Under the pieces are notes generated by a model. That model was given only the letters and a program-made list of their open reading frames with translations. It had not been told where the DNA came from and searched no databases. The position numbers and the translations under genes were made by a program. This document shows, one piece after another, positions 1 to 64,000 of a DNA stretch of 64,000 nt (the stretch's first letter is position 1; each line of letters starts with the position of its first letter). Location of the stretch: positions 40,622 to 104,621 of the forward strand of contig QKIY01000040.1 of NCBI GenBank assembly GCA_003250975.1, written 5' to 3'. This DNA is from Gammaproteobacteria bacterium. GTDB taxonomy: Bacteria; Pseudomonadota; Gammaproteobacteria; Eutrophobiales; Eutrophobiaceae.

Positions 1-687
1 TCTTTCTCTGTAAATAAAGGTGAGGTACTCGGCTTTCTAGGGCCGAACGGTGCCGGCAAGTCCACCACCATGAAGATGATAACAGGCTTCCTGGAGCCCA
101 CTTCGGGGAACATTTCAGTAGCCGGTTATGATATTGAAGTAAACCCGATAGAGGCCAAGGAGAAGATCGGTTATTTGCCGGAGGGCGCGCCCCTGTATGG
201 TGAGATGACTGTGCTGTCGTTTCTCAATTTCATTGCCGATATCCGCAAGATGCACGGGCAATATCGTAACCGTCGAATTGAGGAAGTCATTCAAAAGATA
301 CACCTTGATACAGTTCGCGATCAGACCCTGGAAACACTGTCTAAGGGTTACAAGCGTCGTGTCGGTGTAGCGCACGCCCTGCTCCATGACCCGGAAGTCC
401 TTATCATGGACGAGCCAACAGACGGCCTGGACCCGAACCAGAAACACGAGGTACGGACCCTGATCCATGATATGGCAAAGGAGAAAGCCATCATCATATC
501 CACGCACATCCTTGAAGAAGTCGATGCCGTCTGTACCCGCGCCATTATTATCGCCTCAGGGCAGTTATTATTCGATGGTACACCACAGACCCTGCTGGAA
601 ATGTCGCCCAGCGGCAAGCTGGAAGACGTCTTTCGTGATATCACAACACGATTCTATGAAGAAAAAGGGATGGCCACCCACTCATGA
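1..687 (+). CDS. ABC transporter ATP-binding protein, GldA-like (5' partial)
   Basis: The gene is cut by the left edge: the frame is open from base 1, and the visible part begins just before the Walker A motif GPNGAGKST. Further on are an LSKGYKRR signature segment in place of the usual LSGGQ, the Walker B motif VLIMDEPTDGLDP and a switch histidine in ISTHILEEV. It should power the membrane permease encoded next, whose ATG overlaps this stop codon (ATGA). The arrangement ATPase, permease, GldG-like protein, DUF4340 protein matches gliding-type auxiliary ABC systems found in many non-gliding Proteobacteria. The transported substrate is unknown. Confidence 0.9.
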   Translation, partial: SFSVNKGEVLGFLGPNGAGKSTTMKMITGFLEPTSGNISVAGYDIEVNPIEAKEKIGYLPEGAPLYGEMTVLSFLNFIADIRKMHGQYRNRRIEEVIQKIHLDTVRDQTLETLSKGYKRRVGVAHALLHDPEVLIMDEPTDGLDPNQKHEVRTLIHDMAKEKAIIISTHILEEVDAVCTRAIIIASGQLLFDGTPQTLLEMSPSGKLEDVFRDITTRFYEEKGMATHS

Positions 688-1418
688 GCAATATCAAGGC
701 AATCTTCAAGCGTGACTTCTCCAGCTACTTCGCTACGCCCGTAGCCTATGTCTTTATTGTTATCTTTCTATTCCTGATGGGTGTCTTCACCTTTTACTTG
801 GGTGGCTTTTACGAACGCAACCAGGCGGACCTTGAACCGTTCTTCCGTTTCCATCCCTGGTTATACCTGTTTCTGATGCCGGCTATTTCCATGCGATTAT
901 GGTCGGAAGAACGAAAAAGCGGCACGATTGAACTGCTCATGACGCTGCCCATACCGACCTGGCATGCCGTAATTGGAAAGTTTCTGGCGGCGTGGGCCTT
1001 CACTGTAGTGGCCATCATCCTGACCTTCCCCATGTGGATAACAGTCAACTATCTGGGTTCGCCGGATAATACAGTGATCCTCGCCAGTTATATCGGCAGC
1101 CTGTTGATGGCCGGTGGCTTTCTCGCCATCGGATCATGTATCTCTGCATTAACAAAAAACCAGGTGATCGCCTTTGTCATCAGCGTGGTCATTTGTTTCC
1201 TGTTCCTGCTTAGCGGCTTTCCACTGGTACTCGATTTTTTCAGGGGCTGGACCCCGCAGGCAGTGGTTAATGCCATTGCCTCGTTCAGTTTCCTGACACA
1301 TTTTGAATCCATCAAGAAAGGCGTCATAGATATCCGTGACCTGATCTATTTTCTGGCATTAATCTGTTTCTGGTTGTATGCCAACGTTGTCGTGATTGAG
1401 GCAAAAAAAGCGAGTTAG
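684..1418 (+). CDS. ABC-2 type permease, GldF-like
   Basis: A 244-residue integral membrane protein with about six hydrophobic segments. It has the ABC-2 permease features: a first helix after the N-terminal KRDFSSYFATPVAY stretch, and the SEERKSGTIELLMTLPI coupling region that is typical of the family. The start codon overlaps the stop of the ATPase gene by four bases, so the two are translationally coupled and probably form one exporter or membrane-remodelling complex. The substrate cannot be read from the sequence. Confidence 0.88.
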   Translation: MSNIKAIFKRDFSSYFATPVAYVFIVIFLFLMGVFTFYLGGFYERNQADLEPFFRFHPWLYLFLMPAISMRLWSEERKSGTIELLMTLPIPTWHAVIGKFLAAWAFTVVAIILTFPMWITVNYLGSPDNTVILASYIGSLLMAGGFLAIGSCISALTKNQVIAFVISVVICFLFLLSGFPLVLDFFRGWTPQAVVNAIASFSFLTHFESIKKGVIDIRDLIYFLALICFWLYANVVVIEAKKAS

Positions 1419-1426
1419 CAACTGTT

Positions 1427-3307
1427 ATGATGAAAAAGAACATTATTTCGGGTTCGGGGCTACTGCTGGCAGCGGCATTGTTTGTCGCTCTGATTATCCT
1501 GGTTAACGCCACGCTGACTAACTGGCGTCTGGACCTGACAGAAAACAAGCTGTTTACCCTATCCGAAGGAACGGTGAATATTATCACCAGCCTCGAAGAA
1601 CCTGTTGTCCTTGACTATTACTTTTCACAGAAGCAGCTAACGGGACTGCCCTCTTTAAGTAATTACGGCGTTCGCATCCGCGACATGCTTCTGGAAATTG
1701 CAGCCCACTCGGACGGCAAGATTATACTGAATGTGATCGATGCCGAACCCTTTTCGGAAGAGGAAGACCAGGCAGTTGCTGGCGGGCTCCAGGGAGTCCC
1801 GGTGAATAACGCCGGAGACCGTGCCTATCTTGGCCTGGTGGGTACTAATTCAACCGATGACGAACGTGTCATCCCCTTCTTTCAAGCAGACAGGGAAGCA
1901 GCACTGGAATATGACATTACCAAACTGATCTATAACCTGGCACACCCCAAGAAACGTGTGGTGGCGATCCTGAACAGCTCCCTGCCTGTCTTCGGCGACG
2001 TAGATGATCCCAATATCGGTCCCTGGACGATCATAAGCACCTTGGATGAATTTTTTGAGGTCCGCAACCTGGGCGAGAATGTCACTAGCATCGATCCTGA
2101 TGTAGATGTGCTGATGGTCATTCATCCCAAGAACCTTAAACTGAAAACCCGCTTCGCAATTGATCAGTATGTGCTAAACGGCGGCAAGGCCATGGTCTTT
2201 GTCGACCCACTGGCTGAATCCGATCGAACACCGCCTGACCCGGCCCGGCCTAGTACGATGCCTGACTTCGATTCCGAACTACCAGGACTGCTGAAACAGT
2301 GGGGCGTGGAAATTCCGACCGAAAAGGTGGCCGGTGATATCAATGCCGCCATGCACGTGCAAACCAGAGGCCAGCGTGGCCCACGCGAGATCGCATACCT
2401 GCCGTGGCTGAGGCTTGCCAGGGAAAGTTTCAATAGTGATGACTTCGCAACCAGTGAACTCAGCGTGGTGCACATGGGCACATCGGGCATCATCAGGACA
2501 CTGGATGATGCCACCACGCGGGTTACGCCACTGATCGAGACCACCATGCAATCCATGGTCCTGGATCGCGATTTTCTGATTATCCAGCGCGACCCCAGCG
2601 TTATTCTCGATAACTTCAAATCGGAAGAAAAGAAACAGGTACTTGCCGTACGTATTCAGGGTCTTGCAAAAACGGCCTTCCCTAACGGTATTAGTGGCGA
2701 TAAGGATTACGATGAAGACAAGGACGGAGCTGATACACTCAAGAACAGCCAGATAAAGGAAGGCGAGATCAATGTCATCGTAGTAGCGGATACCGATATT
2801 CTCACGGACCTGTTCTGGATCCGGACCCGCTCCTACTTCGGCATGGACCTGCCACAACCGATCGCGGATAACGGTAACTTCATCGTTAATTCTATTGACA
2901 ACCTGTCAGGCAGCAATGACCTCATAAGCTTGAGGAGCCGTGGTGAATTCACGCGCCCCTTTGAACGTGTTGAAGCCATACGTCGTGATGCTGAACTGAA
3001 ATTTCGTGAACATGAACAAGAATTGCAGGCAAAATTGCAGGAAGCAGAGCAAAAACTCCAGGCCCTACAGCAGGAACAAGGCAATGATGCTAATATGATC
3101 CTGACGCCCGAACAAAATGCGGAAATGGAGAAACTGCGGGATATCCGGCTGCAAACCCGAAAGGAATTACGTGCCGTTCAGCATGAACTGAAAAAGAATA
3201 TCGAGGGACTGGGTAGTAAATTACGCATAATCAATATTGGCCTCATTCCCCTGTTGATTACACTGATAGCCCTGGGAACCGGAATCTATCGAGTAAACAG
3301 ATATTAG
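1427..3307 (+). CDS. GldG-like ABC transporter auxiliary protein
   Basis: A 626-residue protein anchored by an N-terminal membrane segment (about residues 10-28) and a C-terminal one (about 603-621), with a large periplasmic part between. Before the last helix lies a charged coiled coil (about residues 520-595, rich in Glu, Gln, Lys and Leu heptads). This is the layout of GldG/ABC_transp_aux proteins that sit beside GldA and GldF homologues. It starts 8 bases after the permease gene and is followed after 19 bases by the DUF4340 gene. The family's role outside Bacteroidetes gliding is not established. Confidence 0.85.
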   Translation: MMKKNIISGSGLLLAAALFVALIILVNATLTNWRLDLTENKLFTLSEGTVNIITSLEEPVVLDYYFSQKQLTGLPSLSNYGVRIRDMLLEIAAHSDGKIILNVIDAEPFSEEEDQAVAGGLQGVPVNNAGDRAYLGLVGTNSTDDERVIPFFQADREAALEYDITKLIYNLAHPKKRVVAILNSSLPVFGDVDDPNIGPWTIISTLDEFFEVRNLGENVTSIDPDVDVLMVIHPKNLKLKTRFAIDQYVLNGGKAMVFVDPLAESDRTPPDPARPSTMPDFDSELPGLLKQWGVEIPTEKVAGDINAAMHVQTRGQRGPREIAYLPWLRLARESFNSDDFATSELSVVHMGTSGIIRTLDDATTRVTPLIETTMQSMVLDRDFLIIQRDPSVILDNFKSEEKKQVLAVRIQGLAKTAFPNGISGDKDYDEDKDGADTLKNSQIKEGEINVIVVADTDILTDLFWIRTRSYFGMDLPQPIADNGNFIVNSIDNLSGSNDLISLRSRGEFTRPFERVEAIRRDAELKFREHEQELQAKLQEAEQKLQALQQEQGNDANMILTPEQNAEMEKLRDIRLQTRKELRAVQHELKKNIEGLGSKLRIINIGLIPLLITLIALGTGIYRVNRY

Positions 3308-3326
3308 TAGCCTCTTACGTGCCGGT

Positions 3327-4385
3327 ATGAAAAACAAAAACCTTCTCATACTCTGTGCCATAACCCTGCTGGTCATTCTGGCCGCAGTAATCAGCAGCAA
3401 ATTACACGCACCCAGTAAATCGGTTGAAAAGGTCAAACTTTTCCCGGAGCTAGCTAATCGTATTAACGATGTTTCACGCGTCATCGTTCAAGGGAATGCT
3501 CACACAGTCAGCCTGCAGAAAAAAGATAATCAATGGTATCTCAGCAGTGCCGATGATTATCCTGCTTCCTTTGAAAAAGTCAGACAGACAGTTATTAATA
3601 TATCGCTGTTCAGACTTGAAGAGGAAAAGACAGACAATCCTGAGTTCTATGCACGTCTTGGAGTGGAGGACCCGGACAAAGAGGGCGCAAGCTCACTGCT
3701 GGTCACCCTGAGTGATCCGGCCAATGGGACACTGGCTTCCATCATCGTAGGCAATAAACGGCAGTCATCAAGTAACAGGCCTGGTTTGTATGTACGTAAA
3801 CAAAACGAGTCCAGATCACTGCTGGTGGAAGGGATGCTGGAAGTGAGTGATGACGATGCCGACTGGTTTGACCGCCAGTTATTTGATATACCTGCGGAAG
3901 AAATCAAAAACGTCACCATACAGTATGCGGACGGCATTTCTTTCAAAATATTCAGGAATGCCAGGGGACAGATTGATTTCGATATTCGCGGCAGGGACAA
4001 AGTGCCATCGGCATCAAAGATCGTCGTAAACCGGATTGCCACGGGCCTGGAGGAAATGCGTGCCGATGGTGTCCGGGCGGCCGAAAATTTCAACTTTATC
4101 CCAGAAGAAACTGTCAAGACAACGGCAATAACATTTGATGGACTGGTAATCGAATCCCGACTCGCAAAAACAGATGAAGGAACATTCGGACAATTTACAG
4201 CCCGCTTTGACGAATCCGCCAACAGTGAGCCGGAAGATGACGGGAAAGATGTCAGCGCCGGGGTTCGGGATTATGCCCAAAACCTGAATGACAAGCTATC
4301 TGGCTGGGTCTACAGGATCCCTGAGTTCAAATACGAGGCGCTAACAACCAATATTGATGACTTGATGAGATTCCCGGGCAACTGA
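3327..4385 (+). CDS. DUF4340 domain-containing membrane-anchored protein
   Basis: A 352-residue protein with one N-terminal membrane helix (about residues 5-22) and a soluble, probably periplasmic remainder made of repeated beta-rich modules. The sequence and the position straight after a GldG-like gene fit the DUF4340 family, which accompanies these ABC systems. It is the last gene of the operon; an 78-base gap then separates it from glyQ. No catalytic motif is visible, so a scaffold or partner role for the ABC complex is inference from context. Confidence 0.8.
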   Translation: MKNKNLLILCAITLLVILAAVISSKLHAPSKSVEKVKLFPELANRINDVSRVIVQGNAHTVSLQKKDNQWYLSSADDYPASFEKVRQTVINISLFRLEEEKTDNPEFYARLGVEDPDKEGASSLLVTLSDPANGTLASIIVGNKRQSSSNRPGLYVRKQNESRSLLVEGMLEVSDDDADWFDRQLFDIPAEEIKNVTIQYADGISFKIFRNARGQIDFDIRGRDKVPSASKIVVNRIATGLEEMRADGVRAAENFNFIPEETVKTTAITFDGLVIESRLAKTDEGTFGQFTARFDESANSEPEDDGKDVSAGVRDYAQNLNDKLSGWVYRIPEFKYEALTTNIDDLMRFPGN

Positions 4386-4463
4386 CAGCCCCGGAAGATC
4401 ACATACACATCATTTCACTATCAAGATATACTCTGCCGCATTGTACCTGTATAGGAAAACTCC

Positions 4464-5381
4464 GTGGCTGATACCGTTCATCAAAAACCGGCAACCTTCC
4501 AGGATCTGATCTTTAAACTACAAACCTTCTGGTCCGGGCAAGGATGTATCATTGAGCAACCCTATGACATGGAGATGGGTGCCGGCACGTTTCATCCCTC
4601 CACCTTCCTGCGCGCCATTGGTCCGGAACCCTGGCATGCTGCCTATGTACAGCCTTCAAGGCGGCCGACCGACGGGCGTTACGGTGAAAACCCGAACAGG
4701 CTGCAGCATTACTATCAGTTCCAGGTCCTGTTGAAGCCGTCACCGGATGATATACAGACGATTTATCTCGATTCCCTGATCAGCCTGGGTATCGATCCAC
4801 TGGTGCATGATATCCGCTTTGTCGAAGACAACTGGGAGTCCCCCACCCTCGGGGCCTGGGGCCTGGGCTGGGAGGTCTGGCTCAACGGCATGGAGATTAC
4901 CCAGTTTACCTATTTCCAGCAGGTCGGCGGCCTGGATTGCAAACCGGTTGCCGGTGAAATGACCTATGGTCTGGAACGGATCGCTATGTACCTGCAGGAC
5001 GTGGACAGTGTCTTTGATCTGGTCTGGGCAAACACTCCGGAAGGACCAATTACTTATGGTGATATCAATCTGCAGAGCGAGGTAGAGATGTCAGCTTATA
5101 ACTTTGATCATGCTGATACTGCATCACTGACTACCTGGTTCGATACCTGCGAACGAGAATGTAAAAAATTACTGGAACTGGAATTACCATTACCGGCTTA
5201 TGAACTGGTATTAAAGGCATCTCATTCATTTAATCTGCTTGATGCCCGGCACGCCATCTCTGTCACCGAGAGGCAACGCTATATCCTGCGTGTCAGAGAT
5301 CTCGCCCGCTCAGTCGCCGAGGCCTATTACAAGAAGCGCGAAGCACTGGGCTTCCCCATGCTTAAAATGAAACAAAAGTAG
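4464..5381 (+). CDS. glyQ: Glycine--tRNA ligase alpha subunit
   Basis: A 305-residue alpha subunit of the bacterial alpha2beta2 glycyl-tRNA synthetase, which charges tRNA-Gly. The sequence opens with [24 protein letters not shown] and contains [20 protein letters not shown] and the [15 protein letters not shown] motif 2 region, all characteristic of GlyQ. The start is GTG at 4464, preceded by AGGAAA at a good distance; no ATG nearby gives a better start. glyS follows after three bases, as in most Proteobacteria. Confidence 0.97.
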
Positions 5382-5384
5382 GCT

Positions 5385-7475
5385 ATGACAAAGTCTGATA
5401 ACCGCGACCTGTTAATCGAGATCGGCACCGAGGAATTACCACCGCTGGCCTTATCAAACCTGGCAAATTCCTTTGCTGAGCATATTTGGCAGGGTCTTTC
5501 AGACAAGGGTGTGTCCAGAAGCGGTGATGTATTACCCTATTACAGCCCCAGACGCCTTGCTGTCTATATTGAAAAACTTGAGACCGTGTCACACAGTAGT
5601 GGCTTTGAAAAACTGGGACCACCGATCAAGGCCGCCTACGACAAAGAAGGGAATCCGACAAACGTGGCCCTGGGTTTTGCAAAAAATTGCGGGGTTGAAA
5701 TTTCAGACCTTAAAACAATTAAGACAGACAAAGGGGAACGGCTTTATTGCAAAGGTGAAACCCCGGGGCAAGCCGTGACTGAATTACTCCCTGCAATCAT
5801 CGAACAGGCTTTAGCCCGATTACCTATCCCAAAACGCATGCGCTGGGGAGATCATGTTGCAGAATTTGTTCGGCCTGTGCACTGGACCGTAGTCCTGTTT
5901 GGCAAGGAAGTGGTTGATTGCAAGATCATGGGTATCCGATCCGGCCGCATCACATATGGCCACCGTTTTCATCACCCCGATGCCATCACACTAAAGTCCG
6001 CAAATGATTATATAAAAAGCCTACGAAAGGCCAAGGTCTGGTTAAATAATGAGGACCATGAATTGCAGGATGAGATCAGCCATCAGGTTGGGGAGGCCGC
6101 TACAAAACTCAAGGGAGAAGCCTTGAACTCTGAACCGGAATCTGAACTCGTTGCCGAGGTGGCTGCGTTAGTAGAATGGCCGTATATACTACCCGGTAGT
6201 TTTGATGAAAAGTTTCTGGAGTTACCGAGAGAATTAATTATCTCAGTGCTGGAAAAACAGCAGCGGTACTTTCCAATCCAAGACAAAAAAACCGGAAAGC
6301 TGCTTCCTTACTTTATCGCAATCAGCAATATTGAAAGCGCAGATATCGAACAGGTAAGGCACGGTAATGAGCGGGTAATTGTCCCGAGGCTGAGTGATGC
6401 CATGTTTTTCTGGGTAACTGACAAGGCCAAAACGCTGGAAAGCCGCCTGGGTAAACTAGATGGCATCATTTTTCAGAAAAAACTGGGTAGTATCGGCGAT
6501 AAAACAAGGCGTGTTACCAGTCTGGCACAGACAATTGCGGAAAAGCTGGATATTGATCAGAAACAGGTGTCACGTGCAGCATTATTATCAAAATGCGATC
6601 TGGTAACAGATCTGGTTGGTGAATTTCCTGAACTACAAGGTATCGTAGGTCGTTACCTTGCTCTTAACGACAAGGAACCCGAAGTAGTTGCACAGGCGAT
6701 CGAGGAACATTACCGGCCGCGCTTTGCCGGGGACGAGTTACCGACTACCAAGACAGGAATGGCTATCGCATTGGCCGACAAACTGGACACGCTGGCCGGG
6801 ATTTTTGGTATTGGCCAAGCGCCAACAGGTGAGAAAGATCCCTTCGCCCTGCGCCGCGCCGCGCTAGGTGTGGTTCGTATCCTGGTTGAAAAGAAACTGT
6901 CGCTTTCATTGAGCGATATTGTCAATGAGGGATTTGAAAACCATGCCGCGGATATTGGCCAAGCGAATAAAGATGTACAGACATTTATACTGGAACGCGC
7001 ACGGGGCTATTTCCTGGAGCAGGGTTATTCCGCCATTGAGGTTGAATCAGTTCTGGTTTACCGGCCAACCCGATTTGACATGATTCCACGTCAACTTGAA
7101 GCCGTACGCAATTATAATAATTTACCAGAAGCCCCCAGTCTCAGTACGGCCAACAAACGAATCAGTAATATACTCAAGAATCTCGATAAAATACCAACCG
7201 GATTTGATGAATCACTGTTCGTGGAAAACGAGGAAAAAGCCCTGGCGAAGGAATACCTGAAATTAAAGCCGAGGCTTGAATCATTATTCAAAAAACAGGA
7301 ATTTACTCCCTTGTTGCAGGAGTTGGCCGTTTTAAAAGAGCCAGTAGACGCATTCTTTGATAAAGTACTGGTCATGACAGACGATGAAACATTACGAAAT
7401 AACCGTATAGGCCTGCTCAATAATCTCCGCCTGTTGATGAATAAGGTGGCGGACCTTTCCAAGCTTGCATCATGA
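5385..7475 (+). CDS. glyS: Glycine--tRNA ligase beta subunit
   Basis: A 696-residue beta subunit of tetrameric glycyl-tRNA synthetase, the subunit that mainly binds tRNA. It begins with the family signature DLLIEIGTEELPP and has the HD-like central region and C-terminal anticodon-binding helices; the length is normal. It starts three bases after glyQ, and its stop overlaps the start of gmhB (ATGA), so glyQ-glyS-gmhB-plsC looks like one transcription unit. Confidence 0.97.
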   Translation: MTKSDNRDLLIEIGTEELPPLALSNLANSFAEHIWQGLSDKGVSRSGDVLPYYSPRRLAVYIEKLETVSHSSGFEKLGPPIKAAYDKEGNPTNVALGFAKNCGVEISDLKTIKTDKGERLYCKGETPGQAVTELLPAIIEQALARLPIPKRMRWGDHVAEFVRPVHWTVVLFGKEVVDCKIMGIRSGRITYGHRFHHPDAITLKSANDYIKSLRKAKVWLNNEDHELQDEISHQVGEAATKLKGEALNSEPESELVAEVAALVEWPYILPGSFDEKFLELPRELIISVLEKQQRYFPIQDKKTGKLLPYFIAISNIESADIEQVRHGNERVIVPRLSDAMFFWVTDKAKTLESRLGKLDGIIFQKKLGSIGDKTRRVTSLAQTIAEKLDIDQKQVSRAALLSKCDLVTDLVGEFPELQGIVGRYLALNDKEPEVVAQAIEEHYRPRFAGDELPTTKTGMAIALADKLDTLAGIFGIGQAPTGEKDPFALRRAALGVVRILVEKKLSLSLSDIVNEGFENHAADIGQANKDVQTFILERARGYFLEQGYSAIEVESVLVYRPTRFDMIPRQLEAVRNYNNLPEAPSLSTANKRISNILKNLDKIPTGFDESLFVENEEKALAKEYLKLKPRLESLFKKQEFTPLLQELAVLKEPVDAFFDKVLVMTDDETLRNNRIGLLNNLRLLMNKVADLSKLAS

Positions 7476-8008
7476 AACTGGTCATTCTCGACAGGGACGG
7501 TGTCATCAACGAAGATTCCCCTGACTTCATAAAATCCGCGGGTGAGTGGCGAGCTATCCCCGGCAGCCTGGCCGCCATTGCCAAGCTCTCACAGAACGGA
7601 TACCGAGTCGTTGTTGCCACTAACCAGTCCGGCATAGGCAAGAAGAAACTCGATATCATCAAGCTGAACGAGATTCACCAGAAGCTGCTCGATCACCTTA
7701 CCCAGTATGGCGGTAGTATCGATGCCTTCTTTTTCTGCCCTCACGAGCCCAGAGAAAAATGTGACTGCCGTAAACCCAAGACGGGATTGCTTGATAATAT
7801 CTCGAGGCGTTTACATGTATCGCTCAAGGGCGTCCCTGTTATCGGTGATAAAAAGAATGATATCGATGCCGCAATAGCCGCTGGTGCCACGCCTTATCTC
7901 GTCAAAACGGGCATGGGCGAAGACACACTGAAAAATTATGACATCCCCAAAGAGGTCCGGATTTTCGATAGGCTTGCAGATGTTGTGGATGATTTAATCC
8001 AGGGATAA
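7472..8008 (+). CDS. gmhB: D-glycero-beta-D-manno-heptose-1,7-bisphosphate 7-phosphatase
   Basis: A 178-residue HAD-family phosphatase that removes the 7-phosphate in ADP-heptose synthesis for lipopolysaccharide inner core. It has the catalytic DRDGVIN motif at the N-terminus, the ATNQSG motif, and the zinc-binding cysteine cluster CPHEPREKCDCRKP that separates GmhB from related histidinol phosphatases. The start overlaps the glyS stop by four bases. The glyS-gmhB-plsC order is common in gammaproteobacteria. Confidence 0.93.
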   Translation: MKLVILDRDGVINEDSPDFIKSAGEWRAIPGSLAAIAKLSQNGYRVVVATNQSGIGKKKLDIIKLNEIHQKLLDHLTQYGGSIDAFFFCPHEPREKCDCRKPKTGLLDNISRRLHVSLKGVPVIGDKKNDIDAAIAAGATPYLVKTGMGEDTLKNYDIPKEVRIFDRLADVVDDLIQG

Positions 8009-8013
8009 TTCCC

Positions 8014-8736
8014 ATGCAATGGTTGCGGTCATTATTGTTTTACCTGGGGCTGGGTATTTCCACCCTGATCGTTACACCTGTATGCCTTATTATCTATCCC
8101 CTGCCTTTCAATAAGCGATTTTATTTCACCTCACGCTGGGCAGTATTTAATCTCTGGTGGCTCAAGGTGATCTGCGGACTGGATTACCGTGTAACCGGGA
8201 GAGAAAACATCCCTGAAGGACCAGCGATTATCATGTGCAAACACCAATCGGCATGGGAAACCCTGGCTTTGCAGGAAATCTTTCCGCCACAGGCATGGAT
8301 TTTAAAACGCGAACTGCTATGGATCCCGGTTTACGGCTGGGGTCTGGCAAGCATGCAGCCTATCGCTATTGACCGTGGCGCAGCCATACGATCATTCCGG
8401 CAAATTGTGGAACAGGGTTGTAAACGCCTGGCACAGGGAATATGGGTCGTCGTTTTCCCTGAGGGCACACGGGTGCCGCCAGGCAAAAAAAAGAAATACT
8501 TGCCCGGTGGCGGGCTGCTCGCAGAGAAATCCGGTTACCCTGTTGTACCGGTTGCTCATAATGCAGGTTATTTCTGGCCTCGCAGGAGCCTGCTGAAAAA
8601 ACCGGGGATAATCGACATGGTCATCGGGCCTCCCATCGACACCAAGGGCAAGAGCGCGACAGAAATAACCCGGGAAGTGGAAACCTGGATTGAAGGGACT
8701 GCTGCACGTTTACCTGCACCGGTAACTGGTGCCTAG
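8014..8736 (+). CDS. plsC: 1-acyl-sn-glycerol-3-phosphate acyltransferase
   Basis: A 240-residue PlsC-family acyltransferase that makes phosphatidic acid from lysophosphatidic acid at the inner membrane. An N-terminal hydrophobic segment is followed by the acyltransferase motif KHQSAWE (HX4E form) and the FPEGTR substrate-binding motif. It begins five bases after gmhB. The HX4E variant in place of HX4D is frequent in the branch found beside gmhB, so I do not regard it as a defect. Confidence 0.9.
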   Translation: MQWLRSLLFYLGLGISTLIVTPVCLIIYPLPFNKRFYFTSRWAVFNLWWLKVICGLDYRVTGRENIPEGPAIIMCKHQSAWETLALQEIFPPQAWILKRELLWIPVYGWGLASMQPIAIDRGAAIRSFRQIVEQGCKRLAQGIWVVVFPEGTRVPPGKKKKYLPGGGLLAEKSGYPVVPVAHNAGYFWPRRSLLKKPGIIDMVIGPPIDTKGKSATEITREVETWIEGTAARLPAPVTGA

Positions 8737-8782
8737 AAAGATTACCGCTTAATATCGCTACGGGAATGAAAAGGAGATACCT

Positions 8783-9097
8783 ATGCTGTTAACTACACTG
8801 GAATATGTCCCCGGCAGGAATGTGATCAAACACCTTGGCCTGGTACAGGGCAGTACTGTCCGGGCAAAGCATGTCGGGCGTGATTTCATGGCCGGTCTCA
8901 AGAACATCTTCGGTGGCGAACTCAAAGGTTATACCGAACTCCTGAGTGAATCACGCGAGGAGGCTATCGACAGATTACGTCAACAGGCCAGCTCCATTGG
9001 TGCCAATGCCGTTCTCAATATCCGTTTCTCAACCTCGACAATTACACAGGGGGCGTCAGAGCTCTATGTGTATGGTACTGCAGTGGTACTGGAATAA
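8783..9097 (+). CDS. YbjQ/UPF0145 family protein
   Basis: A 104-residue protein of the YbjQ (heavy-metal-binding domain, DUF74) family, which forms small pentameric beta-barrel-like assemblies. Visible family features are the VPGRNVIKHLGLVQGSTV opening, a GGELKGYTELL segment and the SIGANAVLNIRFSTS core. An AAGGAG Shine-Dalgarno precedes the ATG. The next gene encodes a second, membrane-anchored member. The function is not established; metal binding was proposed for the family but no Cys or His cluster is visible here. Confidence 0.85.
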   Translation: MLLTTLEYVPGRNVIKHLGLVQGSTVRAKHVGRDFMAGLKNIFGGELKGYTELLSESREEAIDRLRQQASSIGANAVLNIRFSTSTITQGASELYVYGTAVVLE

Positions 9098-9100
9098 CTG

Positions 9101-9604
9101 ATGGCCGAAATTATTATCTTCCTTAGCTTGCTTGCCACCGGATATGTGGTCGGTACAACACTCGAAAGGCATCACTACAAATCCATCCTTAAGCGTGAGT
9201 ACGCATTGCGTAAACTGCCGCTCATAGCCAGCAAAAAGCTGCCTGATGATTTTCTTCCTTGCGAAACTTCACTGGTAACAGGTAACGTGGTAATTTCGAT
9301 CGACTACTTCAAACATTTTGTTGCCGCTCTTCGAAACATCGTTGGCGGAAGGGTATCCAGCTATGAGAGCCTGATTGATCGGGGCAGGCGTGAAGCCCTG
9401 CTGCGCATGCGTGAGGCCGCACACAATCTTGGTGCGAATTATGTCTTCAATATCAAGATGGAAACTTCCTCCATTTCAAAAGGGTATAATAATAACAGTA
9501 TTGGCTCTGTAGAAGTTCTGGCATATGGCACGGCTGTGATTATCCCTAAAGTAGAATTGCCGGTTTCTGAATCACAGGGTACCTTAAACCTCAAACCAAA
9601 ATGA
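9101..9604 (+). CDS. Membrane-anchored YbjQ/UPF0145 family protein
   Basis: A 167-residue protein with an N-terminal membrane helix (about residues 2-18) followed by a YbjQ domain (about residues 50-152) with the same FNIKMETSSIS and LAYGTAV core as the preceding gene. It starts three bases after that gene, so the two paralogues are co-transcribed and may assemble together at the membrane. A tail of about 15 residues follows the domain. The function is unknown. Confidence 0.82.
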   Translation: MAEIIIFLSLLATGYVVGTTLERHHYKSILKREYALRKLPLIASKKLPDDFLPCETSLVTGNVVISIDYFKHFVAALRNIVGGRVSSYESLIDRGRREALLRMREAAHNLGANYVFNIKMETSSISKGYNNNSIGSVEVLAYGTAVIIPKVELPVSESQGTLNLKPK

Positions 9605-9631
9605 TATAAACCAAACGGGTGGGATCTTAAA

Positions 9632-9793
9632 ATGACTTTGGGCAAATACCTGGCATTAGGCATGCTGATTGGCGGTGGAATGATCATCCGTGCACTAAGC
9701 ACACCGGCGATAAACCCCTACTGGTTATCTGCTGGAATTATCTTAACCGTTGTCGCTCTGGGATTGTTTATCAGGGAATTACTCCGGCTCTGA
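9632..9793 (+). CDS. Small two-helix membrane protein
   Basis: A 53-residue open frame lying between the second YbjQ gene and the M48 protease gene, all on the plus strand with gaps of 27 and 28 bases. The product begins MTLGKYLALGMLIGGGMII and has two hydrophobic stretches (about residues 6-20 and 31-48) separated by a short polar loop with NPYW, ending in basic residues. That pattern is typical of a genuine small membrane protein. I do not recognise a family. Confidence 0.55.
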   Translation: MTLGKYLALGMLIGGGMIIRALSTPAINPYWLSAGIILTVVALGLFIRELLRL

Positions 9794-9821
9794 CAACGGA
9801 ACTGCTCATCAAACATACATA

Positions 9822-10673
9822 ATGGAATACAGCAACCCGGAGATCCCGGAAGGTATTAATACCAGTAAGAAACACCCGTTAAAAGATTTTTTCATTCTTC
9901 TGGCCGGTGTCACCCTGCTGATTACACTCTGTGTGGCAGTGTTGGGAATAATGGCCGAACGGCTTGCCGTCTATATCCCCTTTTCCCTGGAAGAAGAACT
10001 CGTTTCCAGCAGCAAATTTATCCAGCAGGATAACAACCCCGAAGTAACGCAATATTTACAACAGCTCTCAAAACAACTTGAACAGTACATGGAGTTGCCA
10101 GGGGGGATCCATTACACCATTCATTATTCGGACAGCATGGTAAAAAATGCCTATGCGACCCTTGGGGGACACATTTATATCTTCCGCGGATTACTCATGA
10201 CCCTGCCGAATGAAAATGCGCTGGCCATGGTCATCGCGCATGAAATGGCTCACATTAAACACCGGCATCCGGTTATGGCTCTCGGGCGTGGAGTCGTGAT
10301 CGGCCTGTTTCTCGCCAGCTTGTCCGGGTTCAATGGCGATCGAGTGGTCGGTAGGATAGTCAATAATACAGGCATGCTCACGTTGTTAAAATTCAACCGG
10401 GACCAGGAACGGGAGGCGGACCGCACTGCACTGGCCGCCGTAGCAGGCAATTATGGTCACGTGGCGGGCGCAGCGGACCTGTTCAGTATTTTGGAAGGGC
10501 TTGAAGAATTATCTCCTCTCAATCCACCGCTAATCCTGAGCACCCACCCCCTAAACAGGGAACGTATTGAAAATATCTTCCGTACTGCTGAGGGTAATGG
10601 TTGGGAACTAACAGGGGCAACTGATGCCATCCCTGCCAGTATTCGGGAAGCGTTACAGATTGATCCGGACTAG
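9822..10673 (+). CDS. M48 family metalloprotease
   Basis: A 283-residue membrane-anchored zinc metalloprotease. One membrane helix lies near residues 25-48, then a peptidase domain with the HEMAH (HEXXH) zinc motif, an RDQEREAD segment supplying the third ligand, and a late STHP motif, as in M48 enzymes that degrade misfolded envelope proteins. I chose ATG 9822 over an upstream TTG at 9750, which lies inside the preceding small gene. M48 proteases next to YbjQ genes recur in other bacteria, as I recall, which hints at a shared envelope role. It converges on folD with a four-base overlap. Confidence 0.88.
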
Positions 10674-11527
10674 GCGACTCCTGCGGCACGCTCAGCTGCT
10701 GCGACCGTATTAGCCACCAGCATAGTAATCGTCATGGGCCCGACACCGCCCGGGACGGGTGTTATATAGCCTGCCACCTCCTTCACACTCTCATAATCCA
10801 CATCACCCACCAGGCGGCCATCCGGCAAGTGATTGATACCGACATCGATCACCGTTGCACCCGGCTTCACCATATCGCCGGTAACCATTTGCGCCTTTCC
10901 CGTTGCAACCACCAGGATGTCCGCGTTGAGGGTAAATTGAGTTAAATCACGCGTCCTCGATGTACAGATAGTCACTGTGGCGTTGTCCTGCAACAACAGC
11001 ATTGCCATAGGCTTGCCTACGATATTACTGCGGCCGATCACGACGGCATTCTGGCCGTCGGTTGGGATGTCCATTTCCTTCAGCAGGCATTGCACGCCAT
11101 ACGGGGTACAGGGTGGAAATACCGTATTCCCCGTTACCAAGGCACCGATATTGTAATTATGGTGACCGTCAACATCTTTGTTCACATCAATCAGTTCAAG
11201 AACTTTTTCCTTGTTGATATGTGCAGGAAGTGGCAACTGTAACAGGATGCCGTGGATACCCGGATTGTCATTCAGGCGCTTGATCAGGTCCGTGAGAGCC
11301 TCTTCGGTGGTATCTTCTGGTAACTCGTGCACCTCTGAATGCAAACCTACGTCATGGCATATTTTGATCTTGCTGCGCACATAGACCTTCGATGCCGGGT
11401 CATCACCTACTATTATGACGGCCAGTCCGGGCAGAATACCCTTCTGCTTGAGCGCGGTCGCCCGTTCCTTCCACTTTCCCCTGACGCGCTCTGAAATCAG
11501 TTTTCCATCTATTATCCTGGCCGCCAT
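10670..11527 (-). CDS. folD: Bifunctional methylenetetrahydrofolate dehydrogenase/cyclohydrolase
   Basis: A 285-residue FolD that interconverts 5,10-methylene-THF and 10-formyl-THF with NADP. Seen are the substrate-binding YVRSKIKIC stretch with its catalytic lysine, the [12 protein letters not shown] motif, the DVDGHH segment, the nucleotide-binding [11 protein letters not shown] loop and the C-terminal [11 protein letters not shown] signature. It follows the ArsM-like gene on the same strand after 34 bases. A one-carbon role beside a methyltransferase is sensible but may be coincidence. Confidence 0.96.
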
Positions 11528-11561
11528 TCGATTGATTTTCCTCTCTTAAAACAATTCGTCA

Positions 11562-12677
11562 TTAACAACATTTTTCAGCAGAAACATTGGTATGATGACT
11601 TCCCTTTGTTTCTGTTGGCGGCCTGATTGTACCAGAAGGCGCACACCATGTTCTCGGAGGTGGTAATTCTGCCGGAGAAATACCGATAAACAGATCACGG
11701 TACGGTCCTTCAGTCAGTAACCTGAATGTTCGCTCACATACTGCTATCCGTTCACCGCGCGGGAACTCGTGGCCGTCATCGTCCCTGACATAACTGAAAG
11801 GGCCACGGTAGATCACAGCCTGTCCCCGATCGATACATTCCGTCGATTCAGGTTTGCATGCCGTAACCGTAACCGAGCGGAACTCTAGTCCCTCCACGAC
11901 CTGCCAGGGTTCTGCAGACCATTTATCAATGCACACCGCCTGGAAACCGGCCTCGATAAACTTGCGCAATAATTCCTGTTCCTGGAAGGCGCCGGAGATG
12001 CAACCACTCCAAAGCGCTGGATCCGCCTTAAGCCGGTCTGGAACGTCCTCATCGCTGACTATATCCGATATGGCGATCCGGCCACCGGGACGGAGGACGC
12101 GGTAGATTTCATTGATTAGTCCCTGTTTGTCATCATCGCTGACCAGGTTCAGCACGCAGTTCGAGATCACGAGATCAACTGAACAGTCCTTAACCAGCGG
12201 CGTTTCCTTACGCTGTTCATCTTTCCATTTAGTAAGCTGCACCAGATCATCATGATTACAAACAGGATTCTCTGCCAACCATTTTTCCATTGCCCTGATA
12301 TCCAGCGCCAGATCCTGGATCTTACCCTTCAGAAACCTGACACGGTCACCCCCTAACTTGCCGGCCATTTCCTCACGGTATTTTTCTGCCAGCACCAGCA
12401 TGTCATCATTCATGTCAACACCGATGACTTGGCCCCCGTCCCCCACGAGTTGTGCAGCCATATAGCAGATCTTGCCGCTGCCGCTACCCAGGTCGAGCAC
12501 CGTATCACCCTTGCGCACATAACGTGATGGATCACCGCAACCATAATCCTTCTCGATGATCTCTTGAGGCAGGAGTTTCAGCAAGCTGCTGTCATAATCC
12601 ACGGGACAACATAATGCAGCCTGTTTTTCCCTGGCTCCCTTGCTGTAACGTTCCATCACACTTGATTCAACATTCAT
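11562..12677 (-). CDS. arsM: ArsM-like arsenite S-adenosylmethionine methyltransferase
   Basis: A 371-residue SAM methyltransferase with the glycine-rich motif VLDLGSGSGK (residues 60-69). Cysteines at 47, 71, 174 (SNCVLNLV) and 226 (SGCISGA) are placed like the four conserved cysteines of characterised ArsM enzymes, which bind and methylate As(III). The N-terminal CCPVDYD, the insert around residues 122-165 and a C-terminal domain ending in a vicinal CC pair resemble the ArsM type that accompanies the radical-SAM protein ArsS in arsenosugar synthesis. No arsS is in this window. It lies 16 bases after the fatty acid hydroxylase gene. Activity is inferred. Confidence 0.78.
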   Translation of the reverse strand: MNVESSVMERYSKGAREKQAALCCPVDYDSSLLKLLPQEIIEKDYGCGDPSRYVRKGDTVLDLGSGSGKICYMAAQLVGDGGQVIGVDMNDDMLVLAEKYREEMAGKLGGDRVRFLKGKIQDLALDIRAMEKWLAENPVCNHDDLVQLTKWKDEQRKETPLVKDCSVDLVISNCVLNLVSDDDKQGLINEIYRVLRPGGRIAISDIVSDEDVPDRLKADPALWSGCISGAFQEQELLRKFIEAGFQAVCIDKWSAEPWQVVEGLEFRSVTVTACKPESTECIDRGQAVIYRGPFSYVRDDDGHEFPRGERIAVCERTFRLLTEGPYRDLFIGISPAELPPPRTWCAPSGTIRPPTETKGSHHTNVSAEKCC

Positions 12678-12693
12678 TTAATACACCTCAACT

Positions 12694-13506
12694 TTATATT
12701 TCCTGTGACTGTGATTGTTTATTACGGGAAAGTGGTTGTATCAGCAAACTGATTATGTTCACTACATCACTTGATTCAAATTCCTTCAAACCGATCTTCA
12801 TCTGCCGGTGGCCGTATTCGGGCTGATCGCGGTAAGTGCCGAAAAACCTGTCCCAGACCGGTAGAAAGAAACCGTAATTACTATCCGTTTCAACCCTGAT
12901 TTGTGAGTGATGAACACGGTGCATGTCCGGCGTCACGACCAGGTAGCGTAAGTAACGATCCACTTTCTGAGGGATGTTAACGTTTCCATGATTGAACATG
13001 GCAAGGCCATTTAATAACAGCTCAAAAACGATCACGGCCATCACCGGGGCGCCGAGCAACAGGACAACCAGCATCTTGAGTAACATGGATAACATGATCT
13101 CAATCGGGTGAAATCTCACGCCCGTAGTCACATCGAACTGCAGGTCAGTATGGTGCACCCGGTGTATGAGCCAAAGGAATGATACCTTATGGAACACGAC
13201 ATGTTGAAGATAGATCGCCAGGTCCAGCAGGATGATGGAAAATAAAAAAGTCGGAACAGGATTCAGGTCCACGAGATTAAAAAGCCCCCAACCCTTGTCA
13301 GCTGCCACGATCGCCGTACCTACAGCTGCAATCGGGAAACAAAACCTCACGACCAGTATATCCAGCAGTAACAGCAGGAGATTGTTGAATCGCCGGCCGA
13401 AAGTATGGGCAGGGACAGCCCTCCTGGGCGCCAGGGCCTCCCACAGGAGCATCAGCAATAACAATGCGCCAAAGATAAAAATACGTATAATCAGTTCATT
13501 ATCCAT
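12694..13506 (-). CDS. Sterol desaturase / fatty acid hydroxylase family protein
   Basis: A 270-residue integral membrane di-iron enzyme of the fatty acid hydroxylase superfamily. About four to five hydrophobic segments surround the histidine boxes HVVFH, HRVHHTD and HRVHHSQ that hold the two irons. The substrate could be a sterol-like lipid, a fatty acid or a carotenoid; the sequence does not decide. It is the first gene of a minus-strand run (hydroxylase, arsM-like, folD) and diverges from hemB across 71 bases. Confidence 0.86.
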   Translation of the reverse strand: MDNELIIRIFIFGALLLLMLLWEALAPRRAVPAHTFGRRFNNLLLLLLDILVVRFCFPIAAVGTAIVAADKGWGLFNLVDLNPVPTFLFSIILLDLAIYLQHVVFHKVSFLWLIHRVHHTDLQFDVTTGVRFHPIEIMLSMLLKMLVVLLLGAPVMAVIVFELLLNGLAMFNHGNVNIPQKVDRYLRYLVVTPDMHRVHHSQIRVETDSNYGFFLPVWDRFFGTYRDQPEYGHRQMKIGLKEFESSDVVNIISLLIQPLSRNKQSQSQEI

Positions 13507-13516
13507 CGGAGAAAGG

Positions 13517-14585
<1,069 letters not shown>

Positions 14586-14589
14586 TCAG

Positions 14590-14804
14590 TCTACCCAAAT
14601 TCATTTCCTTGGATAAAAAACCGGCAGTTATCCTTATTGATCTTGCGCCACGAATTAAACCCTTGCGAGATAGTGACAGGCTTGAGTTTTTTGGTGAATA
14701 TGAATGCAATGCCAAAGGGGTTGTCCAACACTGCACCCACCCATGATCCGGATAATCGATGTCCTCACGGCTGGGGAAGGAACAACGGCAAGTTATACCA
14801 GTAG
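14590..14804 (+). pseudogene. Remnant of a DUF3465 family gene (truncated, frameshifted)
   Basis: The gap after hemB is not empty. One frame reads IDLAPRIKPLRDSDRLEFFG and continues EYECNAKGVVQHCTH; after a +1 shift in the CCC run at 14740-14742 another frame continues HDPDNRCPHGWGRNNGKLYQ and stops at 14804. Joined, this matches the C-terminal part of DUF3465 proteins as I remember them (IDLAPRI, EFYGEYEWN, KGGVIHWTHHDP, H.DGWLKHNGK.YQ). The N-terminal half, including any signal peptide, is missing because the hemB stop lies just upstream. It is therefore a truncated relic; a sequencing error could explain the shift but not the missing start. Confidence 0.68.
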
Positions 14805-14839
14805 CAGATAATATATTGGTTAATAACAGGAATTGCTGC

Positions 14840-15163
14840 ATGGAAATAATCTACAGGGCCAAAGATATTACGGAAGCGCATATTGTGTCCGGCCTGTTGA
14901 ATGCCAATGGCATTGAGGCGCATGTTGGCGGTTACTATTTACAAGGAGGTATCGGGCAGTTGGCCACCTTTGATTTTGCAAATGTGCAGGTGGCGGCGGA
15001 TGACGTCCCGGAGGCTAGAAACATCATAGCTGAGTATGAGGGTGAACCGGGGATTAAAACGGAGTGTAAAGCAACCGAAAATAGCAGGCGGCCACCCAGA
15101 TTCGTAATAGTGCTGATGGCATCCTTGCTGGCTATCGGTATTGGATACCTGTTGTTCTCCTGA
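14840..15163 (+). CDS. DUF2007 domain-containing membrane-anchored protein
   Basis: A 107-residue protein with an N-terminal DUF2007 (putative signal-transducing) domain of ferredoxin-like type (about residues 1-70, beginning MEIIYRAKDITEAHIVSGLL) and a C-terminal membrane helix (about residues 87-105). The longer frame from 14759 runs through the DUF3465 relic, so the ATG at 14840, which begins the conserved domain, is the better start. The function is unknown; related proteins often carry a zinc ribbon or membrane anchor. Confidence 0.8.
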   Translation: MEIIYRAKDITEAHIVSGLLNANGIEAHVGGYYLQGGIGQLATFDFANVQVAADDVPEARNIIAEYEGEPGIKTECKATENSRRPPRFVIVLMASLLAIGIGYLLFS

Positions 15164-15198
15164 TTGATGCGTAGTAACAGATGTTAACGCCCGGTTAA

Positions 15199-15759
15199 TT
15201 AAACTGCCAGGCCCCAGTCCTTGCCGCGTTTTTCAGCCATATCGGCCTGCAGGATCTCGATCCAGTAGCCATCCGGGTCCTTGACAAAGGCAAGCCCCTG
15301 CATCTTGCCGGCATCGACCTTCTTGACAAACTCAATGCCAAGTTTTTCCAGTCGCTCGCACGCCTTGTAGACATCCGGGACCGTAAATCCGAGATGCCCG
15401 AATCCCTTGGGCTCCTCGTTACCGCTGTGATAACTGATGCTATCGTCATCCTCCGAGCCCCAGTTATGTGTGAGTTCCAGCATGGCCCTATTTGCAAATA
15501 CCCAGGTGGCGCGCTTGCCCGGATCTTCCGGTATGTCCTTTGCATTGGAATCCGGAACCATAGCTAGGAAATAGAGGGTAAATTTCATCTCGGGGAAATC
15601 AAAGCGTCTGATCAACCTCATCCCCAGTACACGGGTATAAAAATCCAGTGACTTTTCCGGGTCCTTGATACGCATCATCGTATGACCGAACAGATACTCC
15701 TGTGTTTCGGCATCCGGGTTATCACACAGCCCTTTTGCCTCCTCAAAATGTTTTGTCAT
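15199..15759 (-). CDS. gloA: Lactoylglutathione lyase (glyoxalase I)
   Basis: A 186-residue glyoxalase I that converts the methylglyoxal-glutathione hemithioacetal to lactoylglutathione. The N-terminal arm and the motifs [44 protein letters not shown] and [10 protein letters not shown] supply the metal-binding His and Glu residues. The start is ATG 15759, preceded by GAGGAG at ideal spacing; an upstream ATG at 15834 lacks one. The long N-terminal arm is that of the eukaryote/proteobacterial longer class. Confidence 0.94.
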
Positions 15760-15845
15760 GGATTTTTCTCCTCTAATGAATGGTTCTTTTCTTATTTCCA
15801 GCAGATAGGGTATCGTTTTACTGGCAAACATCAACCTGGCACGAC

Positions 15846-16349
15846 ATGAAAAAACGGGTAGTAATTGGTGTATTTATCTTCCTGCTCGGCGCCATTGCAG
15901 GGGCGGTTCTGATGCTGTTGGCCTATCCCTTCCTCTTTCCACCACCGGTAGTAAATGAACAAATCATAAACCAATCTTCCAAGGAAAAGGTCCTGATGGG
16001 CCAGTTTATTCACCCCAATCCTTCAGATCCAATCCACTGGGGGAAAGGCGGTGTAAGTATCTATCGTGGCAATGAATATGAAGAGGTATTTCTGGAGACT
16101 GATTTTGAAGTCGGCCCTGGACCTGCCTACCATGTCTACCTTTCGAGCGGCAAGCGGATCAGGAACAACGATGATTTCAAGGCCGGCCGGAATACCGACC
16201 TGGGGAAACTGAAGAGTTTCGAGGGGACCCAGGTCTATGCTATACCGGCTGGCATCGGACCCGACGATAAAGCTTCAGTAGTGATCTGGTGTGAAGTATT
16301 CGACCAGTTGATATCTTCGGCAAGCTTGATGCCGGGTAATCCTGACTAA
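15846..16349 (+). CDS. DM13 domain-containing membrane-anchored protein
   Basis: A 167-residue protein with an N-terminal membrane anchor (about residues 5-27) and a periplasmic DM13 domain (about residues 55-165). The domain shows YHVYLSSGK, the YAIPAG motif and the late [13 protein letters not shown] motif, with its single conserved cysteine. DM13 domains are proposed electron-transfer or cytochrome-like modules; no partner gene is adjacent. ATG 15846 was preferred to one at 15780, which would overlap the gloA leader. It converges on ntrC, stop codons overlapping by four bases. Confidence 0.82.
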
Positions 16350-17746
16350 AGACCCAGTTCCTTGATTTTTCGGGTCAGGGTATTGCGTCCCCAGCCCAGT
16401 AATTTTGCTGCCTCCTGCCGCCGTCCTCCCGTATGCTTCAGGGCGACTTCGATCATTATTTTTTCAAATCGCGGCACTGCTTCATCAAGCACTTCATTAC
16501 CACCCAGTTCCAACGTCTGTTCTGTCCATTTACGTAACAGGTCTTCCCAGCCAGAAGTGACATCCGCGGTATCCTCTTCCGGATTTTTCAGTTCAAGTGG
16601 CAAGTCATCAATATGTATATCGCGTCCGGACGCCATAACGGTTATCCAGCGGCAGAAATTCTCCAGTTGCCTGACATTACCCGGCCAATTCAGTTTTTGC
16701 AGGTAGTCACAAGTCTCGGGTAAAAGGGATTTTGGTTCCACCTTAAGTTCATTCGCGGCCCGTTTCAGGAAATGCTCTACAAGCGGAATGATGTCCTCTT
16801 GGCGATTCCTCAATGGCGGCACATGTACGCGGATGACATTCAGGCGATGTAGCAGGTCTTCGCGAAATCTGCCCTGTTCAACATGCTTTTCCAGATCCTG
16901 GTGAGTTGCTGCAATGACACGCACATCAACCTTGATTGGCGTATGTCCCCCCACTCTGTAAAACTCGCCATCTGCGAGCACGCGCAGGAGACGTGTCTGC
17001 AGCTCCGCAGGCATATCCCCTATCTCGTCCAGAAACAGGGTCCCGTGGTTGGCCTGCTCGAATCGTCCAATACGCTGGCTTGCGGCACCGGTAAATGCGC
17101 CCTTCTCATGGCCAAACAATTCTGATTCCAGCAGGTCGCGCGGTATGGCAGCTGTGTTCAGGGCAATAAACGGCTTGTCCGATCGCGGACTGTGCCTATG
17201 CAGGGCCCGAGCAACAATCTCCTTTCCTGTACCAGATTCACCCGTAATCAATACAGTCAGGTTGGAGCTCGACAAACGGCCAATGGCACGAAACACCTCC
17301 TGCATGGCGGGCGCCGAACCAATGATATGTTCATCAGGTTTAAGTTGCTCATCGGGCTTTTTCTCTTGCACCTGGGATTTTTCATGAACAGCGCGTTTTA
17401 CCAAGCTCACAACCTCATCTACATCAAAGGGTTTGGAAATATATTCAAATGCACCTTCACGGAAGGCAGATACAGCATGGTCCAACTCGGAATAGGCCGT
17501 CATTATGATGACGGGCGTACTGGGTGAATGCTGTTTCAGTTTTTCAAGCAGCTCAATCCCGTTCATGCCAGGCATACGGATATCGCTGATAACAACATCA
17601 GGGACTTCATACTTGAGTTTTTCCAGCACCCTGTCGGGATCAGCAAAACTGCTGATAGATACATCTTCCTTGGAAAGGGCCTTTTCAAGTACCCAGCGAA
17701 TCGACTTGTCATCGTCAACAATCCAGACATTACTTATTTGGGTCAT
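16346..17746 (-). CDS. ntrC: Nitrogen regulation response regulator NtrC
   Basis: A 466-residue NtrC (GlnG), the sigma-54-dependent activator of nitrogen genes. It has a receiver domain with the phosphoacceptor D55 (VVISDIRMPG), an AAA+ domain with Walker A GESGTGKE, the sigma-54-contacting GAFTGA loop and Walker B-type FLDEIGDMP, and a C-terminal Fis-type helix-turn-helix (RRQEAAKLLGWGRNTLTRKI). ATG 17746, with GGAGAG before it, gives the usual length. It overlaps the end of ntrB by 17 bases. Confidence 0.96.
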   Translation of the reverse strand: MTQISNVWIVDDDKSIRWVLEKALSKEDVSISSFADPDRVLEKLKYEVPDVVISDIRMPGMNGIELLEKLKQHSPSTPVIIMTAYSELDHAVSAFREGAFEYISKPFDVDEVVSLVKRAVHEKSQVQEKKPDEQLKPDEHIIGSAPAMQEVFRAIGRLSSSNLTVLITGESGTGKEIVARALHRHSPRSDKPFIALNTAAIPRDLLESELFGHEKGAFTGAASQRIGRFEQANHGTLFLDEIGDMPAELQTRLLRVLADGEFYRVGGHTPIKVDVRVIAATHQDLEKHVEQGRFREDLLHRLNVIRVHVPPLRNRQEDIIPLVEHFLKRAANELKVEPKSLLPETCDYLQKLNWPGNVRQLENFCRWITVMASGRDIHIDDLPLELKNPEEDTADVTSGWEDLLRKWTEQTLELGGNEVLDEAVPRFEKIMIEVALKHTGGRRQEAAKLLGWGRNTLTRKIKELGL

Positions 17747-18815
17747 TATTTCTCTCCGTGGGGACGTAAATGCTGAAGATTGTCTTGTTGTCTGTCCTTT
17801 CATATTCAATTAGCCCACCGTGTGCATTAATAAGTGATTGCGCTATGGATAACCCCAGCCCCGTACCTTCAGCTCTACCGGTAATAAGGGGGTAAAAAAT
17901 ACTCTTTTCAATCTCAGGCGGAATACCAGGGCCATCATCGATAACATCTATACGTATAACATGACGATGGACATGTTTTTGCAGGGTCACCATACGCAAT
18001 ATGCGCGTCCTTACCAGAATACTGCCTGTTTCATTATCAATTGCCTGAACCGCGTTCCTCATTACGTTTAGTATTGCCTGTATGATCTTTTCCCTGTCCA
18101 GCTTAATGTCGGGTAGACTGGGATCATAATCCCGTCTGATGGTAAATGGGCCGTCATATTCTGCCTCTACAAGATTACAGACATATTCCAGTACTTCATG
18201 AATGTTAATGCTTTCATATTCATGCTTTTGATTGCCAGAGAGGATGCGGTCAATAAAATTCCGCAGGCGATCGGCCTCCTGAATGATTATATGTGTGTAT
18301 TCAATCAGGTCTGGCTGCCCCTTGTTGAGCTCACTTTCGAGAAGTTGCGCGGCACCACGTATTCCGCCCAACGGGTTTTTAATCTCATGGGCCATTCCAC
18401 GCAATGACTGCCTGGCTGCATCATGCTGTTGGGTAAGGTTTTCTTCCCGCAATAAGCGTTGCATGGCATTCGCGTCTATCAATTCAACGATAATTTCTTT
18501 GCACTTTTCCCCGCTGAGTATCGGGGTAACACGGCAATCAACGACTACCGAATGCGCGTTATCGGTACCCACTTCAAGACTGCGCTCAGTAAAGGCGATT
18601 CCAGTCTCCTTGGTTCGGCGGATCATGTCGTGCAATTCAGGAGTAGCAGGCAGTACTTCTTCAGGCCTGAGTCCAATCAGCCTGCGGCTGCTGGTGCAAA
18701 GCAGGTCCTCGCACGCCGTGTTGATACAGGACAACTTCAAACGGCTGTTAAACAACATGACAGCAGTGGAAAGGTTGTCAAACATCTGTAAGGCCGCCTT
18801 GGCAGATATGGTCAT
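17730..18815 (-). CDS. ntrB: Nitrogen regulation sensor histidine kinase NtrB
   Basis: A 361-residue soluble NtrB (GlnL) that phosphorylates or dephosphorylates NtrC under control of PII. An N-terminal PAS-like domain is followed by the H box with phosphoacceptor H143 (MAHEIKNPLGGIRGAAQLL), the N box (NVMRNAVQAI) and the G boxes (DDGPGIPPEI, GTGLGLSIAQ). No membrane segment is seen, as expected. An NtrC-like dyad lies 16 bases upstream of the ATG, suggesting autoregulation. ntrC overlaps its 3' end. Confidence 0.95.
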   Translation of the reverse strand: MTISAKAALQMFDNLSTAVMLFNSRLKLSCINTACEDLLCTSSRRLIGLRPEEVLPATPELHDMIRRTKETGIAFTERSLEVGTDNAHSVVVDCRVTPILSGEKCKEIIVELIDANAMQRLLREENLTQQHDAARQSLRGMAHEIKNPLGGIRGAAQLLESELNKGQPDLIEYTHIIIQEADRLRNFIDRILSGNQKHEYESINIHEVLEYVCNLVEAEYDGPFTIRRDYDPSLPDIKLDREKIIQAILNVMRNAVQAIDNETGSILVRTRILRMVTLQKHVHRHVIRIDVIDDGPGIPPEIEKSIFYPLITGRAEGTGLGLSIAQSLINAHGGLIEYERTDNKTIFSIYVPTERNNDPNK

Positions 18816-18830
18816 GTTCAGTTCAATTTC

Positions 18831-18845
18831 GCACTATAATAGTGC
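18831..18845 (-). promoter_or_regulatory. NtrC-like operator upstream of ntrB
   Basis: GCACTATAATAGTGC is a near-perfect dyad of the form GCAC-N7-GTGC, the core of the NtrC consensus. It lies 16-30 bases before the ntrB ATG, close enough to block transcription or translation initiation, as NtrC does at the E. coli glnL promoter. A sister site lies before glnA. Confidence 0.72.
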
Positions 18846-19015
18846 AAACGAAATTACCCCCGCATAGTACAAATCACAATCTATTTTTAATTCCGAATAA
18901 AAACAAAAGGTTATAACGCCTTAAAATGCACTGTTTATATCCGCCTAAATTTATCCAGCAAGAAGCAGACCACATTCATAAAGCTGGAGCATGAATCAAA
19001 ACTCGTTAAGGTTAA

Positions 19016-19561
19016 TTACGGAGCGGCGGGTTTCGGAGGCGGGGGTGGGGGCGGGTGTTGAATTGAGTGACGATGCAAGGTAAAGGTAACCGGTTCAGAT
19101 TGAATAATCACTTGCCCACCTGAACCTTTGACTGTGGCAACCAGGGTATGGGTTCCCCGGTCAACGTTGGACAGTGCAAAGGAACTGCTTTGTCCCGAGG
19201 CGATTTCCTCACCATCCATGGACAATGCCAGCTTGTGGGATGATTTCAGGCCGGGCTGTAATGAAACATTGACTGAAAAATTACCATCATTTTGGCTAAT
19301 TGAGGTGTCATTCTCCGGGTATGTAATCGAAATTTTCTCATACACCGGCTTGTCTGATACCTGATCAGGAGGCGGTGTATATCTGAAATTAGGTAAATCC
19401 GGTTTATCGACCGTTTGAACCTTGTCACTTCTGATCTTCTCAGCACCCGGCGAAGGCTTGTCCGAGTAGGTCACATTGCCGTCTTCATCGACACTGCGGT
19501 ACACCTCTGCCACAGCAGACGAAGAGAACAGGAAAATCAGTGTTAACAACAAGATACGCAT
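19016..19561 (-). CDS. DUF4124 domain-containing secreted protein
   Basis: A 181-residue exported protein. A signal peptide (residues 1-18, ending SSSAVA) is followed by a DUF4124 domain (EVYRSVDEDGNVTYSDKP), then a beta-sandwich-like region (about residues 75-165) and a proline-rich tail with a run of prolines near the C-terminus. ATG 19561 begins the signal peptide; the longer start at 19594 adds an unlikely leader. A DUF4124 gene between glnA and ntrB is a recurrent arrangement in gammaproteobacteria, as I recall. The function is unknown. Confidence 0.82.
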   Translation of the reverse strand: MRILLLTLIFLFSSSAVAEVYRSVDEDGNVTYSDKPSPGAEKIRSDKVQTVDKPDLPNFRYTPPPDQVSDKPVYEKISITYPENDTSISQNDGNFSVNVSLQPGLKSSHKLALSMDGEEIASGQSSSFALSNVDRGTHTLVATVKGSGGQVIIQSEPVTFTLHRHSIQHPPPPPPPKPAAP

Positions 19562-19643
19562 AAATCCAGAATAGTGTATTTCAAAGCGTGTCACAATAGT
19601 TAGATCAGCCTACAACCGTTAAAGTTCATGTAACCAATAGGCA

Positions 19644-19673
19644 TAAAAAAAGCCCCCTCACGGGGGCTTTTTG
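19644..19673 (-). terminator. Rho-independent terminator after glnA
   Basis: A 7-bp GC-rich hairpin, AGCCCCC-TCA-CGGGGGCT, is flanked by runs of A and T on both sides. It lies 20 bases beyond the glnA stop and is shaped to work in either direction. Confidence 0.9.
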
Positions 19674-19693
19674 TTGCATGAGCCAAACACGGA

Positions 19694-21103
19694 TCACATG
19701 CTGTAGTACATATCAAACTCGATAGGATGGGTCGTCATCCGGAAGCGGGTGACTTCGTCCATCTTGAGAGAAATATATCCATCGATCATGTCGTCTGTGA
19801 ATACACCACCTGCAGTCAGGAACCCACGATCCGCGTCCAGGGCCTCAAGGGCGCGGTCCAGGGATGCGCAAACCGTCGGAATTGCCTTCTCCTCTTCCGG
19901 TTCCAGATCGTACAGATCCTTTTCGGCGGGGCCACCCGGGTCGATCTTGTTTTGGATACCATCTAGCCCGGCCATCATCATTGCAGCAAATGTAAAATAC
20001 GGGTTACCGCAGGAATCCGGGAAACGAACCTCAATGCGCCTCGCCTTGGGACTGGAGACCCAGGGTACGCGGATGGAGGCTGAACGGTTACGGGCCGAGT
20101 AGGCAAGCAGGGTTGGCGCCTCAAATCCGGGGACCAGACGCTTGTAACTGTTGGTACTGGAATTGGTAAAGGCATTGAGGGCCCTGGCATGCTTGAAGAT
20201 ACCGCCAATGTAATACAGGGCCTCCTGGGACAGGCCACCGTACTTGTCGCCGGCAAACAGGTTCTTGCCGTCTTTGGCGAGTGACTGGTGAACGTGCATA
20301 CCATTACCGTTATCACCGACCAGTGGCTTGGGCATGAAGGTTGCCGTCTTGCCAAAGGCATGTGCCACATTCTGCACCACGTATTTCAGGATCAGGAGTT
20401 CATCTGCCTTGCGCACCAGCGTATTGAACTTGGTACCGATTTCTGCCTGTCCTGCTGTGGCCACCTCGTGGTGATGCACTTCGACAGCTACGCCCATTTC
20501 CTCCATGGTGGAACACATGGCGGAACGGATATTCTGCATGGAATCGACGGGGGGCACGGGGAAGTAACCACCCTTGACGCCCGGACGATGTCCCATATTC
20601 GCGTCATCACCCAGCCGTGAGGTATTCCAGCTACCCTCTTCAGAATCAATTTCATAAAAGGCACTGTTCAGAGAATCGTCCCAGCGGACGTCATCAAATA
20701 TAAAAAATTCCGGCTCGGGACCGAAATAAGCGTCGTCGGCTATGCCAGTTGATTTCAGATAAGCCTCAGCGCGCTTGGCGAGTGAGCGTGGATCACGCTC
20801 GTAACCCTGCATGGTGGTGGGCTCAAGCACATCACAGCGCAGGTTGATTGTGGAGTCATCAAAAAAAGGGTCAAGGACAGCCGTTTCGGTATCAGGCATC
20901 AAAACCATATCTGACTCGTTAATGCCCTTCCAACCAGCAATGGATGAACCATCAAACATCTTGCCACTTTCAAAAAAATCATCATCAATGGTTGAGGCAG
21001 GGACGGTCACATGCTGTTCTTTACCCCGGGTATCCGTAAAACGCAGGTCGACATATTTCGCCTCATAATCTTTCATTAGTTGTACCACTTTGTCTTTAGA
21101 CAT
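19694..21103 (-). CDS. glnA: Glutamine synthetase type I
   Basis: A 469-residue GSI that makes glutamine from glutamate and ammonia. The signatures [17 protein letters not shown], the [11 protein letters not shown] metal-site segment and the NGMHVHQSL region are present. Y398 in the [10 protein letters not shown] stretch marks the adenylylation site, so this is the GlnE-regulated (beta) type. A GAGGAG ribosome binding site precedes the ATG. Upstream lie a sigma-54-type promoter and an NtrC-like dyad, and a strong terminator follows the gene, which fits separate transcription from the ntrBC genes further on. Confidence 0.97.
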
Positions 21104-21230
21104 TTCTTATCTCCTCGTCTAACTGGGTATATCTGTAACAATTGAAATAGACTGCGTGGATACATGCTGAAGATGAAACCCTCAGACACCTTTAATCTTG
21201 TGACCACAAACAGACTAACATTCGAATCAG

Positions 21231-21246
21231 AGCAAATGATGTGCAT
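21231..21246 (-). promoter_or_regulatory. Sigma-54-type promoter for glnA
   Basis: On the minus strand the sequence reads ATGCACATCATTTGCT. The GCAC and TTGCT blocks with four bases plus one between them match the -24/-12 consensus TGGCACG-N4-TTGCT. The first G of the usual GG is T. It lies about 130 bases before the glnA ATG and about 75 bases downstream of the NtrC-like site. Confidence 0.65.
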
Positions 21247-21320
21247 TAAGTATGCCATCTTGGTTTAGCTCAAATAACGATAATTTTTAGGCAGTTAAGG
21301 TGTATAACTGCCTTAGGGGT

Positions 21321-21335
21321 GCGCTATTATAGTGC
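21321..21335 (-). promoter_or_regulatory. NtrC-like operator upstream of glnA
   Basis: GCGCTATTATAGTGC, the reverse complement of GCACTATAATAGCGC, differs by one base per strand from the dyad before ntrB and fits the GCAC-N7-GTGC NtrC core. Its distance upstream of the sigma-54-like promoter suits an activator binding site. Confidence 0.72.
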
Positions 21336-21385
21336 AATACTCCATACTGCTGCCTTATTTTGGTGCATATCCTGATTTATCCAAC

Positions 21386-22636
21386 CTAATCAGGTAATAT
21401 CGTTTCCCCCGCATAGAGATCCGCCACCGTTTCCCGCTGCCGGATTTCATAAGTCCTGCCCTCGTCCAGCATGATCTCGCTGACACGAGGCCTTGAATTA
21501 TAATTCGAACTCATGCAAAAACCATAGGCCCCGGCCGAGCAGACCGCCAGCAGGTCACCTTGCACTACTTCAAGCCGCCTGCCCTGACCCAGAAAATCGC
21601 CCGTCTCACAGACCGGCCCGACAATATCGTAGCATTCACTCCCCTCACCTGACTCCTGGACCGGCAGGATATCGTGCCAGGCCGAGTAAAGCGCGGGGCG
21701 CAGAAGATCATTCATGGCGGCATCAACGATGGCAAAATTCTTGCCCGCCGTACGCTTGATATACTCGACCCGCGTTAACAGTACCCCGGCATTACCGACA
21801 ATACTGCGCCCTGGTTCGATGACGATCTGCCCTCCCCGTTTGGCAAAGACCTGCAGCAGGGCTGCAACGAATGCCTGCTCAGTTGGCGGGATTTCCTCAT
21901 GGTAGTGAATACCCAGTCCGCCACCGACATCAATATGTTTGATTGACACCCCGTTCGCTTCGAGTTGCTCCGTCAATGCCAAGAGCCGTTCCAGCGCATT
22001 AATAAAGGGATCAACAGCCATGATCTGTGAGCCGATATGGCAGTCGATGCCAACCACCTTTATAGAACCCAGGGAAGCTGCCCGTTCATAGCACTGAAAT
22101 GCTTCTTCCCAGGGGATCCCGAACTTGTTCTCCCTGAGCCCGGTTGCAATATAGGGGTGAGTACTCACATCGACATCTGGATTAACCCGAAGGGAAACTG
22201 GAGCCACAGCGCCCATCCCCGACGCGACCTCGTTCAGGCGTTCCAGTTCCGGCAGAGACTCTACGTTGAAACATTTAATACCTGCATCCAGTGCCAGCCG
22301 TATTTCATCAACGCGCTTACCGACGCCGGAGAATACCACCCTGGCCGGGTCCCCTCCTGCGCGGATCACCCGTTCCAGTTCACCGCCGGAAACGATATCG
22401 AAGCCCGATCCCAGCCGTGCGAGGAGGTTCAGTATAGCGAGATTGGAATTTGCCTTGACGGCATAACAAATCAGGTGGTCACTTTTGCCAAAGGCCTGAT
22501 CAAAAGCCTTCCAGCGATCTTCTATGGCCCGCCTCGAATAGACGTAACAGGGCGTACCATAGGTCTCCGCTACATCCGCCAACGAGACCCCTTCGGCAGC
22601 CAATTGGCCGTCTGTGTAGACAAAGGCTCGCGTCAT
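21386..22636 (-). CDS. lysA: Diaminopimelate decarboxylase
   Basis: A 416-residue PLP enzyme that catalyses the last step of lysine synthesis. The PLP lysine lies in ICYAVKANSN, followed by GFDIVSGGEL, the HIDVGGGLGIHY glycine-rich segment, EPGRSIVGNAG and the C-terminal catalytic cysteine motif GPVCETGDF. It overlaps lptM by one base (TGATG). In many relatives dapF follows lysA; here the next gene is glnA, so dapF must lie elsewhere. Confidence 0.97.
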   Translation of the reverse strand: MTRAFVYTDGQLAAEGVSLADVAETYGTPCYVYSRRAIEDRWKAFDQAFGKSDHLICYAVKANSNLAILNLLARLGSGFDIVSGGELERVIRAGGDPARVVFSGVGKRVDEIRLALDAGIKCFNVESLPELERLNEVASGMGAVAPVSLRVNPDVDVSTHPYIATGLRENKFGIPWEEAFQCYERAASLGSIKVVGIDCHIGSQIMAVDPFINALERLLALTEQLEANGVSIKHIDVGGGLGIHYHEEIPPTEQAFVAALLQVFAKRGGQIVIEPGRSIVGNAGVLLTRVEYIKRTAGKNFAIVDAAMNDLLRPALYSAWHDILPVQESGEGSECYDIVGPVCETGDFLGQGRRLEVVQGDLLAVCSAGAYGFCMSSNYNSRPRVSEIMLDEGRTYEIRQRETVADLYAGETILPD

Positions 22637-22773
22637 CAGGCGCGAGTCCCTTCGTAGGGCAGGGCTGACTGTTCATCTTCCGGGTGGTATAAATCTCCTT
22701 TTTGCCCGCAGGACACCATTACAGGGAGAACAAGCAAGATAAGGATGATCAGTGTTTTCCTGGGGACAAGCAT
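22636..22773 (-). CDS. lptM: LPS translocon lipoprotein LptM (YifL)
   Basis: A 45-residue lipoprotein. A basic, hydrophobic signal (MLVPRKTLIILILLVLPV) ends in the lipobox VSC with C22 as the lipidated cysteine, followed by GQKGDLYHPED, the GxKGxLY motif of LptM. LptM helps the LptD outer-membrane barrel to mature. The stop codon overlaps the lysA start (TGATG), the classical lptM-lysA pairing. This makes the call firm despite the short length. Confidence 0.86.
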   Translation of the reverse strand: MLVPRKTLIILILLVLPVMVSCGQKGDLYHPEDEQSALPYEGTRA

Positions 22774-22899
22774 CTGGCCTCTCCGGTGATTGACGATTCG
22801 TAATTTCGGAAGCCGGCAAATGATAACACCCTGAAAAACGCCTTGAAATTCTTTTCCCGAGAATCAGGGTGGAGATTACAGCGATAATAAGGAATATTT

Positions 22900-23568
22900 A
22901 TGAGTCATTCTGACGAAGCAGTCATTATTGAACCTGTCTCCGAACACAAGGCCTCAATTATCTGGTTACACGGGCTCGGTGCCGATGGCCATGATTTTGA
23001 GCCTATAGTACCGGAATTGCGTTTAGCCGCGGACCTGGGTATCCGCTTCATCTTTCCCCACGCACCGGTGCGCCCTGTGACTATCAATGCCGGGATTCCG
23101 ATGCGGGCCTGGTACGATGTCAGGAACCCTGATCTGCGCCAGTTTGAGGATGCGGTCTCCATTATAGAATCCACGACTCTGATTAACCGTTATATCGAAA
23201 GGGAAACCGAATCAGGAATCCCCGCAGGCAAGATTATAATCGCCGGTTTCTCCCAAGGCGGGGCTATTACCCTGCATTGTGGGCTGCGCTATTCTGAAAG
23301 ACTCGCAGGCCTGTTGGCGCTTTCCACCTACCTGCCCTTGCCGGACCGCCTTTCCAATGAGGCAAGTAATATAAACCGAGATATACCCATCATGATGATG
23401 CACGGTGAATATGACCCGCTAATCCCCGTAACGGCCGGAAGGCAATCCTGTGAGTTCCTGAAACAGGCCGGCTATGATGTCAGCTGGAAGACCTATCCCA
23501 TGCCGCATGCCGTCTGCGCCGAGGAAATTGGTGATATCAGCGTATGGCTGAATGAGAGGCTGGCCTAG
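22900..23568 (+). CDS. Carboxylesterase / phospholipase family alpha/beta hydrolase
   Basis: A 222-residue alpha/beta hydrolase of the carboxylesterase/acyl-protein thioesterase family. It opens with the oxyanion-hole motif IWLHGLGADGHDFEP, and has the nucleophile elbow GFSQGG, an acidic residue in HGEYDPLIP and the catalytic histidine in YPMPHAVC. It probably cleaves short-chain esters; the natural substrate is unknown. It converges with the rhlB gene, five bases apart, leaving no room for a terminator. Confidence 0.9.
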   Translation: MSHSDEAVIIEPVSEHKASIIWLHGLGADGHDFEPIVPELRLAADLGIRFIFPHAPVRPVTINAGIPMRAWYDVRNPDLRQFEDAVSIIESTTLINRYIERETESGIPAGKIIIAGFSQGGAITLHCGLRYSERLAGLLALSTYLPLPDRLSNEASNINRDIPIMMMHGEYDPLIPVTAGRQSCEFLKQAGYDVSWKTYPMPHAVCAEEIGDISVWLNERLA

Positions 23569-23573
23569 GGCAA

Positions 23574-24869
23574 TTACTGCTGTTTTGCAGGTTTTCGATT
23601 TCGTCTTTTCTTTCCGGTGTGTTCGCCGGGTGGTCTGCTGCGTCTCCCGCCCCGCGGACCAGGTTTGTGGCGTTCCATTTTTACCGGTGGTCCCGGCTCA
23701 GCCAGCATGTCATTCGTTACCCTGCTAACATTAATTTTGTAGCCCAAGTAATCTTCGATTTCGGACAGGGAAAAGACGAATTCCTCACACCCAAAACTTA
23801 CGGCGTCGCCGCTGGCGCCGGCCCGCGCGGTTCTGCCAATCCGGTGAACATAGTCTTCCGCATTCTGGGGCAAATCGAAATTAAAGATATGGCTGACATC
23901 CGGAATATGAAGACCCCTCGCTGCCAGGTCGGTTGCCACCAGTATGGGCAGGTTACCCTGGGAAAATTCCTGGAACAGGCGTTGACGTTTCTTCTGGGGT
24001 ACGTCACCGGACAGAATCGAGGAGTGAAAACCGTTACCCTCGAGATAACCCCAGACTTTTTCAGCTGTGCGCTTGGTATTCACAAAAACTATGGTTCTCT
24101 TAGGGTCTATTTTTTGCAAAAGACCAATCAACAGAGGGATCTTTTCCTCGTTCGAAACATGATACAGGGTCTGGGTGATCCTCTCTGCCGTCACCTGTTC
24201 AGGGTTAATACGGATGATCTGGGGGTTATTCATATGCTCGTAAGCCAGTTCCGTCACTCTAAACGACAGGGTGGCGGAGAAGAGCATGCTGAGTCGTTCC
24301 TGGGGTTTGCACATACGTCGTAACATGTATCGAATGTCCCGGATAAAACCCAGGTCAAACATGCGGTCCGCCTCGTCAAGGACTAATGTTTCAATGGTCT
24401 TGAGCTTGAATACACCCTGCTTGAAATAATCGATGAGGCGACCCGGGGTCCCAATTAAAATATCAACGCCTGATTCAAATTGTGCGCGTTGTTTTTCATA
24501 GTCGATACCGCCATAGACCAGGGCCAGTTTCAGGCCAGCGTACTTGTTCAACAATACTGCATCATTATGGATCTGGATGGCGAGTTCCCTGGTAGGCGAG
24601 ATCACCAGGGCGCGGGGCGACTTCCCAGGCTGCCGGGAATTCCCCTCATCTTTCAAAAGTCGCTGCATGATGCATAGCAAGAATGCCGCCGTCTTTCCTG
24701 TGCCCGTCTGGGCCTGGCCCGCTACATCCTTACCGGCAAGCATCAGGGGCAGGGCCTCGGCCTGTATTGCAGTGCAATGGGTAAAACCGGCGTCATCCAG
24801 TGCATGAAGCAGACGATCATCCAGCTCCAGCTCACGGAATGTGGTTGTCGTCGTATGAAGTGCGCTCAT
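23574..24869 (-). CDS. rhlB: DEAD-box ATP-dependent RNA helicase RhlB
   Basis: A 431-residue DEAD-box helicase. Present are the Q motif (CTAIQAEALPLMLAG), motif I AQTGTGKT, motif II VLDEADRM, motif III SAT, motif V DLAARGLHIP and motif VI HRIGRTARAG, with a basic C-terminal tail. RhlB unwinds structured RNA in the degradosome. I prefer RhlB to RhlE because it is divergent from trxA-rho, as in E. coli; sequence alone would allow either. Confidence 0.9.
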   Translation of the reverse strand: MSALHTTTTTFRELELDDRLLHALDDAGFTHCTAIQAEALPLMLAGKDVAGQAQTGTGKTAAFLLCIMQRLLKDEGNSRQPGKSPRALVISPTRELAIQIHNDAVLLNKYAGLKLALVYGGIDYEKQRAQFESGVDILIGTPGRLIDYFKQGVFKLKTIETLVLDEADRMFDLGFIRDIRYMLRRMCKPQERLSMLFSATLSFRVTELAYEHMNNPQIIRINPEQVTAERITQTLYHVSNEEKIPLLIGLLQKIDPKRTIVFVNTKRTAEKVWGYLEGNGFHSSILSGDVPQKKRQRLFQEFSQGNLPILVATDLAARGLHIPDVSHIFNFDLPQNAEDYVHRIGRTARAGASGDAVSFGCEEFVFSLSEIEDYLGYKINVSRVTNDMLAEPGPPVKMERHKPGPRGGRRSRPPGEHTGKKRRNRKPAKQQ

Positions 24870-24977
24870 AAATAGGTTAAGGGGAAGGAATTATGATCAG
24901 GCGATCTTGACTTGCAATCCGGTAGTCATTTGGTTGAAACTATCCGCTCTAAACCAATCAAGAGGTATGATACATAA

Positions 24978-25304
24978 ATGAGCGAACATATTGTTCATGT
25001 TACAGATTCGTCATTTGAAGAGGAAGTTTTAAATTCTGATATGCCGGTTATGGTTGATTACTGGGCCGAGTGGTGTGGCCCCTGCAGGGCTATCGCCCCC
25101 GTTCTGGAAGAACTTGCCGATGAGTATAACGGTAAACTCATTGTGGCGAAAATGGATGTCGATCAGAATCAGTCAACACCACAGAAATATGGGGTACGTG
25201 GCATACCTACCCTGATGATTTTCAAGAACGGAAACGTTGTCGGGACCAAGGTGGGCCAGGCCTCCAAGTCCCAACTCTCTGCATTTATAGACAGCACAAT
25301 ATAG
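24978..25304 (+). CDS. trxA: Thioredoxin 1
   Basis: A 108-residue thioredoxin with the redox pair C33 and C36 in WAEWCGPCRAIAP and the cis-proline loop RGIPTLMIF. It reduces protein disulfides in the cytosol and serves ribonucleotide reductase and assimilatory enzymes. It diverges from rhlB and lies upstream of rho with a 204-base gap, as in E. coli. Confidence 0.97.
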   Translation: MSEHIVHVTDSSFEEEVLNSDMPVMVDYWAEWCGPCRAIAPVLEELADEYNGKLIVAKMDVDQNQSTPQKYGVRGIPTLMIFKNGNVVGTKVGQASKSQLSAFIDSTI

Positions 25305-25508
25305 TTGCAAAAATATCTGTTATTTAACTGGACGAACATTCATTCGCGTGCTAATTTAATCAATAATAAAACTAGTAAAACCTGCACTTTCTGATTACCA
25401 AATCCCTCTAACCAATACTTTTTAGGACTAGAAGCTTTTATCCGATAGCGCGGATTTGCGTTTGCAACAACAAGTTTCTTTTTTTAATTACCATGTAGTA
25501 CCGGAGAT
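25305..25508 (+). promoter_or_regulatory. rho leader region
   Basis: This 204-base gap between trxA and rho is A/T-rich with a C/T-rich stretch in the middle (about 25380-25420). It holds a short ATCCG/CGGAT hairpin near 25440-25455 but no clear intrinsic terminator. In E. coli the corresponding leader mediates Rho autoregulation; a similar role here is inferred from position only. Confidence 0.35.
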
Positions 25509-26768
25509 ATGAACCTTACAGAACTTAAACAGCAACCGGCATCAGAGCTGATTACCCTCTCTGAAAATCTGGGCCTTGAAGGTTTGGCCCGTTCCCGCAA
25601 ACAAGACGTTATCTTCGAGATTCTCAAGGCCCAGGCCAAAAAAGGCGAGGATATCTACGGTGAAGGTGTGCTTGAAATATTGCAGGATGGTTTTGGCTTC
25701 CTGAGATCAGCCGACAGTTCCTATCTTGCCGGACCGGATGATATTTACGTTTCACCCAGCCAGATCCGGCGTTTTAATATGCGAACTGGGGACAATATCG
25801 CAGGTAAAATCAGACCACCTAAAGATGGTGAGCGTTATTTTGCCCTCCTTAAAGTCAATGAAATAAACTTTGAGCCCCCCGAAAAAGCCAAGCATAAAAT
25901 CCTTTTTGAAAACCTGACCCCCCTGTTCGCCCATGACCGACTGAAGCTTGAGCTGGGTAACGGCAGTACCGAAGACCTGACACCGCGCATCATCGATCTC
26001 GTCGCCCCCATAGGCAAGGGACAACGTGGCCTGATTGTATCACCACCCAAGGCCGGCAAGACCATGATTCTGCAGAGTATCGCCCAATCGATCACGCACA
26101 ACCATCCGGAATGTCACCTGATCATCCTGCTGATTGACGAGCGACCTGAAGAAGTGACCGAAATGGAACGTTCGACCCAGGCGGAAGTTATCTCAAGCAC
26201 ATTTGATGAGCCAGCCAGCCGTCACGTGCAGGTGGCGGAAATGGTCATCGAGCGCGCCAAGCGTCTTGTAGAACACAAGAAGGACGTGGTGATTCTGCTT
26301 GATTCAATAACCCGCCTTGCACGAGCCTACAACACTGTTGTGCCGGCTTCCGGCAAGGTGCTTACAGGGGGAGTTGATGCCAATGCCCTGCAACGGCCGA
26401 AGCGTTTCTTTGGAGCCGCACGCAACATTGAGGAAGGTGGCAGCCTGACCATCCTGGCTACTGCATTGATTGATACTGGTTCCAGGATGGACGATGTGAT
26501 CTACGAAGAATTCAAGGGTACCGGTAATATGGAACTGCACCTGGATCGCACGATTGCTGAAAAACGTGTTTACCCGGCGATTAACATCAACCGTTCCGGT
26601 ACGCGTCGAGAAGAGTTACTCACTGACAAGGATGAACTCCAAAAGATGTGGATTCTGCGAAAGCTGTTACACCCGATGGAAGATCTCGCAGCAATGGAAT
26701 TTTTGCTGGAGCGACTCAAGGCAACGAAGACCAATGCAGAATTTTTCGACGCGATGAAACGGCAATAA
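25509..26768 (+). CDS. rho: Transcription termination factor Rho
   Basis: A 419-residue hexameric RNA helicase that ends transcription. It has the N-terminal Rho-N domain ([24 protein letters not shown]), the RNA-binding cold-shock domain with GFGFLRS, Walker A SPPKAGKT, the ATPase motif [13 protein letters not shown] and the [14 protein letters not shown] segment. A CGGAG ribosome binding site precedes the ATG. Length and domain order are normal. Confidence 0.98.
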
Positions 26769-26785
26769 AAGCCGCTTTTACACAA

Positions 26786-27409
26786 CTATTGCTTAACGCC
26801 CGTCACCGTTACAGGTTGTATCCCGAGCTCCTGAAGTCTTCTTGCCAGGCGCCGGCTTCCCGTTTTCATCCATAGTTCATAGAGACGCAATACATTACTG
26901 TCGTTACTTATTCCACAGTTCTCACCAATCTCTGACAACACATCAACCAGTTCGATAAATTTTTCCGACAGTTCATTAAAAACCTTACTGATCGTTGTAC
27001 CATTAACTGAACGGCGTGTCATATCTGCAAGGCAGGCATAGGCATTGCCACCCATGGCGATATAGTAATCAACATCTACCAGGGACCTGTGAAGGCTGTC
27101 AGCAAAAAGCCCCGATATAAACAAAGCAATATCACCGAGTCTTTGCAATGAGATATTTTTTTCTGCGGCCGTCGTTGCCTCAAGTGCATCAGCGTATATA
27201 AGTGCCAAGGCCTTCAACATGAACCCATCCGAAGTTTTTTCATAGAGATTTTCGGAGCGGGAAAATTCAGTCATCATATTAACAACATATATGATCGTCT
27301 CGTCATGGATCGCCAAGTTCTGGTTGATCACGGCCGTGGAAACCGATTCCCTGAAATAGTCCCTGAGATCCATGCCTGTGATGAGCTGTTCATGTTGATT
27401 GCTACGCAT
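26786..27409 (-). CDS. Uncharacterised all-helical protein next to sat
   Basis: A 207-residue protein that I do not recognise. It appears cytosolic and mostly alpha-helical, with no signal peptide and no membrane segment. A YYIAMGGNAYACLA stretch lies near residues 113-126, and a basic segment KTGSRRLARRLQELGI sits near the C-terminus. ATG 27409 is the start because a GGAGG sits five bases before it; the upstream TTG has none. It lies alone between rho (convergent) and sat (same strand, separated by a terminator), so it should have its own promoter in 27410-27570. Confidence 0.75.
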   Translation of the reverse strand: MRSNQHEQLITGMDLRDYFRESVSTAVINQNLAIHDETIIYVVNMMTEFSRSENLYEKTSDGFMLKALALIYADALEATTAAEKNISLQRLGDIALFISGLFADSLHRSLVDVDYYIAMGGNAYACLADMTRRSVNGTTISKVFNELSEKFIELVDVLSEIGENCGISNDSNVLRLYELWMKTGSRRLARRLQELGIQPVTVTGVKQ

Positions 27410-27570
27410 ATATACCTCCAACAGATCTTAGGATTGAAGCGGTTTCTATTGGTTGATATAAAAACAATCCTACATTTAACAAATTAGTCTATCAGAAGGA
27501 AGTTAGCACTCTTGACATATGGCTAACAGACTGATTTTGAAGACAGTTCACAAAAAAATCGTCTGAAATT

Positions 27571-27599
27571 AAAAAACCCGCTATATAAGCGGGTTTTTT
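27571..27599 (-). terminator. Rho-independent terminator after sat
   Basis: AAAAAACCCGC-TATATAA-GCGGGTTTTTT forms a hairpin with a 5-bp GC core extended by A-T pairs, with T runs on both sides. It lies 20 bases past the sat stop and separates sat from the uncharacterised gene at 26786-27409. Confidence 0.88.
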
Positions 27600-27619
27600 A
27601 CCGGAAACTGTTTGACAAT

Positions 27620-28813
27620 CTAGTTGTTTGCCGTTTCGGACATGTAATAACCCATCAGGATCTTGGCTACCTCGGGACGTGCAAATTCTTCAGGTAGTGG
27701 TTCTCCGGCAGCAAGCATTTCCCTCACTTTGGTTCCTGAAAGTATGACAAAATCTTCCGGAGTATGATCCGGTACGTCCCGCATCATGACTACCTTGTTC
27801 AGTTTCCTAGAATAAGCCGTGTGATCTGCATTAAATATCTTGATTTCAAGTACTCCCTCGGGAATGGTCTTGAATATCTCCTGCGCATCAAATGGGCCAT
27901 AGTAATCACCGACCCCGGCATGATCACGACCTACAATAAAATGTGAACAACCTGCATTCTGTCTAAAAACAGCGTGCAAGAGTGCTTCTCTCGGACCGGC
28001 ATATAACATATCGAAACCATATCCGGTGATCATTACAGTATTGGCGGGGAAATAAAGTTCGACCATTTTCCTGATAGCAGCATCTCTTACATTTGCAGGT
28101 ATATCACCTTTCTTCAGCTTGCCAAGCAGCATATGGATCAGGACTCCATCGGCATGAACAGCCTCCTTGGCCATCTTGCAAAGTTCTTCATGGGCGCGGT
28201 GCATGGGGTTACGGGTCTGAAATGCCACGACCGTATCCCAGTTCCTAGCCTTGATCTCCTCACGTATCTGGACAGCCGAGCGGAAAGTTTCTGGAAAGTC
28301 CTTCTCAAAATAACTGAAATTCAACACCTGTATGGGCCCGGATATAATATATTTGCCTGCCGCCATAAACGTGGCAACACCAGGATGATTACTATCCAGG
28401 GTACCGAAGGTTTGTTCCGTCATGACCTTCAGATCCGCTTCCGATATCTCCTCAACTGCCTTGATATCCTGGATTGCGAGTACAGGGTTGCCCGGTATAT
28501 TCGGGTCAAGTAAAGCGATCCGTTTGACACCCTCGATGGCCTCAATATCATTCGTACGGTTTAGACAGGGGACTGGCCAGAACAGGCCAGAACTTGTCTT
28601 CATATTCTTGGCCACACTAAGGGCGTCTGCCAGGTTCATGTAACCCTTCAGGGGGGTAAAATATCCCGCGCCCAGCATTACGGCATTGGCTGCGGAGGCA
28701 GAGTCCAGTAACAGTTTTGGTAACGATTCAGCTTCTTCCAGGAGGCGCTGACGCTGATCCGGGTCTCCCACGAAGAGTGGTATTAATTTATCGGAACCAT
28801 GTGGTTTTATCAT
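27620..28813 (-). CDS. sat: Sulfate adenylyltransferase (ATP sulfurylase), single-subunit type
   Basis: A 397-residue homomeric ATP sulfurylase. The PUA-like N-terminal domain is followed by the catalytic motifs FQTRNPMHRAHE and GRDHAGVGDYYGPFDA and the MRDVPDHTPEDF segment. This Sat type differs from the CysDN heterodimer and is used by sulfur oxidisers to convert APS and pyrophosphate to ATP and sulfate, and by others in assimilation. No aprAB or cys genes lie beside it, so its direction is inferred. It is transcribed as a single gene with its own terminator. Confidence 0.95.
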   Translation of the reverse strand: MIKPHGSDKLIPLFVGDPDQRQRLLEEAESLPKLLLDSASAANAVMLGAGYFTPLKGYMNLADALSVAKNMKTSSGLFWPVPCLNRTNDIEAIEGVKRIALLDPNIPGNPVLAIQDIKAVEEISEADLKVMTEQTFGTLDSNHPGVATFMAAGKYIISGPIQVLNFSYFEKDFPETFRSAVQIREEIKARNWDTVVAFQTRNPMHRAHEELCKMAKEAVHADGVLIHMLLGKLKKGDIPANVRDAAIRKMVELYFPANTVMITGYGFDMLYAGPREALLHAVFRQNAGCSHFIVGRDHAGVGDYYGPFDAQEIFKTIPEGVLEIKIFNADHTAYSRKLNKVVMMRDVPDHTPEDFVILSGTKVREMLAAGEPLPEEFARPEVAKILMGYYMSETANN

Positions 28814-28989
28814 ATTAGCTGTTCTCCCAAAGGCTGGACCTGTATTGACTCATGATGCATCAAAAAAGCCGCTAACAATAACCTGCTGAGAAATAAATTC
28901 AAGCCTGATATACACCGGATGTACATGGCTGGCAATCTCTACAGTCAGCTATTATGATCGAAAGGAGAGTATTAGCTGGGGAAACCATA

Positions 28990-29211
28990 ATGACTGATAG
29001 CGATGCCAGACCTGTAGAAGCAGTTGATCCAGATAAAAAAACGTCAAATCGCCTAGGACTGATGAGCGAGGAAGCGACTGTACAACTCGATCTCAAGGAC
29101 CAGAAATGCTACTGGAATGACGAGGAGTTTGAACCAGGGGAGAGGGTATTGAATGATGGCAAATGTTATGAGTGCAGTTACGGCAGGTGGGTTATCGTCG
29201 AGGATGATTAA
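28990..29211 (+). CDS. Small DUF1496-like cysteine-containing protein
   Basis: A 73-residue protein with an acidic, disordered N-terminal half and a compact C-terminal motif: CYWNDEEFEPGERVLNDGKC followed by YECSYGRWVIVED. Cysteines are spaced C-x19-C-x2-C. The Y-x-G-x5-DG-x2-C pattern resembles DUF1496 family proteins; that assignment is from memory. An ATG at 28954 is an alternative start, but GGGGAAA before 28990 suits this one. It converges with the Nudix gene, overlapping by four bases. Confidence 0.65.
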   Translation: MTDSDARPVEAVDPDKKTSNRLGLMSEEATVQLDLKDQKCYWNDEEFEPGERVLNDGKCYECSYGRWVIVEDD

Positions 29212-29789
29212 TCAACAGCCGCCTCCTCCGGTCCTCCCTTGAAGCTGTATCCCTCTCCCTGCTTTATGATATCCCCCGTATGCAAACGGTAGATTCCTGA
29301 TCGCCTGTCCTGATAGTAAAATTTTAAAGTCTGGTGAATTGTGGTGAAGGCAAGTTCATTCCATGGAACCTCTTTCTCCAGATAAAGCGCTACATCAGTA
29401 CTCTCCTCGCCGACAGAAAAATCCAAATCTAGCAATCTGGAACGGTACATCATATAGACCTGATTTACATGTGGCAGATTAAATACCGCGTACAGGCCCA
29501 GTATTTCAACACGGGCATTGGCCTCTTCCAGTGTTTCCCTGACAGCAGCCTCTACGCTGGTTTCGTGCAACTCCATGTAACCGGCGGGCAGGGTCCAGTA
29601 ACCGTGTCGCGGGGCAATGGCTCGTTTGCAGAGCAATATCCTGCCTTCGTGCTCCGGTATACATCCCGCAACGATCTTCGGGTTTTGGTAGTAAATGGTC
29701 TTGCAAACCGTGCACATATGCCTGAGACGGTTATCATCTTCAGGCTTTGCCAATTCAAGCTCAGCGCCACATTCACTGCAATACTTCAT
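29208..29789 (-). CDS. Nudix hydrolase with N-terminal zinc ribbon
   Basis: A 193-residue protein. An N-terminal zinc ribbon (YCSECG and HMCTVCKTIYYQNP, two CxxC pairs) leads into a Nudix domain with the Nudix box starting GYMELHETSVEAAVRETLEE. A zinc ribbon plus Nudix recalls NudC/NADH pyrophosphatase relatives and other zinc-ribbon Nudix proteins, but the NudC SQPWPFPxS motif is absent, so the substrate is open. ATG 29789 was chosen over the TTG three bases earlier. It follows tesA on the same strand after 11 bases. Confidence 0.88.
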   Translation of the reverse strand: MKYCSECGAELELAKPEDDNRLRHMCTVCKTIYYQNPKIVAGCIPEHEGRILLCKRAIAPRHGYWTLPAGYMELHETSVEAAVRETLEEANARVEILGLYAVFNLPHVNQVYMMYRSRLLDLDFSVGEESTDVALYLEKEVPWNELAFTTIHQTLKFYYQDRRSGIYRLHTGDIIKQGEGYSFKGGPEEAAVD

Positions 29790-29800
29790 CAATACTTCCG

Positions 29801-30406
29801 TTACAAGAGTGGTTCCAGTCCATACCAGACATTTTCCAGCATCTTTTCCTGTGCTTCTTCTAAAGGATGTATTCCATCCGCCTGCATCAGTAGGTGATCA
29901 CCGGCTATCCCGTCAAGGATAAACTTGCCCTGTTTAATATCCTTCTCCCTAGCCAGGTCATTATAAATCCTCGCGAACCTCTGATTATAGGCCTCCCCAT
30001 AATTTGGCGGCAGCTGCATGGGAATTAACAGAATCCTTGAACCTGTTGCCAGCAGGCGATCCAGAATAATGGATAAATTCGTGCGGATTTCCTCTAGCGA
30101 AAAACCACGCAGGCCATCATTTCCCCCTAGTTCCACCACAGTTATGTCCGGTCTAAGCTGTAAAAGAATATCATCAAGGCGAACCTTTACGCCCTGTGTG
30201 GTCTCACCACTAATGCTTTTGTTCACAACCTTGTAAGAGTGTCCCGTTTTTTCAAGGCGGTCTTCAAGCAAGGAAACCCAACCATCCCTGAGTGAGATAC
30301 CATAAGCTGCACTCAGACTGTCACCGAGAACAAGCAGTATTTTGTTATCCGCCAGGACGGGTAAACTGTAAACACATAAACAAACGAGAATAATTTTTTT
30401 CAACAT
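29801..30406 (-). CDS. tesA: Arylesterase / acyl-CoA thioesterase I (SGNH hydrolase)
   Basis: A 201-residue periplasmic SGNH hydrolase. A signal peptide (residues 1-19, ending PVLA) is followed by block I GDSLSAAYGI with the nucleophile S30, block III GGNDGLRG and the catalytic DGIHP near the C-terminus. It hydrolyses thioesters and esters. The gene diverges from ybbA as in E. coli; the two start codons overlap in the sequence CATG, so transcription of each begins inside the other gene. Confidence 0.93.
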   Translation of the reverse strand: MLKKIILVCLCVYSLPVLADNKILLVLGDSLSAAYGISLRDGWVSLLEDRLEKTGHSYKVVNKSISGETTQGVKVRLDDILLQLRPDITVVELGGNDGLRGFSLEEIRTNLSIILDRLLATGSRILLIPMQLPPNYGEAYNQRFARIYNDLAREKDIKQGKFILDGIAGDHLLMQADGIHPLEEAQEKMLENVWYGLEPLL

Positions 30407-31097
30407 GAATAATGCCTCTAACTACATTGTGCAGGTAGAGCAATTATCAAAGCAAGTCTCCATACCTGCAGGAAACCTGACTATATTGAAGAACATCAAT
30501 CTTGGTATTCACAGGGGAGAAAGCGTGGCTATCGTCGGTGTATCAGGCTCCGGCAAATCCACCTTGATTGGACTGCTGGCGGGGCTGGACGTTCCAAGCA
30601 GTGGCAGGATAATGCTCGATGACATTGAATTGGGTAAGCTTGATGAAGACGGGCGTGCCAGGCTGAGAAATCGAAGAGTGGGATTTGTCTTCCAGTCATT
30701 CCAGCTGTTACCCAGCCTGACTGCGCTGGAAAATGTCATGTTGCCACTGGAGTTGGCTGATGACGCTAATCCTGAGAACTCAGCTAGACACTACCTGGAG
30801 GACGTGGGTCTGGGTGACCGGATCAGCCATTACCCCAACCAGTTATCGGGCGGTGAACAACAACGGGTTGCCGTGGCACGCGCCTTTGCCGGCAAGCCCG
30901 CTATCCTGTTTGCCGACGAACCTACCGGTAACCTGGACGAAGCTACCGCGGGCAAGATTATAGAGTTGATTTTCAGACTGAATACGGAACATGGCACTAC
31001 CCTGTTGCTGGTAACGCATGATCACGAAATCGCCAAGCGTTGTGATCGAAGGCTGACACTGGCTGGTGGCGAACTGGTCTCTGATGAAACTGTTTAA
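30405..31097 (+). CDS. ybbA: ABC transporter ATP-binding protein YbbA
   Basis: A 230-residue ATPase of the LolD/MacB type. Walker A GVSGSGKST, signature LSGGEQQRVAVARA, Walker B ILFADEPTGNLD and the H-loop VTHDHEI are all present. It is translated with the downstream permease gene, which overlaps it by 14 bases. In E. coli ybbA-ybbP beside tesA is proposed to act on lipids or exported substrates; the substrate is unknown. Confidence 0.93.
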   Translation: MNNASNYIVQVEQLSKQVSIPAGNLTILKNINLGIHRGESVAIVGVSGSGKSTLIGLLAGLDVPSSGRIMLDDIELGKLDEDGRARLRNRRVGFVFQSFQLLPSLTALENVMLPLELADDANPENSARHYLEDVGLGDRISHYPNQLSGGEQQRVAVARAFAGKPAILFADEPTGNLDEATAGKIIELIFRLNTEHGTTLLLVTHDHEIAKRCDRRLTLAGGELVSDETV

Positions 31098-33570
31098 ATT
31101 ATCAATCCGTGCGCTCAAGCGTGACTGGCGCTCGGGTGAATTGCACCTAGTCATGCTGGCCGTGATAATCTCGGTGAGTGCAGTCACCACCGTCAGTTTT
31201 TTTACTGATCGGGTGAAACGGGCAACCGAGCTGGAATCCAATACCCTGCTGGCTGCGGACCTGATATTGGTATCGTCCTCCCCGATTAATACCAGAATTG
31301 AATCTTTGGCTGAAAAAAACGGACTTGCCATTACCCGGACAACCAGCTTTCGCAGTGTCGCCGTAGTAGGCGAACGCCTTGAATTAACGGAAGTAAAGGC
31401 CGTTGATCCAGAATACCCACTTTACGGTAAGCTTCGCACAGCAACTGAACTGTTTGGCAAGGAGGAGATGACCAACCAGGTCCCTGCGACCGGTGAAGCC
31501 TGGCTGGATAGTCGCCTGTTCCAGTTACTGGACATCGATATCGGTGATTCGATCAACCTTGGTAACCTGCAACTTATTGTCACCCGGGTATTGACCCACG
31601 AACCGGATCGCGGAGGGGACATGTTCAACATCGCCCCACGGGTTCTGATCAATCGTGCAGACCTGGCTGGGTCCGGGCTCTTGCTGCCCGGCAGCCGGGC
31701 AAAATACAGGCTACTGATCGGTGGTTCCGATGAATCCGTATCATCATTTCGGGAAGCACTGGGTAATACTGATGCCGATAATATTGAAGTCCAGGGGATC
31801 CGTGACGCCCGTCCAGAGCTTAAAACTGCATTGAACCGTGCCGAGCAATTCCTGGGGCTGGCTGCGCTCAGTAGTATCGCGTTGGCCGGCCTTGCTATCG
31901 CTTTGTGCGCACAACGCTTTGCCAGACGGCATTTCGATCATTGTGCAATCATGCGCTGCCTGGGCATGCAGCGAATTACAGTCTTCAGGTTTTATCTCTA
32001 CCAGTTGTTCGCCATGGCATTACTGGGCAGCTTGCTGGGATGCCTCATTGGTTACATTATGCAGTCGGGGCTGGCCAGTCTGCTCTCCGGCCTCAGCCAG
32101 GTGCCGTTTCCATCCGCCGGTTTCCTGCCGGTATTCCAGGGGCTGTTTGCTGGGATTATTACTGTCCTGGGCTTTGCCTTGCCGCCGTTGTTACGCCTCA
32201 ATAGGGTTTCACCCTTACGGGTTTTACGGCGTGACCTGACGCCTCTGCCGGTTAGTTTGAAAACCGCGTACGTGTTTCCGGTGCTGGCACTGGCTCTATT
32301 AAGTCCCTGGCAGACGGGTCAGTTTGTCCTGACCTTTTATACCCTGCTGGGACTGGCATTTGCATTAATCCTGCTGTCGCTGGGTGCGCGACTGTTTCTT
32401 TATGCTTCGAACCATGTGCGGCCTTGGATGGGTGCCGTGTACCGTTACGGTCTTGCCAATATTCAACGCCGGGCAGTTCAGAGTAGCGCCCAGATTGTTG
32501 CCATAGGACTGGGGATCACCGTGATGTTATTACTCACATTAATCAGAACGGATTTGCTTGATAACTGGCAGGAACGTTTGCCGGAAGGAACACCCAATTA
32601 TTTTCTGATCAACATACAGTCCAATGAAATCAATTCAGTCAGCCAGTTTGTAAAATCTAACCTGAACACTGATGCCGTCTTTTACCCGATGATACGTGGA
32701 CGCCTAGTAAAGATTAATGATCAGGATGTGATACCGGATGATTATGCCGAACCCAAGGCCCAAAGATTGTCTGCTCGTGAATTCAACCTGTCATGGTCTG
32801 ATACCTTACCGCCTGATAATGAGATCATCGCGGGTGAATGGTGGACGGATGCAAAAAATGACAATGTCTTTTCGGTGGAAGAAGGTATCGCCGAAACGCT
32901 GGGTATCCGTATGAATGACATACTCACCTACCGCGTGGCAGGAAATGATATTACTGGCAAGGTTGTTAATATGCGTAAATTGGAGTGGGATTCATTTAAT
33001 GTGAATTTTTTTGTGATTGCCAGCCCTGAAACACTGAAAGATGCACCAACCACCTATATCACCAGTTTTTATTTACCGGGCGATAAGCGATATTTGCTCG
33101 CCGATCTGGTCCGTTCGTTTCCCAGTACCACCGTCATCGATGTCGATGCTGTCCTGACCCAGGTCAGACGAATAATGTATCAGGTCATCGATACGATTGA
33201 ATACGTCTTCGCCTTTACCCTGTTATCAGGCATCGTTGTGCTTTTGGCTGCGCTGAAAGGGGTGCAGGATGAAAGGATACGGGAATCGGCCTTGCTGTTT
33301 GCACTCGGCGCCAGACATCGCCAGGTGAGGATGAGTCTGCTGGCAGAATTTTCCTATATCGGGGTTATTGCCGGCATGCTGGCAGCATTTGCAGCTAGTA
33401 TATCGGAGTGGCTGCTTGGAAGGTTTGTCCTTGATATGGAAACCAGTCTTAGTCTGCATGTCTGGCTCATCGCACCACTTATCTGTGCCATAATTGTTGT
33501 AATTACAGGAATGTTATATACCCGAGGCGTATTTGCGACACCGCCCCTGTTGACACTCAGACAGGAATGA
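31084..33570 (+). CDS. ybbP: FtsX-like ABC permease YbbP
   Basis: An 828-residue permease of the YbbP/FtsX-MacB superfamily. An N-terminal membrane helix, a large periplasmic domain (about residues 45-250), a cluster of helices with FtsX domain (about 250-480), a second periplasmic domain and a last group of helices (about 705-825) are visible, so two FtsX units are fused as in E. coli YbbP. ATG 31084, overlapping ybbA, was chosen over 31066. Only one base separates it from the next gene. Confidence 0.92.
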   Translation: MKLFKLSIRALKRDWRSGELHLVMLAVIISVSAVTTVSFFTDRVKRATELESNTLLAADLILVSSSPINTRIESLAEKNGLAITRTTSFRSVAVVGERLELTEVKAVDPEYPLYGKLRTATELFGKEEMTNQVPATGEAWLDSRLFQLLDIDIGDSINLGNLQLIVTRVLTHEPDRGGDMFNIAPRVLINRADLAGSGLLLPGSRAKYRLLIGGSDESVSSFREALGNTDADNIEVQGIRDARPELKTALNRAEQFLGLAALSSIALAGLAIALCAQRFARRHFDHCAIMRCLGMQRITVFRFYLYQLFAMALLGSLLGCLIGYIMQSGLASLLSGLSQVPFPSAGFLPVFQGLFAGIITVLGFALPPLLRLNRVSPLRVLRRDLTPLPVSLKTAYVFPVLALALLSPWQTGQFVLTFYTLLGLAFALILLSLGARLFLYASNHVRPWMGAVYRYGLANIQRRAVQSSAQIVAIGLGITVMLLLTLIRTDLLDNWQERLPEGTPNYFLINIQSNEINSVSQFVKSNLNTDAVFYPMIRGRLVKINDQDVIPDDYAEPKAQRLSAREFNLSWSDTLPPDNEIIAGEWWTDAKNDNVFSVEEGIAETLGIRMNDILTYRVAGNDITGKVVNMRKLEWDSFNVNFFVIASPETLKDAPTTYITSFYLPGDKRYLLADLVRSFPSTTVIDVDAVLTQVRRIMYQVIDTIEYVFAFTLLSGIVVLLAALKGVQDERIRESALLFALGARHRQVRMSLLAEFSYIGVIAGMLAAFAASISEWLLGRFVLDMETSLSLHVWLIAPLICAIIVVITGMLYTRGVFATPPLLTLRQE

Positions 33571-33571
33571 T

Positions 33572-33865
33572 ATGACCGAGATCTATTTTGATGAATTCAG
33601 ACTGATCGTGATCGAACATATCAGGGCCATCGAGGAGGGTGAACCGCAAATCTATTCCATGGAATGGTTCCTGCTTAAATATCTGAGACGAATAGAAAGA
33701 AACGCGCGTACACCCACCACGCATGGGGCCATGGAGAACAGCATGAGAGCACTCATCAGATTTTACGTAGATATGATTGATGAATATTCCCCTCTTGGGG
33801 AGCGTTGCAGGTATATATATGAACAATACCGCAGGGTATTGCGCGAATCGCAAGCAAGGAAATAA
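33572..33865 (+). CDS. Uncharacterised 97-residue protein
   Basis: A small cytosolic protein rich in Arg, Glu, Tyr and Ile that I do not recognise. It looks helical, with no membrane segment, signal or cysteine cluster (one Cys in GERCRYIYEQYRR). It begins one base after the ybbP stop, so it is probably translationally coupled to it, and is followed after 20 bases by the decapeptide-repeat gene. Transcription with ybbAP suggests a link to that transporter, without proof. Confidence 0.72.
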   Translation: MTEIYFDEFRLIVIEHIRAIEEGEPQIYSMEWFLLKYLRRIERNARTPTTHGAMENSMRALIRFYVDMIDEYSPLGERCRYIYEQYRRVLRESQARK

Positions 33866-33885
33866 ACGGGTATTAGAGAAAAGCC

Positions 33886-34422
33886 ATGGCAAAAGAATAC
33901 GACCTGTTACAAAGTAAGATTGATGCCCTTGAAAAGGAAATTAATACTTTAAAACAGGGGAACCGACGTTACTGCATACGCAAGCGTTCAACGAAGTACC
34001 TCTTGGGTCTGCCATTGTATGACATCGCCTTAGGACCCGATTTCGAGAGGAACGAGAGCCGGGGTCATGCTCGCGGGATCATCGCCATTGGGGATATCGC
34101 AACCGGTATATTCGCTTTGGGGGGCATTGCCCGTGGACTGTTTGCAATCGGTGGCCTGGCCCTTGGCGCTATTTCCCTCGGCGGATGTGCAATAGGACTG
34201 CTCGTAGGCATTGGAGGGCTTGCAATCGGCGCTATTGCAGTGGGAGGTGCAGCAATTGGTCTCATCGCGATAGGCGGTGGTGCATTTGGCTACTACGCCT
34301 GTGGCGGCGGGGCATTCGGAAAATATGTTATCAGCGGCGTGGAGCAGGACCCCGAGGCGATCCGCTTTTTCAGCCAATGGATTTCGGTAATGAAGGAATT
34401 TATACAGCCACAAGGTGGGTAA
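33886..34422 (+). CDS. Glycine-rich decapeptide-repeat protein
   Basis: A 178-residue protein in three parts: a charged N-terminal coiled coil (residues 5-25); a segment GLPLYDIALGPD (41-52); and nine tandem repeats of about ten residues (61-150) of the form xAxG-hydrophobic-x-A-hydrophobic-GG, such as IARGLFAIGG and LAIGAIAVGG, one of them 11 long. A 28-residue non-repetitive tail follows. I recall similar proteins in distant bacteria, with the GLPLxxIAxG lead-in, but no known function. The regularity suggests a beta-solenoid or a membrane-inserted glycine zipper. Confidence 0.78.
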   Translation: MAKEYDLLQSKIDALEKEINTLKQGNRRYCIRKRSTKYLLGLPLYDIALGPDFERNESRGHARGIIAIGDIATGIFALGGIARGLFAIGGLALGAISLGGCAIGLLVGIGGLAIGAIAVGGAAIGLIAIGGGAFGYYACGGGAFGKYVISGVEQDPEAIRFFSQWISVMKEFIQPQGG

Positions 34423-34460
34423 AACGGAATTTTTTGGTGACGCGATTTTTTAGAATTTCC

Positions 34461-34823
34461 CTAATCAATTCTGGTATCACCGGCTTTCGTCCATGGCGGA
34501 CTTACAATCGCAATAAACTGTATTTCCGTTTTACCGTCATTCTCCAGCCACTGTACTGAGCCTGGCGGAATTAAAATAACATCACCCTGGCTAACTTTAC
34601 GTGCGTCTTCGTCGATATGCATGCGCCCTGTGCCTGAGAGGATGTAGTATACCTCGGCCTGCTCAAGCCTGTGCCTGTAAGTACTCTTTTTAATCTCAAC
34701 CCTTGCCACGGCTATGGAGTAAGGCAGTTCAACCGGGTCTTTTCCCGGATGCAACAACTCCTGCAACCGACAACCATCATTTGCGATGATTTCCTTACAT
34801 TCACTTAAATTTTTTACAAACAC
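34461..34823 (-). CDS. Cupin domain-containing protein
   Basis: A 120-residue single cupin barrel. Motif 1 is YRHRLEQAEVYYILSGTGRM and motif 2 is GDVILIPPGSVQWLEN; the usual first His pair is present as HRLEQAE while the motif 2 His is replaced by Q, so metal binding may be altered. I chose GTG 34823, preceded by GGGAG, because the longer ATG frames run into hemH. It diverges from hemH across 27 bases. Function unknown; these proteins often act as small-molecule epimerases or isomerases. Confidence 0.74.
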   Translation of the reverse strand: MFVKNLSECKEIIANDGCRLQELLHPGKDPVELPYSIAVARVEIKKSTYRHRLEQAEVYYILSGTGRMHIDEDARKVSQGDVILIPPGSVQWLENDGKTEIQFIAIVSPPWTKAGDTRID

Positions 34824-34850
34824 CTCTTTCTCCCATGTAAAATAACTCCC

Positions 34851-35975
34851 ATGACAAATTATATCGGCAAACCTGATTATCAACATGACAGTAGGCCTTG
34901 TCTCGGTGTATTGCTGACTAATCTCGGGACACCTGATGCGCCGACCACGCAAGCAGTAAGAAAATACCTTGCTGAGTTTCTTTCAGATCCTCGCGTGATT
35001 GAGGTGCCGAGACCACTCTGGTGGCTGATCTTGCATGGCATCATCCTGCGCCTGCGGCCCCGGCGCTCAGCACATGGCTATCGCAAGGTATGGACTGATG
35101 AAGGCGCACCCCTGTTATCATGGACCAACAAACAGGCCATGGCGATTCTGAATGAACTTGCCTTGCGCCTGCCTGGTCCGGTAAAAATTGAACCCGCCAT
35201 GCGGTACGGTAATCCGTCCATCAGGTCTGGGCTTGAAAGACTGCGCGATGCAGGCGCAGAACGTATCTTGGTACTGCCTCTCTATCCGCAGTATTCAGCT
35301 ACCACGACAGCCTCAACCTTTGATGCAATCACCAGAGTATTGAAAACCTGGCGCTGGTTACCAGAGCTACGCATGGTTACCCACTATCATGACAATGAAA
35401 ACTACATACTGGCGCTCACAGAAAGCATCAGAGATTACTGGCAGATAAATGGTCAGGCTGAAAAACTGCTGTTTTCCTTTCACGGGATCCCAGAACATTA
35501 CTTTGCTGCGGGGGACCCTTATCATTGCGAGTGTCACAAGACCGCGCGACTGGTAGCCGAGGCATTGCAGCTGAAACCTGAACAATGGATGGTGTGTTTC
35601 CAGTCTCGCTTCGGTCCTCGCGCTTGGCTGAAACCCTATACAGATGAAGTCCTGAAACAGCTTCCCCATGAAGGTATCAAACATGTCAATATACTCTGTC
35701 CCGGCTTCCCTGCAGATTGCCTCGAGACGTTGGAAGAGATTGATATTCGTTATCGCGAATTATTCCTAGAAAGCGGCGGTGAAAAGTTTGACTATATCCC
35801 CGCGCTTAATGATCAACCACGCCATATTGAAGCATTGACAAAACTTATCATTCAACACTGTCAGGGCTGGCCCGAGGCCTCACCGGAGTGGGAGCTTGCT
35901 GATTACGAGGCGAAAATTAAAAGACGCGAAAAATTGTACAATCACCTGAAGCAGGACAATAGCAACAAGAATTAA
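34851..35975 (+). CDS. hemH: Ferrochelatase
   Basis: A 374-residue ferrochelatase that inserts ferrous iron into protoporphyrin IX. The LLTNLGTPDAP opening, the FSFHGIPEHYF motif with the catalytic histidine, the CHKTARLVAEAL region, FQSRFGPRAWLKPYTDE and the NILCPGFPADCLETLEEI motif with the metal-site glutamate are all present. It is a little longer than usual at the C-terminus, ending in a charged helix. The start codon lacks a clear Shine-Dalgarno. Confidence 0.97.
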   Translation: MTNYIGKPDYQHDSRPCLGVLLTNLGTPDAPTTQAVRKYLAEFLSDPRVIEVPRPLWWLILHGIILRLRPRRSAHGYRKVWTDEGAPLLSWTNKQAMAILNELALRLPGPVKIEPAMRYGNPSIRSGLERLRDAGAERILVLPLYPQYSATTTASTFDAITRVLKTWRWLPELRMVTHYHDNENYILALTESIRDYWQINGQAEKLLFSFHGIPEHYFAAGDPYHCECHKTARLVAEALQLKPEQWMVCFQSRFGPRAWLKPYTDEVLKQLPHEGIKHVNILCPGFPADCLETLEEIDIRYRELFLESGGEKFDYIPALNDQPRHIEALTKLIIQHCQGWPEASPEWELADYEAKIKRREKLYNHLKQDNSNKN

Positions 35976-36002
35976 CTGTGTCTCCCGGCTGACATCTGCA
36001 GC

Positions 36003-36292
36003 TTAGTTATCCGACACCTCCACGCCTCGCCAGAATGCGATATAATCACTGATCTGCTGCGTCGCTTCACTTAGCGAGGGATAATACCTGGCCGCATCCC
36101 TGTTTAGCTCTCCGTTGACTTCCACATGACAATAACTGGCCTGTCCTTTCCAGAAAAAGATGGATGCGTGTTCCTATCCCATAAATATTCTCTCTTTACG
36201 GATTCTGGAGGAAAATAATAATTTCCATCTACACGAATGCAGTCATTACTTTCGGCCAGCATCACCCCTTTCAATCTTGCGACTGTCATCAT
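36003..36292 (-). pseudogene. DUF427 family gene disrupted by a frameshift
   Basis: The first frame reads MTVARLKGVMLAESN, then NYYFPPESVKREYLWDRNTH, and stops early. A second frame of the same strand picks up the family sequence from FFWKGQASYCHVEVNGELNR, through DAARYYPSLSEATQQISDYI, to AFWRGVEVSDN and a stop at 36003. Together they give a complete DUF427 protein of about 95 residues. The switch lies near the T5 run at 36154-36158 and needs a -1 shift, that is one extra base or two missing ones. It is either a recent pseudogene or a sequencing error in the run. It overlaps yjbQ by one base (TAATG), as an intact operon gene would. Confidence 0.85.
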
Positions 36293-36708
36293 TATTCCCC
36301 GTAAAATGTCAGAAAGATATGCCGCTGCTGTCCCCGATAGCGGTGTTCATACAGGTAGATTCCTTGCCATGTTCCCAGTGCCAGACGGGCATTGGTTACC
36401 GGAATGGTCAGGCTGGTTTCTGTCAGGATCGTCCTGATATGTGCCGGCATGTCATCATCACCCTCCATATCATGCTTGAATGCAGGGTCACCATCCCTGA
36501 CCAGACCGGAAAAAAAGGATTCAAGGTCTGTGCGTACCGACCTGTCGGCATTCTCACAGATAATCAAGGATGCGCTGGTATGCCTGATGAAAATATTGCA
36601 CAGGCCGCTGCGGATGCCGGACTGTTCCAGCTGCTGTTCCACCATGGCCGTGATCTCCACGGTAGTACGTCCTTCAGTATTAATATTCAGGGTATTTTGA
36701 TAAATCAT
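36292..36708 (-). CDS. YjbQ family (UPF0047) protein
   Basis: A 138-residue YjbQ/UPF0047 protein. The family motifs are seen: IFIRHTSASLIICENAD in the centre, the HDMEGDDDMPAHIRTIL stretch and LGTWQGIYLYEHR near the end, which carry the conserved His and Asp residues. E. coli YjbQ shows weak thiamine phosphate synthase activity; the real role is unclear. It overlaps the DUF1499 gene by four bases and the DUF427 gene by one, so all belong to one minus-strand operon. Confidence 0.92.
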   Translation of the reverse strand: MIYQNTLNINTEGRTTVEITAMVEQQLEQSGIRSGLCNIFIRHTSASLIICENADRSVRTDLESFFSGLVRDGDPAFKHDMEGDDDMPAHIRTILTETSLTIPVTNARLALGTWQGIYLYEHRYRGQQRHIFLTFYGE

Positions 36709-37187
36709 TGCACTTGATGCTCAAGGGCATGGTAAAAATCCAGGATATGCCTTGAGTTTGTGCCTAGGTCGCCACGTCCCTTGCGTGAAGATGACTGCAA
36801 GTGGACAGTATTACGCGATCCCTCATCAGGCTCGATGCGGATCATCACATCATCCACGAAAGACCAGAGAGGTGTTGTTACGAGGGCATGGATTTCCCGT
36901 CGGTTGCTGTCCTGCGATGCAACCTCCCAGCCAAGTGATTTAATTGCATTGATGCTTGCCTCATAGAGTGATTCGGCATTATCAGGGTAAGCACGAACCT
37001 GCATTTCCGGCAGTAGTGGATCAGCGGATGTCACGGCAATATTGGTTGTCAGATAAATTCTAAGCCGTTCCATTAGCCCTGGCGGGCTTGTAAGCGGCAG
37101 GTTATTCTGAAATATCGCGATACCGAGCATCAGTAATCCTGCCAGGAAAAAAACCAATACTACTAACATGATCTTTATTGCCATCAT
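36705..37187 (-). CDS. DUF1499 domain-containing membrane-anchored protein
   Basis: A 160-residue protein with an N-terminal membrane helix (about residues 5-25) and a DUF1499 domain (about residues 60-157) with the family's SLGWEVAS, FVDDVMIRIEP and SSSRKGRGDLGTNSRHI motifs. Two adjacent ATGs could serve as start. It lies 13 bases after the CULT gene and overlaps yjbQ. The role of DUF1499 is unknown. Confidence 0.86.
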   Translation of the reverse strand: MMAIKIMLVVLVFFLAGLLMLGIAIFQNNLPLTSPPGLMERLRIYLTTNIAVTSADPLLPEMQVRAYPDNAESLYEASINAIKSLGWEVASQDSNRREIHALVTTPLWSFVDDVMIRIEPDEGSRNTVHLQSSSRKGRGDLGTNSRHILDFYHALEHQVQ

Positions 37188-37200
37188 ATCTTGACTGAAC

Positions 37201-37596
37201 TCAATCCCTTACCAGCTTATTCTGAATCAACGCAAAAAATTTCCCGCCGTTACTGAACAGCCATCCCATATGTTCCTTACAACCGGAACAAATCGCAATC
37301 TGCCAGCTGTGACTGGCAAACCAGGTATGATCAAAAGACACGCTACCCACCGCTTGGCATCCCGGGGCCTGATGATAACAGCCAAAGGTATATTTATAAC
37401 CAGCAGGATTCACACACGTATGAACATGCTGGCCGTTTATGACAACGGAATCCGATTCATGCGTGATTAATTGTCCGCATTGCAAACATAACAACCGTCT
37501 TTCGTCCATTAAGACCCTGCTTTTTTTGGCATGCAGATCCTCATCTTCGAGATATCCCGTACTGATATCAAAAAAGCAGAGAACCGAGGCAGTCAT
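37201..37596 (-). CDS. Cereblon-type CULT domain protein
   Basis: A 131-residue protein. It carries zinc cysteines C37 and C40 (CLQCG) and C103 and C106 (CSGC), and the segment VNPAGYKY (residues 62-69). The three tryptophans W92, W98 and W112 and then F114 are spaced like the thalidomide-binding cage W380, W386, W400 and F402 of human cereblon; H90, two residues before W92, matches H378. This is the architecture of single-domain bacterial CULT proteins such as the Magnetospirillum one. The start may instead be ATG 37509, giving 102 residues with a better AGGG site. It follows a TauE gene by 14 bases. The natural ligand of bacterial CULT proteins is not known. Confidence 0.88.
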   Translation of the reverse strand: MTASVLCFFDISTGYLEDEDLHAKKSRVLMDERRLLCLQCGQLITHESDSVVINGQHVHTCVNPAGYKYTFGCYHQAPGCQAVGSVSFDHTWFASHSWQIAICSGCKEHMGWLFSNGGKFFALIQNKLVRD

Positions 37597-37610
37597 CTTG
37601 CAGATTGAAA

Positions 37611-38411
37611 TTAATAAAGCATCCTTAATCCGATACAGGCCAGAACTATGGCAAAAATGCGCCTGAGCATCAGGACCGGAATTGTATGGGCCAGCCTGGC
37701 GCCCAATGGGGCAAAGAGTACACTCGCAATAAGTATAGTGCCTGCGGCAGGAAGGTATACATAACCCAGGCTGGTGGCTGGCAGCACAGGACTGTCCAGG
37801 CCGGCATAAATGAGGGTGGCTGAACCGGCGACGGCAATAGGAAGACCACAGGCAGATGAGGTAGCGACGGCATTACGCATATTGACATTGCACCATAGGA
37901 AAAAGGGGACGGAGAGTGTCCCACCGCCAATACCCAGCAATGTGGAAACCGAGCCCAGTATCATTCCTGCCAAGCCATTTCCGTAAGGACCCGGCAATTC
38001 CCGCCTGGCTGATGGCTTGATTCCCAGACCTACCTGTAAGGCAACCAGGATTTCGAAAATTCCAAATGCCATACGTAGATTGTCACTCTCAAGCCGGTCC
38101 GCGACCCATGCCCCGAACACGCATCCTACAATAATACCCGGTACCAGTTGAAAAACGACCGGCCAGAGTACTGCACCACGCTGGTGATGGGCGTATGCCG
38201 AAGACATGGATGTAAAAACGATGGTCGCCAAGGAAGTGGCCAGCGCCATGTGCATCTGGATCTCGGGATTGATTCCCTGCTTTATAAATAGGAACAGCAG
38301 TGCCGGGACGATAATAATACCCCCTCCCAGACCCAGCAGGCCGCCAATCAGCCCCGCCAGGACGCCGAGTATGAGGTAGGAAATAAATATTGCAAACGGC
38401 AAAGAAAGCAT
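37611..38411 (-). CDS. TauE/SafE family anion exporter
   Basis: A 266-residue membrane protein with about eight helices and the TauE/SafE signatures GLIGGLLGLGGGIIIVPALL near the N-terminus and GSVSTLLGIGGGTLSVPFF in the middle, the two internally repeated halves. The family exports sulfite or organosulfur anions, among others. It is the first gene of the run with the CULT, DUF1499, YjbQ and DUF427 genes. With sat and tusA it fits sulfur metabolism, but its substrate is not shown. Confidence 0.9.
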   Translation of the reverse strand: MLSLPFAIFISYLILGVLAGLIGGLLGLGGGIIIVPALLFLFIKQGINPEIQMHMALATSLATIVFTSMSSAYAHHQRGAVLWPVVFQLVPGIIVGCVFGAWVADRLESDNLRMAFGIFEILVALQVGLGIKPSARRELPGPYGNGLAGMILGSVSTLLGIGGGTLSVPFFLWCNVNMRNAVATSSACGLPIAVAGSATLIYAGLDSPVLPATSLGYVYLPAAGTILIASVLFAPLGARLAHTIPVLMLRRIFAIVLACIGLRMLY

Positions 38412-38565
38412 TGGATGATTATACTGTGATCAAACAAGTACTGCAGGAGCTTTATCTTTTACCCAGAGATGTGCAATATTAGGCGTTCTGGGAGAATCGG
38501 TAGGATTTATCCCTCGCTCCGATGCACTAAGCTTATAAATTATAAAAATGAGGCAGTGAATTTTT

Positions 38566-40551
38566 ATGATCATGCGTTTATATACGGTGTTTTTAATTGC
38601 AGTGTTTTATATACCTGGGCTGCAGGCCACACCGTCGATTGATTCTGAGCTGCTAAAACAGCGCATTCTTTACCGTGAGGCGAAGATCGCCTTGCGCAAG
38701 GGTGATCATAAAAAATTTCTGCAACTCTCGGAGTCCATACGTGAATATCCACTCTACCCTTATCTCCGATATAACTATTTAACTTCACGCTTATCCAGTA
38801 TCGATAACAACGAGATTGCCGTATTTCTTGACGAATACAGTGATTTCCCTTCTGCAGAAACCTTGCGCCAGCGGTGGTTAAAGCGCATGGCCAGCAGCAA
38901 GCAATGGGATACATTCATTAACAACTACAGGCCACAACAGGACAAGCTTTTACGCTGCCAGTACCTTATTGCTTTATTGAATTCGGGCGATACAGAAACG
39001 TTATTGGAAGAATCACGTAATGTATGGCTATCAGGTGTATCGTTGCCTTCGCAATGTGACCCGGCATTCAAGTCATTACATAAGAGTGAATTTATGAATG
39101 ATGATCTGGTTTGGCAACGCATTACTCTCGCAATGGAGAAAAACAACCTGCGGCTTGCCAATTACCTTATCGATCTTCTGGAAGATAAAAACAATCGTAA
39201 ACTGGCAACTGATTGGATAAGCATTCACCAGGACCCGTCCCGTCTCAACATCAACGCTGGTTATGATGACAGCGCAATAAGCCGTCAGATAATCATTGCA
39301 GGGCTGGCGAGAATGGCCCGAACTGATTTGAATACGGCGATCATTCGATGGAAGCAATTTCAAAAAAGGTACTACTTTACACCCGACGAAGAGAACATTC
39401 TTGATCGTAAATTGGCCATACGGGCAGCACTCAAGGGCGATCCTGCCGCCCGAATGCTGCTGGACAATATCCAGCCATACTATACCGATGACACTATTTT
39501 TCACTGGCGGCTGGTCACCGCCCTGGATATTCAGGACTGGCAAAAACTGAAGGAATGGACAGAAGGCAAACCTGTCAGTGAAACAGTCAAATACCGCTGG
39601 TATTACTGGCATGCCAGAGCCCTTGAACAGACCGGGGATAAGGAACAGGCAATGCGGGTTTATGAATTAATCGCTGACCAGCGTGATTATTACGGTTTTC
39701 TGGCGGCAGACAGGCTCGGCAAGGAATACAACATGCAATATGTACCTACGCCTAATGATGTAGAAAAACGAAATGTTATACTGGCCTTGCCCGCAATCCA
39801 ACGTGCCTTTGAACTCCAGGCCATAGATGCGCAATATGAATTGCGTGAAGAGTGGCATCATGCATTGACCTACCTTGACGATGAACAGAAAAAAATCGCG
39901 GCTGCAATAGCATCCGAAAATGGCTGGCATGATCTCGCCATTATCAGCCTGGCTTCCGCGGAGGAATTCGATTATCTGGAATTACGCTTCCCGATGGCAT
40001 ACCAAACCATCATAGAAGACAGTGTGAAGCAACAACAGCTGGACCCAGGCTGGGTCTATTCACTGGTCAGGGCGGAAAGTGCCTTCGTTGAAGACATCAA
40101 ATCGCCGGCCGGTGCACTTGGTCTTATGCAGCTCATGCCACGTACCGCCAGGGAAACGGCAAGGAAAATGGGCGTAAAGAATTTCAAGACATCCTACCTA
40201 TTACAAGCTGAAAAGAATGTACCGATAGGCAGCAGATATCTGAAGCAGATGCTCGACAGGTATCATGGCAACATGATTCTGGCCACCGCAGCCTATAACG
40301 CAGGGCCTACTCAGGTGGATAAATGGTTGTCACACACCGGATGTACGGAACCCGATGTCTGGGTGGAACAGATACCGTTTTCCGAAACTCGACGGTATGT
40401 TAGCCGCATTATGTTTTATGCGAGCATTTATGACTGGCGCATGCAGAAGGATATCCAGCCCCTTGCAAAGAGAATGAGCCTTATACCCGCCAAGCCGGGT
40501 CTTCAGATTGCAGGTCTGGCTTGCAGTGGACAACACATCTCTTACAATTGA
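38566..40551 (+). CDS. slt: Soluble lytic murein transglycosylase
   Basis: A 661-residue periplasmic Slt70-type enzyme. A signal peptide (about residues 1-21) is followed by a long alpha-helical superhelix (U and L domains, about residues 25-480) and a C-terminal SLT domain with the catalytic glutamate in SLVRAESAF, then SPAGALGLMQLMPRTA and ATAAYNAGPTQVDKWL. It cleaves peptidoglycan to 1,6-anhydromuropeptides. Two ATGs two codons apart are possible starts. The next gene begins three bases after the stop. Confidence 0.94.
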   Translation: MIMRLYTVFLIAVFYIPGLQATPSIDSELLKQRILYREAKIALRKGDHKKFLQLSESIREYPLYPYLRYNYLTSRLSSIDNNEIAVFLDEYSDFPSAETLRQRWLKRMASSKQWDTFINNYRPQQDKLLRCQYLIALLNSGDTETLLEESRNVWLSGVSLPSQCDPAFKSLHKSEFMNDDLVWQRITLAMEKNNLRLANYLIDLLEDKNNRKLATDWISIHQDPSRLNINAGYDDSAISRQIIIAGLARMARTDLNTAIIRWKQFQKRYYFTPDEENILDRKLAIRAALKGDPAARMLLDNIQPYYTDDTIFHWRLVTALDIQDWQKLKEWTEGKPVSETVKYRWYYWHARALEQTGDKEQAMRVYELIADQRDYYGFLAADRLGKEYNMQYVPTPNDVEKRNVILALPAIQRAFELQAIDAQYELREEWHHALTYLDDEQKKIAAAIASENGWHDLAIISLASAEEFDYLELRFPMAYQTIIEDSVKQQQLDPGWVYSLVRAESAFVEDIKSPAGALGLMQLMPRTARETARKMGVKNFKTSYLLQAEKNVPIGSRYLKQMLDRYHGNMILATAAYNAGPTQVDKWLSHTGCTEPDVWVEQIPFSETRRYVSRIMFYASIYDWRMQKDIQPLAKRMSLIPAKPGLQIAGLACSGQHISYN

Positions 40552-40554
40552 GCC

Positions 40555-41523
40555 ATGATTATCAGGCAAATTTGTATTCTTGGCGGCACGGGTTTTGTTG
40601 GCCGGACTCTTGCCAACCGGCTGACACAGAAAGGCATTAAACTGCGCATACTCACGCGGAACCGCGAGTATCACAAGGAAAACCTCATACTCCTGCCGAC
40701 CGTTGACCTGATTGAGACAGATATTCATGAACCTGAAGCATTAAGAGCACAGTTTGCCGGCTGTGATGCGGTAATCAACTTGGTCGGCATACTCAACGAA
40801 AGAGGACGTGATGGAAGCGGCTTCCACCGTGCACACGTGGAACTGGCTGAAAAGGTCATCGATGCCTGTCTGAAAAACAGGGTTAAGCGCCTACAACATA
40901 TGAGCGCCCTGAATGCTGATCCGGACAAGGGAACAAGCTATTACCTGAAGTCAAAAGGGGAAGCAGAAAACCTGGTACACCAGGCGGGGCAAGAGGGACT
41001 CTATGTTTCCAGCTATAGGCCTTCCGTGATCTTCGGGCCTGATGACAGTTTCTTCAACCGTTTCGCAAGACTTCTGAAAATGACCCCTTTAGTTTTTCCC
41101 CTTGCCTGCCCGAAAAGCCGTTTTGCACCAGTCTATGTGGGTAACGTTGCGGATGCCTTTGTAAAAACCCTGACAGATCCAAAAAGTTATGGACAGCGTT
41201 ACAACCTGTGCGGTCCCGAAATCTACACTCTGCAAGAACTCGTGTCTTATACTTCCGAGTGCCTGGGCATCAAGCGCTTTATAATCCCGCTAGGTGATCT
41301 GGTATCACGCATCCAGGCAGCCCTGTTTGATTTTGTGCCAGGCAAACCATTTTCCACGGATAATTATCTCTCTGCTCAGCTTGACAGTGTTTGTGAAACA
41401 AACGACTTGGCCAGGCTGGGAATCACACCTATGACTATCAGGGCTATCGTCCCCCAATATCTCGCAAACAAAATACAACGCGCCCGTTATTACCAGTTCC
41501 GCAGCCACCTTTCGGGCAGGTAA
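40555..41523 (+). CDS. NDUFA9-like NAD(P)-binding epimerase family protein
   Basis: A 322-residue atypical short-chain dehydrogenase with the Rossmann motif ILGGTGFVGRTLANRL, NLVGILNERGRD, and SYYLKSKGEAENLV, where the active-site YxxxK is present as YLKSK. It belongs to the complex I NDUFA9 subunit family, whose bacterial members are mostly uncharacterised. It follows slt after three bases and cca follows after 57 bases. A substrate cannot be read from the sequence. Confidence 0.88.
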   Translation: MIIRQICILGGTGFVGRTLANRLTQKGIKLRILTRNREYHKENLILLPTVDLIETDIHEPEALRAQFAGCDAVINLVGILNERGRDGSGFHRAHVELAEKVIDACLKNRVKRLQHMSALNADPDKGTSYYLKSKGEAENLVHQAGQEGLYVSSYRPSVIFGPDDSFFNRFARLLKMTPLVFPLACPKSRFAPVYVGNVADAFVKTLTDPKSYGQRYNLCGPEIYTLQELVSYTSECLGIKRFIIPLGDLVSRIQAALFDFVPGKPFSTDNYLSAQLDSVCETNDLARLGITPMTIRAIVPQYLANKIQRARYYQFRSHLSGR

Positions 41524-41580
41524 CGCAGGCTCTGCAGTATACTACTTGCACTGAACTCCCAACGCAGGCAGGCTTTTCTC

Positions 41581-42801
41581 ATGGAAATCTACAAGGTTGG
41601 TGGTGCTGTCCGTGATAAATTACTCGGTATCCCGGTCAAGGATACGGACTGGGTGGTCGTCGGCAGCAGCCCTGAGGAAATGGAGAAACTTGGTTATCGG
41701 CCCGTGGGCAGGGATTTTCCAGTCTTCATCCACCCGGAAACAAACGAAGAGTACGCACTGGCCAGGACTGAACGTAAATCCGGCAAAGGCTACAAGGGGT
41801 TTGTCTTCCATACCTCCAGAGAGATCACGCTGGAGGAAGACCTTGCCCGTCGCGACCTGACTATCAATGCCATGGCAGAGGATGCCAATGGCAATCTGAT
41901 TGATCCCTTCAAGGGCGCGAGGGATCTGGAAGACCGGGTGCTTCGCCATGTTTCACCCGCCTTCGTCGAAGATCCCCTGCGGGTACTGAGGGTTGCCCGC
42001 TTCGCTGCCCGATTTGGTTTTCGTATTGCACCGGAAACTATGCAATTGATGGGTGAAATCAGCCAGTCGGGGGAACTCGAGGCCTTGACACCTGAACGGG
42101 TCTGGGCCGAGATGGAATCTGCTCTATCCGAGAAATACCCGGCCCGGTTTTATCTGACACTGAGAGCCTGTGGTGCGCTGTGCGTCCTGTTACCCGAGAT
42201 TGACTGCCTGTTCGGTGTACCACAACCGCCGGAATATCATCCGGAAATAGACTGTGGCCTTCATACAATCATGGTGTTGACCCAGGCCTCACGCCTCACA
42301 GAGGATACCCAGGTGCGGTTTGCCGCCCTGGTGCATGACCTTGGTAAGGGCTCTACACCGAGAGAAGAATGGCCAAAACATCATGGGCATGAAGCACGCG
42401 GCGCCACAATTATCGACAAACTCTGTCAACGGCTGCGGATACCGAACGACTATAGGGACCTGGCTATGCTCGCCGCCAGATACCACCTTGATTGTCACCG
42501 TATCCGGGAGATGCGGCCTGAAACTGTCCTGGACAAGCTGAATGCACTGGACGCCTTTCGCAGACCGGAACGCTTTGAAAAATTCCTATTGGCCTGTAAA
42601 GCCGACGTCCGTGGCCGCACCGGTTTTGAAGACAACGATTATCCGCAGGCCGATTACTTACGGCAGGCCTTGCAACTGGCAGGCAATATTGATACCCGGG
42701 AACTTGCCGGGAAGGGACTGAAGGGTGATGAAATGGGTAAGGCCATCACCGAAAAGAGGATTATGGCCCTGCGCGGCCTTATCCAGGATTCACGATTGTG
42801 A
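41581..42801 (+). CDS. cca: CCA tRNA nucleotidyltransferase with HD domain
   Basis: A 406-residue multifunctional CCA-adding enzyme. The nucleotidyltransferase head has the [10 protein letters not shown] motif and the catalytic aspartates in DTDWVVVG, followed by [10 protein letters not shown] and the nucleotide-selecting helix. The C-terminal HD domain shows VHDLGKG with HHGHE, giving the phosphatase and phosphodiesterase activities of the E. coli type. It starts the block cca-uppP-folB-plsY-tsaD-rpsU-dnaG-rpoD conserved with E. coli. Confidence 0.96.
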
Positions 42802-42812
42802 AGAACGGTCCC

Positions 42813-43610
42813 CTAAATATATATATAGATCAGGAACAGTCCCAGTAATATTCGGTAAATAACATAAGGCAGCATACCGGTCCTGTTGATCAGGGTAAGA
42901 AAAAACCTGATGGCAAGCCAGGCACTGACACCTGAAACGACCATCATCATAATAAAAGCAAGCGGGTCGGTAGGTGCGTCAAGCTGCACGTAGCGGTACA
43001 CTTCATAGGCACCCGCCATCACAATTACAGGGATGGCCAGATAGAAAGAAAATCTTGCCGCAGTCTCACGCTCAAACCCCAGCATTAGACCCGCCGTGAT
43101 GGTAATCCCGGAGCGTGATGTGCCGGGAATTAGCGAAAGCACCTGGGCAACACCGACCCACAGCGCATCTTTCAGCCTGATATTGCCACTACCCCGCAAC
43201 AGACTCCCTGTCCTATCTGCCCACAGCAATACCAGGCCAAAGATGATACTGCACCAGGCAATGACCAAAGGCTGACGAAACACCGTAGAAATTATCCCAT
43301 AGAAAAAATAACCGCACAGCGCTACCGGGATACTGGCGAAGATTATATACCAAGCCAACCTGGCATCCTGGGTTGTAGATGCACCGGACAGTGACGCCAG
43401 CCAGTCACGTGCGATTCGCAATAGGTCACTATGGAAATAAGAAACGACAGCAATCAGGCTGCCAGCATGCGCTGCAATATCATAGACCAGTCCCTGGTCT
43501 TCCCAACCGGCGATCTCGGGCATGAGGATCAGATGGGCAGAGCTGGATATGGGCAAAAATTCAGTGATCCCTTGAACCAGCCCAAGTATTAATAAATGTA
43601 AATAGTCCAA
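42813..43610 (-). CDS. uppP: Undecaprenyl-diphosphate phosphatase
   Basis: A 265-residue polytopic membrane enzyme (BacA/UppP) that recycles undecaprenyl pyrophosphate for cell wall synthesis. The two catalytic motifs are present: GITEFLPISSSAHLIL at the N-terminus and SLIPGTSRSGITITAGL in the middle. It converges with cca, 11 bases apart. Over-expression of this family confers bacitracin resistance in other bacteria, but here it is the housekeeping copy. Confidence 0.96.
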   Translation of the reverse strand: MDYLHLLILGLVQGITEFLPISSSAHLILMPEIAGWEDQGLVYDIAAHAGSLIAVVSYFHSDLLRIARDWLASLSGASTTQDARLAWYIIFASIPVALCGYFFYGIISTVFRQPLVIAWCSIIFGLVLLWADRTGSLLRGSGNIRLKDALWVGVAQVLSLIPGTSRSGITITAGLMLGFERETAARFSFYLAIPVIVMAGAYEVYRYVQLDAPTDPLAFIMMMVVSGVSAWLAIRFFLTLINRTGMLPYVIYRILLGLFLIYIYI

Positions 43611-43648
43611 TCTCTAAATTCCTGATAAAAGCTGAAAGTACGGCCAGT

Positions 43649-44836
43649 TTACAACCGTTGGCGTTGATCGAATTGCCTAAAGCCCATCAGCGGGAGGTTA
43701 ACCCCCCTGCCCAGTGCAATAACTTTGAATCTTTCTCCCATCTCCCCGGGCAAGGTCAGGAGTCGTGCCTGCTGTGCCCTTTCCAGTTGTCCGGTGACAT
43801 TGTCTTGCGTGTCTGTCTGCAGGACATCTGCAAGTCCACAGTCGATCAGGAAATGGGCCTGTGTAGTATAACCTTGCACCTGGAGACCTGCATTAACCGC
43901 AGCCTCAGCCACTGCAGTAAAATCCACCGAGGCCGTAATATCCTGCAGGCCAGGATAGTAAAACGGATCATCATGCACATGATGACGATAATGACACAAC
44001 AGCGTGCCCTGGATACGCTGAGGATGAAAATACTCCAACCGCGGGTAGCCATAATCTATAAACAGAATTACACCGCTGTGAAGTGAGTTCGCTACACCGC
44101 GTAACCATGTATCGAGATTCGGGTTGATTTCGGTTGTATAGCCTTCAGGATAGACTGTATCTGATCCGAATAAATACCGCTCAGCCAATTCCAGCTTGTG
44201 GCCTGACAGCGTACGCTGGCACCAGATGAATTTATTATTTTCAAACCCCACGGCTAGTTCTCTGAATTCATCTTGGATATTTTTTAACCTAAAGACGGGG
44301 AGTACATCCAAGATTTCATTACCGATGATTACGCCGGTCATAGGTTTTTCAGGAAGTGTTTCCAGCCATGTCAGGCGATCATATAAATGCTGTAATTTCC
44401 CCCGGAGGTGTTGCTGTTGTCGTTGCCGCAGGTCCGCGCTGGTTTCAAGTAAAAGATACCTGTCAGGCAATACACCCAGCCGTTCCAGTTCACGCAACAG
44501 TCCGGCTGCCATGGAACCGGTACCCGGGCCAAGCTCGAGCACCGTATTCCCCGGCAAACCCTCCAAAACCTGCGCGACCTGCCTGGCCAGGCATTGTGAA
44601 AACATATCGGATATCTCCGGTGCGGTAATAAAATCACCTGACTTGCCGATCTTTTCCGTACCGGCACTGTAATATCCCAGCCCCGGTTCAAACAGCGCGG
44701 AATTCATGAATTCATCAAAACCGATAATTCCACCTGCCCTTTCAATATTTTTTTGAATCCTGCTGCAGAGTTGCTTACAGTGCTCGAGCGCGTCCGCATC
44801 AGGCGATGGTAAATCATTCATAGAGATGCCGGTCAT
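43649..44836 (-). CDS. SAM-dependent methyltransferase, MidA/NDUFAF7 family
   Basis: A 395-residue protein of the DUF185/MidA family. The SAM-binding motif is VLELGPGTGSMAAGLLREL; before it come GIIGFDEFMNSALFEPGLGYYS and GDFITAPEISDMFSQ, both family signatures, and LFIDYGYPRLEYFHP follows. The mitochondrial homologue NDUFAF7 methylates an arginine of complex I subunit NDUFS2; the bacterial target is unknown. A second start lies at 44821. The gene is absent from the same spot in E. coli. Confidence 0.9.
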   Translation of the reverse strand: MTGISMNDLPSPDADALEHCKQLCSRIQKNIERAGGIIGFDEFMNSALFEPGLGYYSAGTEKIGKSGDFITAPEISDMFSQCLARQVAQVLEGLPGNTVLELGPGTGSMAAGLLRELERLGVLPDRYLLLETSADLRQRQQQHLRGKLQHLYDRLTWLETLPEKPMTGVIIGNEILDVLPVFRLKNIQDEFRELAVGFENNKFIWCQRTLSGHKLELAERYLFGSDTVYPEGYTTEINPNLDTWLRGVANSLHSGVILFIDYGYPRLEYFHPQRIQGTLLCHYRHHVHDDPFYYPGLQDITASVDFTAVAEAAVNAGLQVQGYTTQAHFLIDCGLADVLQTDTQDNVTGQLERAQQARLLTLPGEMGERFKVIALGRGVNLPLMGFRQFDQRQRL

Positions 44837-44910
44837 AAACTGTTATGTTCTGTTTATTGTGAATAACCTGTACACGACGCAAACAGCCAGTCAACAAATC
44901 ATATCAGGCA

Positions 44911-45642
44911 ATGACTGAATCTACAGCAATCATTACCGGCGGAAGTGACCGTATTGGTGCAGAGATATGTCGCGAACTGCACCGTGACGGCATGGATGTA
45001 ATAATCCATTATCATACGTCCTATGCTGCAGCTGATGCATTGTCAAAAGAATTGAATAATCAGCGTCCGGATTCAGCCCACTTATTAAATGCCGACCTTG
45101 TGAGCGTGAAATCCTGCATTTCACTGATAGAGCAGTCATATCAAATTAACCAGAGACTGGATCTACTGGTCAATAATGCATCAGCCTTCTATCCCACTCC
45201 AATCGAGGAAATCGACGAAGAAAAATGGAATGATTTAACTGATATTAATCTCAAGGCGCCCCTGTTTCTTGCTAGGGCTGCTGCTCCTTATCTTGAAAAG
45301 AACAAGGGTACCATCATTAATTTGATTGATATCTATTCCGAACGTCCTCTAAAGGGTTATATGATTTACAGCATCACCAAGGCAGGACTTGTAATGCTCA
45401 CACGATCCCTTGCCAGGGAACTGGGTCCGGATATTCGCGTCAATGGCATTTCTCCCGGTGCCATACTCTGGCCTGAAAACATGCCTGAAGATATGAAGGG
45501 GGAGATCCTGTCCAGGACGGTAATGAATAGGCAGGGAGAACCTGCTGATATAGCCAGGGCCGTACGTTATCTTGTCAGGGAAGCGAATTACACTACCGGA
45601 CAGATTCTGGTGATAGATGGTGGAAGGATGCTCTTGCCCTGA
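44911..45642 (+). CDS. Pteridine reductase-like short-chain dehydrogenase (FolM type)
   Basis: A 243-residue SDR with the cofactor motif TGGSDRIGAEICREL, the structural NNASAF, and the active-site YSITKAG (YxxxK). The TGGxxRIG motif and ASAFYPTPIEEI are typical of pteridine reductase/FolM, which reduces dihydromonapterin or dihydrofolate. The neighbouring folK and folB genes support a pterin role. It converges with the lipoprotein gene that follows. Confidence 0.85.
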   Translation: MTESTAIITGGSDRIGAEICRELHRDGMDVIIHYHTSYAAADALSKELNNQRPDSAHLLNADLVSVKSCISLIEQSYQINQRLDLLVNNASAFYPTPIEEIDEEKWNDLTDINLKAPLFLARAAAPYLEKNKGTIINLIDIYSERPLKGYMIYSITKAGLVMLTRSLARELGPDIRVNGISPGAILWPENMPEDMKGEILSRTVMNRQGEPADIARAVRYLVREANYTTGQILVIDGGRMLLP

Positions 45643-45650
45643 TACTGAGG

Positions 45651-46061
45651 CTATTTTAAATCCGGAAAATCGGATTCAATGAACCACCGTTTTACTTCTT
45701 TGTTATACCACCAATACTGTGTCTGATTAATTGTGTTAACCGTGCTATACCGTTCATCATAATAGTCGATTTTGAAAGGTACAGTGGCCTCTGTTACTTC
45801 ATCATTATTGATAGTCGGCTTGATGGCCTCCACAGATGTAACCTTGATATTTTTAAGATTTTCAAAGTCGACTTTCGGTCGTGTCCCGTCACGGTATATA
45901 TGATAACTGTAGGCATCAGTATATCTACCCCAGCGCAAGTCCGCGCCATAATGGATTACTGCTGTATTCAGGTCGTCGGAATGCTCTCTGGCTGCCATCC
46001 TTTGACAGGCTGTAAAGACCAGCAGAATCATTGCGATTAAAACAATTTGCTTTCTATACAT
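45651..46061 (-). CDS. Uncharacterised lipoprotein
   Basis: A 136-residue protein with a lipoprotein signal (MYRKQIVLIAMILLVFTAC, lipidated cysteine C19) and a soluble domain with many aromatic residues, ending WFIESDFPDLK. The domain has the look of a small alpha/beta fold of NTF2 type, but I do not recognise a family. It lies between folM-type and folK genes and shares folK's strand, 28 bases after it. Nothing links it to folate chemistry. Confidence 0.75.
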   Translation of the reverse strand: MYRKQIVLIAMILLVFTACQRMAAREHSDDLNTAVIHYGADLRWGRYTDAYSYHIYRDGTRPKVDFENLKNIKVTSVEAIKPTINNDEVTEATVPFKIDYYDERYSTVNTINQTQYWWYNKEVKRWFIESDFPDLK

Positions 46062-46089
46062 TTGCTACTCCCCCTATCCGGTTCGGGAA

Positions 46090-46611
46090 TTAATTCGAAT
46101 CACCAGCCTCTTTCAACTTGCTGTTAATAGTCATATCGGCTGGCCAGAGTTCCTGACCCGTCTTGTCAAAAGATGCCCACATATCTGCAAAAGTTAATCC
46201 TGTTTCTGGATGTTTTACATCACCAGCAATTTCAGCAAGTGGCTTCAGGACGAAGGCATATAAATCAATATCTTCACGAGGCAGATCAATTTCTTCATCA
46301 TGCTGGACCAAATCACCATATAACAACAGATCAATATCCAGCGTCCTTGGTAGAAAGCGCTGCTCATGATCAGTCCTGCCCAACGTGGATTCGATGTCTT
46401 TTAGCATCAACTTTAGTTCAGCAAGCGGAATGTCTGTAGTGAACCCGGCCACTAGGTTATAAAAATTATCTCCCTCAAAACCATAGGCCTTGCATTCATA
46501 TATGGATGAGATTTTAAGATCCTCAAATTTTTTTGCCAGTTCGTTAAGTCCGCCAAGTATACTTTTCTCACGGTTGATGTTGCTGCCTATCCCGACATAG
46601 ATGCGCTTCAT
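46090..46611 (-). CDS. folK: 2-amino-4-hydroxy-6-hydroxymethyldihydropteridine diphosphokinase
   Basis: A 173-residue HPPK that transfers pyrophosphate from ATP to the pterin alcohol in folate synthesis. It begins RIYVGIGSNINREKSI, and has the LGRTDHEQRFLPRTLDIDLLLYGD signature with its metal-binding Asp pair. It overlaps folB by four bases, and together they encode successive steps of the pathway. Confidence 0.95.
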   Translation of the reverse strand: MKRIYVGIGSNINREKSILGGLNELAKKFEDLKISSIYECKAYGFEGDNFYNLVAGFTTDIPLAELKLMLKDIESTLGRTDHEQRFLPRTLDIDLLLYGDLVQHDEEIDLPREDIDLYAFVLKPLAEIAGDVKHPETGLTFADMWASFDKTGQELWPADMTINSKLKEAGDSN

Positions 46612-46970
46612 TTCAGATCTTTTTTGCCTCTTTCAATTATTACACCCACATCACGCACTCCACGGACAGCACCCTGCTTATTAACACTTAACCGTAGCCA
46701 AGGAATCTTGAATTCATCTAAGAGTATTTCCGCAACACGTTCAGCCAGTGTTTCAACCAACTGGAACTCGCTCTCGCTGACAAATGCCATGACTCTTTTT
46801 GCAACGGCCTTGTAATTCAAGGCATCATCGATATTGTCGCTTTTTGCGGCCCTAGCAATATCAGTAGCCATTTCAATATCCAGAATGATAGTCTGCCTGG
46901 TCTGACGTTCCCAGTCGTATATGCCGATAATGGTATCGATGCGCAGGTCTTTAAGATAAATAATATCCAT
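46608..46970 (-). CDS. folB: Dihydroneopterin aldolase
   Basis: A 120-residue FolB that converts dihydroneopterin to hydroxymethyldihydropterin and glycolaldehyde. DIIYLKDLRIDTIIGIYDWER opens the protein, YKAVAKRVMAFVSESEFQLVETLAE covers the central helix with the substrate glutamate, and the final strands include the catalytic lysine in VNKQGAVRG. It overlaps folK downstream and diverges from plsY. Confidence 0.95.
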   Translation of the reverse strand: MDIIYLKDLRIDTIIGIYDWERQTRQTIILDIEMATDIARAAKSDNIDDALNYKAVAKRVMAFVSESEFQLVETLAERVAEILLDEFKIPWLRLSVNKQGAVRGVRDVGVIIERGKKDLK

Positions 46971-47135
46971 GCTGTTGTGGTCGGTTATTTGTCAGGAGTC
47001 GATGGTTTATTGTGTATATCATGTTATGGACAATAAATTCAAAATATACCTGAAATTCCGTCTGTTACCACGGACAACTGGCGAATTGTCTGAAACATGG
47101 CCGGGCTTGACCTATCAAGCGTGTCAGATTCCAAT

Positions 47136-47735
47136 ATGGCGATGCTGATACATATACTGCTTATACTGCTGGCGTACCTGCTGGGTTCTATTTCATCCGC
47201 GATTGTGGTTTGCAAACTCATGCGGCTACCTGATCCACGCAACCATGGATCCAATAATCCCGGGGCGACAAATGTCCTGCGCCTGCATGGCCGAAAGGCA
47301 GCCGCGTTGACCCTTGCGGGTGATGTGCTAAAGGGATTCCTGCCGGTCTTTCTGGCACACATGGTGGCAGCACCGGCGTGGGTGCTTGGCCTAACTGGAC
47401 TTGCTGCGTTTTGCGGTCACCTCTACCCGGTATTTTTCGATTTCAGGGGAGGCAAGGGGGTGGCTACCTTGATTGGGGTGCTGTTTGGCCTGGACTGGTT
47501 GCTGGGGCTGGCCTTTATCACAACTTGGTTCATCATGGCCCTGCTGTTTCGCTACTCATCACTGGCGGGACTGACTGCTGCTGCCCTGTCACCGGTATTT
47601 TCTGCAGTTCTGCAGCGATCTGTCATGCTTACCATCCCGGTCGCCATCATGGCCGTAATGCTATTCTGGCGGCACCGCAGTAACATCCGCAAGCTGCTGG
47701 TGGGCGAAGAAGACAAGATCGGACAAAAAGACTAG
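47136..47735 (+). CDS. plsY: Glycerol-3-phosphate acyltransferase PlsY
   Basis: A 199-residue membrane acyltransferase that uses acyl-phosphate to acylate glycerol-3-phosphate. Typical motifs are [14 protein letters not shown], then [17 protein letters not shown] and [17 protein letters not shown]. The start is uncertain: ATG 47136 or 47142 begins the first helix, while the upstream ATG 47097 adds a polar leader. It converges with tsaD (four-base overlap) and diverges from folB, as in E. coli. Confidence 0.93.
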
Positions 47736-48745
47736 CCCGCTACCAGTTCACTCATCGGCCAACGAGGCAAGGCATAAAACCCCAGCTGTTCAGCAGCACC
47801 AGCCTGCAATTTCAGACAACCGGCATAGGCAATCATGGCCCCATTGTCTGTACAGAAGGCCGGACGAGGATAATAGACATCTGCCCCCAGTTCCTTGGCC
47901 AGTGTGGATAATCCCTCCCTTAACTGACTATTGGCGCTGACACCTCCGGCGGCCACCAGGCGACGTAAACCAGTCTCCTGTAAGGCTCGCCGGCATTTGA
48001 TCAGCAGCGTATCCACTACCGCATCGACAAAGGCACGGGCTATATCCGCACGTGTCTGATCATTTAACTCGTTTTCCTTGACCGTGTTCAGGGCAAATGT
48101 TTTCAAGCCGCTAAAGCTGAAATCCAGCCCGGGGCGCTCGGTCATAGGTCGGGGGAAGTGAAACCGGCCCGGGTCCCCTTTCTCGGCCAGACTAGACAAG
48201 GCCGGCCCTCCAGGATAGCCCAAGCCGAGCAATTTGGCTGTTTTGTCAAAGGCCTCGCCTGCGGCATCATCAAGTGATTCCCCAAGGAGCTGATACCTGC
48301 CCGGGCCATCAACCTCCATCAACTGGGTATGCCCGCCGGAGACCAGCAGGGCAACAAAAGGATAATCAGGAGCGTCGTCCTCCAGCATGGGCGCCAGTAG
48401 GTGGGCCTCCATGTGGTGCACGGCGACGGCAGGGATTCTCCAACCATAGGCTAGGCTGCGGCCGATGGCCACGCCTACTAGCAAGGCTCCAATCAGGCCG
48501 GGACCTGCAGTATAGGCGATACCGTCGAGCCCGGTCGGAGTCAGGCCAGCATCAGCCAATACCCTTTCAATCAGGGGAATAACGCGGCGGATATGGTCCC
48601 TTGAGGCGAGTTCAGGGACGACACCACCGTAGCGGTTATGTAGATCAACCTGACTATGCAGGGCGTGGGCGAGCAGCCCCTGCTCGCTGTCATAGACCGC
48701 AATGCCTGTCTCGTCACATGATGTCTCAATTCCGAGGACGCGCAT
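47732..48745 (-). CDS. tsaD: tRNA N6-adenosine threonylcarbamoyltransferase TsaD
   Basis: A 337-residue TsaD that completes t6A37 modification of ANN-decoding tRNAs. It begins [18 protein letters not shown], and carries the metal-binding [10 protein letters not shown] motif, the [10 protein letters not shown] loop and [11 protein letters not shown] chose ATG 48745, where the conserved start lies, over the TTG at 48757. It diverges from rpsU, as in E. coli. Confidence 0.96.
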
Positions 48746-48861
48746 TTTTCCGGACAAAACCTGTAAAAATGTAACAAATCATTGCATTTCTCACTCCAAT
48801 CACTAGAATTACCGATTTTTCGCCACCGAGAGATTCTGAAAATCCAAGGAAAACGAATTAT

Positions 48862-49083
48862 ATGCCATCTGTAAAAGTCAAAGAAAATGAGCCATTTGAT
48901 ATCGCCCTGCGCCGGTTTAAACGGGCTTGCGAAAAGGCGGGGATCCTCGCTGAGGTCCATAGACGTGAATTCTACGAGAAACCGACCCAGGTAAGAAAGC
49001 GCAAGGCCGCGGCCGCGGTAAAACGGCATCAAAAAAAGGCTTTCAGGACCAGCTCCAGCAGACGCGCAGCCCGCCGTTACTAA
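48862..49083 (+). CDS. rpsU: 30S ribosomal protein S21
   Basis: A 73-residue, strongly basic S21 with the conserved [20 protein letters not shown] opening and an Arg/Lys-rich tail ending RRAARRY. It is the first gene of the macromolecular synthesis operon rpsU-yqeY-dnaG-rpoD, so its promoter, in 48746-48861, probably drives the block. An AAGGAAA site precedes the start. Confidence 0.96.
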
Positions 49084-49105
49084 GTCTTCCCCCTCAAGCA
49101 CCCCC

Positions 49106-49555
49106 ATGTCATCCGAGGTAAAACAACGTATCAATGATGATGTGAAGGATGCCATGCGCAACAAGGACAAGGAGCGCCTCAACACCCTGCGCATGATCAC
49201 AGCCGCCATAAAACAAAAAGAAGTGGATGAGCGGATTGAACTAGATGACAGCCAGGTCCTGGCCGTATTGGACAAGATGGCAAAACAACACCGGGATTCA
49301 ATTCAACAATATCAGGACGCCGGCCGTGATGACCTAGTAGAAAAGGAAAGCAAGGAACTCGAGATTGTAAAATTCTATCTCCCCAAACAGCTCACAGAGG
49401 ATGAAATCCACCAGTTAATCCAGGAAGCAATCAAGGCGACCGGCGCAAGCTCCATGCAGGATATGGGTAAATTGATGGGCCACCTGAAACCCCGTTTACA
49501 GGGCCGTGCCGACATGGGCAAGGTCTCCGTCTTGGTTAAACAGGCTCTGGGATAA
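49106..49555 (+). CDS. GatB/YqeY domain-containing protein
   Basis: A 149-residue YqeY family protein. It has the family's MRNKDKERLNTLRMITAAIKQKEVDER and the C-terminal MGKLMGHLKPRLQGRADMGKVSVLVKQAL, homologous to the tRNA-binding tail of GatB. It may help aminoacyl-tRNA handling, though this is unproven. A yqeY gene between rpsU and dnaG is common outside the enterics. Confidence 0.92.
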   Translation: MSSEVKQRINDDVKDAMRNKDKERLNTLRMITAAIKQKEVDERIELDDSQVLAVLDKMAKQHRDSIQQYQDAGRDDLVEKESKELEIVKFYLPKQLTEDEIHQLIQEAIKATGASSMQDMGKLMGHLKPRLQGRADMGKVSVLVKQALG

Positions 49556-49670
49556 GCTGTTGTGTCAGGCATGCCTGACTATTCTATCTTATTGTATTTT
49601 AAGGTTTTATTTCTGCCCTGTCACTTTTGCTGAGTACCTGTTTATACTGGCCTGAAATGGAAAATGAGAC

Positions 49671-51452
49671 ATGGCTGGCCTGATCCCCCAACAATTTATT
49701 GACGACCTCCTGACCCGCATAGATATCATTGATGTGATTGACGGCTATGTGCCGCTGAAGAAAGCCGGGCGAAATTACCAGGCGCTCTGTCCGTTTCACG
49801 ATGAAAAGACCCCCTCTTTTACGGTTAGCCAGCAAAAGCAGTTTTACCACTGCTTCGGTTGCGGCGCGAATGGCACGGCGATCACCTTTCTCATGGACTA
49901 TGCGGGCCTTGATTTTGTATCCGCCATCGAGGACCTCGCGGCACGTGCAGGGTTGGAAGTACCGCATGAAGGTGGTGCAGGGCCCAGAGACAACAACCTA
50001 ACCCAGTTGTATGAACTCATGGAACTGGTGGTTAGTTACTATTCACGCCAGCTGCGGGAACATCCTGAAGCCACACACGCCGTCGCTTACCTGAAAGGTC
50101 GTGGCCTAAGCGGACAACTGGCTGCGGACTATGAACTTGGATATGCTCCACCCGGCTGGGACGGCTTGATCAGGTCCCTGGGTAATTCGGAGGCGTCCCT
50201 GAGCCGCCTCGCTGAAATCGGAGCAGTTATTCAGAAAGAGTCTGGCAGCGGTTATTACGATCGGTTTAGAAACCGCATAATCTTTCCTATCCGGGATCAG
50301 CGCGGCCGTGCTATTGGCCTGGGAGGTCGCGTATTGGATGATAAAGAATCTCCCAAGTACCTGAATTCCCCCGAGACAGGTATCTTTCACAAGGGGCGCG
50401 AACTTTACGGCCTCTATCAGGCCAAACGCACAGCCAGGGATGTTGATCATCTCTACGTCGTGGAAGGATATATGGACGTTCTGGCACTGGCACAGCATGG
50501 CATCACCAATTGTGTTGCCACGCTGGGGACGGCGGTTACATCCGATCACCTGGATCGGCTGTTCCGGACCTGCAGCCAGATTATCTTCTGTTTTGACGGT
50601 GATAGTGCTGGTCAGAAAGCCGCCTGGCGGGCCTTGGAAATTTCGTTACCACTGTTGAAAGAAGGCCGGCAGGTTTCCTTTATATTTATGCCGGAGGGAC
50701 AGGACCCGGATGATTTTGTACGTTTGGCCGGCCCGAAAAAATTCAGGTCGCCAGCGCACCGGGTGATCCTGTCAGAGTACCTGTTCAAAAGACTCCGGGA
50801 GGATATCGACCTGGCAAGCCTCGAAGGGCGGGCCCTGCTCGCGGAAAAGGCAACACCCTTTATCGCGAAGATTCCGCCGGGCGCCCTTCAGTCACTGCTG
50901 CTAAGTGACCTCGCAAAACAATGCCAGCTTAAAGAAGAAGATTTAAGGTCCATGCTCAAGGGCAAGCAACCGATCGCCTCGCCAACCGGGCAGGCTGCCC
51001 GGCAAAAACGGCCGGTACAGGGACGCATGCCAGACAATCCTGTCAGCAAGGCAATCCGATTATTACTGCACCAGCCACAAATCCCAGTTGATTCAGGAGA
51101 GATAGACCGGCTCAGAAAACTGGAGGACCCGGGGGTCGGTTTCCTGGTGGAACTTCTGGACTTCCTGAAGGCGCATCAGCAGGTCAATACGGCGGCCATA
51201 CTGGAACACTGGCGCGACAGCAGGTATGAAAAGCGGCTCAGGGAACTGGCCACTATTGAAAATCCCCTAATGGAATCGGATTCTGTGGACGATGAGGCCT
51301 TTAAAAACGAGTTTATGGACTATATTTCTGATATTGAGGCAACGATTAGCAAGGATAAACGACGCTTGAAAACACGAAATATCAAAGGTTGGGAAGATTT
51401 CCGGCAACTTTACAGGCGTGAAACTGGAGATTCGGAAGATGAATCAAGCTAG
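49671..51452 (+). CDS. dnaG: DNA primase
   Basis: A 593-residue primase that makes RNA primers at the replication fork. The N-terminal CHC2 zinc finger spans CPFHDEKTPSFT and the FYHCFGCG pair; the TOPRIM domain has VVEGYMDVLALAQHG and CFDGDSAGQKAA with its metal-binding Asp residues; the C-terminal third is the DnaB-binding helical domain. Length is normal. It lies between yqeY and rpoD. Confidence 0.97.
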   Translation: MAGLIPQQFIDDLLTRIDIIDVIDGYVPLKKAGRNYQALCPFHDEKTPSFTVSQQKQFYHCFGCGANGTAITFLMDYAGLDFVSAIEDLAARAGLEVPHEGGAGPRDNNLTQLYELMELVVSYYSRQLREHPEATHAVAYLKGRGLSGQLAADYELGYAPPGWDGLIRSLGNSEASLSRLAEIGAVIQKESGSGYYDRFRNRIIFPIRDQRGRAIGLGGRVLDDKESPKYLNSPETGIFHKGRELYGLYQAKRTARDVDHLYVVEGYMDVLALAQHGITNCVATLGTAVTSDHLDRLFRTCSQIIFCFDGDSAGQKAAWRALEISLPLLKEGRQVSFIFMPEGQDPDDFVRLAGPKKFRSPAHRVILSEYLFKRLREDIDLASLEGRALLAEKATPFIAKIPPGALQSLLLSDLAKQCQLKEEDLRSMLKGKQPIASPTGQAARQKRPVQGRMPDNPVSKAIRLLLHQPQIPVDSGEIDRLRKLEDPGVGFLVELLDFLKAHQQVNTAAILEHWRDSRYEKRLRELATIENPLMESDSVDDEAFKNEFMDYISDIEATISKDKRRLKTRNIKGWEDFRQLYRRETGDSEDESS

Positions 51453-51559
51453 CGGATCCCGAGATCCCATGCTATACTTGAGCGTTTACGCCAACAATTT
51501 ATTTTTAATTAAATCAAAGACTTAGCTAAGCAATTCTTGAGCCAACTAACACGAATCCT

Positions 51560-53434
51560 ATGGAAAATCTCGAGCAAATCGATCAAGAAGATGACCAGTC
51601 ATCGCAATTAAAGCTATTAATTGCTAAGGGCAAGGAACAGGGCTACCTGACCTATCATGAGGTGAATGATCATCTCCCGGATGACATTGTTGACCCCGAG
51701 CAGGTTGAAGATATTATCAATATGATCAACGACATGGGGATCGCTGTCTATGAATCCCCACCGGATCTCGACATCATCATGACTGACAGTACCGAGGGTC
51801 CGGACGAAGAGGCGGCCGCAGAAGCTGCTGCCGCACTGGCCAGTGTTGAGAGCGAATTCGGACGCACAACGGACCCGGTACGCATGTATATGCGTGAAAT
51901 GGGGACCGTGGATTTACTGACCCGTGAAGGTGAAATCAGGATTGCCAAACGCATCGAGGAAGGCATCAGCCAGGTGCTCGAGGCACTTGCCTGCTATCCG
52001 GGAACAATAGAAAGCCTGTTAAACAGTTTTCGTTCGGTTGAAAAAGAAGAGATCAAACTCAGCGACATTATCGTTGGTTTCACCGATATGGAAGAATACC
52101 CGGATGACGGCATACTGCCGCAAACAGCGTCAGAAAATGAAGATTTGTCCTCAGACGATGAGGACAGCGAAGATGAGGATGATGACGAGGACAAGGATGA
52201 TTCTGATTCAGAAGATGAACCGGAAGCTGTACTGGATCCGGAGGCTGTCCGTGAGCACATCGAAAAGATTGCAAAGATTTTCAATAAGGTTAACCGTTCA
52301 ATCAAACGAAATGGCAGGCAGCACAAGAAATCCATAGAATTACAGGATGAATTAACCCAGGCATTCCTTGAGTTACGTCTGACGCCGAAGTTTATAGAGC
52401 TGCTGACAAATAATGTAAGGAGCCTGATTGAAATAATTCGCACCGCTGAACGCGAAATAATGAACCTCTGTGTCAAGCATGGGAAAATGCCGCGCAAGGA
52501 ATTTATTGCCACCTTCCCTGGTAATGAGACGAACGTACAATGGACAAAGACACTGGCCAAGTCCAGAAAGCCCTATGCTAAAGGCATCAGGCAACACCTG
52601 GATGAAGTCACCAATATCCAACAGAGACTGTCCGAGATCTTCACAGAGGATTTGACCATCTCTGATATCAAGGATATCAACCGCCGTATTTCGATTGGTG
52701 AAGCCAAGGCGAGACGTGCAAAAAAGGAAATGGTGGAAGCCAACCTCAGGCTGGTCATCTCGATTGCCAAGAAATATACCAATCGTGGCCTGCTCTTCCT
52801 TGACCTTATACAGGAAGGCAATATCGGACTGATGAAGGCAGTAGACAAATTTGAATACCGCCGCGGTTACAAGTTCTCCACGTATGCAACCTGGTGGATA
52901 CGGCAAGCAATTACCCGCTCGATTGCTGATCAGGCCAGAACTATCCGTATTCCGGTCCACATGATTGAAACTATTAACAAACTGAACCGTATATCACGAC
53001 AAATCCTTCAGGAGATGGGACGCGAACCCACACCGGAGGAACTGGCCGAGCGCATGGAAATGCCGGAAGAGAAAATCCGCAAGGTACTCAAGATTGCCAA
53101 GGAACCAATCTCCATGGAAACACCTATCGGCGATGATGAAGATTCTCACTTGGGCGATTTTATTGAAGATCTGAATATCCTGGCACCCAGCGAATCTGCC
53201 GGTTTTGAGGGATTACGTCGGACGACTCGGGAAGCACTGGCCGGTCTTACACCACGTGAGGCCAAGGTCCTCAGAATGCGTTTCGGCATCGATATGAATA
53301 CCGATCACACATTGGAAGAAGTGGGTAAACAGTTCGATGTAACACGTGAGCGTATACGCCAGATTGAAGCCAAGGCGTTGAGGAAACTCAGGCATCCCAG
53401 CCGGTCTGAGCAGTTGAAAACGTTTCTGGATTAA
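51560..53434 (+). CDS. rpoD: RNA polymerase sigma factor RpoD (sigma-70)
   Basis: A 624-residue primary sigma factor. Region 1.1 comes first, then region 1.2 ([21 protein letters not shown]), a non-conserved region with a long acidic stretch (about residues 193-223, mostly Asp, Glu and Ser), region 2 ([20 protein letters not shown] and [15 protein letters not shown]), region 3 and region 4.2 ([20 protein letters not shown]). It closes the macromolecular synthesis operon and is followed by a strong terminator. Confidence 0.98.
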
Positions 53435-53457
53435 TTTAAGAATAATTGGTTATTATC

Positions 53458-53494
53458 AGGGAACCTGTTTTTGGCAGGTTCCCTGTTTTGTTTA
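53458..53494 (+). terminator. Rho-independent terminator after rpoD
   Basis: A 10-bp stem AGGGAACCTG/CAGGTTCCCT with a seven-base loop is followed by GTTTTGTTT. It starts 24 bases past the rpoD stop. Confidence 0.9.
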
Positions 53495-53548
53495 GCGCTT
53501 TTATTTTTTGTTAAATCCTGTACTTTTTAATGTATTAATTGTTTTATT

Positions 53549-53625
53549 GGGCCTGTAGCTCAGTTGGTTAGAGCAGTGGACTCATAATCCATTGGTCCCA
53601 GGTTCGAGTCCTGGCGGGCCCACCA
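53549..53625 (+). tRNA. ileX: tRNA-Ile2 (CAU anticodon, lysidine type)
   Basis: A 77-nt tRNA with all four stems paired and an encoded CCA end. The anticodon loop CTCATAA places CAT at 53583-53585. CAU tRNAs read Met or, after TilS modifies C34 to lysidine, Ile (AUA). Acceptor pairs 4-69 and 5-68 are both C-G, as in E. coli tRNA-Ile2 and unlike elongator tRNA-Met, and E. coli ileX also lies just past rpoD. Automatic tools would often label it tRNA-Met. Confidence 0.88.
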
Positions 53626-53725
53626 ATTGATATTCATCTATTTTGGCAATGTCCTATAATAATTCTGGGTCTTCAAATTTTTGTGAAGGTCGGTAGTGAC
53701 TATCTCACTACATGAATAAAAAACC

Positions 53726-54643
53726 ATGAAAAAAGATCTAAAGGATTTCGGAATACTTTTCTTGTCTTCGTCGTTGTTTGCCTTGGCCATTGCCATTGCC
53801 TATTTCGGTTACCAGATTTCACTGGTAACTTCTAAATTACCCGATATTCTGGATTCAGTTAATAATACGGCAAACCAGATTGAACCTGTTTTGAATGAAA
53901 TCAATGAAATCAAGGAATTCATCCCTCCAATCCTTGATGAAACCGGCAGGATTAGAGAACTGGTGCCTGATATCCTTGAAGAGGTCGCGGCGACACGTGA
54001 GAGTATACCGCCGGTACTGAAAGAGGTCGCGGCGACACGTGAGACCATTCCTTTGATACTTGATGAAGTATCTGCAACTAGAAAGGCCGTCCCTCCAATC
54101 CTTGATGAGGTGGAAAAAACACGCAAGGAACTTCCAGCTATCCTCAAGACCGTTGATAACGCGACTACAACCCTCAATAACACAAACAAGGAAATTGAAG
54201 CAACGCGTAATGCCATTAATCCGGCACTTGACCGTGCCGAGGCAATGATTGCCGATGCCAAGACTATTGGTAAGAAAACAACTGAAGGCGCTATTACCGG
54301 GGTTGTAACCGGGGTGGTAAAAACGCCTTTCTCCCTATTAGGATTTGGCCCCAGCAGTCCGGAAGATGATGTCACAGGATTAAGTGCATTTTCAGATAAA
54401 GACAAGAAAATAGCAGAAAATGCCCTTGCAAAACTAACTTTGAAACCGGTAGGTTCAACGCAGGAATGGAATAACCCTGAGACCGGTTTGAGCGGGAAGA
54501 TAACGTATGTAAGCGATTACGAGTCTAAAGGAAAGGACTGTGTTGTTCTGAGAAATCAGGCGATGAAAGGAGGCAAGCAGATCGTTAACAAACAGTTTGG
54601 TATGTGCAGGGATGAAAATGACGCATGGAAACTCGACAAATAA
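53726..54643 (+). CDS. Membrane-anchored protein with ten 14-residue repeats
   Basis: A 305-residue protein. One N-terminal membrane helix (about residues 10-30) is followed by ten tandem 14-residue repeats (residues 38-177), such as IPPVLKEVAATRET and VPPILDEVEKTRKE, with a Pro usually at position 2 and Val/Ile/Leu at fixed places; this suits kinked amphipathic helices. A glycine-rich linker leads to a C-terminal domain (about 230-305) with WNNPETG, then CVVLRNQ, then FGMCRDENDAWKL, reminiscent of the 17 kDa surface antigen (RT0821/Lpp0805) fold. I recognise no whole-protein family. It lies alone between tRNA-Ile2 and a terminator. Confidence 0.78.
   Translation: MKKDLKDFGILFLSSSLFALAIAIAYFGYQISLVTSKLPDILDSVNNTANQIEPVLNEINEIKEFIPPILDETGRIRELVPDILEEVAATRESIPPVLKEVAATRETIPLILDEVSATRKAVPPILDEVEKTRKELPAILKTVDNATTTLNNTNKEIEATRNAINPALDRAEAMIADAKTIGKKTTEGAITGVVTGVVKTPFSLLGFGPSSPEDDVTGLSAFSDKDKKIAENALAKLTLKPVGSTQEWNNPETGLSGKITYVSDYESKGKDCVVLRNQAMKGGKQIVNKQFGMCRDENDAWKLDK
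53979..54044 (+). repeat. Direct 24-base repeat, period 42
   Basis: Two identical 24-base copies (53979-54002 and 54021-54044), each beginning AAGAGGTCGCGGCGACACGT, lie 42 bases apart inside the repeat-protein gene. Neighbouring protein repeats differ more at the DNA level, so this pair points to a recent duplication or gene conversion of one 14-codon unit. Confidence 0.9.
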
Positions 54644-54673
54644 CAGATATCGGTTTTTTCTATAGAACCCAAT

Positions 54674-54700
54674 AAAAAATCCCCGCAAATTGCGGGGATT
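54674..54700 (+). terminator. Rho-independent terminator
   Basis: ATCCCCGCA-AAT-TGCGGGGAT, a 9-bp stem preceded by an A run and followed by a short T-poor tail. It lies 35 bases after the repeat-protein gene and 70 bases beyond the 3' end of the oppositely oriented His-rich gene. The A run preceding it would be a T run for the minus strand, so it may serve the minus-strand gene better. Confidence 0.75.
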
Positions 54701-54771
54701 CAGTTCAACCGGTCAGTGTCCAGGGAGAGGAGGAAAAAACAGAATTCCAGACCGGTTTAAATCGCTCCAAG

Positions 54772-55314
54772 TTAACCCATATAAACCAGGTACAGCACGT
54801 CACCATCGACTACACCAGCACCTTCCAGCGACAGGTTACCGTCCAACGGCATCGGCATCTCGTCTACGTCACAATTGTCGACTGATGCCCCGGTACGAGG
54901 ATCAACTGTTGCAAAGCACTCTTGCAGGAAATATCCGTTTGTAGATGCACCGTTCATAACCATTTCCAGTAAACCCTGAACTGTGGTGAGAGAATTGACA
55001 GTTACACTAACCTGGTTACCCGGGTTATATGCAAGATCCATTACTGTTAATGATAAATCTACACCCGTAGGGACGGTTGAACCATCATCGTCATCGTCCT
55101 TTTCAGAGTAATACCAGTACCAAGGGTTTCTTTCTTTGGAATGGCCCTTGCGTTTGCCCTTTCCCTTGAAATGGCCCCAATGGTGGCCCTTGTCAAAGCC
55201 CCAGTGGTGACCCTTGTCGCGATCATGTCCATAAGCCACTGGCATTAACAGGCTCAGTGCAAAAAATACACTGGTTACAAATGTTACACATGTCTTTATG
55301 CTGAGCATTTTCAT
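54772..55314 (-). CDS. Secreted His/Lys-rich protein of unknown function
   Basis: A 180-residue exported protein with a signal peptide (about residues 1-29, ending VAYG) and a GGAGG ribosome binding site. The mature N-terminus has two copies of DKGHHWG (residues 33-39 and 41-47), a Lys/Gly/His stretch, a WYWYY patch and a run of five Asp. The C-terminal part (about 85-180) has two cysteines (perhaps a disulfide) and ends LEGAGVVDGDVLYLVYMG, which resembles the last strand of a beta-grasp fold. The His-rich part may bind metal. I recognise no family. Confidence 0.72.
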   Translation of the reverse strand: MKMLSIKTCVTFVTSVFFALSLLMPVAYGHDRDKGHHWGFDKGHHWGHFKGKGKRKGHSKERNPWYWYYSEKDDDDDGSTVPTGVDLSLTVMDLAYNPGNQVSVTVNSLTTVQGLLEMVMNGASTNGYFLQECFATVDPRTGASVDNCDVDEMPMPLDGNLSLEGAGVVDGDVLYLVYMG

Positions 55315-55676
55315 TGTGACCTCCAGGTCAGTCTATAATTTTGTACTTAAGAGACATTCACAAAATATGCCAACGGCCACCATACTTTTTGAATTCCCTC
55401 TAATAGTTACTAAGTTGTTGTTTTACTGGGAAATATATTGAATTGTAAAAATTCGGGCGGGACTGGTAAACATGATATATTTCACATTATTAATTACCTG
55501 ACGTCTGTTACGGGTGACGGTTAATGTCAATAAGTGACGTCAAAAGTCACCTAAATAGGGTATGCAATAAGATTGAAATTGCCTGCTATCCGGGGTATCT
55601 GTGTAGAAGAATTTATCAATCAACTACCTAAAGCGGGTATAATGGTCGGCATAACAAAATCACTTTGGACCGCTGG
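55315..55676. promoter_or_regulatory. Divergent non-coding region with tandem TGAC-N7-GTCA dyads
   Basis: I see no gene in these 362 bases between two divergent starts. Two dyads of the form TGAC-N7-GTCA lie at 55515-55529 and 55535-55549, with centres 20 bases apart (about two helical turns), and a further TGAC half-site at 55499. That is what a dimeric regulator binding twice on one face of the helix would need. A TATAAT at 55638-55643 precedes the DUF4404 gene. No known regulator is assigned. Confidence 0.6.
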
Positions 55677-55940
55677 ATGACTCTCAATAAACTTGAAAAT
55701 GACCTTGAAAAGCTGCGCGCGGAAGTAAACCGACTGACCAAGGACGACCATGAATCACGGGAAAAACTTGACCGTTTGATAAGCGAGCTGGAAAGAAAAA
55801 TAGACAGGGAAAGGGAAGATGATGATCAGGGTCTTATTGACAGTATAAAGGACGCATTGTCCCATTTTGAATCTGAACACCCACGTGCAACAGCTATTCT
55901 CAACGATATTATGGTAACGTTGAGTAATATGGGGATATAG
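55677..55940 (+). CDS. DUF4404 family protein
   Basis: An 87-residue, highly charged, mostly coiled-coil protein that ends in the family-typical sequence HFESEHPRATAILNDIMVTL followed by SNMGI. It belongs to DUF4404 as I remember the family (a helical hairpin ending in FE..HP and L..MGI). ATG 55677 begins MTLNKLENDLEKLR; an upstream TTG gives a less likely start. The function is unknown. Confidence 0.8.
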   Translation: MTLNKLENDLEKLRAEVNRLTKDDHESREKLDRLISELERKIDREREDDDQGLIDSIKDALSHFESEHPRATAILNDIMVTLSNMGI

Positions 55941-56030
55941 ATTTTTTTTATCAGGCAGCCATGATATTTACTGGCCTGAACCAGCTTGATAGTAATATCC
56001 GGCCTTTGGACAAACATCGGGGTCGTAGAA

Positions 56031-56204
56031 ATGACCGATCCAGATAGTTTTAAAAATTTCGAGCTACCGCCGCCTCCGGAAAAGCCATTACCCTCAGAAT
56101 GTTGTGGTCGGGGTTGTGAATGCTGTGTATATATTTACTATGAAGATGCATTGGAACGCTGGGAAAAAACAGTCCAGCGACTTATTTCAGAATATAAGGC
56201 CTAA
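56031..56204 (+). CDS. Small oxidoreductase-like domain protein
   Basis: A 57-residue protein made almost wholly of the oxidoreductase-like N-terminal domain: PPPPEKPLPSECCGRGCECC followed by VYIYYEDALERWE. Five cysteines in CCGRGCECC are characteristic of this domain, which in eukaryotes heads mitochondrial proteins. ATG 56031 puts the domain near the N-terminus, as in bacterial relatives; the longer frame from 55986 adds an unrelated leader. The function is unknown; iron or zinc binding is possible. Confidence 0.78.
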   Translation: MTDPDSFKNFELPPPPEKPLPSECCGRGCECCVYIYYEDALERWEKTVQRLISEYKA

Positions 56205-56315
56205 GCAGGTACCAGCTCCAAACGGGGCATTCCCATAATAATTACGCTTGAATTAATAGAAATTTATTGTAATGTCTTTGATGCCTATAATCCTGTAATT
56301 TAGTTAATCACCTAG

Positions 56316-56675
<360 letters not shown>

Positions 56676-56728
56676 TAAGATAACAACCATAAAACAATAC
56701 AAAACTTGATTTACCGCTTTTACTTCCG

Positions 56729-57784
56729 ATGAAATATATCACTGAAGATCTAAGGATCGAATCGATAAAGGCAGTGACACCACCTGCCGAAGTGTGTGAA
56801 GAAATTCCTATTACAGAAGCAGCAGCCCGGACAACCTATGAAACACGCGAGGCAATTCATAATATCCTTCAGGGCAGGGATAAACGCCTGCTAGTCATAA
56901 CCGGGCCCTGTTCCATCCATGATACCGATGCAGCTATAGATTATGCCAGGCACCTGAAGCCCCTGAAGGAAAAGTTCAATGACGAATTGTTAATTGTCAT
57001 GCGTGTCTATTTTGAGAAACCGAGGACAACAGTGGGCTGGAAAGGGCTAATCAATGACCCTGATTTAAATAACAGTTTTCATATAAATAAGGGACTCCGC
57101 GTGGCTCGAACACTACTGCTGAAGCTGAATGAAATGGGCATGCCGGCAGGAACTGAATATCTCGATCTCATAACACCACAATATGTAGCCGATTTGATCT
57201 CATGGGGCGCAATCGGAGCTCGCACTACAGAGAGCCAAGTACACCGCGAACTTGCCTCAGGTTTATCATGCCCTGTTGGTTTTAAAAATGGAACTGACGG
57301 CAATATCAAGGTCGCTATTGACGCCATTGGCGCAGCTATGCGTCCCCATCATTTTCTTTCTCTGAGAAAGGAAGGTAATTCAGCGATATTTTCAACCAGG
57401 GGTAATCCGGATTGTCATATCATTTTACGGGGTGGCAAAACACCAAACTATGACAGGGAAAGTGTCGAGACAGCAGCAAGTGCGCTGAAGGCCGCGAATT
57501 TACCTGAGCGGATCATGATTGATTTCAGCCATGCCAACAGTAAAAAACAGCCTAAACTCCAGATTGATGTTGCCAGGGATGTATCTCAACAAATAAGCGA
57601 CGGTGATAACCGTATATTTGGCGTAATGATTGAAAGTCATCTGGTAGAAGGCAGACAGGATGTTGAGGGAGGGAGGCAGCTTGTATATGGCCAGAGTATT
57701 ACCGATGCCTGTCTGGGCTGGGAAGATACTGAACAGTTAATCTCTGGACTCGCCGCCGCATCCCGCATAAGACTTAAAAAATAA
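56729..57784 (+). CDS. 3-deoxy-7-phosphoheptulonate synthase (class I)
   Basis: A 351-residue type I alpha DAHP synthase, first enzyme of the shikimate pathway. It has LLVITGPCSIHD, the KPRTTVGWKGLINDPDLN motif, GARTTESQVHRELASGLSCP and the metal-site segment MIDFSHANSKK, then GVMIESHLVEGRQD. AroF, AroG and AroH paralogues cannot be told apart by eye, so I leave the gene symbol blank. Feedback type is likewise open. Confidence 0.95.
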   Translation: MKYITEDLRIESIKAVTPPAEVCEEIPITEAAARTTYETREAIHNILQGRDKRLLVITGPCSIHDTDAAIDYARHLKPLKEKFNDELLIVMRVYFEKPRTTVGWKGLINDPDLNNSFHINKGLRVARTLLLKLNEMGMPAGTEYLDLITPQYVADLISWGAIGARTTESQVHRELASGLSCPVGFKNGTDGNIKVAIDAIGAAMRPHHFLSLRKEGNSAIFSTRGNPDCHIILRGGKTPNYDRESVETAASALKAANLPERIMIDFSHANSKKQPKLQIDVARDVSQQISDGDNRIFGVMIESHLVEGRQDVEGGRQLVYGQSITDACLGWEDTEQLISGLAAASRIRLKK

Positions 57785-57797
57785 ATAAAAAAACCAT

Positions 57798-58616
57798 TTA
57801 TCTTTCTGCAGCTTTTTTGATGGTATTTTTTACTGCAATGGATAATAAATAAAAAACGCCTGCAATAATTATGATGGTTGCGCCGGAAGGCAAGTCAGGT
57901 TCATAGGAAATTATTAGGCCACTAACGGTTATTATTAAACTGAAGATCACGGCCAGTGTCATCATATGCCTGATTGAACTGACAAACTGCGATGCACTGG
58001 CTGCAGGCAGAATCAACAAAGCCAGCACCAGAATAAGTCCAACGACCTGAATTAGCAGAACCACTGTTAAGGCAACCATACAAAGAAGAAGTATGTAGTA
58101 AAATTCTACATTTATACCACGCAGCCGGGCAAATTCCTCATCAAATGATGCTACCAGGAATTGCCGGTAAAGAACGCTCACGAGGACAAACAGGATGATA
58201 TCCAGTAATAACATTAGCATCAGATCTTGTCCTGATACCAATAAAATATTTCCGAACAAGTAACTCATCAAATCAACATTATAACCTGGTGTTCTTGAAA
58301 TAAAGATAATTCCAAGGGCCATACCAACCGACCAGAACATTGCTATAAGAATATCCTCGTTCTGTTTCCACTTAAGGCTTATCCATCCAATTAATATGCT
58401 GGCCACCAGAGCTGCAATAATTGCACCGCTTAAAGGAGCACCACCCAGATAATAAGAAATACCCATACCTGCTAGCACCGAATGGGCAATACCTCCTGCC
58501 AGAAAACCAATACGCCTGACAACAACATAGGTACCCATTATCCCGCACCCTATGCTGGCCATGATGCAAGCAATTAGTGCATATTGAATAAAATTATATG
58601 TAAGGAATTCCGTCAT
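57798..58616 (-). CDS. znuB: Zinc ABC transporter permease ZnuB
   Basis: A 272-residue permease of the ZnuB/MntB (ABC-3) family with about eight membrane helices and the family core GIAHSVLAGMGISYYLGG. It lies last in the operon zur-znuA-znuC-znuB, 10 bases after znuC. The linked Zur-type regulator and Zur box support zinc rather than manganese. It converges with the DAHP synthase gene. Confidence 0.93.
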   Translation of the reverse strand: MTEFLTYNFIQYALIACIMASIGCGIMGTYVVVRRIGFLAGGIAHSVLAGMGISYYLGGAPLSGAIIAALVASILIGWISLKWKQNEDILIAMFWSVGMALGIIFISRTPGYNVDLMSYLFGNILLVSGQDLMLMLLLDIILFVLVSVLYRQFLVASFDEEFARLRGINVEFYYILLLCMVALTVVLLIQVVGLILVLALLILPAASASQFVSSIRHMMTLAVIFSLIITVSGLIISYEPDLPSGATIIIIAGVFYLLSIAVKNTIKKAAER

Positions 58617-58626
58617 ATTTAATTAG

Positions 58627-59352
58627 TCAATGCGCGTGATCTATCATTCTGACATCCACGCCATATAGTTCCTCAATGGTTTTACCACTGATTTCTTCCG
58701 TATTATGACAAACCAGAGTCCTGTTAAGGCAAGCAACCCTATCGACATAACTTGATATAAATCCAACATCATGGGATATAACAAGGATAGTCATTTGTTC
58801 GTTATATTGTTTTAACAGGCCAAAAATGTCTTCTTCGACACGAACATCAATATTTGCCGTAGGTTCGTCGAGGATCAGGATCTCCGGTTGCGTCGTAAGT
58901 GCCCTTGCAATCAGGACACGCTGTAGCTGGCCGCCTGACAGTGTACCCAGTGGCCGCATAGCGATGTCTTCTATTTCAACGGCCTGCATAACCTGCTGAC
59001 AGACTGCCTGATCCCTGACAGAAAAAGGTTTATACCATGGGGCAAGTCCCAGCCTCCCCAGAATTACTGCGTCCCTGACATTAATAGGAAAGTCACGTCT
59101 TGAAAAAGTGGGATACTGCGGCACATATCCGATATGTTTCCTTGCAGCTGTTATCGGCATACCCATGATGCTTACCGATCCTGTATCGGGCTTAAGCAAT
59201 CCGAGTATTAGCTTAATCAAGGTGCTTTTCCCACCTGCATTAGGCCCTATTATTCCCAGAAATTCACCTGCAGAAACAGAGAGATTAATATTTTCCAATA
59301 CCGGTTCCCTGACATAAGCGAAATTAACGTTTTTCACTTCAATTATCCCCAT
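58627..59352 (-). CDS. znuC: Zinc ABC transporter ATP-binding protein ZnuC
   Basis: A 241-residue ABC ATPase with Walker A GPNAGGKST, where the usual GPNGAGKST has its G and A swapped, signature LSGGQLQRVLIARAL, Walker B ILILDEPTANIDV and an H-loop VISHDVGF. It shares one base with the znuA stop. The GPNAGGKST variant is normal in metal-transport ATPases of this branch. Confidence 0.94.
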   Translation of the reverse strand: MGIIEVKNVNFAYVREPVLENINLSVSAGEFLGIIGPNAGGKSTLIKLILGLLKPDTGSVSIMGMPITAARKHIGYVPQYPTFSRRDFPINVRDAVILGRLGLAPWYKPFSVRDQAVCQQVMQAVEIEDIAMRPLGTLSGGQLQRVLIARALTTQPEILILDEPTANIDVRVEEDIFGLLKQYNEQMTILVISHDVGFISSYVDRVACLNRTLVCHNTEEISGKTIEELYGVDVRMIDHAH

Positions 59353-60218
59353 CAGCTGTTGCCCTCCTTGATCAACAGACTTACTTTTTCAAGATTATCA
59401 ATGTAATTTTCCGCAAGCGGATCTATCTCTATTATTCTGGCACCGGTTTCGCGCGCAAGGACTCTGGCAGCTGTAGTGATATATTGTGGTTGAACATAAA
59501 TTGTTTTGATTTCGTGTTTATTGATCAATTGCACTAGATTAGCGAGTTCCCTCGCCCTGATCTCTGAACCATGTCTTTCTACCGGAATTTGCTCAAGACC
59601 ATAGGTTTCGGCAAAATAACCCCACGAAGGGTGAGAAACGATCAACAGTCTGTGTCTTAATCCATCAAGATTTTGCATTATTATCTTGTCAAGTTCTTCC
59701 AGATCTTCGATCAATTTTCTGAAATTATCCTCATAATATCCGGCATTCACTTCATCAATATCTATAAGTGTTTCTTTAATTATTCTGGCTAGGATGCTGA
59801 CATTTCGTGGACTGGTCCATACGTGACTTTCGTAAATATAATCTTCTGCATCTCCATGCATATGTTTATGTCTCGGCCATTTCTGTGATGAGCAACACTG
59901 AATTATCCTGAGTTCCGGATTCAGTTCTGAAATTCTATCCATCCATATATCTTCAAATGGAACACCTACTCTGAAATATAATCTAGATGCATTAATTAAT
60001 GTCATCTGCTTTGGTGTCGGCTCATAGGTTTCCGGGTTCATTCCCTGCTTCAATAGCACCGTTACCTCAACTTTATTTCCTCCTATTCGCTCAACCAGGT
60101 ATTTTTGTGGAGGAATACTCACATGAACTTTGAGTGGTCTCTGGACTGTTGCTGCAGTGGAAGCTGTTTGTCCGAAGATAATAATCAGAATGATGGAATA
60201 CAAAAGGAGAAACCGCAT
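59352..60218 (-). CDS. znuA: Zinc ABC transporter substrate-binding protein ZnuA
   Basis: A 288-residue periplasmic metal-binding protein. A signal peptide (about residues 1-22) is followed by the cluster A-I fold. Candidate ligands are the Glu of NPETYEPTPKQM (many homologues have His here), His in ESHVWTSPRN, His in SHPSWGYFAE, and Asp in EIDPLAEN. A short His-rich loop (WPRHKHMHGDAED) near residue 120 is typical of zinc rather than manganese binders. znuC and znuB follow. Confidence 0.9.
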   Translation of the reverse strand: MRFLLLYSIILIIIFGQTASTAATVQRPLKVHVSIPPQKYLVERIGGNKVEVTVLLKQGMNPETYEPTPKQMTLINASRLYFRVGVPFEDIWMDRISELNPELRIIQCCSSQKWPRHKHMHGDAEDYIYESHVWTSPRNVSILARIIKETLIDIDEVNAGYYEDNFRKLIEDLEELDKIIMQNLDGLRHRLLIVSHPSWGYFAETYGLEQIPVERHGSEIRARELANLVQLINKHEIKTIYVQPQYITTAARVLARETGARIIEIDPLAENYIDNLEKVSLLIKEGNS

Positions 60219-60227
60219 ATGACATCC

Positions 60228-60719
60228 TTATTGATTGCGACAAGCAGCGCAGAGACCCTTGATTTCGATTGTCTCATTCAGAATATGAAATCCGAGTACG
60301 AGGGCTTTCTTGGCCAGCAACTGACGTACCTCCGGATCATCCATTTCAGCCACATCACCACATTTGTCACAGATTAAAAACTGACCTGTGTGTTTTCCCA
60401 CGGGTTCACCACAACCAACGTAAGCATTCAGTGATTGGATCTTATGGATCAATCCTTCAGCCAGCAGGAAATCCAATGACCGGTAGACCGTTGGCGGCGC
60501 CGATCCAATCTGTTCGCGCCTGAGTTGATCGAGTATATCGTAGGCCTTGACAGGCGCATGGCTGCCCCATATCAATTCCAGAACACGACGTCGCAAGGGT
60601 GTAAGACGCACTCCACGAGCTGCACACTTGCGGGCTGCACTCTCCAATGCAACTTCCAGGCAGCGTTGGTGAGGATGGTCATCCGCCTTGAATGGCATTA
60701 TTACTCGACTGTTTGTCAT
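60228..60719 (-). CDS. zur: Zinc uptake regulator Zur (Fur family)
   Basis: A 163-residue Fur-family repressor. The winged-helix DNA-binding domain has LTPLRRRVLELIWGSHAPVKAYDIL and APPTVYRSLDFL; structural zinc cysteines lie in CDKCGD and CAACR. A strong Zur box lies just upstream, and znuA follows after nine bases, so it should repress its own operon when zinc is replete. This makes Zur the best call among Fur, Zur and PerR. Confidence 0.92.
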   Translation of the reverse strand: MTNSRVIMPFKADDHPHQRCLEVALESAARKCAARGVRLTPLRRRVLELIWGSHAPVKAYDILDQLRREQIGSAPPTVYRSLDFLLAEGLIHKIQSLNAYVGCGEPVGKHTGQFLICDKCGDVAEMDDPEVRQLLAKKALVLGFHILNETIEIKGLCAACRNQ

Positions 60720-60757
60720 ACGGGCTGTTCCTGCAATGTGAACTTTATTCGGATTTT

Positions 60758-60780
60758 GTTATGTTATAATATAACATATT
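60758..60780 (-). promoter_or_regulatory. Zur box
   Basis: ATGTTATAATATAACAT at 60761-60777 is a near-perfect palindrome and matches the core of the gammaproteobacterial Zur consensus (GAAATGTTATANTATAACATTTC). It lies about 40 bases before the zur start and sits in the divergent gap toward tusA, so it probably covers the zur-znuACB promoter. Confidence 0.88.
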
Positions 60781-60941
60781 AATATCAGAGACATAATGCT
60801 GCCTTTCCTAATAAGGGGCTTGCTTCTTTGCTGGGTGGGGATAGATGATTGCTGACACCCCTGCCATTTGCCATATTCGGGACGCCTGCCACCCTCTGCT
60901 GCTCTGATTAGAGGCCCGAAAATTGTATACTTAGCAAACGT

Positions 60942-61220
60942 ATGACGCTAAACCAGACCACACCGACAGAAGAAATTACAATTGATCAGACCCTGGATGC
61001 GAAGGGCCTGAACTGTCCCCTGCCAATACTGAAAACCAAGGTTCTGCTAAATATAATGCAACCAGGACAGGTGTTGTATGTGGAGGCTACTGATCCTCAT
61101 TCCGTTGTTGATTTTGAAGCCTATGCAGCACGTACCCACCATGAAATAATCCAGCAAGGGGTAAATGAAGGTGTGTATGAATTTTTTATTAGGCGCGCCG
61201 ATAATCCGGTAAAGATCTAG
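60942..61220 (+). CDS. tusA: TusA family sulfur carrier protein
   Basis: A 92-residue TusA-type protein. After a 15-residue leader the core reads LDAKGLNCPLPILKTKVLLN, with the catalytic cysteine in the CPxPxxK motif. TusA carries persulfide sulfur to tRNA thiolation and, in sulfur oxidisers, to the rhd-tusA-dsrE type cytoplasmic pathway. No dsrE or rhd gene is adjacent, so I call only the family. It is divergent from zur. Confidence 0.88.
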   Translation: MTLNQTTPTEEITIDQTLDAKGLNCPLPILKTKVLLNIMQPGQVLYVEATDPHSVVDFEAYAARTHHEIIQQGVNEGVYEFFIRRADNPVKI

Positions 61221-61388
61221 TACTTAATTGTGTACATTGCATCGATCATAACGCTGGAGATTACAGGCCTTTTACCCATAACAGGGTATTCCCGGCATAG
61301 CCCAATAGAGGTATATATTAGTGCTTTGGTGCTATAGTACTATAATCAATTGTGGAGCATTTGCCCCTATGCAGCTGGAAAGCCTGTC

Positions 61389-62045
61389 ATGCTGAAAAAA
61401 AGAATTTTTATTGTAGACGACGATCTGACAACGGCCTCAGTTATGAAGCTCTATATCTCGGATTTTGGCTACGAGGTGGTAGGGATTGCAAACGATGGCA
61501 AGGAGGCTATTAACCAGGTACGCTCTCTGGCCCCGGACCTGGTATTGATGGATATTAATCTGGGTCAGGGTCTTGATGGTGTTGACACTGCAGACATTAT
61601 CTCCAAAAATTTCAAGATACCTGTCATTTTTGTCACCTCCCATGCGGATGAGGCCACCCTCAGCCGCGCCAAAAGTGTTGAACCCCTTGGCTTTATCAAT
61701 AAACCTCTGCGCGAGACTGACCTGAAGACCACAATTGAATTTGCGATTTCCAAGGCCGGAGCAAATGGTGAATCAGAAGAAGAGAAACCAACAGGTTCGG
61801 TTGAGGATGTGTTAATCGGATTGTATTCATTGACCCCTGCTGAAGCCCGGGTGGCAGCGAAACTTGTCGAGGTTCCTGAGCTGTCCTATGTATCCGACGC
61901 ACTGAACATCAGTCTTTCTACAGCAAAGACTCATCTAAAAAGAATCTACCGGAAAACCAACACTAACAAGCAATCGCTGCTGGTCCACAAGATCGTTACT
62001 GGGCCGGCAGGCGCCTTCATGAATAAAAATCCGTCCAGTAACTGA
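61389..62045 (+). CDS. Response regulator, receiver plus LuxR-type helix-turn-helix
   Basis: A 218-residue protein with a receiver domain (RIFIVDDDLTTAS, phosphoacceptor Asp in VLMDINLG, then VTSHAD and KPLRE) and a C-terminal LuxR-type helix-turn-helix (SLTPAEARVAAKL, then ALNISLSTAKTHLKRIYRKT). ATG 61389 with GGAAAG before it is the better start. No histidine kinase gene lies nearby, so its partner must be elsewhere. Its stop overlaps the next gene's start, TGATG. Confidence 0.88.
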   Translation: MLKKRIFIVDDDLTTASVMKLYISDFGYEVVGIANDGKEAINQVRSLAPDLVLMDINLGQGLDGVDTADIISKNFKIPVIFVTSHADEATLSRAKSVEPLGFINKPLRETDLKTTIEFAISKAGANGESEEEKPTGSVEDVLIGLYSLTPAEARVAAKLVEVPELSYVSDALNISLSTAKTHLKRIYRKTNTNKQSLLVHKIVTGPAGAFMNKNPSSN

Positions 62046-62419
62046 TGCAGCGGATAAATATCGGTATTGGATCGGTAACACTGGAAGCCGAATTGCTTGA
62101 TACGCCCACGGCCAAGGCTATACAAAAAAAGATCCCATTCAGCTCAAGTGCCCAAACCTGGGGAATGGAAGTGTATTTTTCCGCCCCCATAAATGCTCCA
62201 CTAGAATCTGATGCGCGGGACGTTATCGAGGCTGGAGAAATCGCCTTCTGGACCGAAGGACAATGTATTGCCATAGGATACGGTAAGACACCGGTCTCAA
62301 TTGGTAACGAGATCCGGCTCGCCGCCAGAACCAACATCTGGGCCCGGTCCCTGACCGATGTTACATCGCTTGCAGAGGTCTCTGCCGGCGACGCAGTAAC
62401 AGTCACTGCCACTGAGTAA
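62045..62419 (+). CDS. Cyclophilin-like fold protein (TM1367 type)
   Basis: A 124-residue protein of the cyclophilin-like (TM1367/DUF369) family, with the GEIAFWTEGQCIAIGYGKTPVSI core and GMEVYFSAPI. Despite the fold the catalytic residues of true cyclophilins are not visible, so proline isomerase activity is not claimed. It overlaps the response regulator gene by one base, which implies coupled translation. The role is unknown. Confidence 0.8.
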   Translation: MQRINIGIGSVTLEAELLDTPTAKAIQKKIPFSSSAQTWGMEVYFSAPINAPLESDARDVIEAGEIAFWTEGQCIAIGYGKTPVSIGNEIRLAARTNIWARSLTDVTSLAEVSAGDAVTVTATE

Positions 62420-62420
62420 G

Positions 62421-62846
62421 CTACTCCGCGGTTGCCTCAATCAGCTCGAAATCATGGGTGATATTTGCCATGGCACCCAGCATGATTGAGGCAGAACAAT
62501 ATTTCTCAGCCGAGAGCCGGATCGCCCGTTCGACGTTATTTTCCTTGATCTGCTCACCCTCAATCACAAAATGCAGGTGAATATCTGTAAAGATCTTAGG
62601 ATGTTCATCCGCCCGCCTGGCAGAGATCCTGACCGTACAACCAGTCATTTTTTCCCTCGATTTTTTTAATATAGAAACAACATCATAGCTGCTGCAGGCA
62701 GCCATACTTAACAACAACATCTCCATTGGACGGGTCCCTAGATTACGCCCTCCTCCCTCGGGCGGCCCATCAAATACCACACTATGCCCGCCCGAGCTTG
62801 TTCCGATAAATGCGGACCCGCCGGCCCATTTCAAGGTTGTTTCCAT
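62421..62846 (-). CDS. OsmC family protein
   Basis: A 141-residue OsmC/YhfA family protein with [24 protein letters not shown], where the first conserved cysteine lies, and [18 protein letters not shown] with the second; both are the peroxidatic-type Cys pair of the family. ATG 62846 with GGAG before it fits. It diverges from crp, as yhfA does in E. coli. The stop lies close to that of the converging cyclophilin-like gene. Confidence 0.9.
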
Positions 62847-62961
62847 ACGAATCTCCAACTGGTTGAATATTGGGAAAAAGAGTAATATGTGCCAATATAT
62901 ATATAATTTAATGAGTAACCTGACTGGGGGAAAACCAGAGGTAACTGGGGGGCACATCGAT

Positions 62962-63597
62962 ATGGCCGAAGTGGCTTTTCGTGATCAAAATACATTAATT
63001 TCACGCTTTCTGGAACACTGTCACCAGAGAGAGTATCCCACCAAAAGCATCATCATCAAGGCAGGCGACCCCAGCCTTGACTTGTTCTATATCATCAAAG
63101 GGTCCGTTTCTGTCCAGGTAGAAGACAGCCGGGGCCGTGAAATCGTCCTGGCCTATCTGAATCCGGGGGATTTTTTTGGTGAATTGGGCCTGTTTGAAGA
63201 GGGGCAAAAGCGCTCGGCTTATGTCCGGGCCAAGAGCAAGTGCGAAATTGCCAAAATAAGCTATGAACGGCTGAAATCACTGCAATCTCTCTTCCCCGAT
63301 ATTCTGTTTTCAATTGCCTCTCAAATGGCCATCAGGCTGCGCAAGACCAGTTCCAAGGTACGCGATTTGGCCTTCACGGATGTCCAGGGCCGGGTTGCCC
63401 GAACACTTCTTGAACTTTGCAAGGAACCCGATGCCATGACACACCCCGACGGCATGCAAATCAAGATCACCCGCCAGGAATTAGGCCGCATAGTGGGATG
63501 TTCCAGGGAGATGGTGGGCCGGGTACTCAAGAGCCTGGAAGAGGAACACCTGATATCCGTGTCCGGCAAGACCATTGTGGTCTTTGGCACCCGCTAA
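62962..63597 (+). CDS. crp: cAMP receptor protein (Crp/Vfr)
   Basis: A 211-residue Crp. The cAMP pocket reads [22 protein letters not shown] with E74, R84 and S85, and the recognition helix is [15 protein letters not shown], with the Arg, Glu and Arg that read the TGTGA half-site in E. coli. The C-terminal tail [11 protein letters not shown] matches E. coli closely. An ATG at 62863 would add 33 residues of no family similarity; ATG 62962 gives the normal length. It is likely a global carbon and virulence-type regulator. Confidence 0.93.
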
Positions 63598-63635
63598 GCT
63601 TGCACTTAACTGGATATTCGGGTCGGGCCCCAATC

Positions 63636-63664
63636 TTGACAAACAGGGTCCCAATTTGGAAAAT
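63636..63664 (+). promoter_or_regulatory. Candidate promoter for tRNA-Met
   Basis: TTGACA at 63636-63641, a 17-base spacer and GAAAAT at 63659-63664 are followed by a GC-rich CCCGC discriminator, the pattern of stringently controlled stable RNA promoters. Transcription would start about 15-18 bases before the tRNA. Confidence 0.6.
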
Positions 63665-63688
63665 CCCGCTTCCTGTATTTTCAGCCAT

Positions 63689-63765
63689 GGCTATGTAGCT
63701 CAGTTGGTTAGAGCACAGCACTCATAACGCTGGGGTCGGTGGTTCAAGTCCACCCATAGCCACCA
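63689..63765 (+). tRNA. tRNA-Met (CAU), elongator type
   Basis: A 77-nt tRNA with encoded CCA. The acceptor stem is GGCTATG/CATAGCC, the D arm GCTC/GAGC and the T arm GGTGG/CCACC. Pairs 4-69 and 5-68 are T-A and A-T, as in E. coli elongator tRNA-Met and unlike tRNA-Ile2. In the anticodon stem CAGCA/CGCTG the pair next to the loop (31-39) is A with C, a mismatch. The initiator features (three G-C pairs above the loop, unpaired base 1) are absent. Confidence 0.88.
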
Positions 63766-63841
63766 AACATTACAAACACTTATCCTACTTCCTTCACTAT
63801 TAATTACAGAAAATTGTCCTTTTAGAAGGCACCAACTTTTC

Positions 63842-64000
63842 TCAAGAATCTGTAATATATATCTGGCCCATCTGGTATTCTCTAAGGTTCATGAGGACAT
63901 CACCCTTTTTTATATGAACACCAGCGATTATCCTGTCTTGTGAATATTTACGGACTACCCAATATATATCCTGCATAGCCTCCTTATCACTTACTAACAT
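63842..64000 (-). CDS. Possible partial reading frame at the right edge
   Basis: The minus strand is open from the window end to a stop at 63842. The 52 codons read MLVSDKEAMQDIYWVVRKYS and on through IIAGVHIKKGDVLMNLREYQ to ITDS. An AGGAGG lies two bases before an internal ATG at about codon 9, so the true start may be inside, or the gene may continue beyond 64000. No family is recognised. Treat as tentative. Confidence 0.4.
   Translation of the reverse strand: MLVSDKEAMQDIYWVVRKYSQDRIIAGVHIKKGDVLMNLREYQMGQIYITDS

Follow-up and report, generated by a model that had tools for sequence, protein, structure and literature searches.

A stand-alone bacterial CULT protein and a conserved, apparently undescribed motif in its N-terminal tail

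Targeted protein degradation uses the pocket of cereblon more than any other handle. For bacterial proteins with the CULT domain that forms this pocket, no function was found in the open literature. The locus described here is from a gammaproteobacterial genome (assembly GCA_003250975.1, contig QKIY01000040.1). The first-pass annotation of the window (the whole stretch of 64,000 nucleotides that was analysed) placed a CULT domain protein in an operon with TauE, DUF1499, YjbQ and DUF427, and considered that this linkage may be the most informative clue.

Identity, fold and pocket of the protein

The CULT gene occupies positions 37201..37596 of the window and is read from the minus strand, with its ATG at 37596 and its stop codon at 37203..37201, exactly within the boundaries first annotated, and is an intact frame of 131 codons. 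Searching the sequences of the PDB with phmmer matched the 131-aa product to humanised MsCI4 (9gjq, E=1.6e-19), to MsCI4 from Magnetospirillum gryphiswaldense (MGR_0879; 4v32, E=3.4e-19) and to human cereblon (E about 1e-9), with about 33% identity to MsCI4 over the domain. Pfam and NCBIfam, both used for the profile search, contain no CULT model, and the CULT/Yippee profile comparison recommended at first annotation returned only a sub-threshold Yippee-Mis18 match (E=0.055), whereas CULT domain sequences matched strongly in the phmmer search. Membership of Yippee/Mis18 (PF03226), a family with a related beta-tent fold and two CxxC motifs, was rejected since the score of 14.1 bits lies below the Pfam cut-off of 26.6 bits. 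Membership of the cereblon (CRBN) family was also rejected because the 131-aa protein has no N-terminal LON fusion; the two LON domains of the window's genome (G000:C8 and G000:C27) are both on contigs other than that of the CULT gene. The protein further differs from human cereblon in having neither the helical bundle nor the DDB1-binding region, and it is a bacterial protein with no ubiquitin ligase.

In the AlphaFold2 model, built with 97 relatives, residues 33-131 have a pLDDT above 90 and residues 1-32 one of about 48. The CULT beta-tent domain (residues 34-131, 37204..37497, minus strand) was matched by Foldseek to MsCI4 bound to thalidomide (5amh) at 0.9 A and to human CRBN at 1.6 A, so that the structural comparison with the Magnetospirillum protein proposed earlier gave a beta-tent match. 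With the strong sequence matches and this fold, the CULT assignment made at first annotation stands, and the protein is a true single-domain member of a known bacterial group (PMC4287342). The proteins encoded at the 120 CULT loci collected here were likewise all stand-alone (about 122-178 aa), and no domain fusions were seen among them.

The zinc cysteines (C37, C40, C103, C106), the cage residues (H90, W92, W98, W112, F114) and the VNPAGY segment (residues 62-67) were all found at the positions given for them in the first-pass annotation, and the spacing 90/92/98/112/114 is identical to that of human cereblon 378/380/386/400/402, with H90 corresponding to H378 and N63 to N351. Conservation was determined using an alignment of 97 sequences from 98 groups (<75% identity), one sequence having been dropped for unknown residues. 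The first zinc motif C37-x-x-C40 (37477..37488, minus strand) is conserved in 97/97 sequences, and in the NPAG hairpin or sensor-loop motif (residues 63-66, 37399..37410, minus strand) N63 is present in 97/97, P64 in 95/97 and G66 in 89/97. The second zinc motif, C103/C106, lies together with the cage residues W112 and F114 at 37255..37290 (minus strand). Invariant positions in the alignment were C37, C40, N63, W92, F93, W98, C103, C106, G111, W112 and F120, although the positions covered by the pattern [TS]WF[AEP]GYxW[RQ] (from a 13-sequence alignment) are conditioned for those relatives that were found by a contig scan with it, and not for the members found by the genome search. MsCI4 shares the fold, the zinc motifs, the tri-tryptophan cage, the NPxG hairpin and the stand-alone domain; the window protein differs from it in that its N-terminal tail is longer and includes a conserved motif, and in carrying S-H instead of G-Y in the pocket.

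This last replacement, on which the first-pass annotation is silent, lies between the cage tryptophans in the first half of the aromatic cage (H90-T-W92-F-A-S95-H96-S-W98, 37303..37329, minus strand). Position 95 is G in 92/97 sequences and S in the window protein, and position 96 is Y in 88/97 and H in the window protein, so that the pocket-supporting Tyr, which was not counted as defining the CULT family, is missing in 9/97 rows including this one. The corresponding Y83 of MsCI4 holds the pocket together, and its human counterpart Y384 is one of the two residues altered in a thalidomide-binding-deficient cereblon mutant with affected function (PMC4449219). The protein from the genus sister (55% identity) has N-H at the two positions and retains the zinc and Trp residues. 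Since S95-H96 occupies near-invariant pocket positions, ligand binding by the window protein is likely but not assured, and its affinity could have been lost or altered. The protein thus adds to a known family a member in which, judged from the alignment, a pocket residue pair is altered.

Gene neighbours and their taxonomic range

The genes surrounding the CULT gene in the window are largely as first described. The gene of a TauE/SafE-type transporter (37611..38411, minus strand; PF01925, E 2.6e-56) is immediately upstream with a gap of 14 bp, and those of a DUF1499 protein (36705..37187, minus strand; PF07386, E 1.2e-15) and of YjbQ/UPF0047 (36292..36708, minus strand; PF01894, E 4.9e-40; TIGR00149) follow downstream with a gap of 13 bp and an overlap of 4 bp, respectively. 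The fourth proposed member, DUF427, is present only as a frameshifted remnant (36006..36292, minus strand), a 62-aa fragment interrupted near 36155 at a T run with the rest in another frame. Its conserved DAAWYYP reads DAARYYP, and the remnant is either a pseudogene or a sequencing error. The CULT gene and its neighbours are probably co-transcribed; a scan for promoters and terminators detected a single weak promoter-like site, a number below that in shuffled sequences. On either side are the divergent soluble lytic transglycosylase gene slt (38566..40551, plus strand), which accompanies CULT more constantly than any other gene in the window's family, and the ferrochelatase gene hemH (34851..35975, plus strand), a syntenic landmark at the far side of the locus. 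A 178-aa protein rich in AIGGxAxG-type repeats, encoded at 33886-34422 (plus strand), had no match in Pfam or NCBIfam.

In the window's family the recurrent order is hemH, DUF427, YjbQ, DUF1499, CULT, TauE, slt, epimerase and cca, with DUF427 to TauE on the strand opposite to the others. A CULT gene is present in 25/37 family genomes (the window's included) and absent from 12/37. Seventeen family genomes contain both CULT and TauE, 8 only CULT, 7 only TauE and 5 neither (Fisher p=0.72). In three genomes (G004, G021, G031) CULT is gone and TauE and YjbQ are still adjacent, with DUF1499 also retained in G021 and G031; in most of the eight that have CULT without TauE, CULT still adjoins slt; and TauE and slt remain paired in a CULT-less genome from another family (G048). 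Since CULT and TauE were each lost alone, the locus behaves as an inherited gene order with independent losses, and the neighbours are co-inherited with CULT yet not needed for the CULT protein. The ferrochelatase gene was within 7.5 kb of CULT in 19/23 family groups, on the opposite strand and with other genes between.

A survey of the neighbourhoods at the 120 loci, which represent 98 CULT groups, found TauE on the same strand 3-66 bp upstream in 15/23 family groups and in 4 other gammaproteobacterial groups (L065/L077/L091, L074, L076, L104), and in 0 of the remaining 71 groups as an upstream neighbour. The linkage with TauE, DUF1499 and YjbQ that was proposed from the window alone is therefore real and recurs, but it is confined to one set of Gammaproteobacteria (TauE in 19/98 groups) and looks like mostly inherited gene order. 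With this restriction and the uncorrelated presence of the two genes, a functional TauE-CULT module was rejected, and the standing of the linkage as the most informative clue is weakened.

Other clades have other neighbours. In 13/14 groups of Desulfobulbales (L099, L103, L110, L121, L124, L127, L142, L144, L146, L149, L150, L152, L166) CULT abuts or overlaps, on the same strand, a gene for a fused uroporphyrinogen-III methyltransferase/synthase (CobA-HemD), and in 4 Desulfobulbales groups hemC is near, upstream. Cultured strains that carry CULT include Desulfobulbus elongatus DSM 2908 and Desulfopila aestuarii DSM 18488. A translational GTPase gene (two kinds of EF-G, or RF3) is directly downstream, or one small gene further, in seven groups of two phyla (L084, L086, L125, L145, L164, L129, L163), and FIST-domain proteins adjoin CULT in L075 and L092. 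As a single case, a gene for a C-terminal processing peptidase (Prc/CtpA family; L154:1-1722, plus strand) lies just upstream of an acidobacterial CULT gene. No universal partner gene was found across the 98 groups, the neighbours being clade-specific, and a CULT protein tree meant to date the TauE association (146 columns, 98 rows) had a backbone without resolution. PCMT and stand-alone LON domains were also considered as partners; as almost every sampled genome has them, irrespective of CULT, they do not discriminate and speak neither for nor against the cyclic-imide reading discussed below. The PCMT (isoaspartyl methyltransferase) domain of the window's genome (G000:C39:51179-51787) is part of a 664-aa frame, as it is in the genus sister, compared to the usual length of about 230 aa.

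A conserved motif at a fixed distance from the zinc site

The tail preceding the domain (residues 1-32) is predicted to be disordered and contains the motif SVLCFFDI at residues 4-11 (37564..37587, minus strand). Its consensus, hydrophobic-x-[FL]-[FRL]-[DER], occurs in an otherwise unconserved tail and is clear in about half of the CULT proteins. As a regular expression it matched 47/98 tails, compared to a mean of 12 and a maximum of 24 in 1000 shuffles, and an ungapped profile collected 52/95 tails with a summed score of 397, compared to a mean of 203 and a maximum of 253 in 50 shuffles; because the rows are related, the significance from shuffling is overstated to a degree that is not known. 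The motif is separated from the first zinc Cys by 26 residues with a SD of 2.6 (shuffled: mean SD 7.8, minimum 5.2), although this distance played no part in motif scoring, whereas its distance from the start Met is variable (SD 5.9, with start codons picked by rule and tail starts therefore assumed). MAFFT independently lined up F/L in 73/80 and D/E in 60/80 occupied rows. Two versions of the motif occur, FFD and LFR, and its range extends over Gammaproteobacteria, Desulfobacterota and Acidobacteriota; short CULT members lack it.

AlphaFold leaves the tail disordered and the motif unpacked against the domain both in the window protein and in a second CULT protein (L060); an extra strand added by the motif to the CULT domain was thus not predicted in either of the two models and was discarded. 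In the crystallised chain of MsCI4 the first zinc Cys is preceded by only about 23 residues, so that the standard structural model probably lacks the motif. The motif is apparently undescribed, and it is the one feature for which no description was found. The N-terminal belt of cereblon, which includes a conserved FD-containing segment alongside the ligand site, becomes ordered when a ligand binds (PMC4287342; PMC12767645). Human cereblon and the window protein each have an FD-containing N-terminal segment; the human segment precedes the LON domain, and the bacterial tail is compared to the belt here as an analogy, with homology not claimed.

Candidate functions

We tentatively favour, with less than even confidence, the reading that the soluble single-domain CULT protein is a cyclic-imide reader with a tethered N-terminal peptide that recruits a partner or caps the site. 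In nature, cereblon recognises an aspartimide or a glutarimide at the C-terminus of a protein that has been damaged or cleaved. The natural degron of human cereblon is a C-terminal cyclic imide (PMC11974815), and MsCI4, the nearest homologue of known structure, accommodates thalidomide and uridine in the same binding mode (PMC4449219). We infer that what bacterial CULT proteins read is either a cyclic imide or a metabolite resembling uracil. The zinc-pinned beta-tent with its tri-tryptophan cage would most likely read a cyclic imide, and occupancy of the cage may be relayed by the conserved tail motif, which a flexible linker holds about 26 residues before the first zinc Cys. The tail would then either dock a partner, adaptor-like, or fold over the occupied site, as the N-terminal belt of cereblon does. 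A more specific version, which we consider quite unlikely, is that bacterial CULT proteins are adaptors whose cage captures proteins with cyclic-imide ends and whose tail delivers them to a protease or a translation-quality partner, or closes over the site and would be an evolutionary precursor of the belt, without LON; the idea of a translation-quality partner derives from the translational GTPase genes downstream of CULT in seven groups of two phyla.

It is rather unlikely that the protein is instead a sensor or carrier of small molecules, with a cage that in vivo takes up free uridine, dihydrouracil, hydantoin or a similar metabolite in place of protein ends, and that it would regulate or buffer the metabolism of pyrimidines or imides. 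MsCI4 binds uridine at low-micromolar affinity and does not bind thymidine or cytidine (PMC4449219), and a small, stand-alone domain would suit this role, but no pyrimidine or imide metabolism genes were identified among the annotated CULT neighbours, the authors of PMC4449219 could find no biological context for uridine, and the N-terminal motif is left unexplained. The possibility that the CULT protein of the window's genus is degenerating or altered in its pocket, S95-H96 having abolished binding and the gene being kept by chance or for structural reasons, seems very improbable: two near-invariant positions are changed, the neighbouring DUF427 is frameshifted and 12/37 family genomes lack CULT, but the frame is intact, all zinc and Trp residues are kept here and in the genus sister, and the model folds with a pLDDT above 90.

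Two further explanations are based on the neighbours. CULT could be part of a unit with TauE, DUF1499 and YjbQ and could sense or regulate the anion that the TauE-like exporter transports (a sulfite or an organosulfonate type). TauE lies 3-66 bp upstream in 19 groups, and the tight spacing suggests a single transcript; this explanation is very unlikely given that presence of the two genes is uncorrelated in the family (p=0.72), that each was lost without the other, that TauE is paired with slt in the CULT-less G048 and that it is absent near CULT outside one gammaproteobacterial set. We regard as the least probable a tetrapyrrole link, in which CULT would bind a product of porphyrin or siroheme breakdown that contains an imide, or would moderate siroheme or heme synthesis. 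The adjacency to CobA-HemD in Desulfobulbales and the proximity of hemH in the window's family are consistent with it; however, the position of hemH on the opposite strand behind other genes argues against it, and outside these two clades hemH was nearby in only 3/61 groups and CobA-HemD or HemC in 0/61, each adjacency probably being inherited gene order at the order or family level.

Because the neighbours change from clade to clade, they alone will not reveal the role of bacterial CULT proteins. The spaced N-terminal motif is a concrete feature that can be mutated, and for which the standard crystal model, MsCI4, appears to be too short. It gives a direct experimental route to the partners that bacterial CULT proteins may recruit, or to the way in which the site is closed. 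If the adaptor reading were true, the damage-reading logic of cereblon would be older than ubiquitin.
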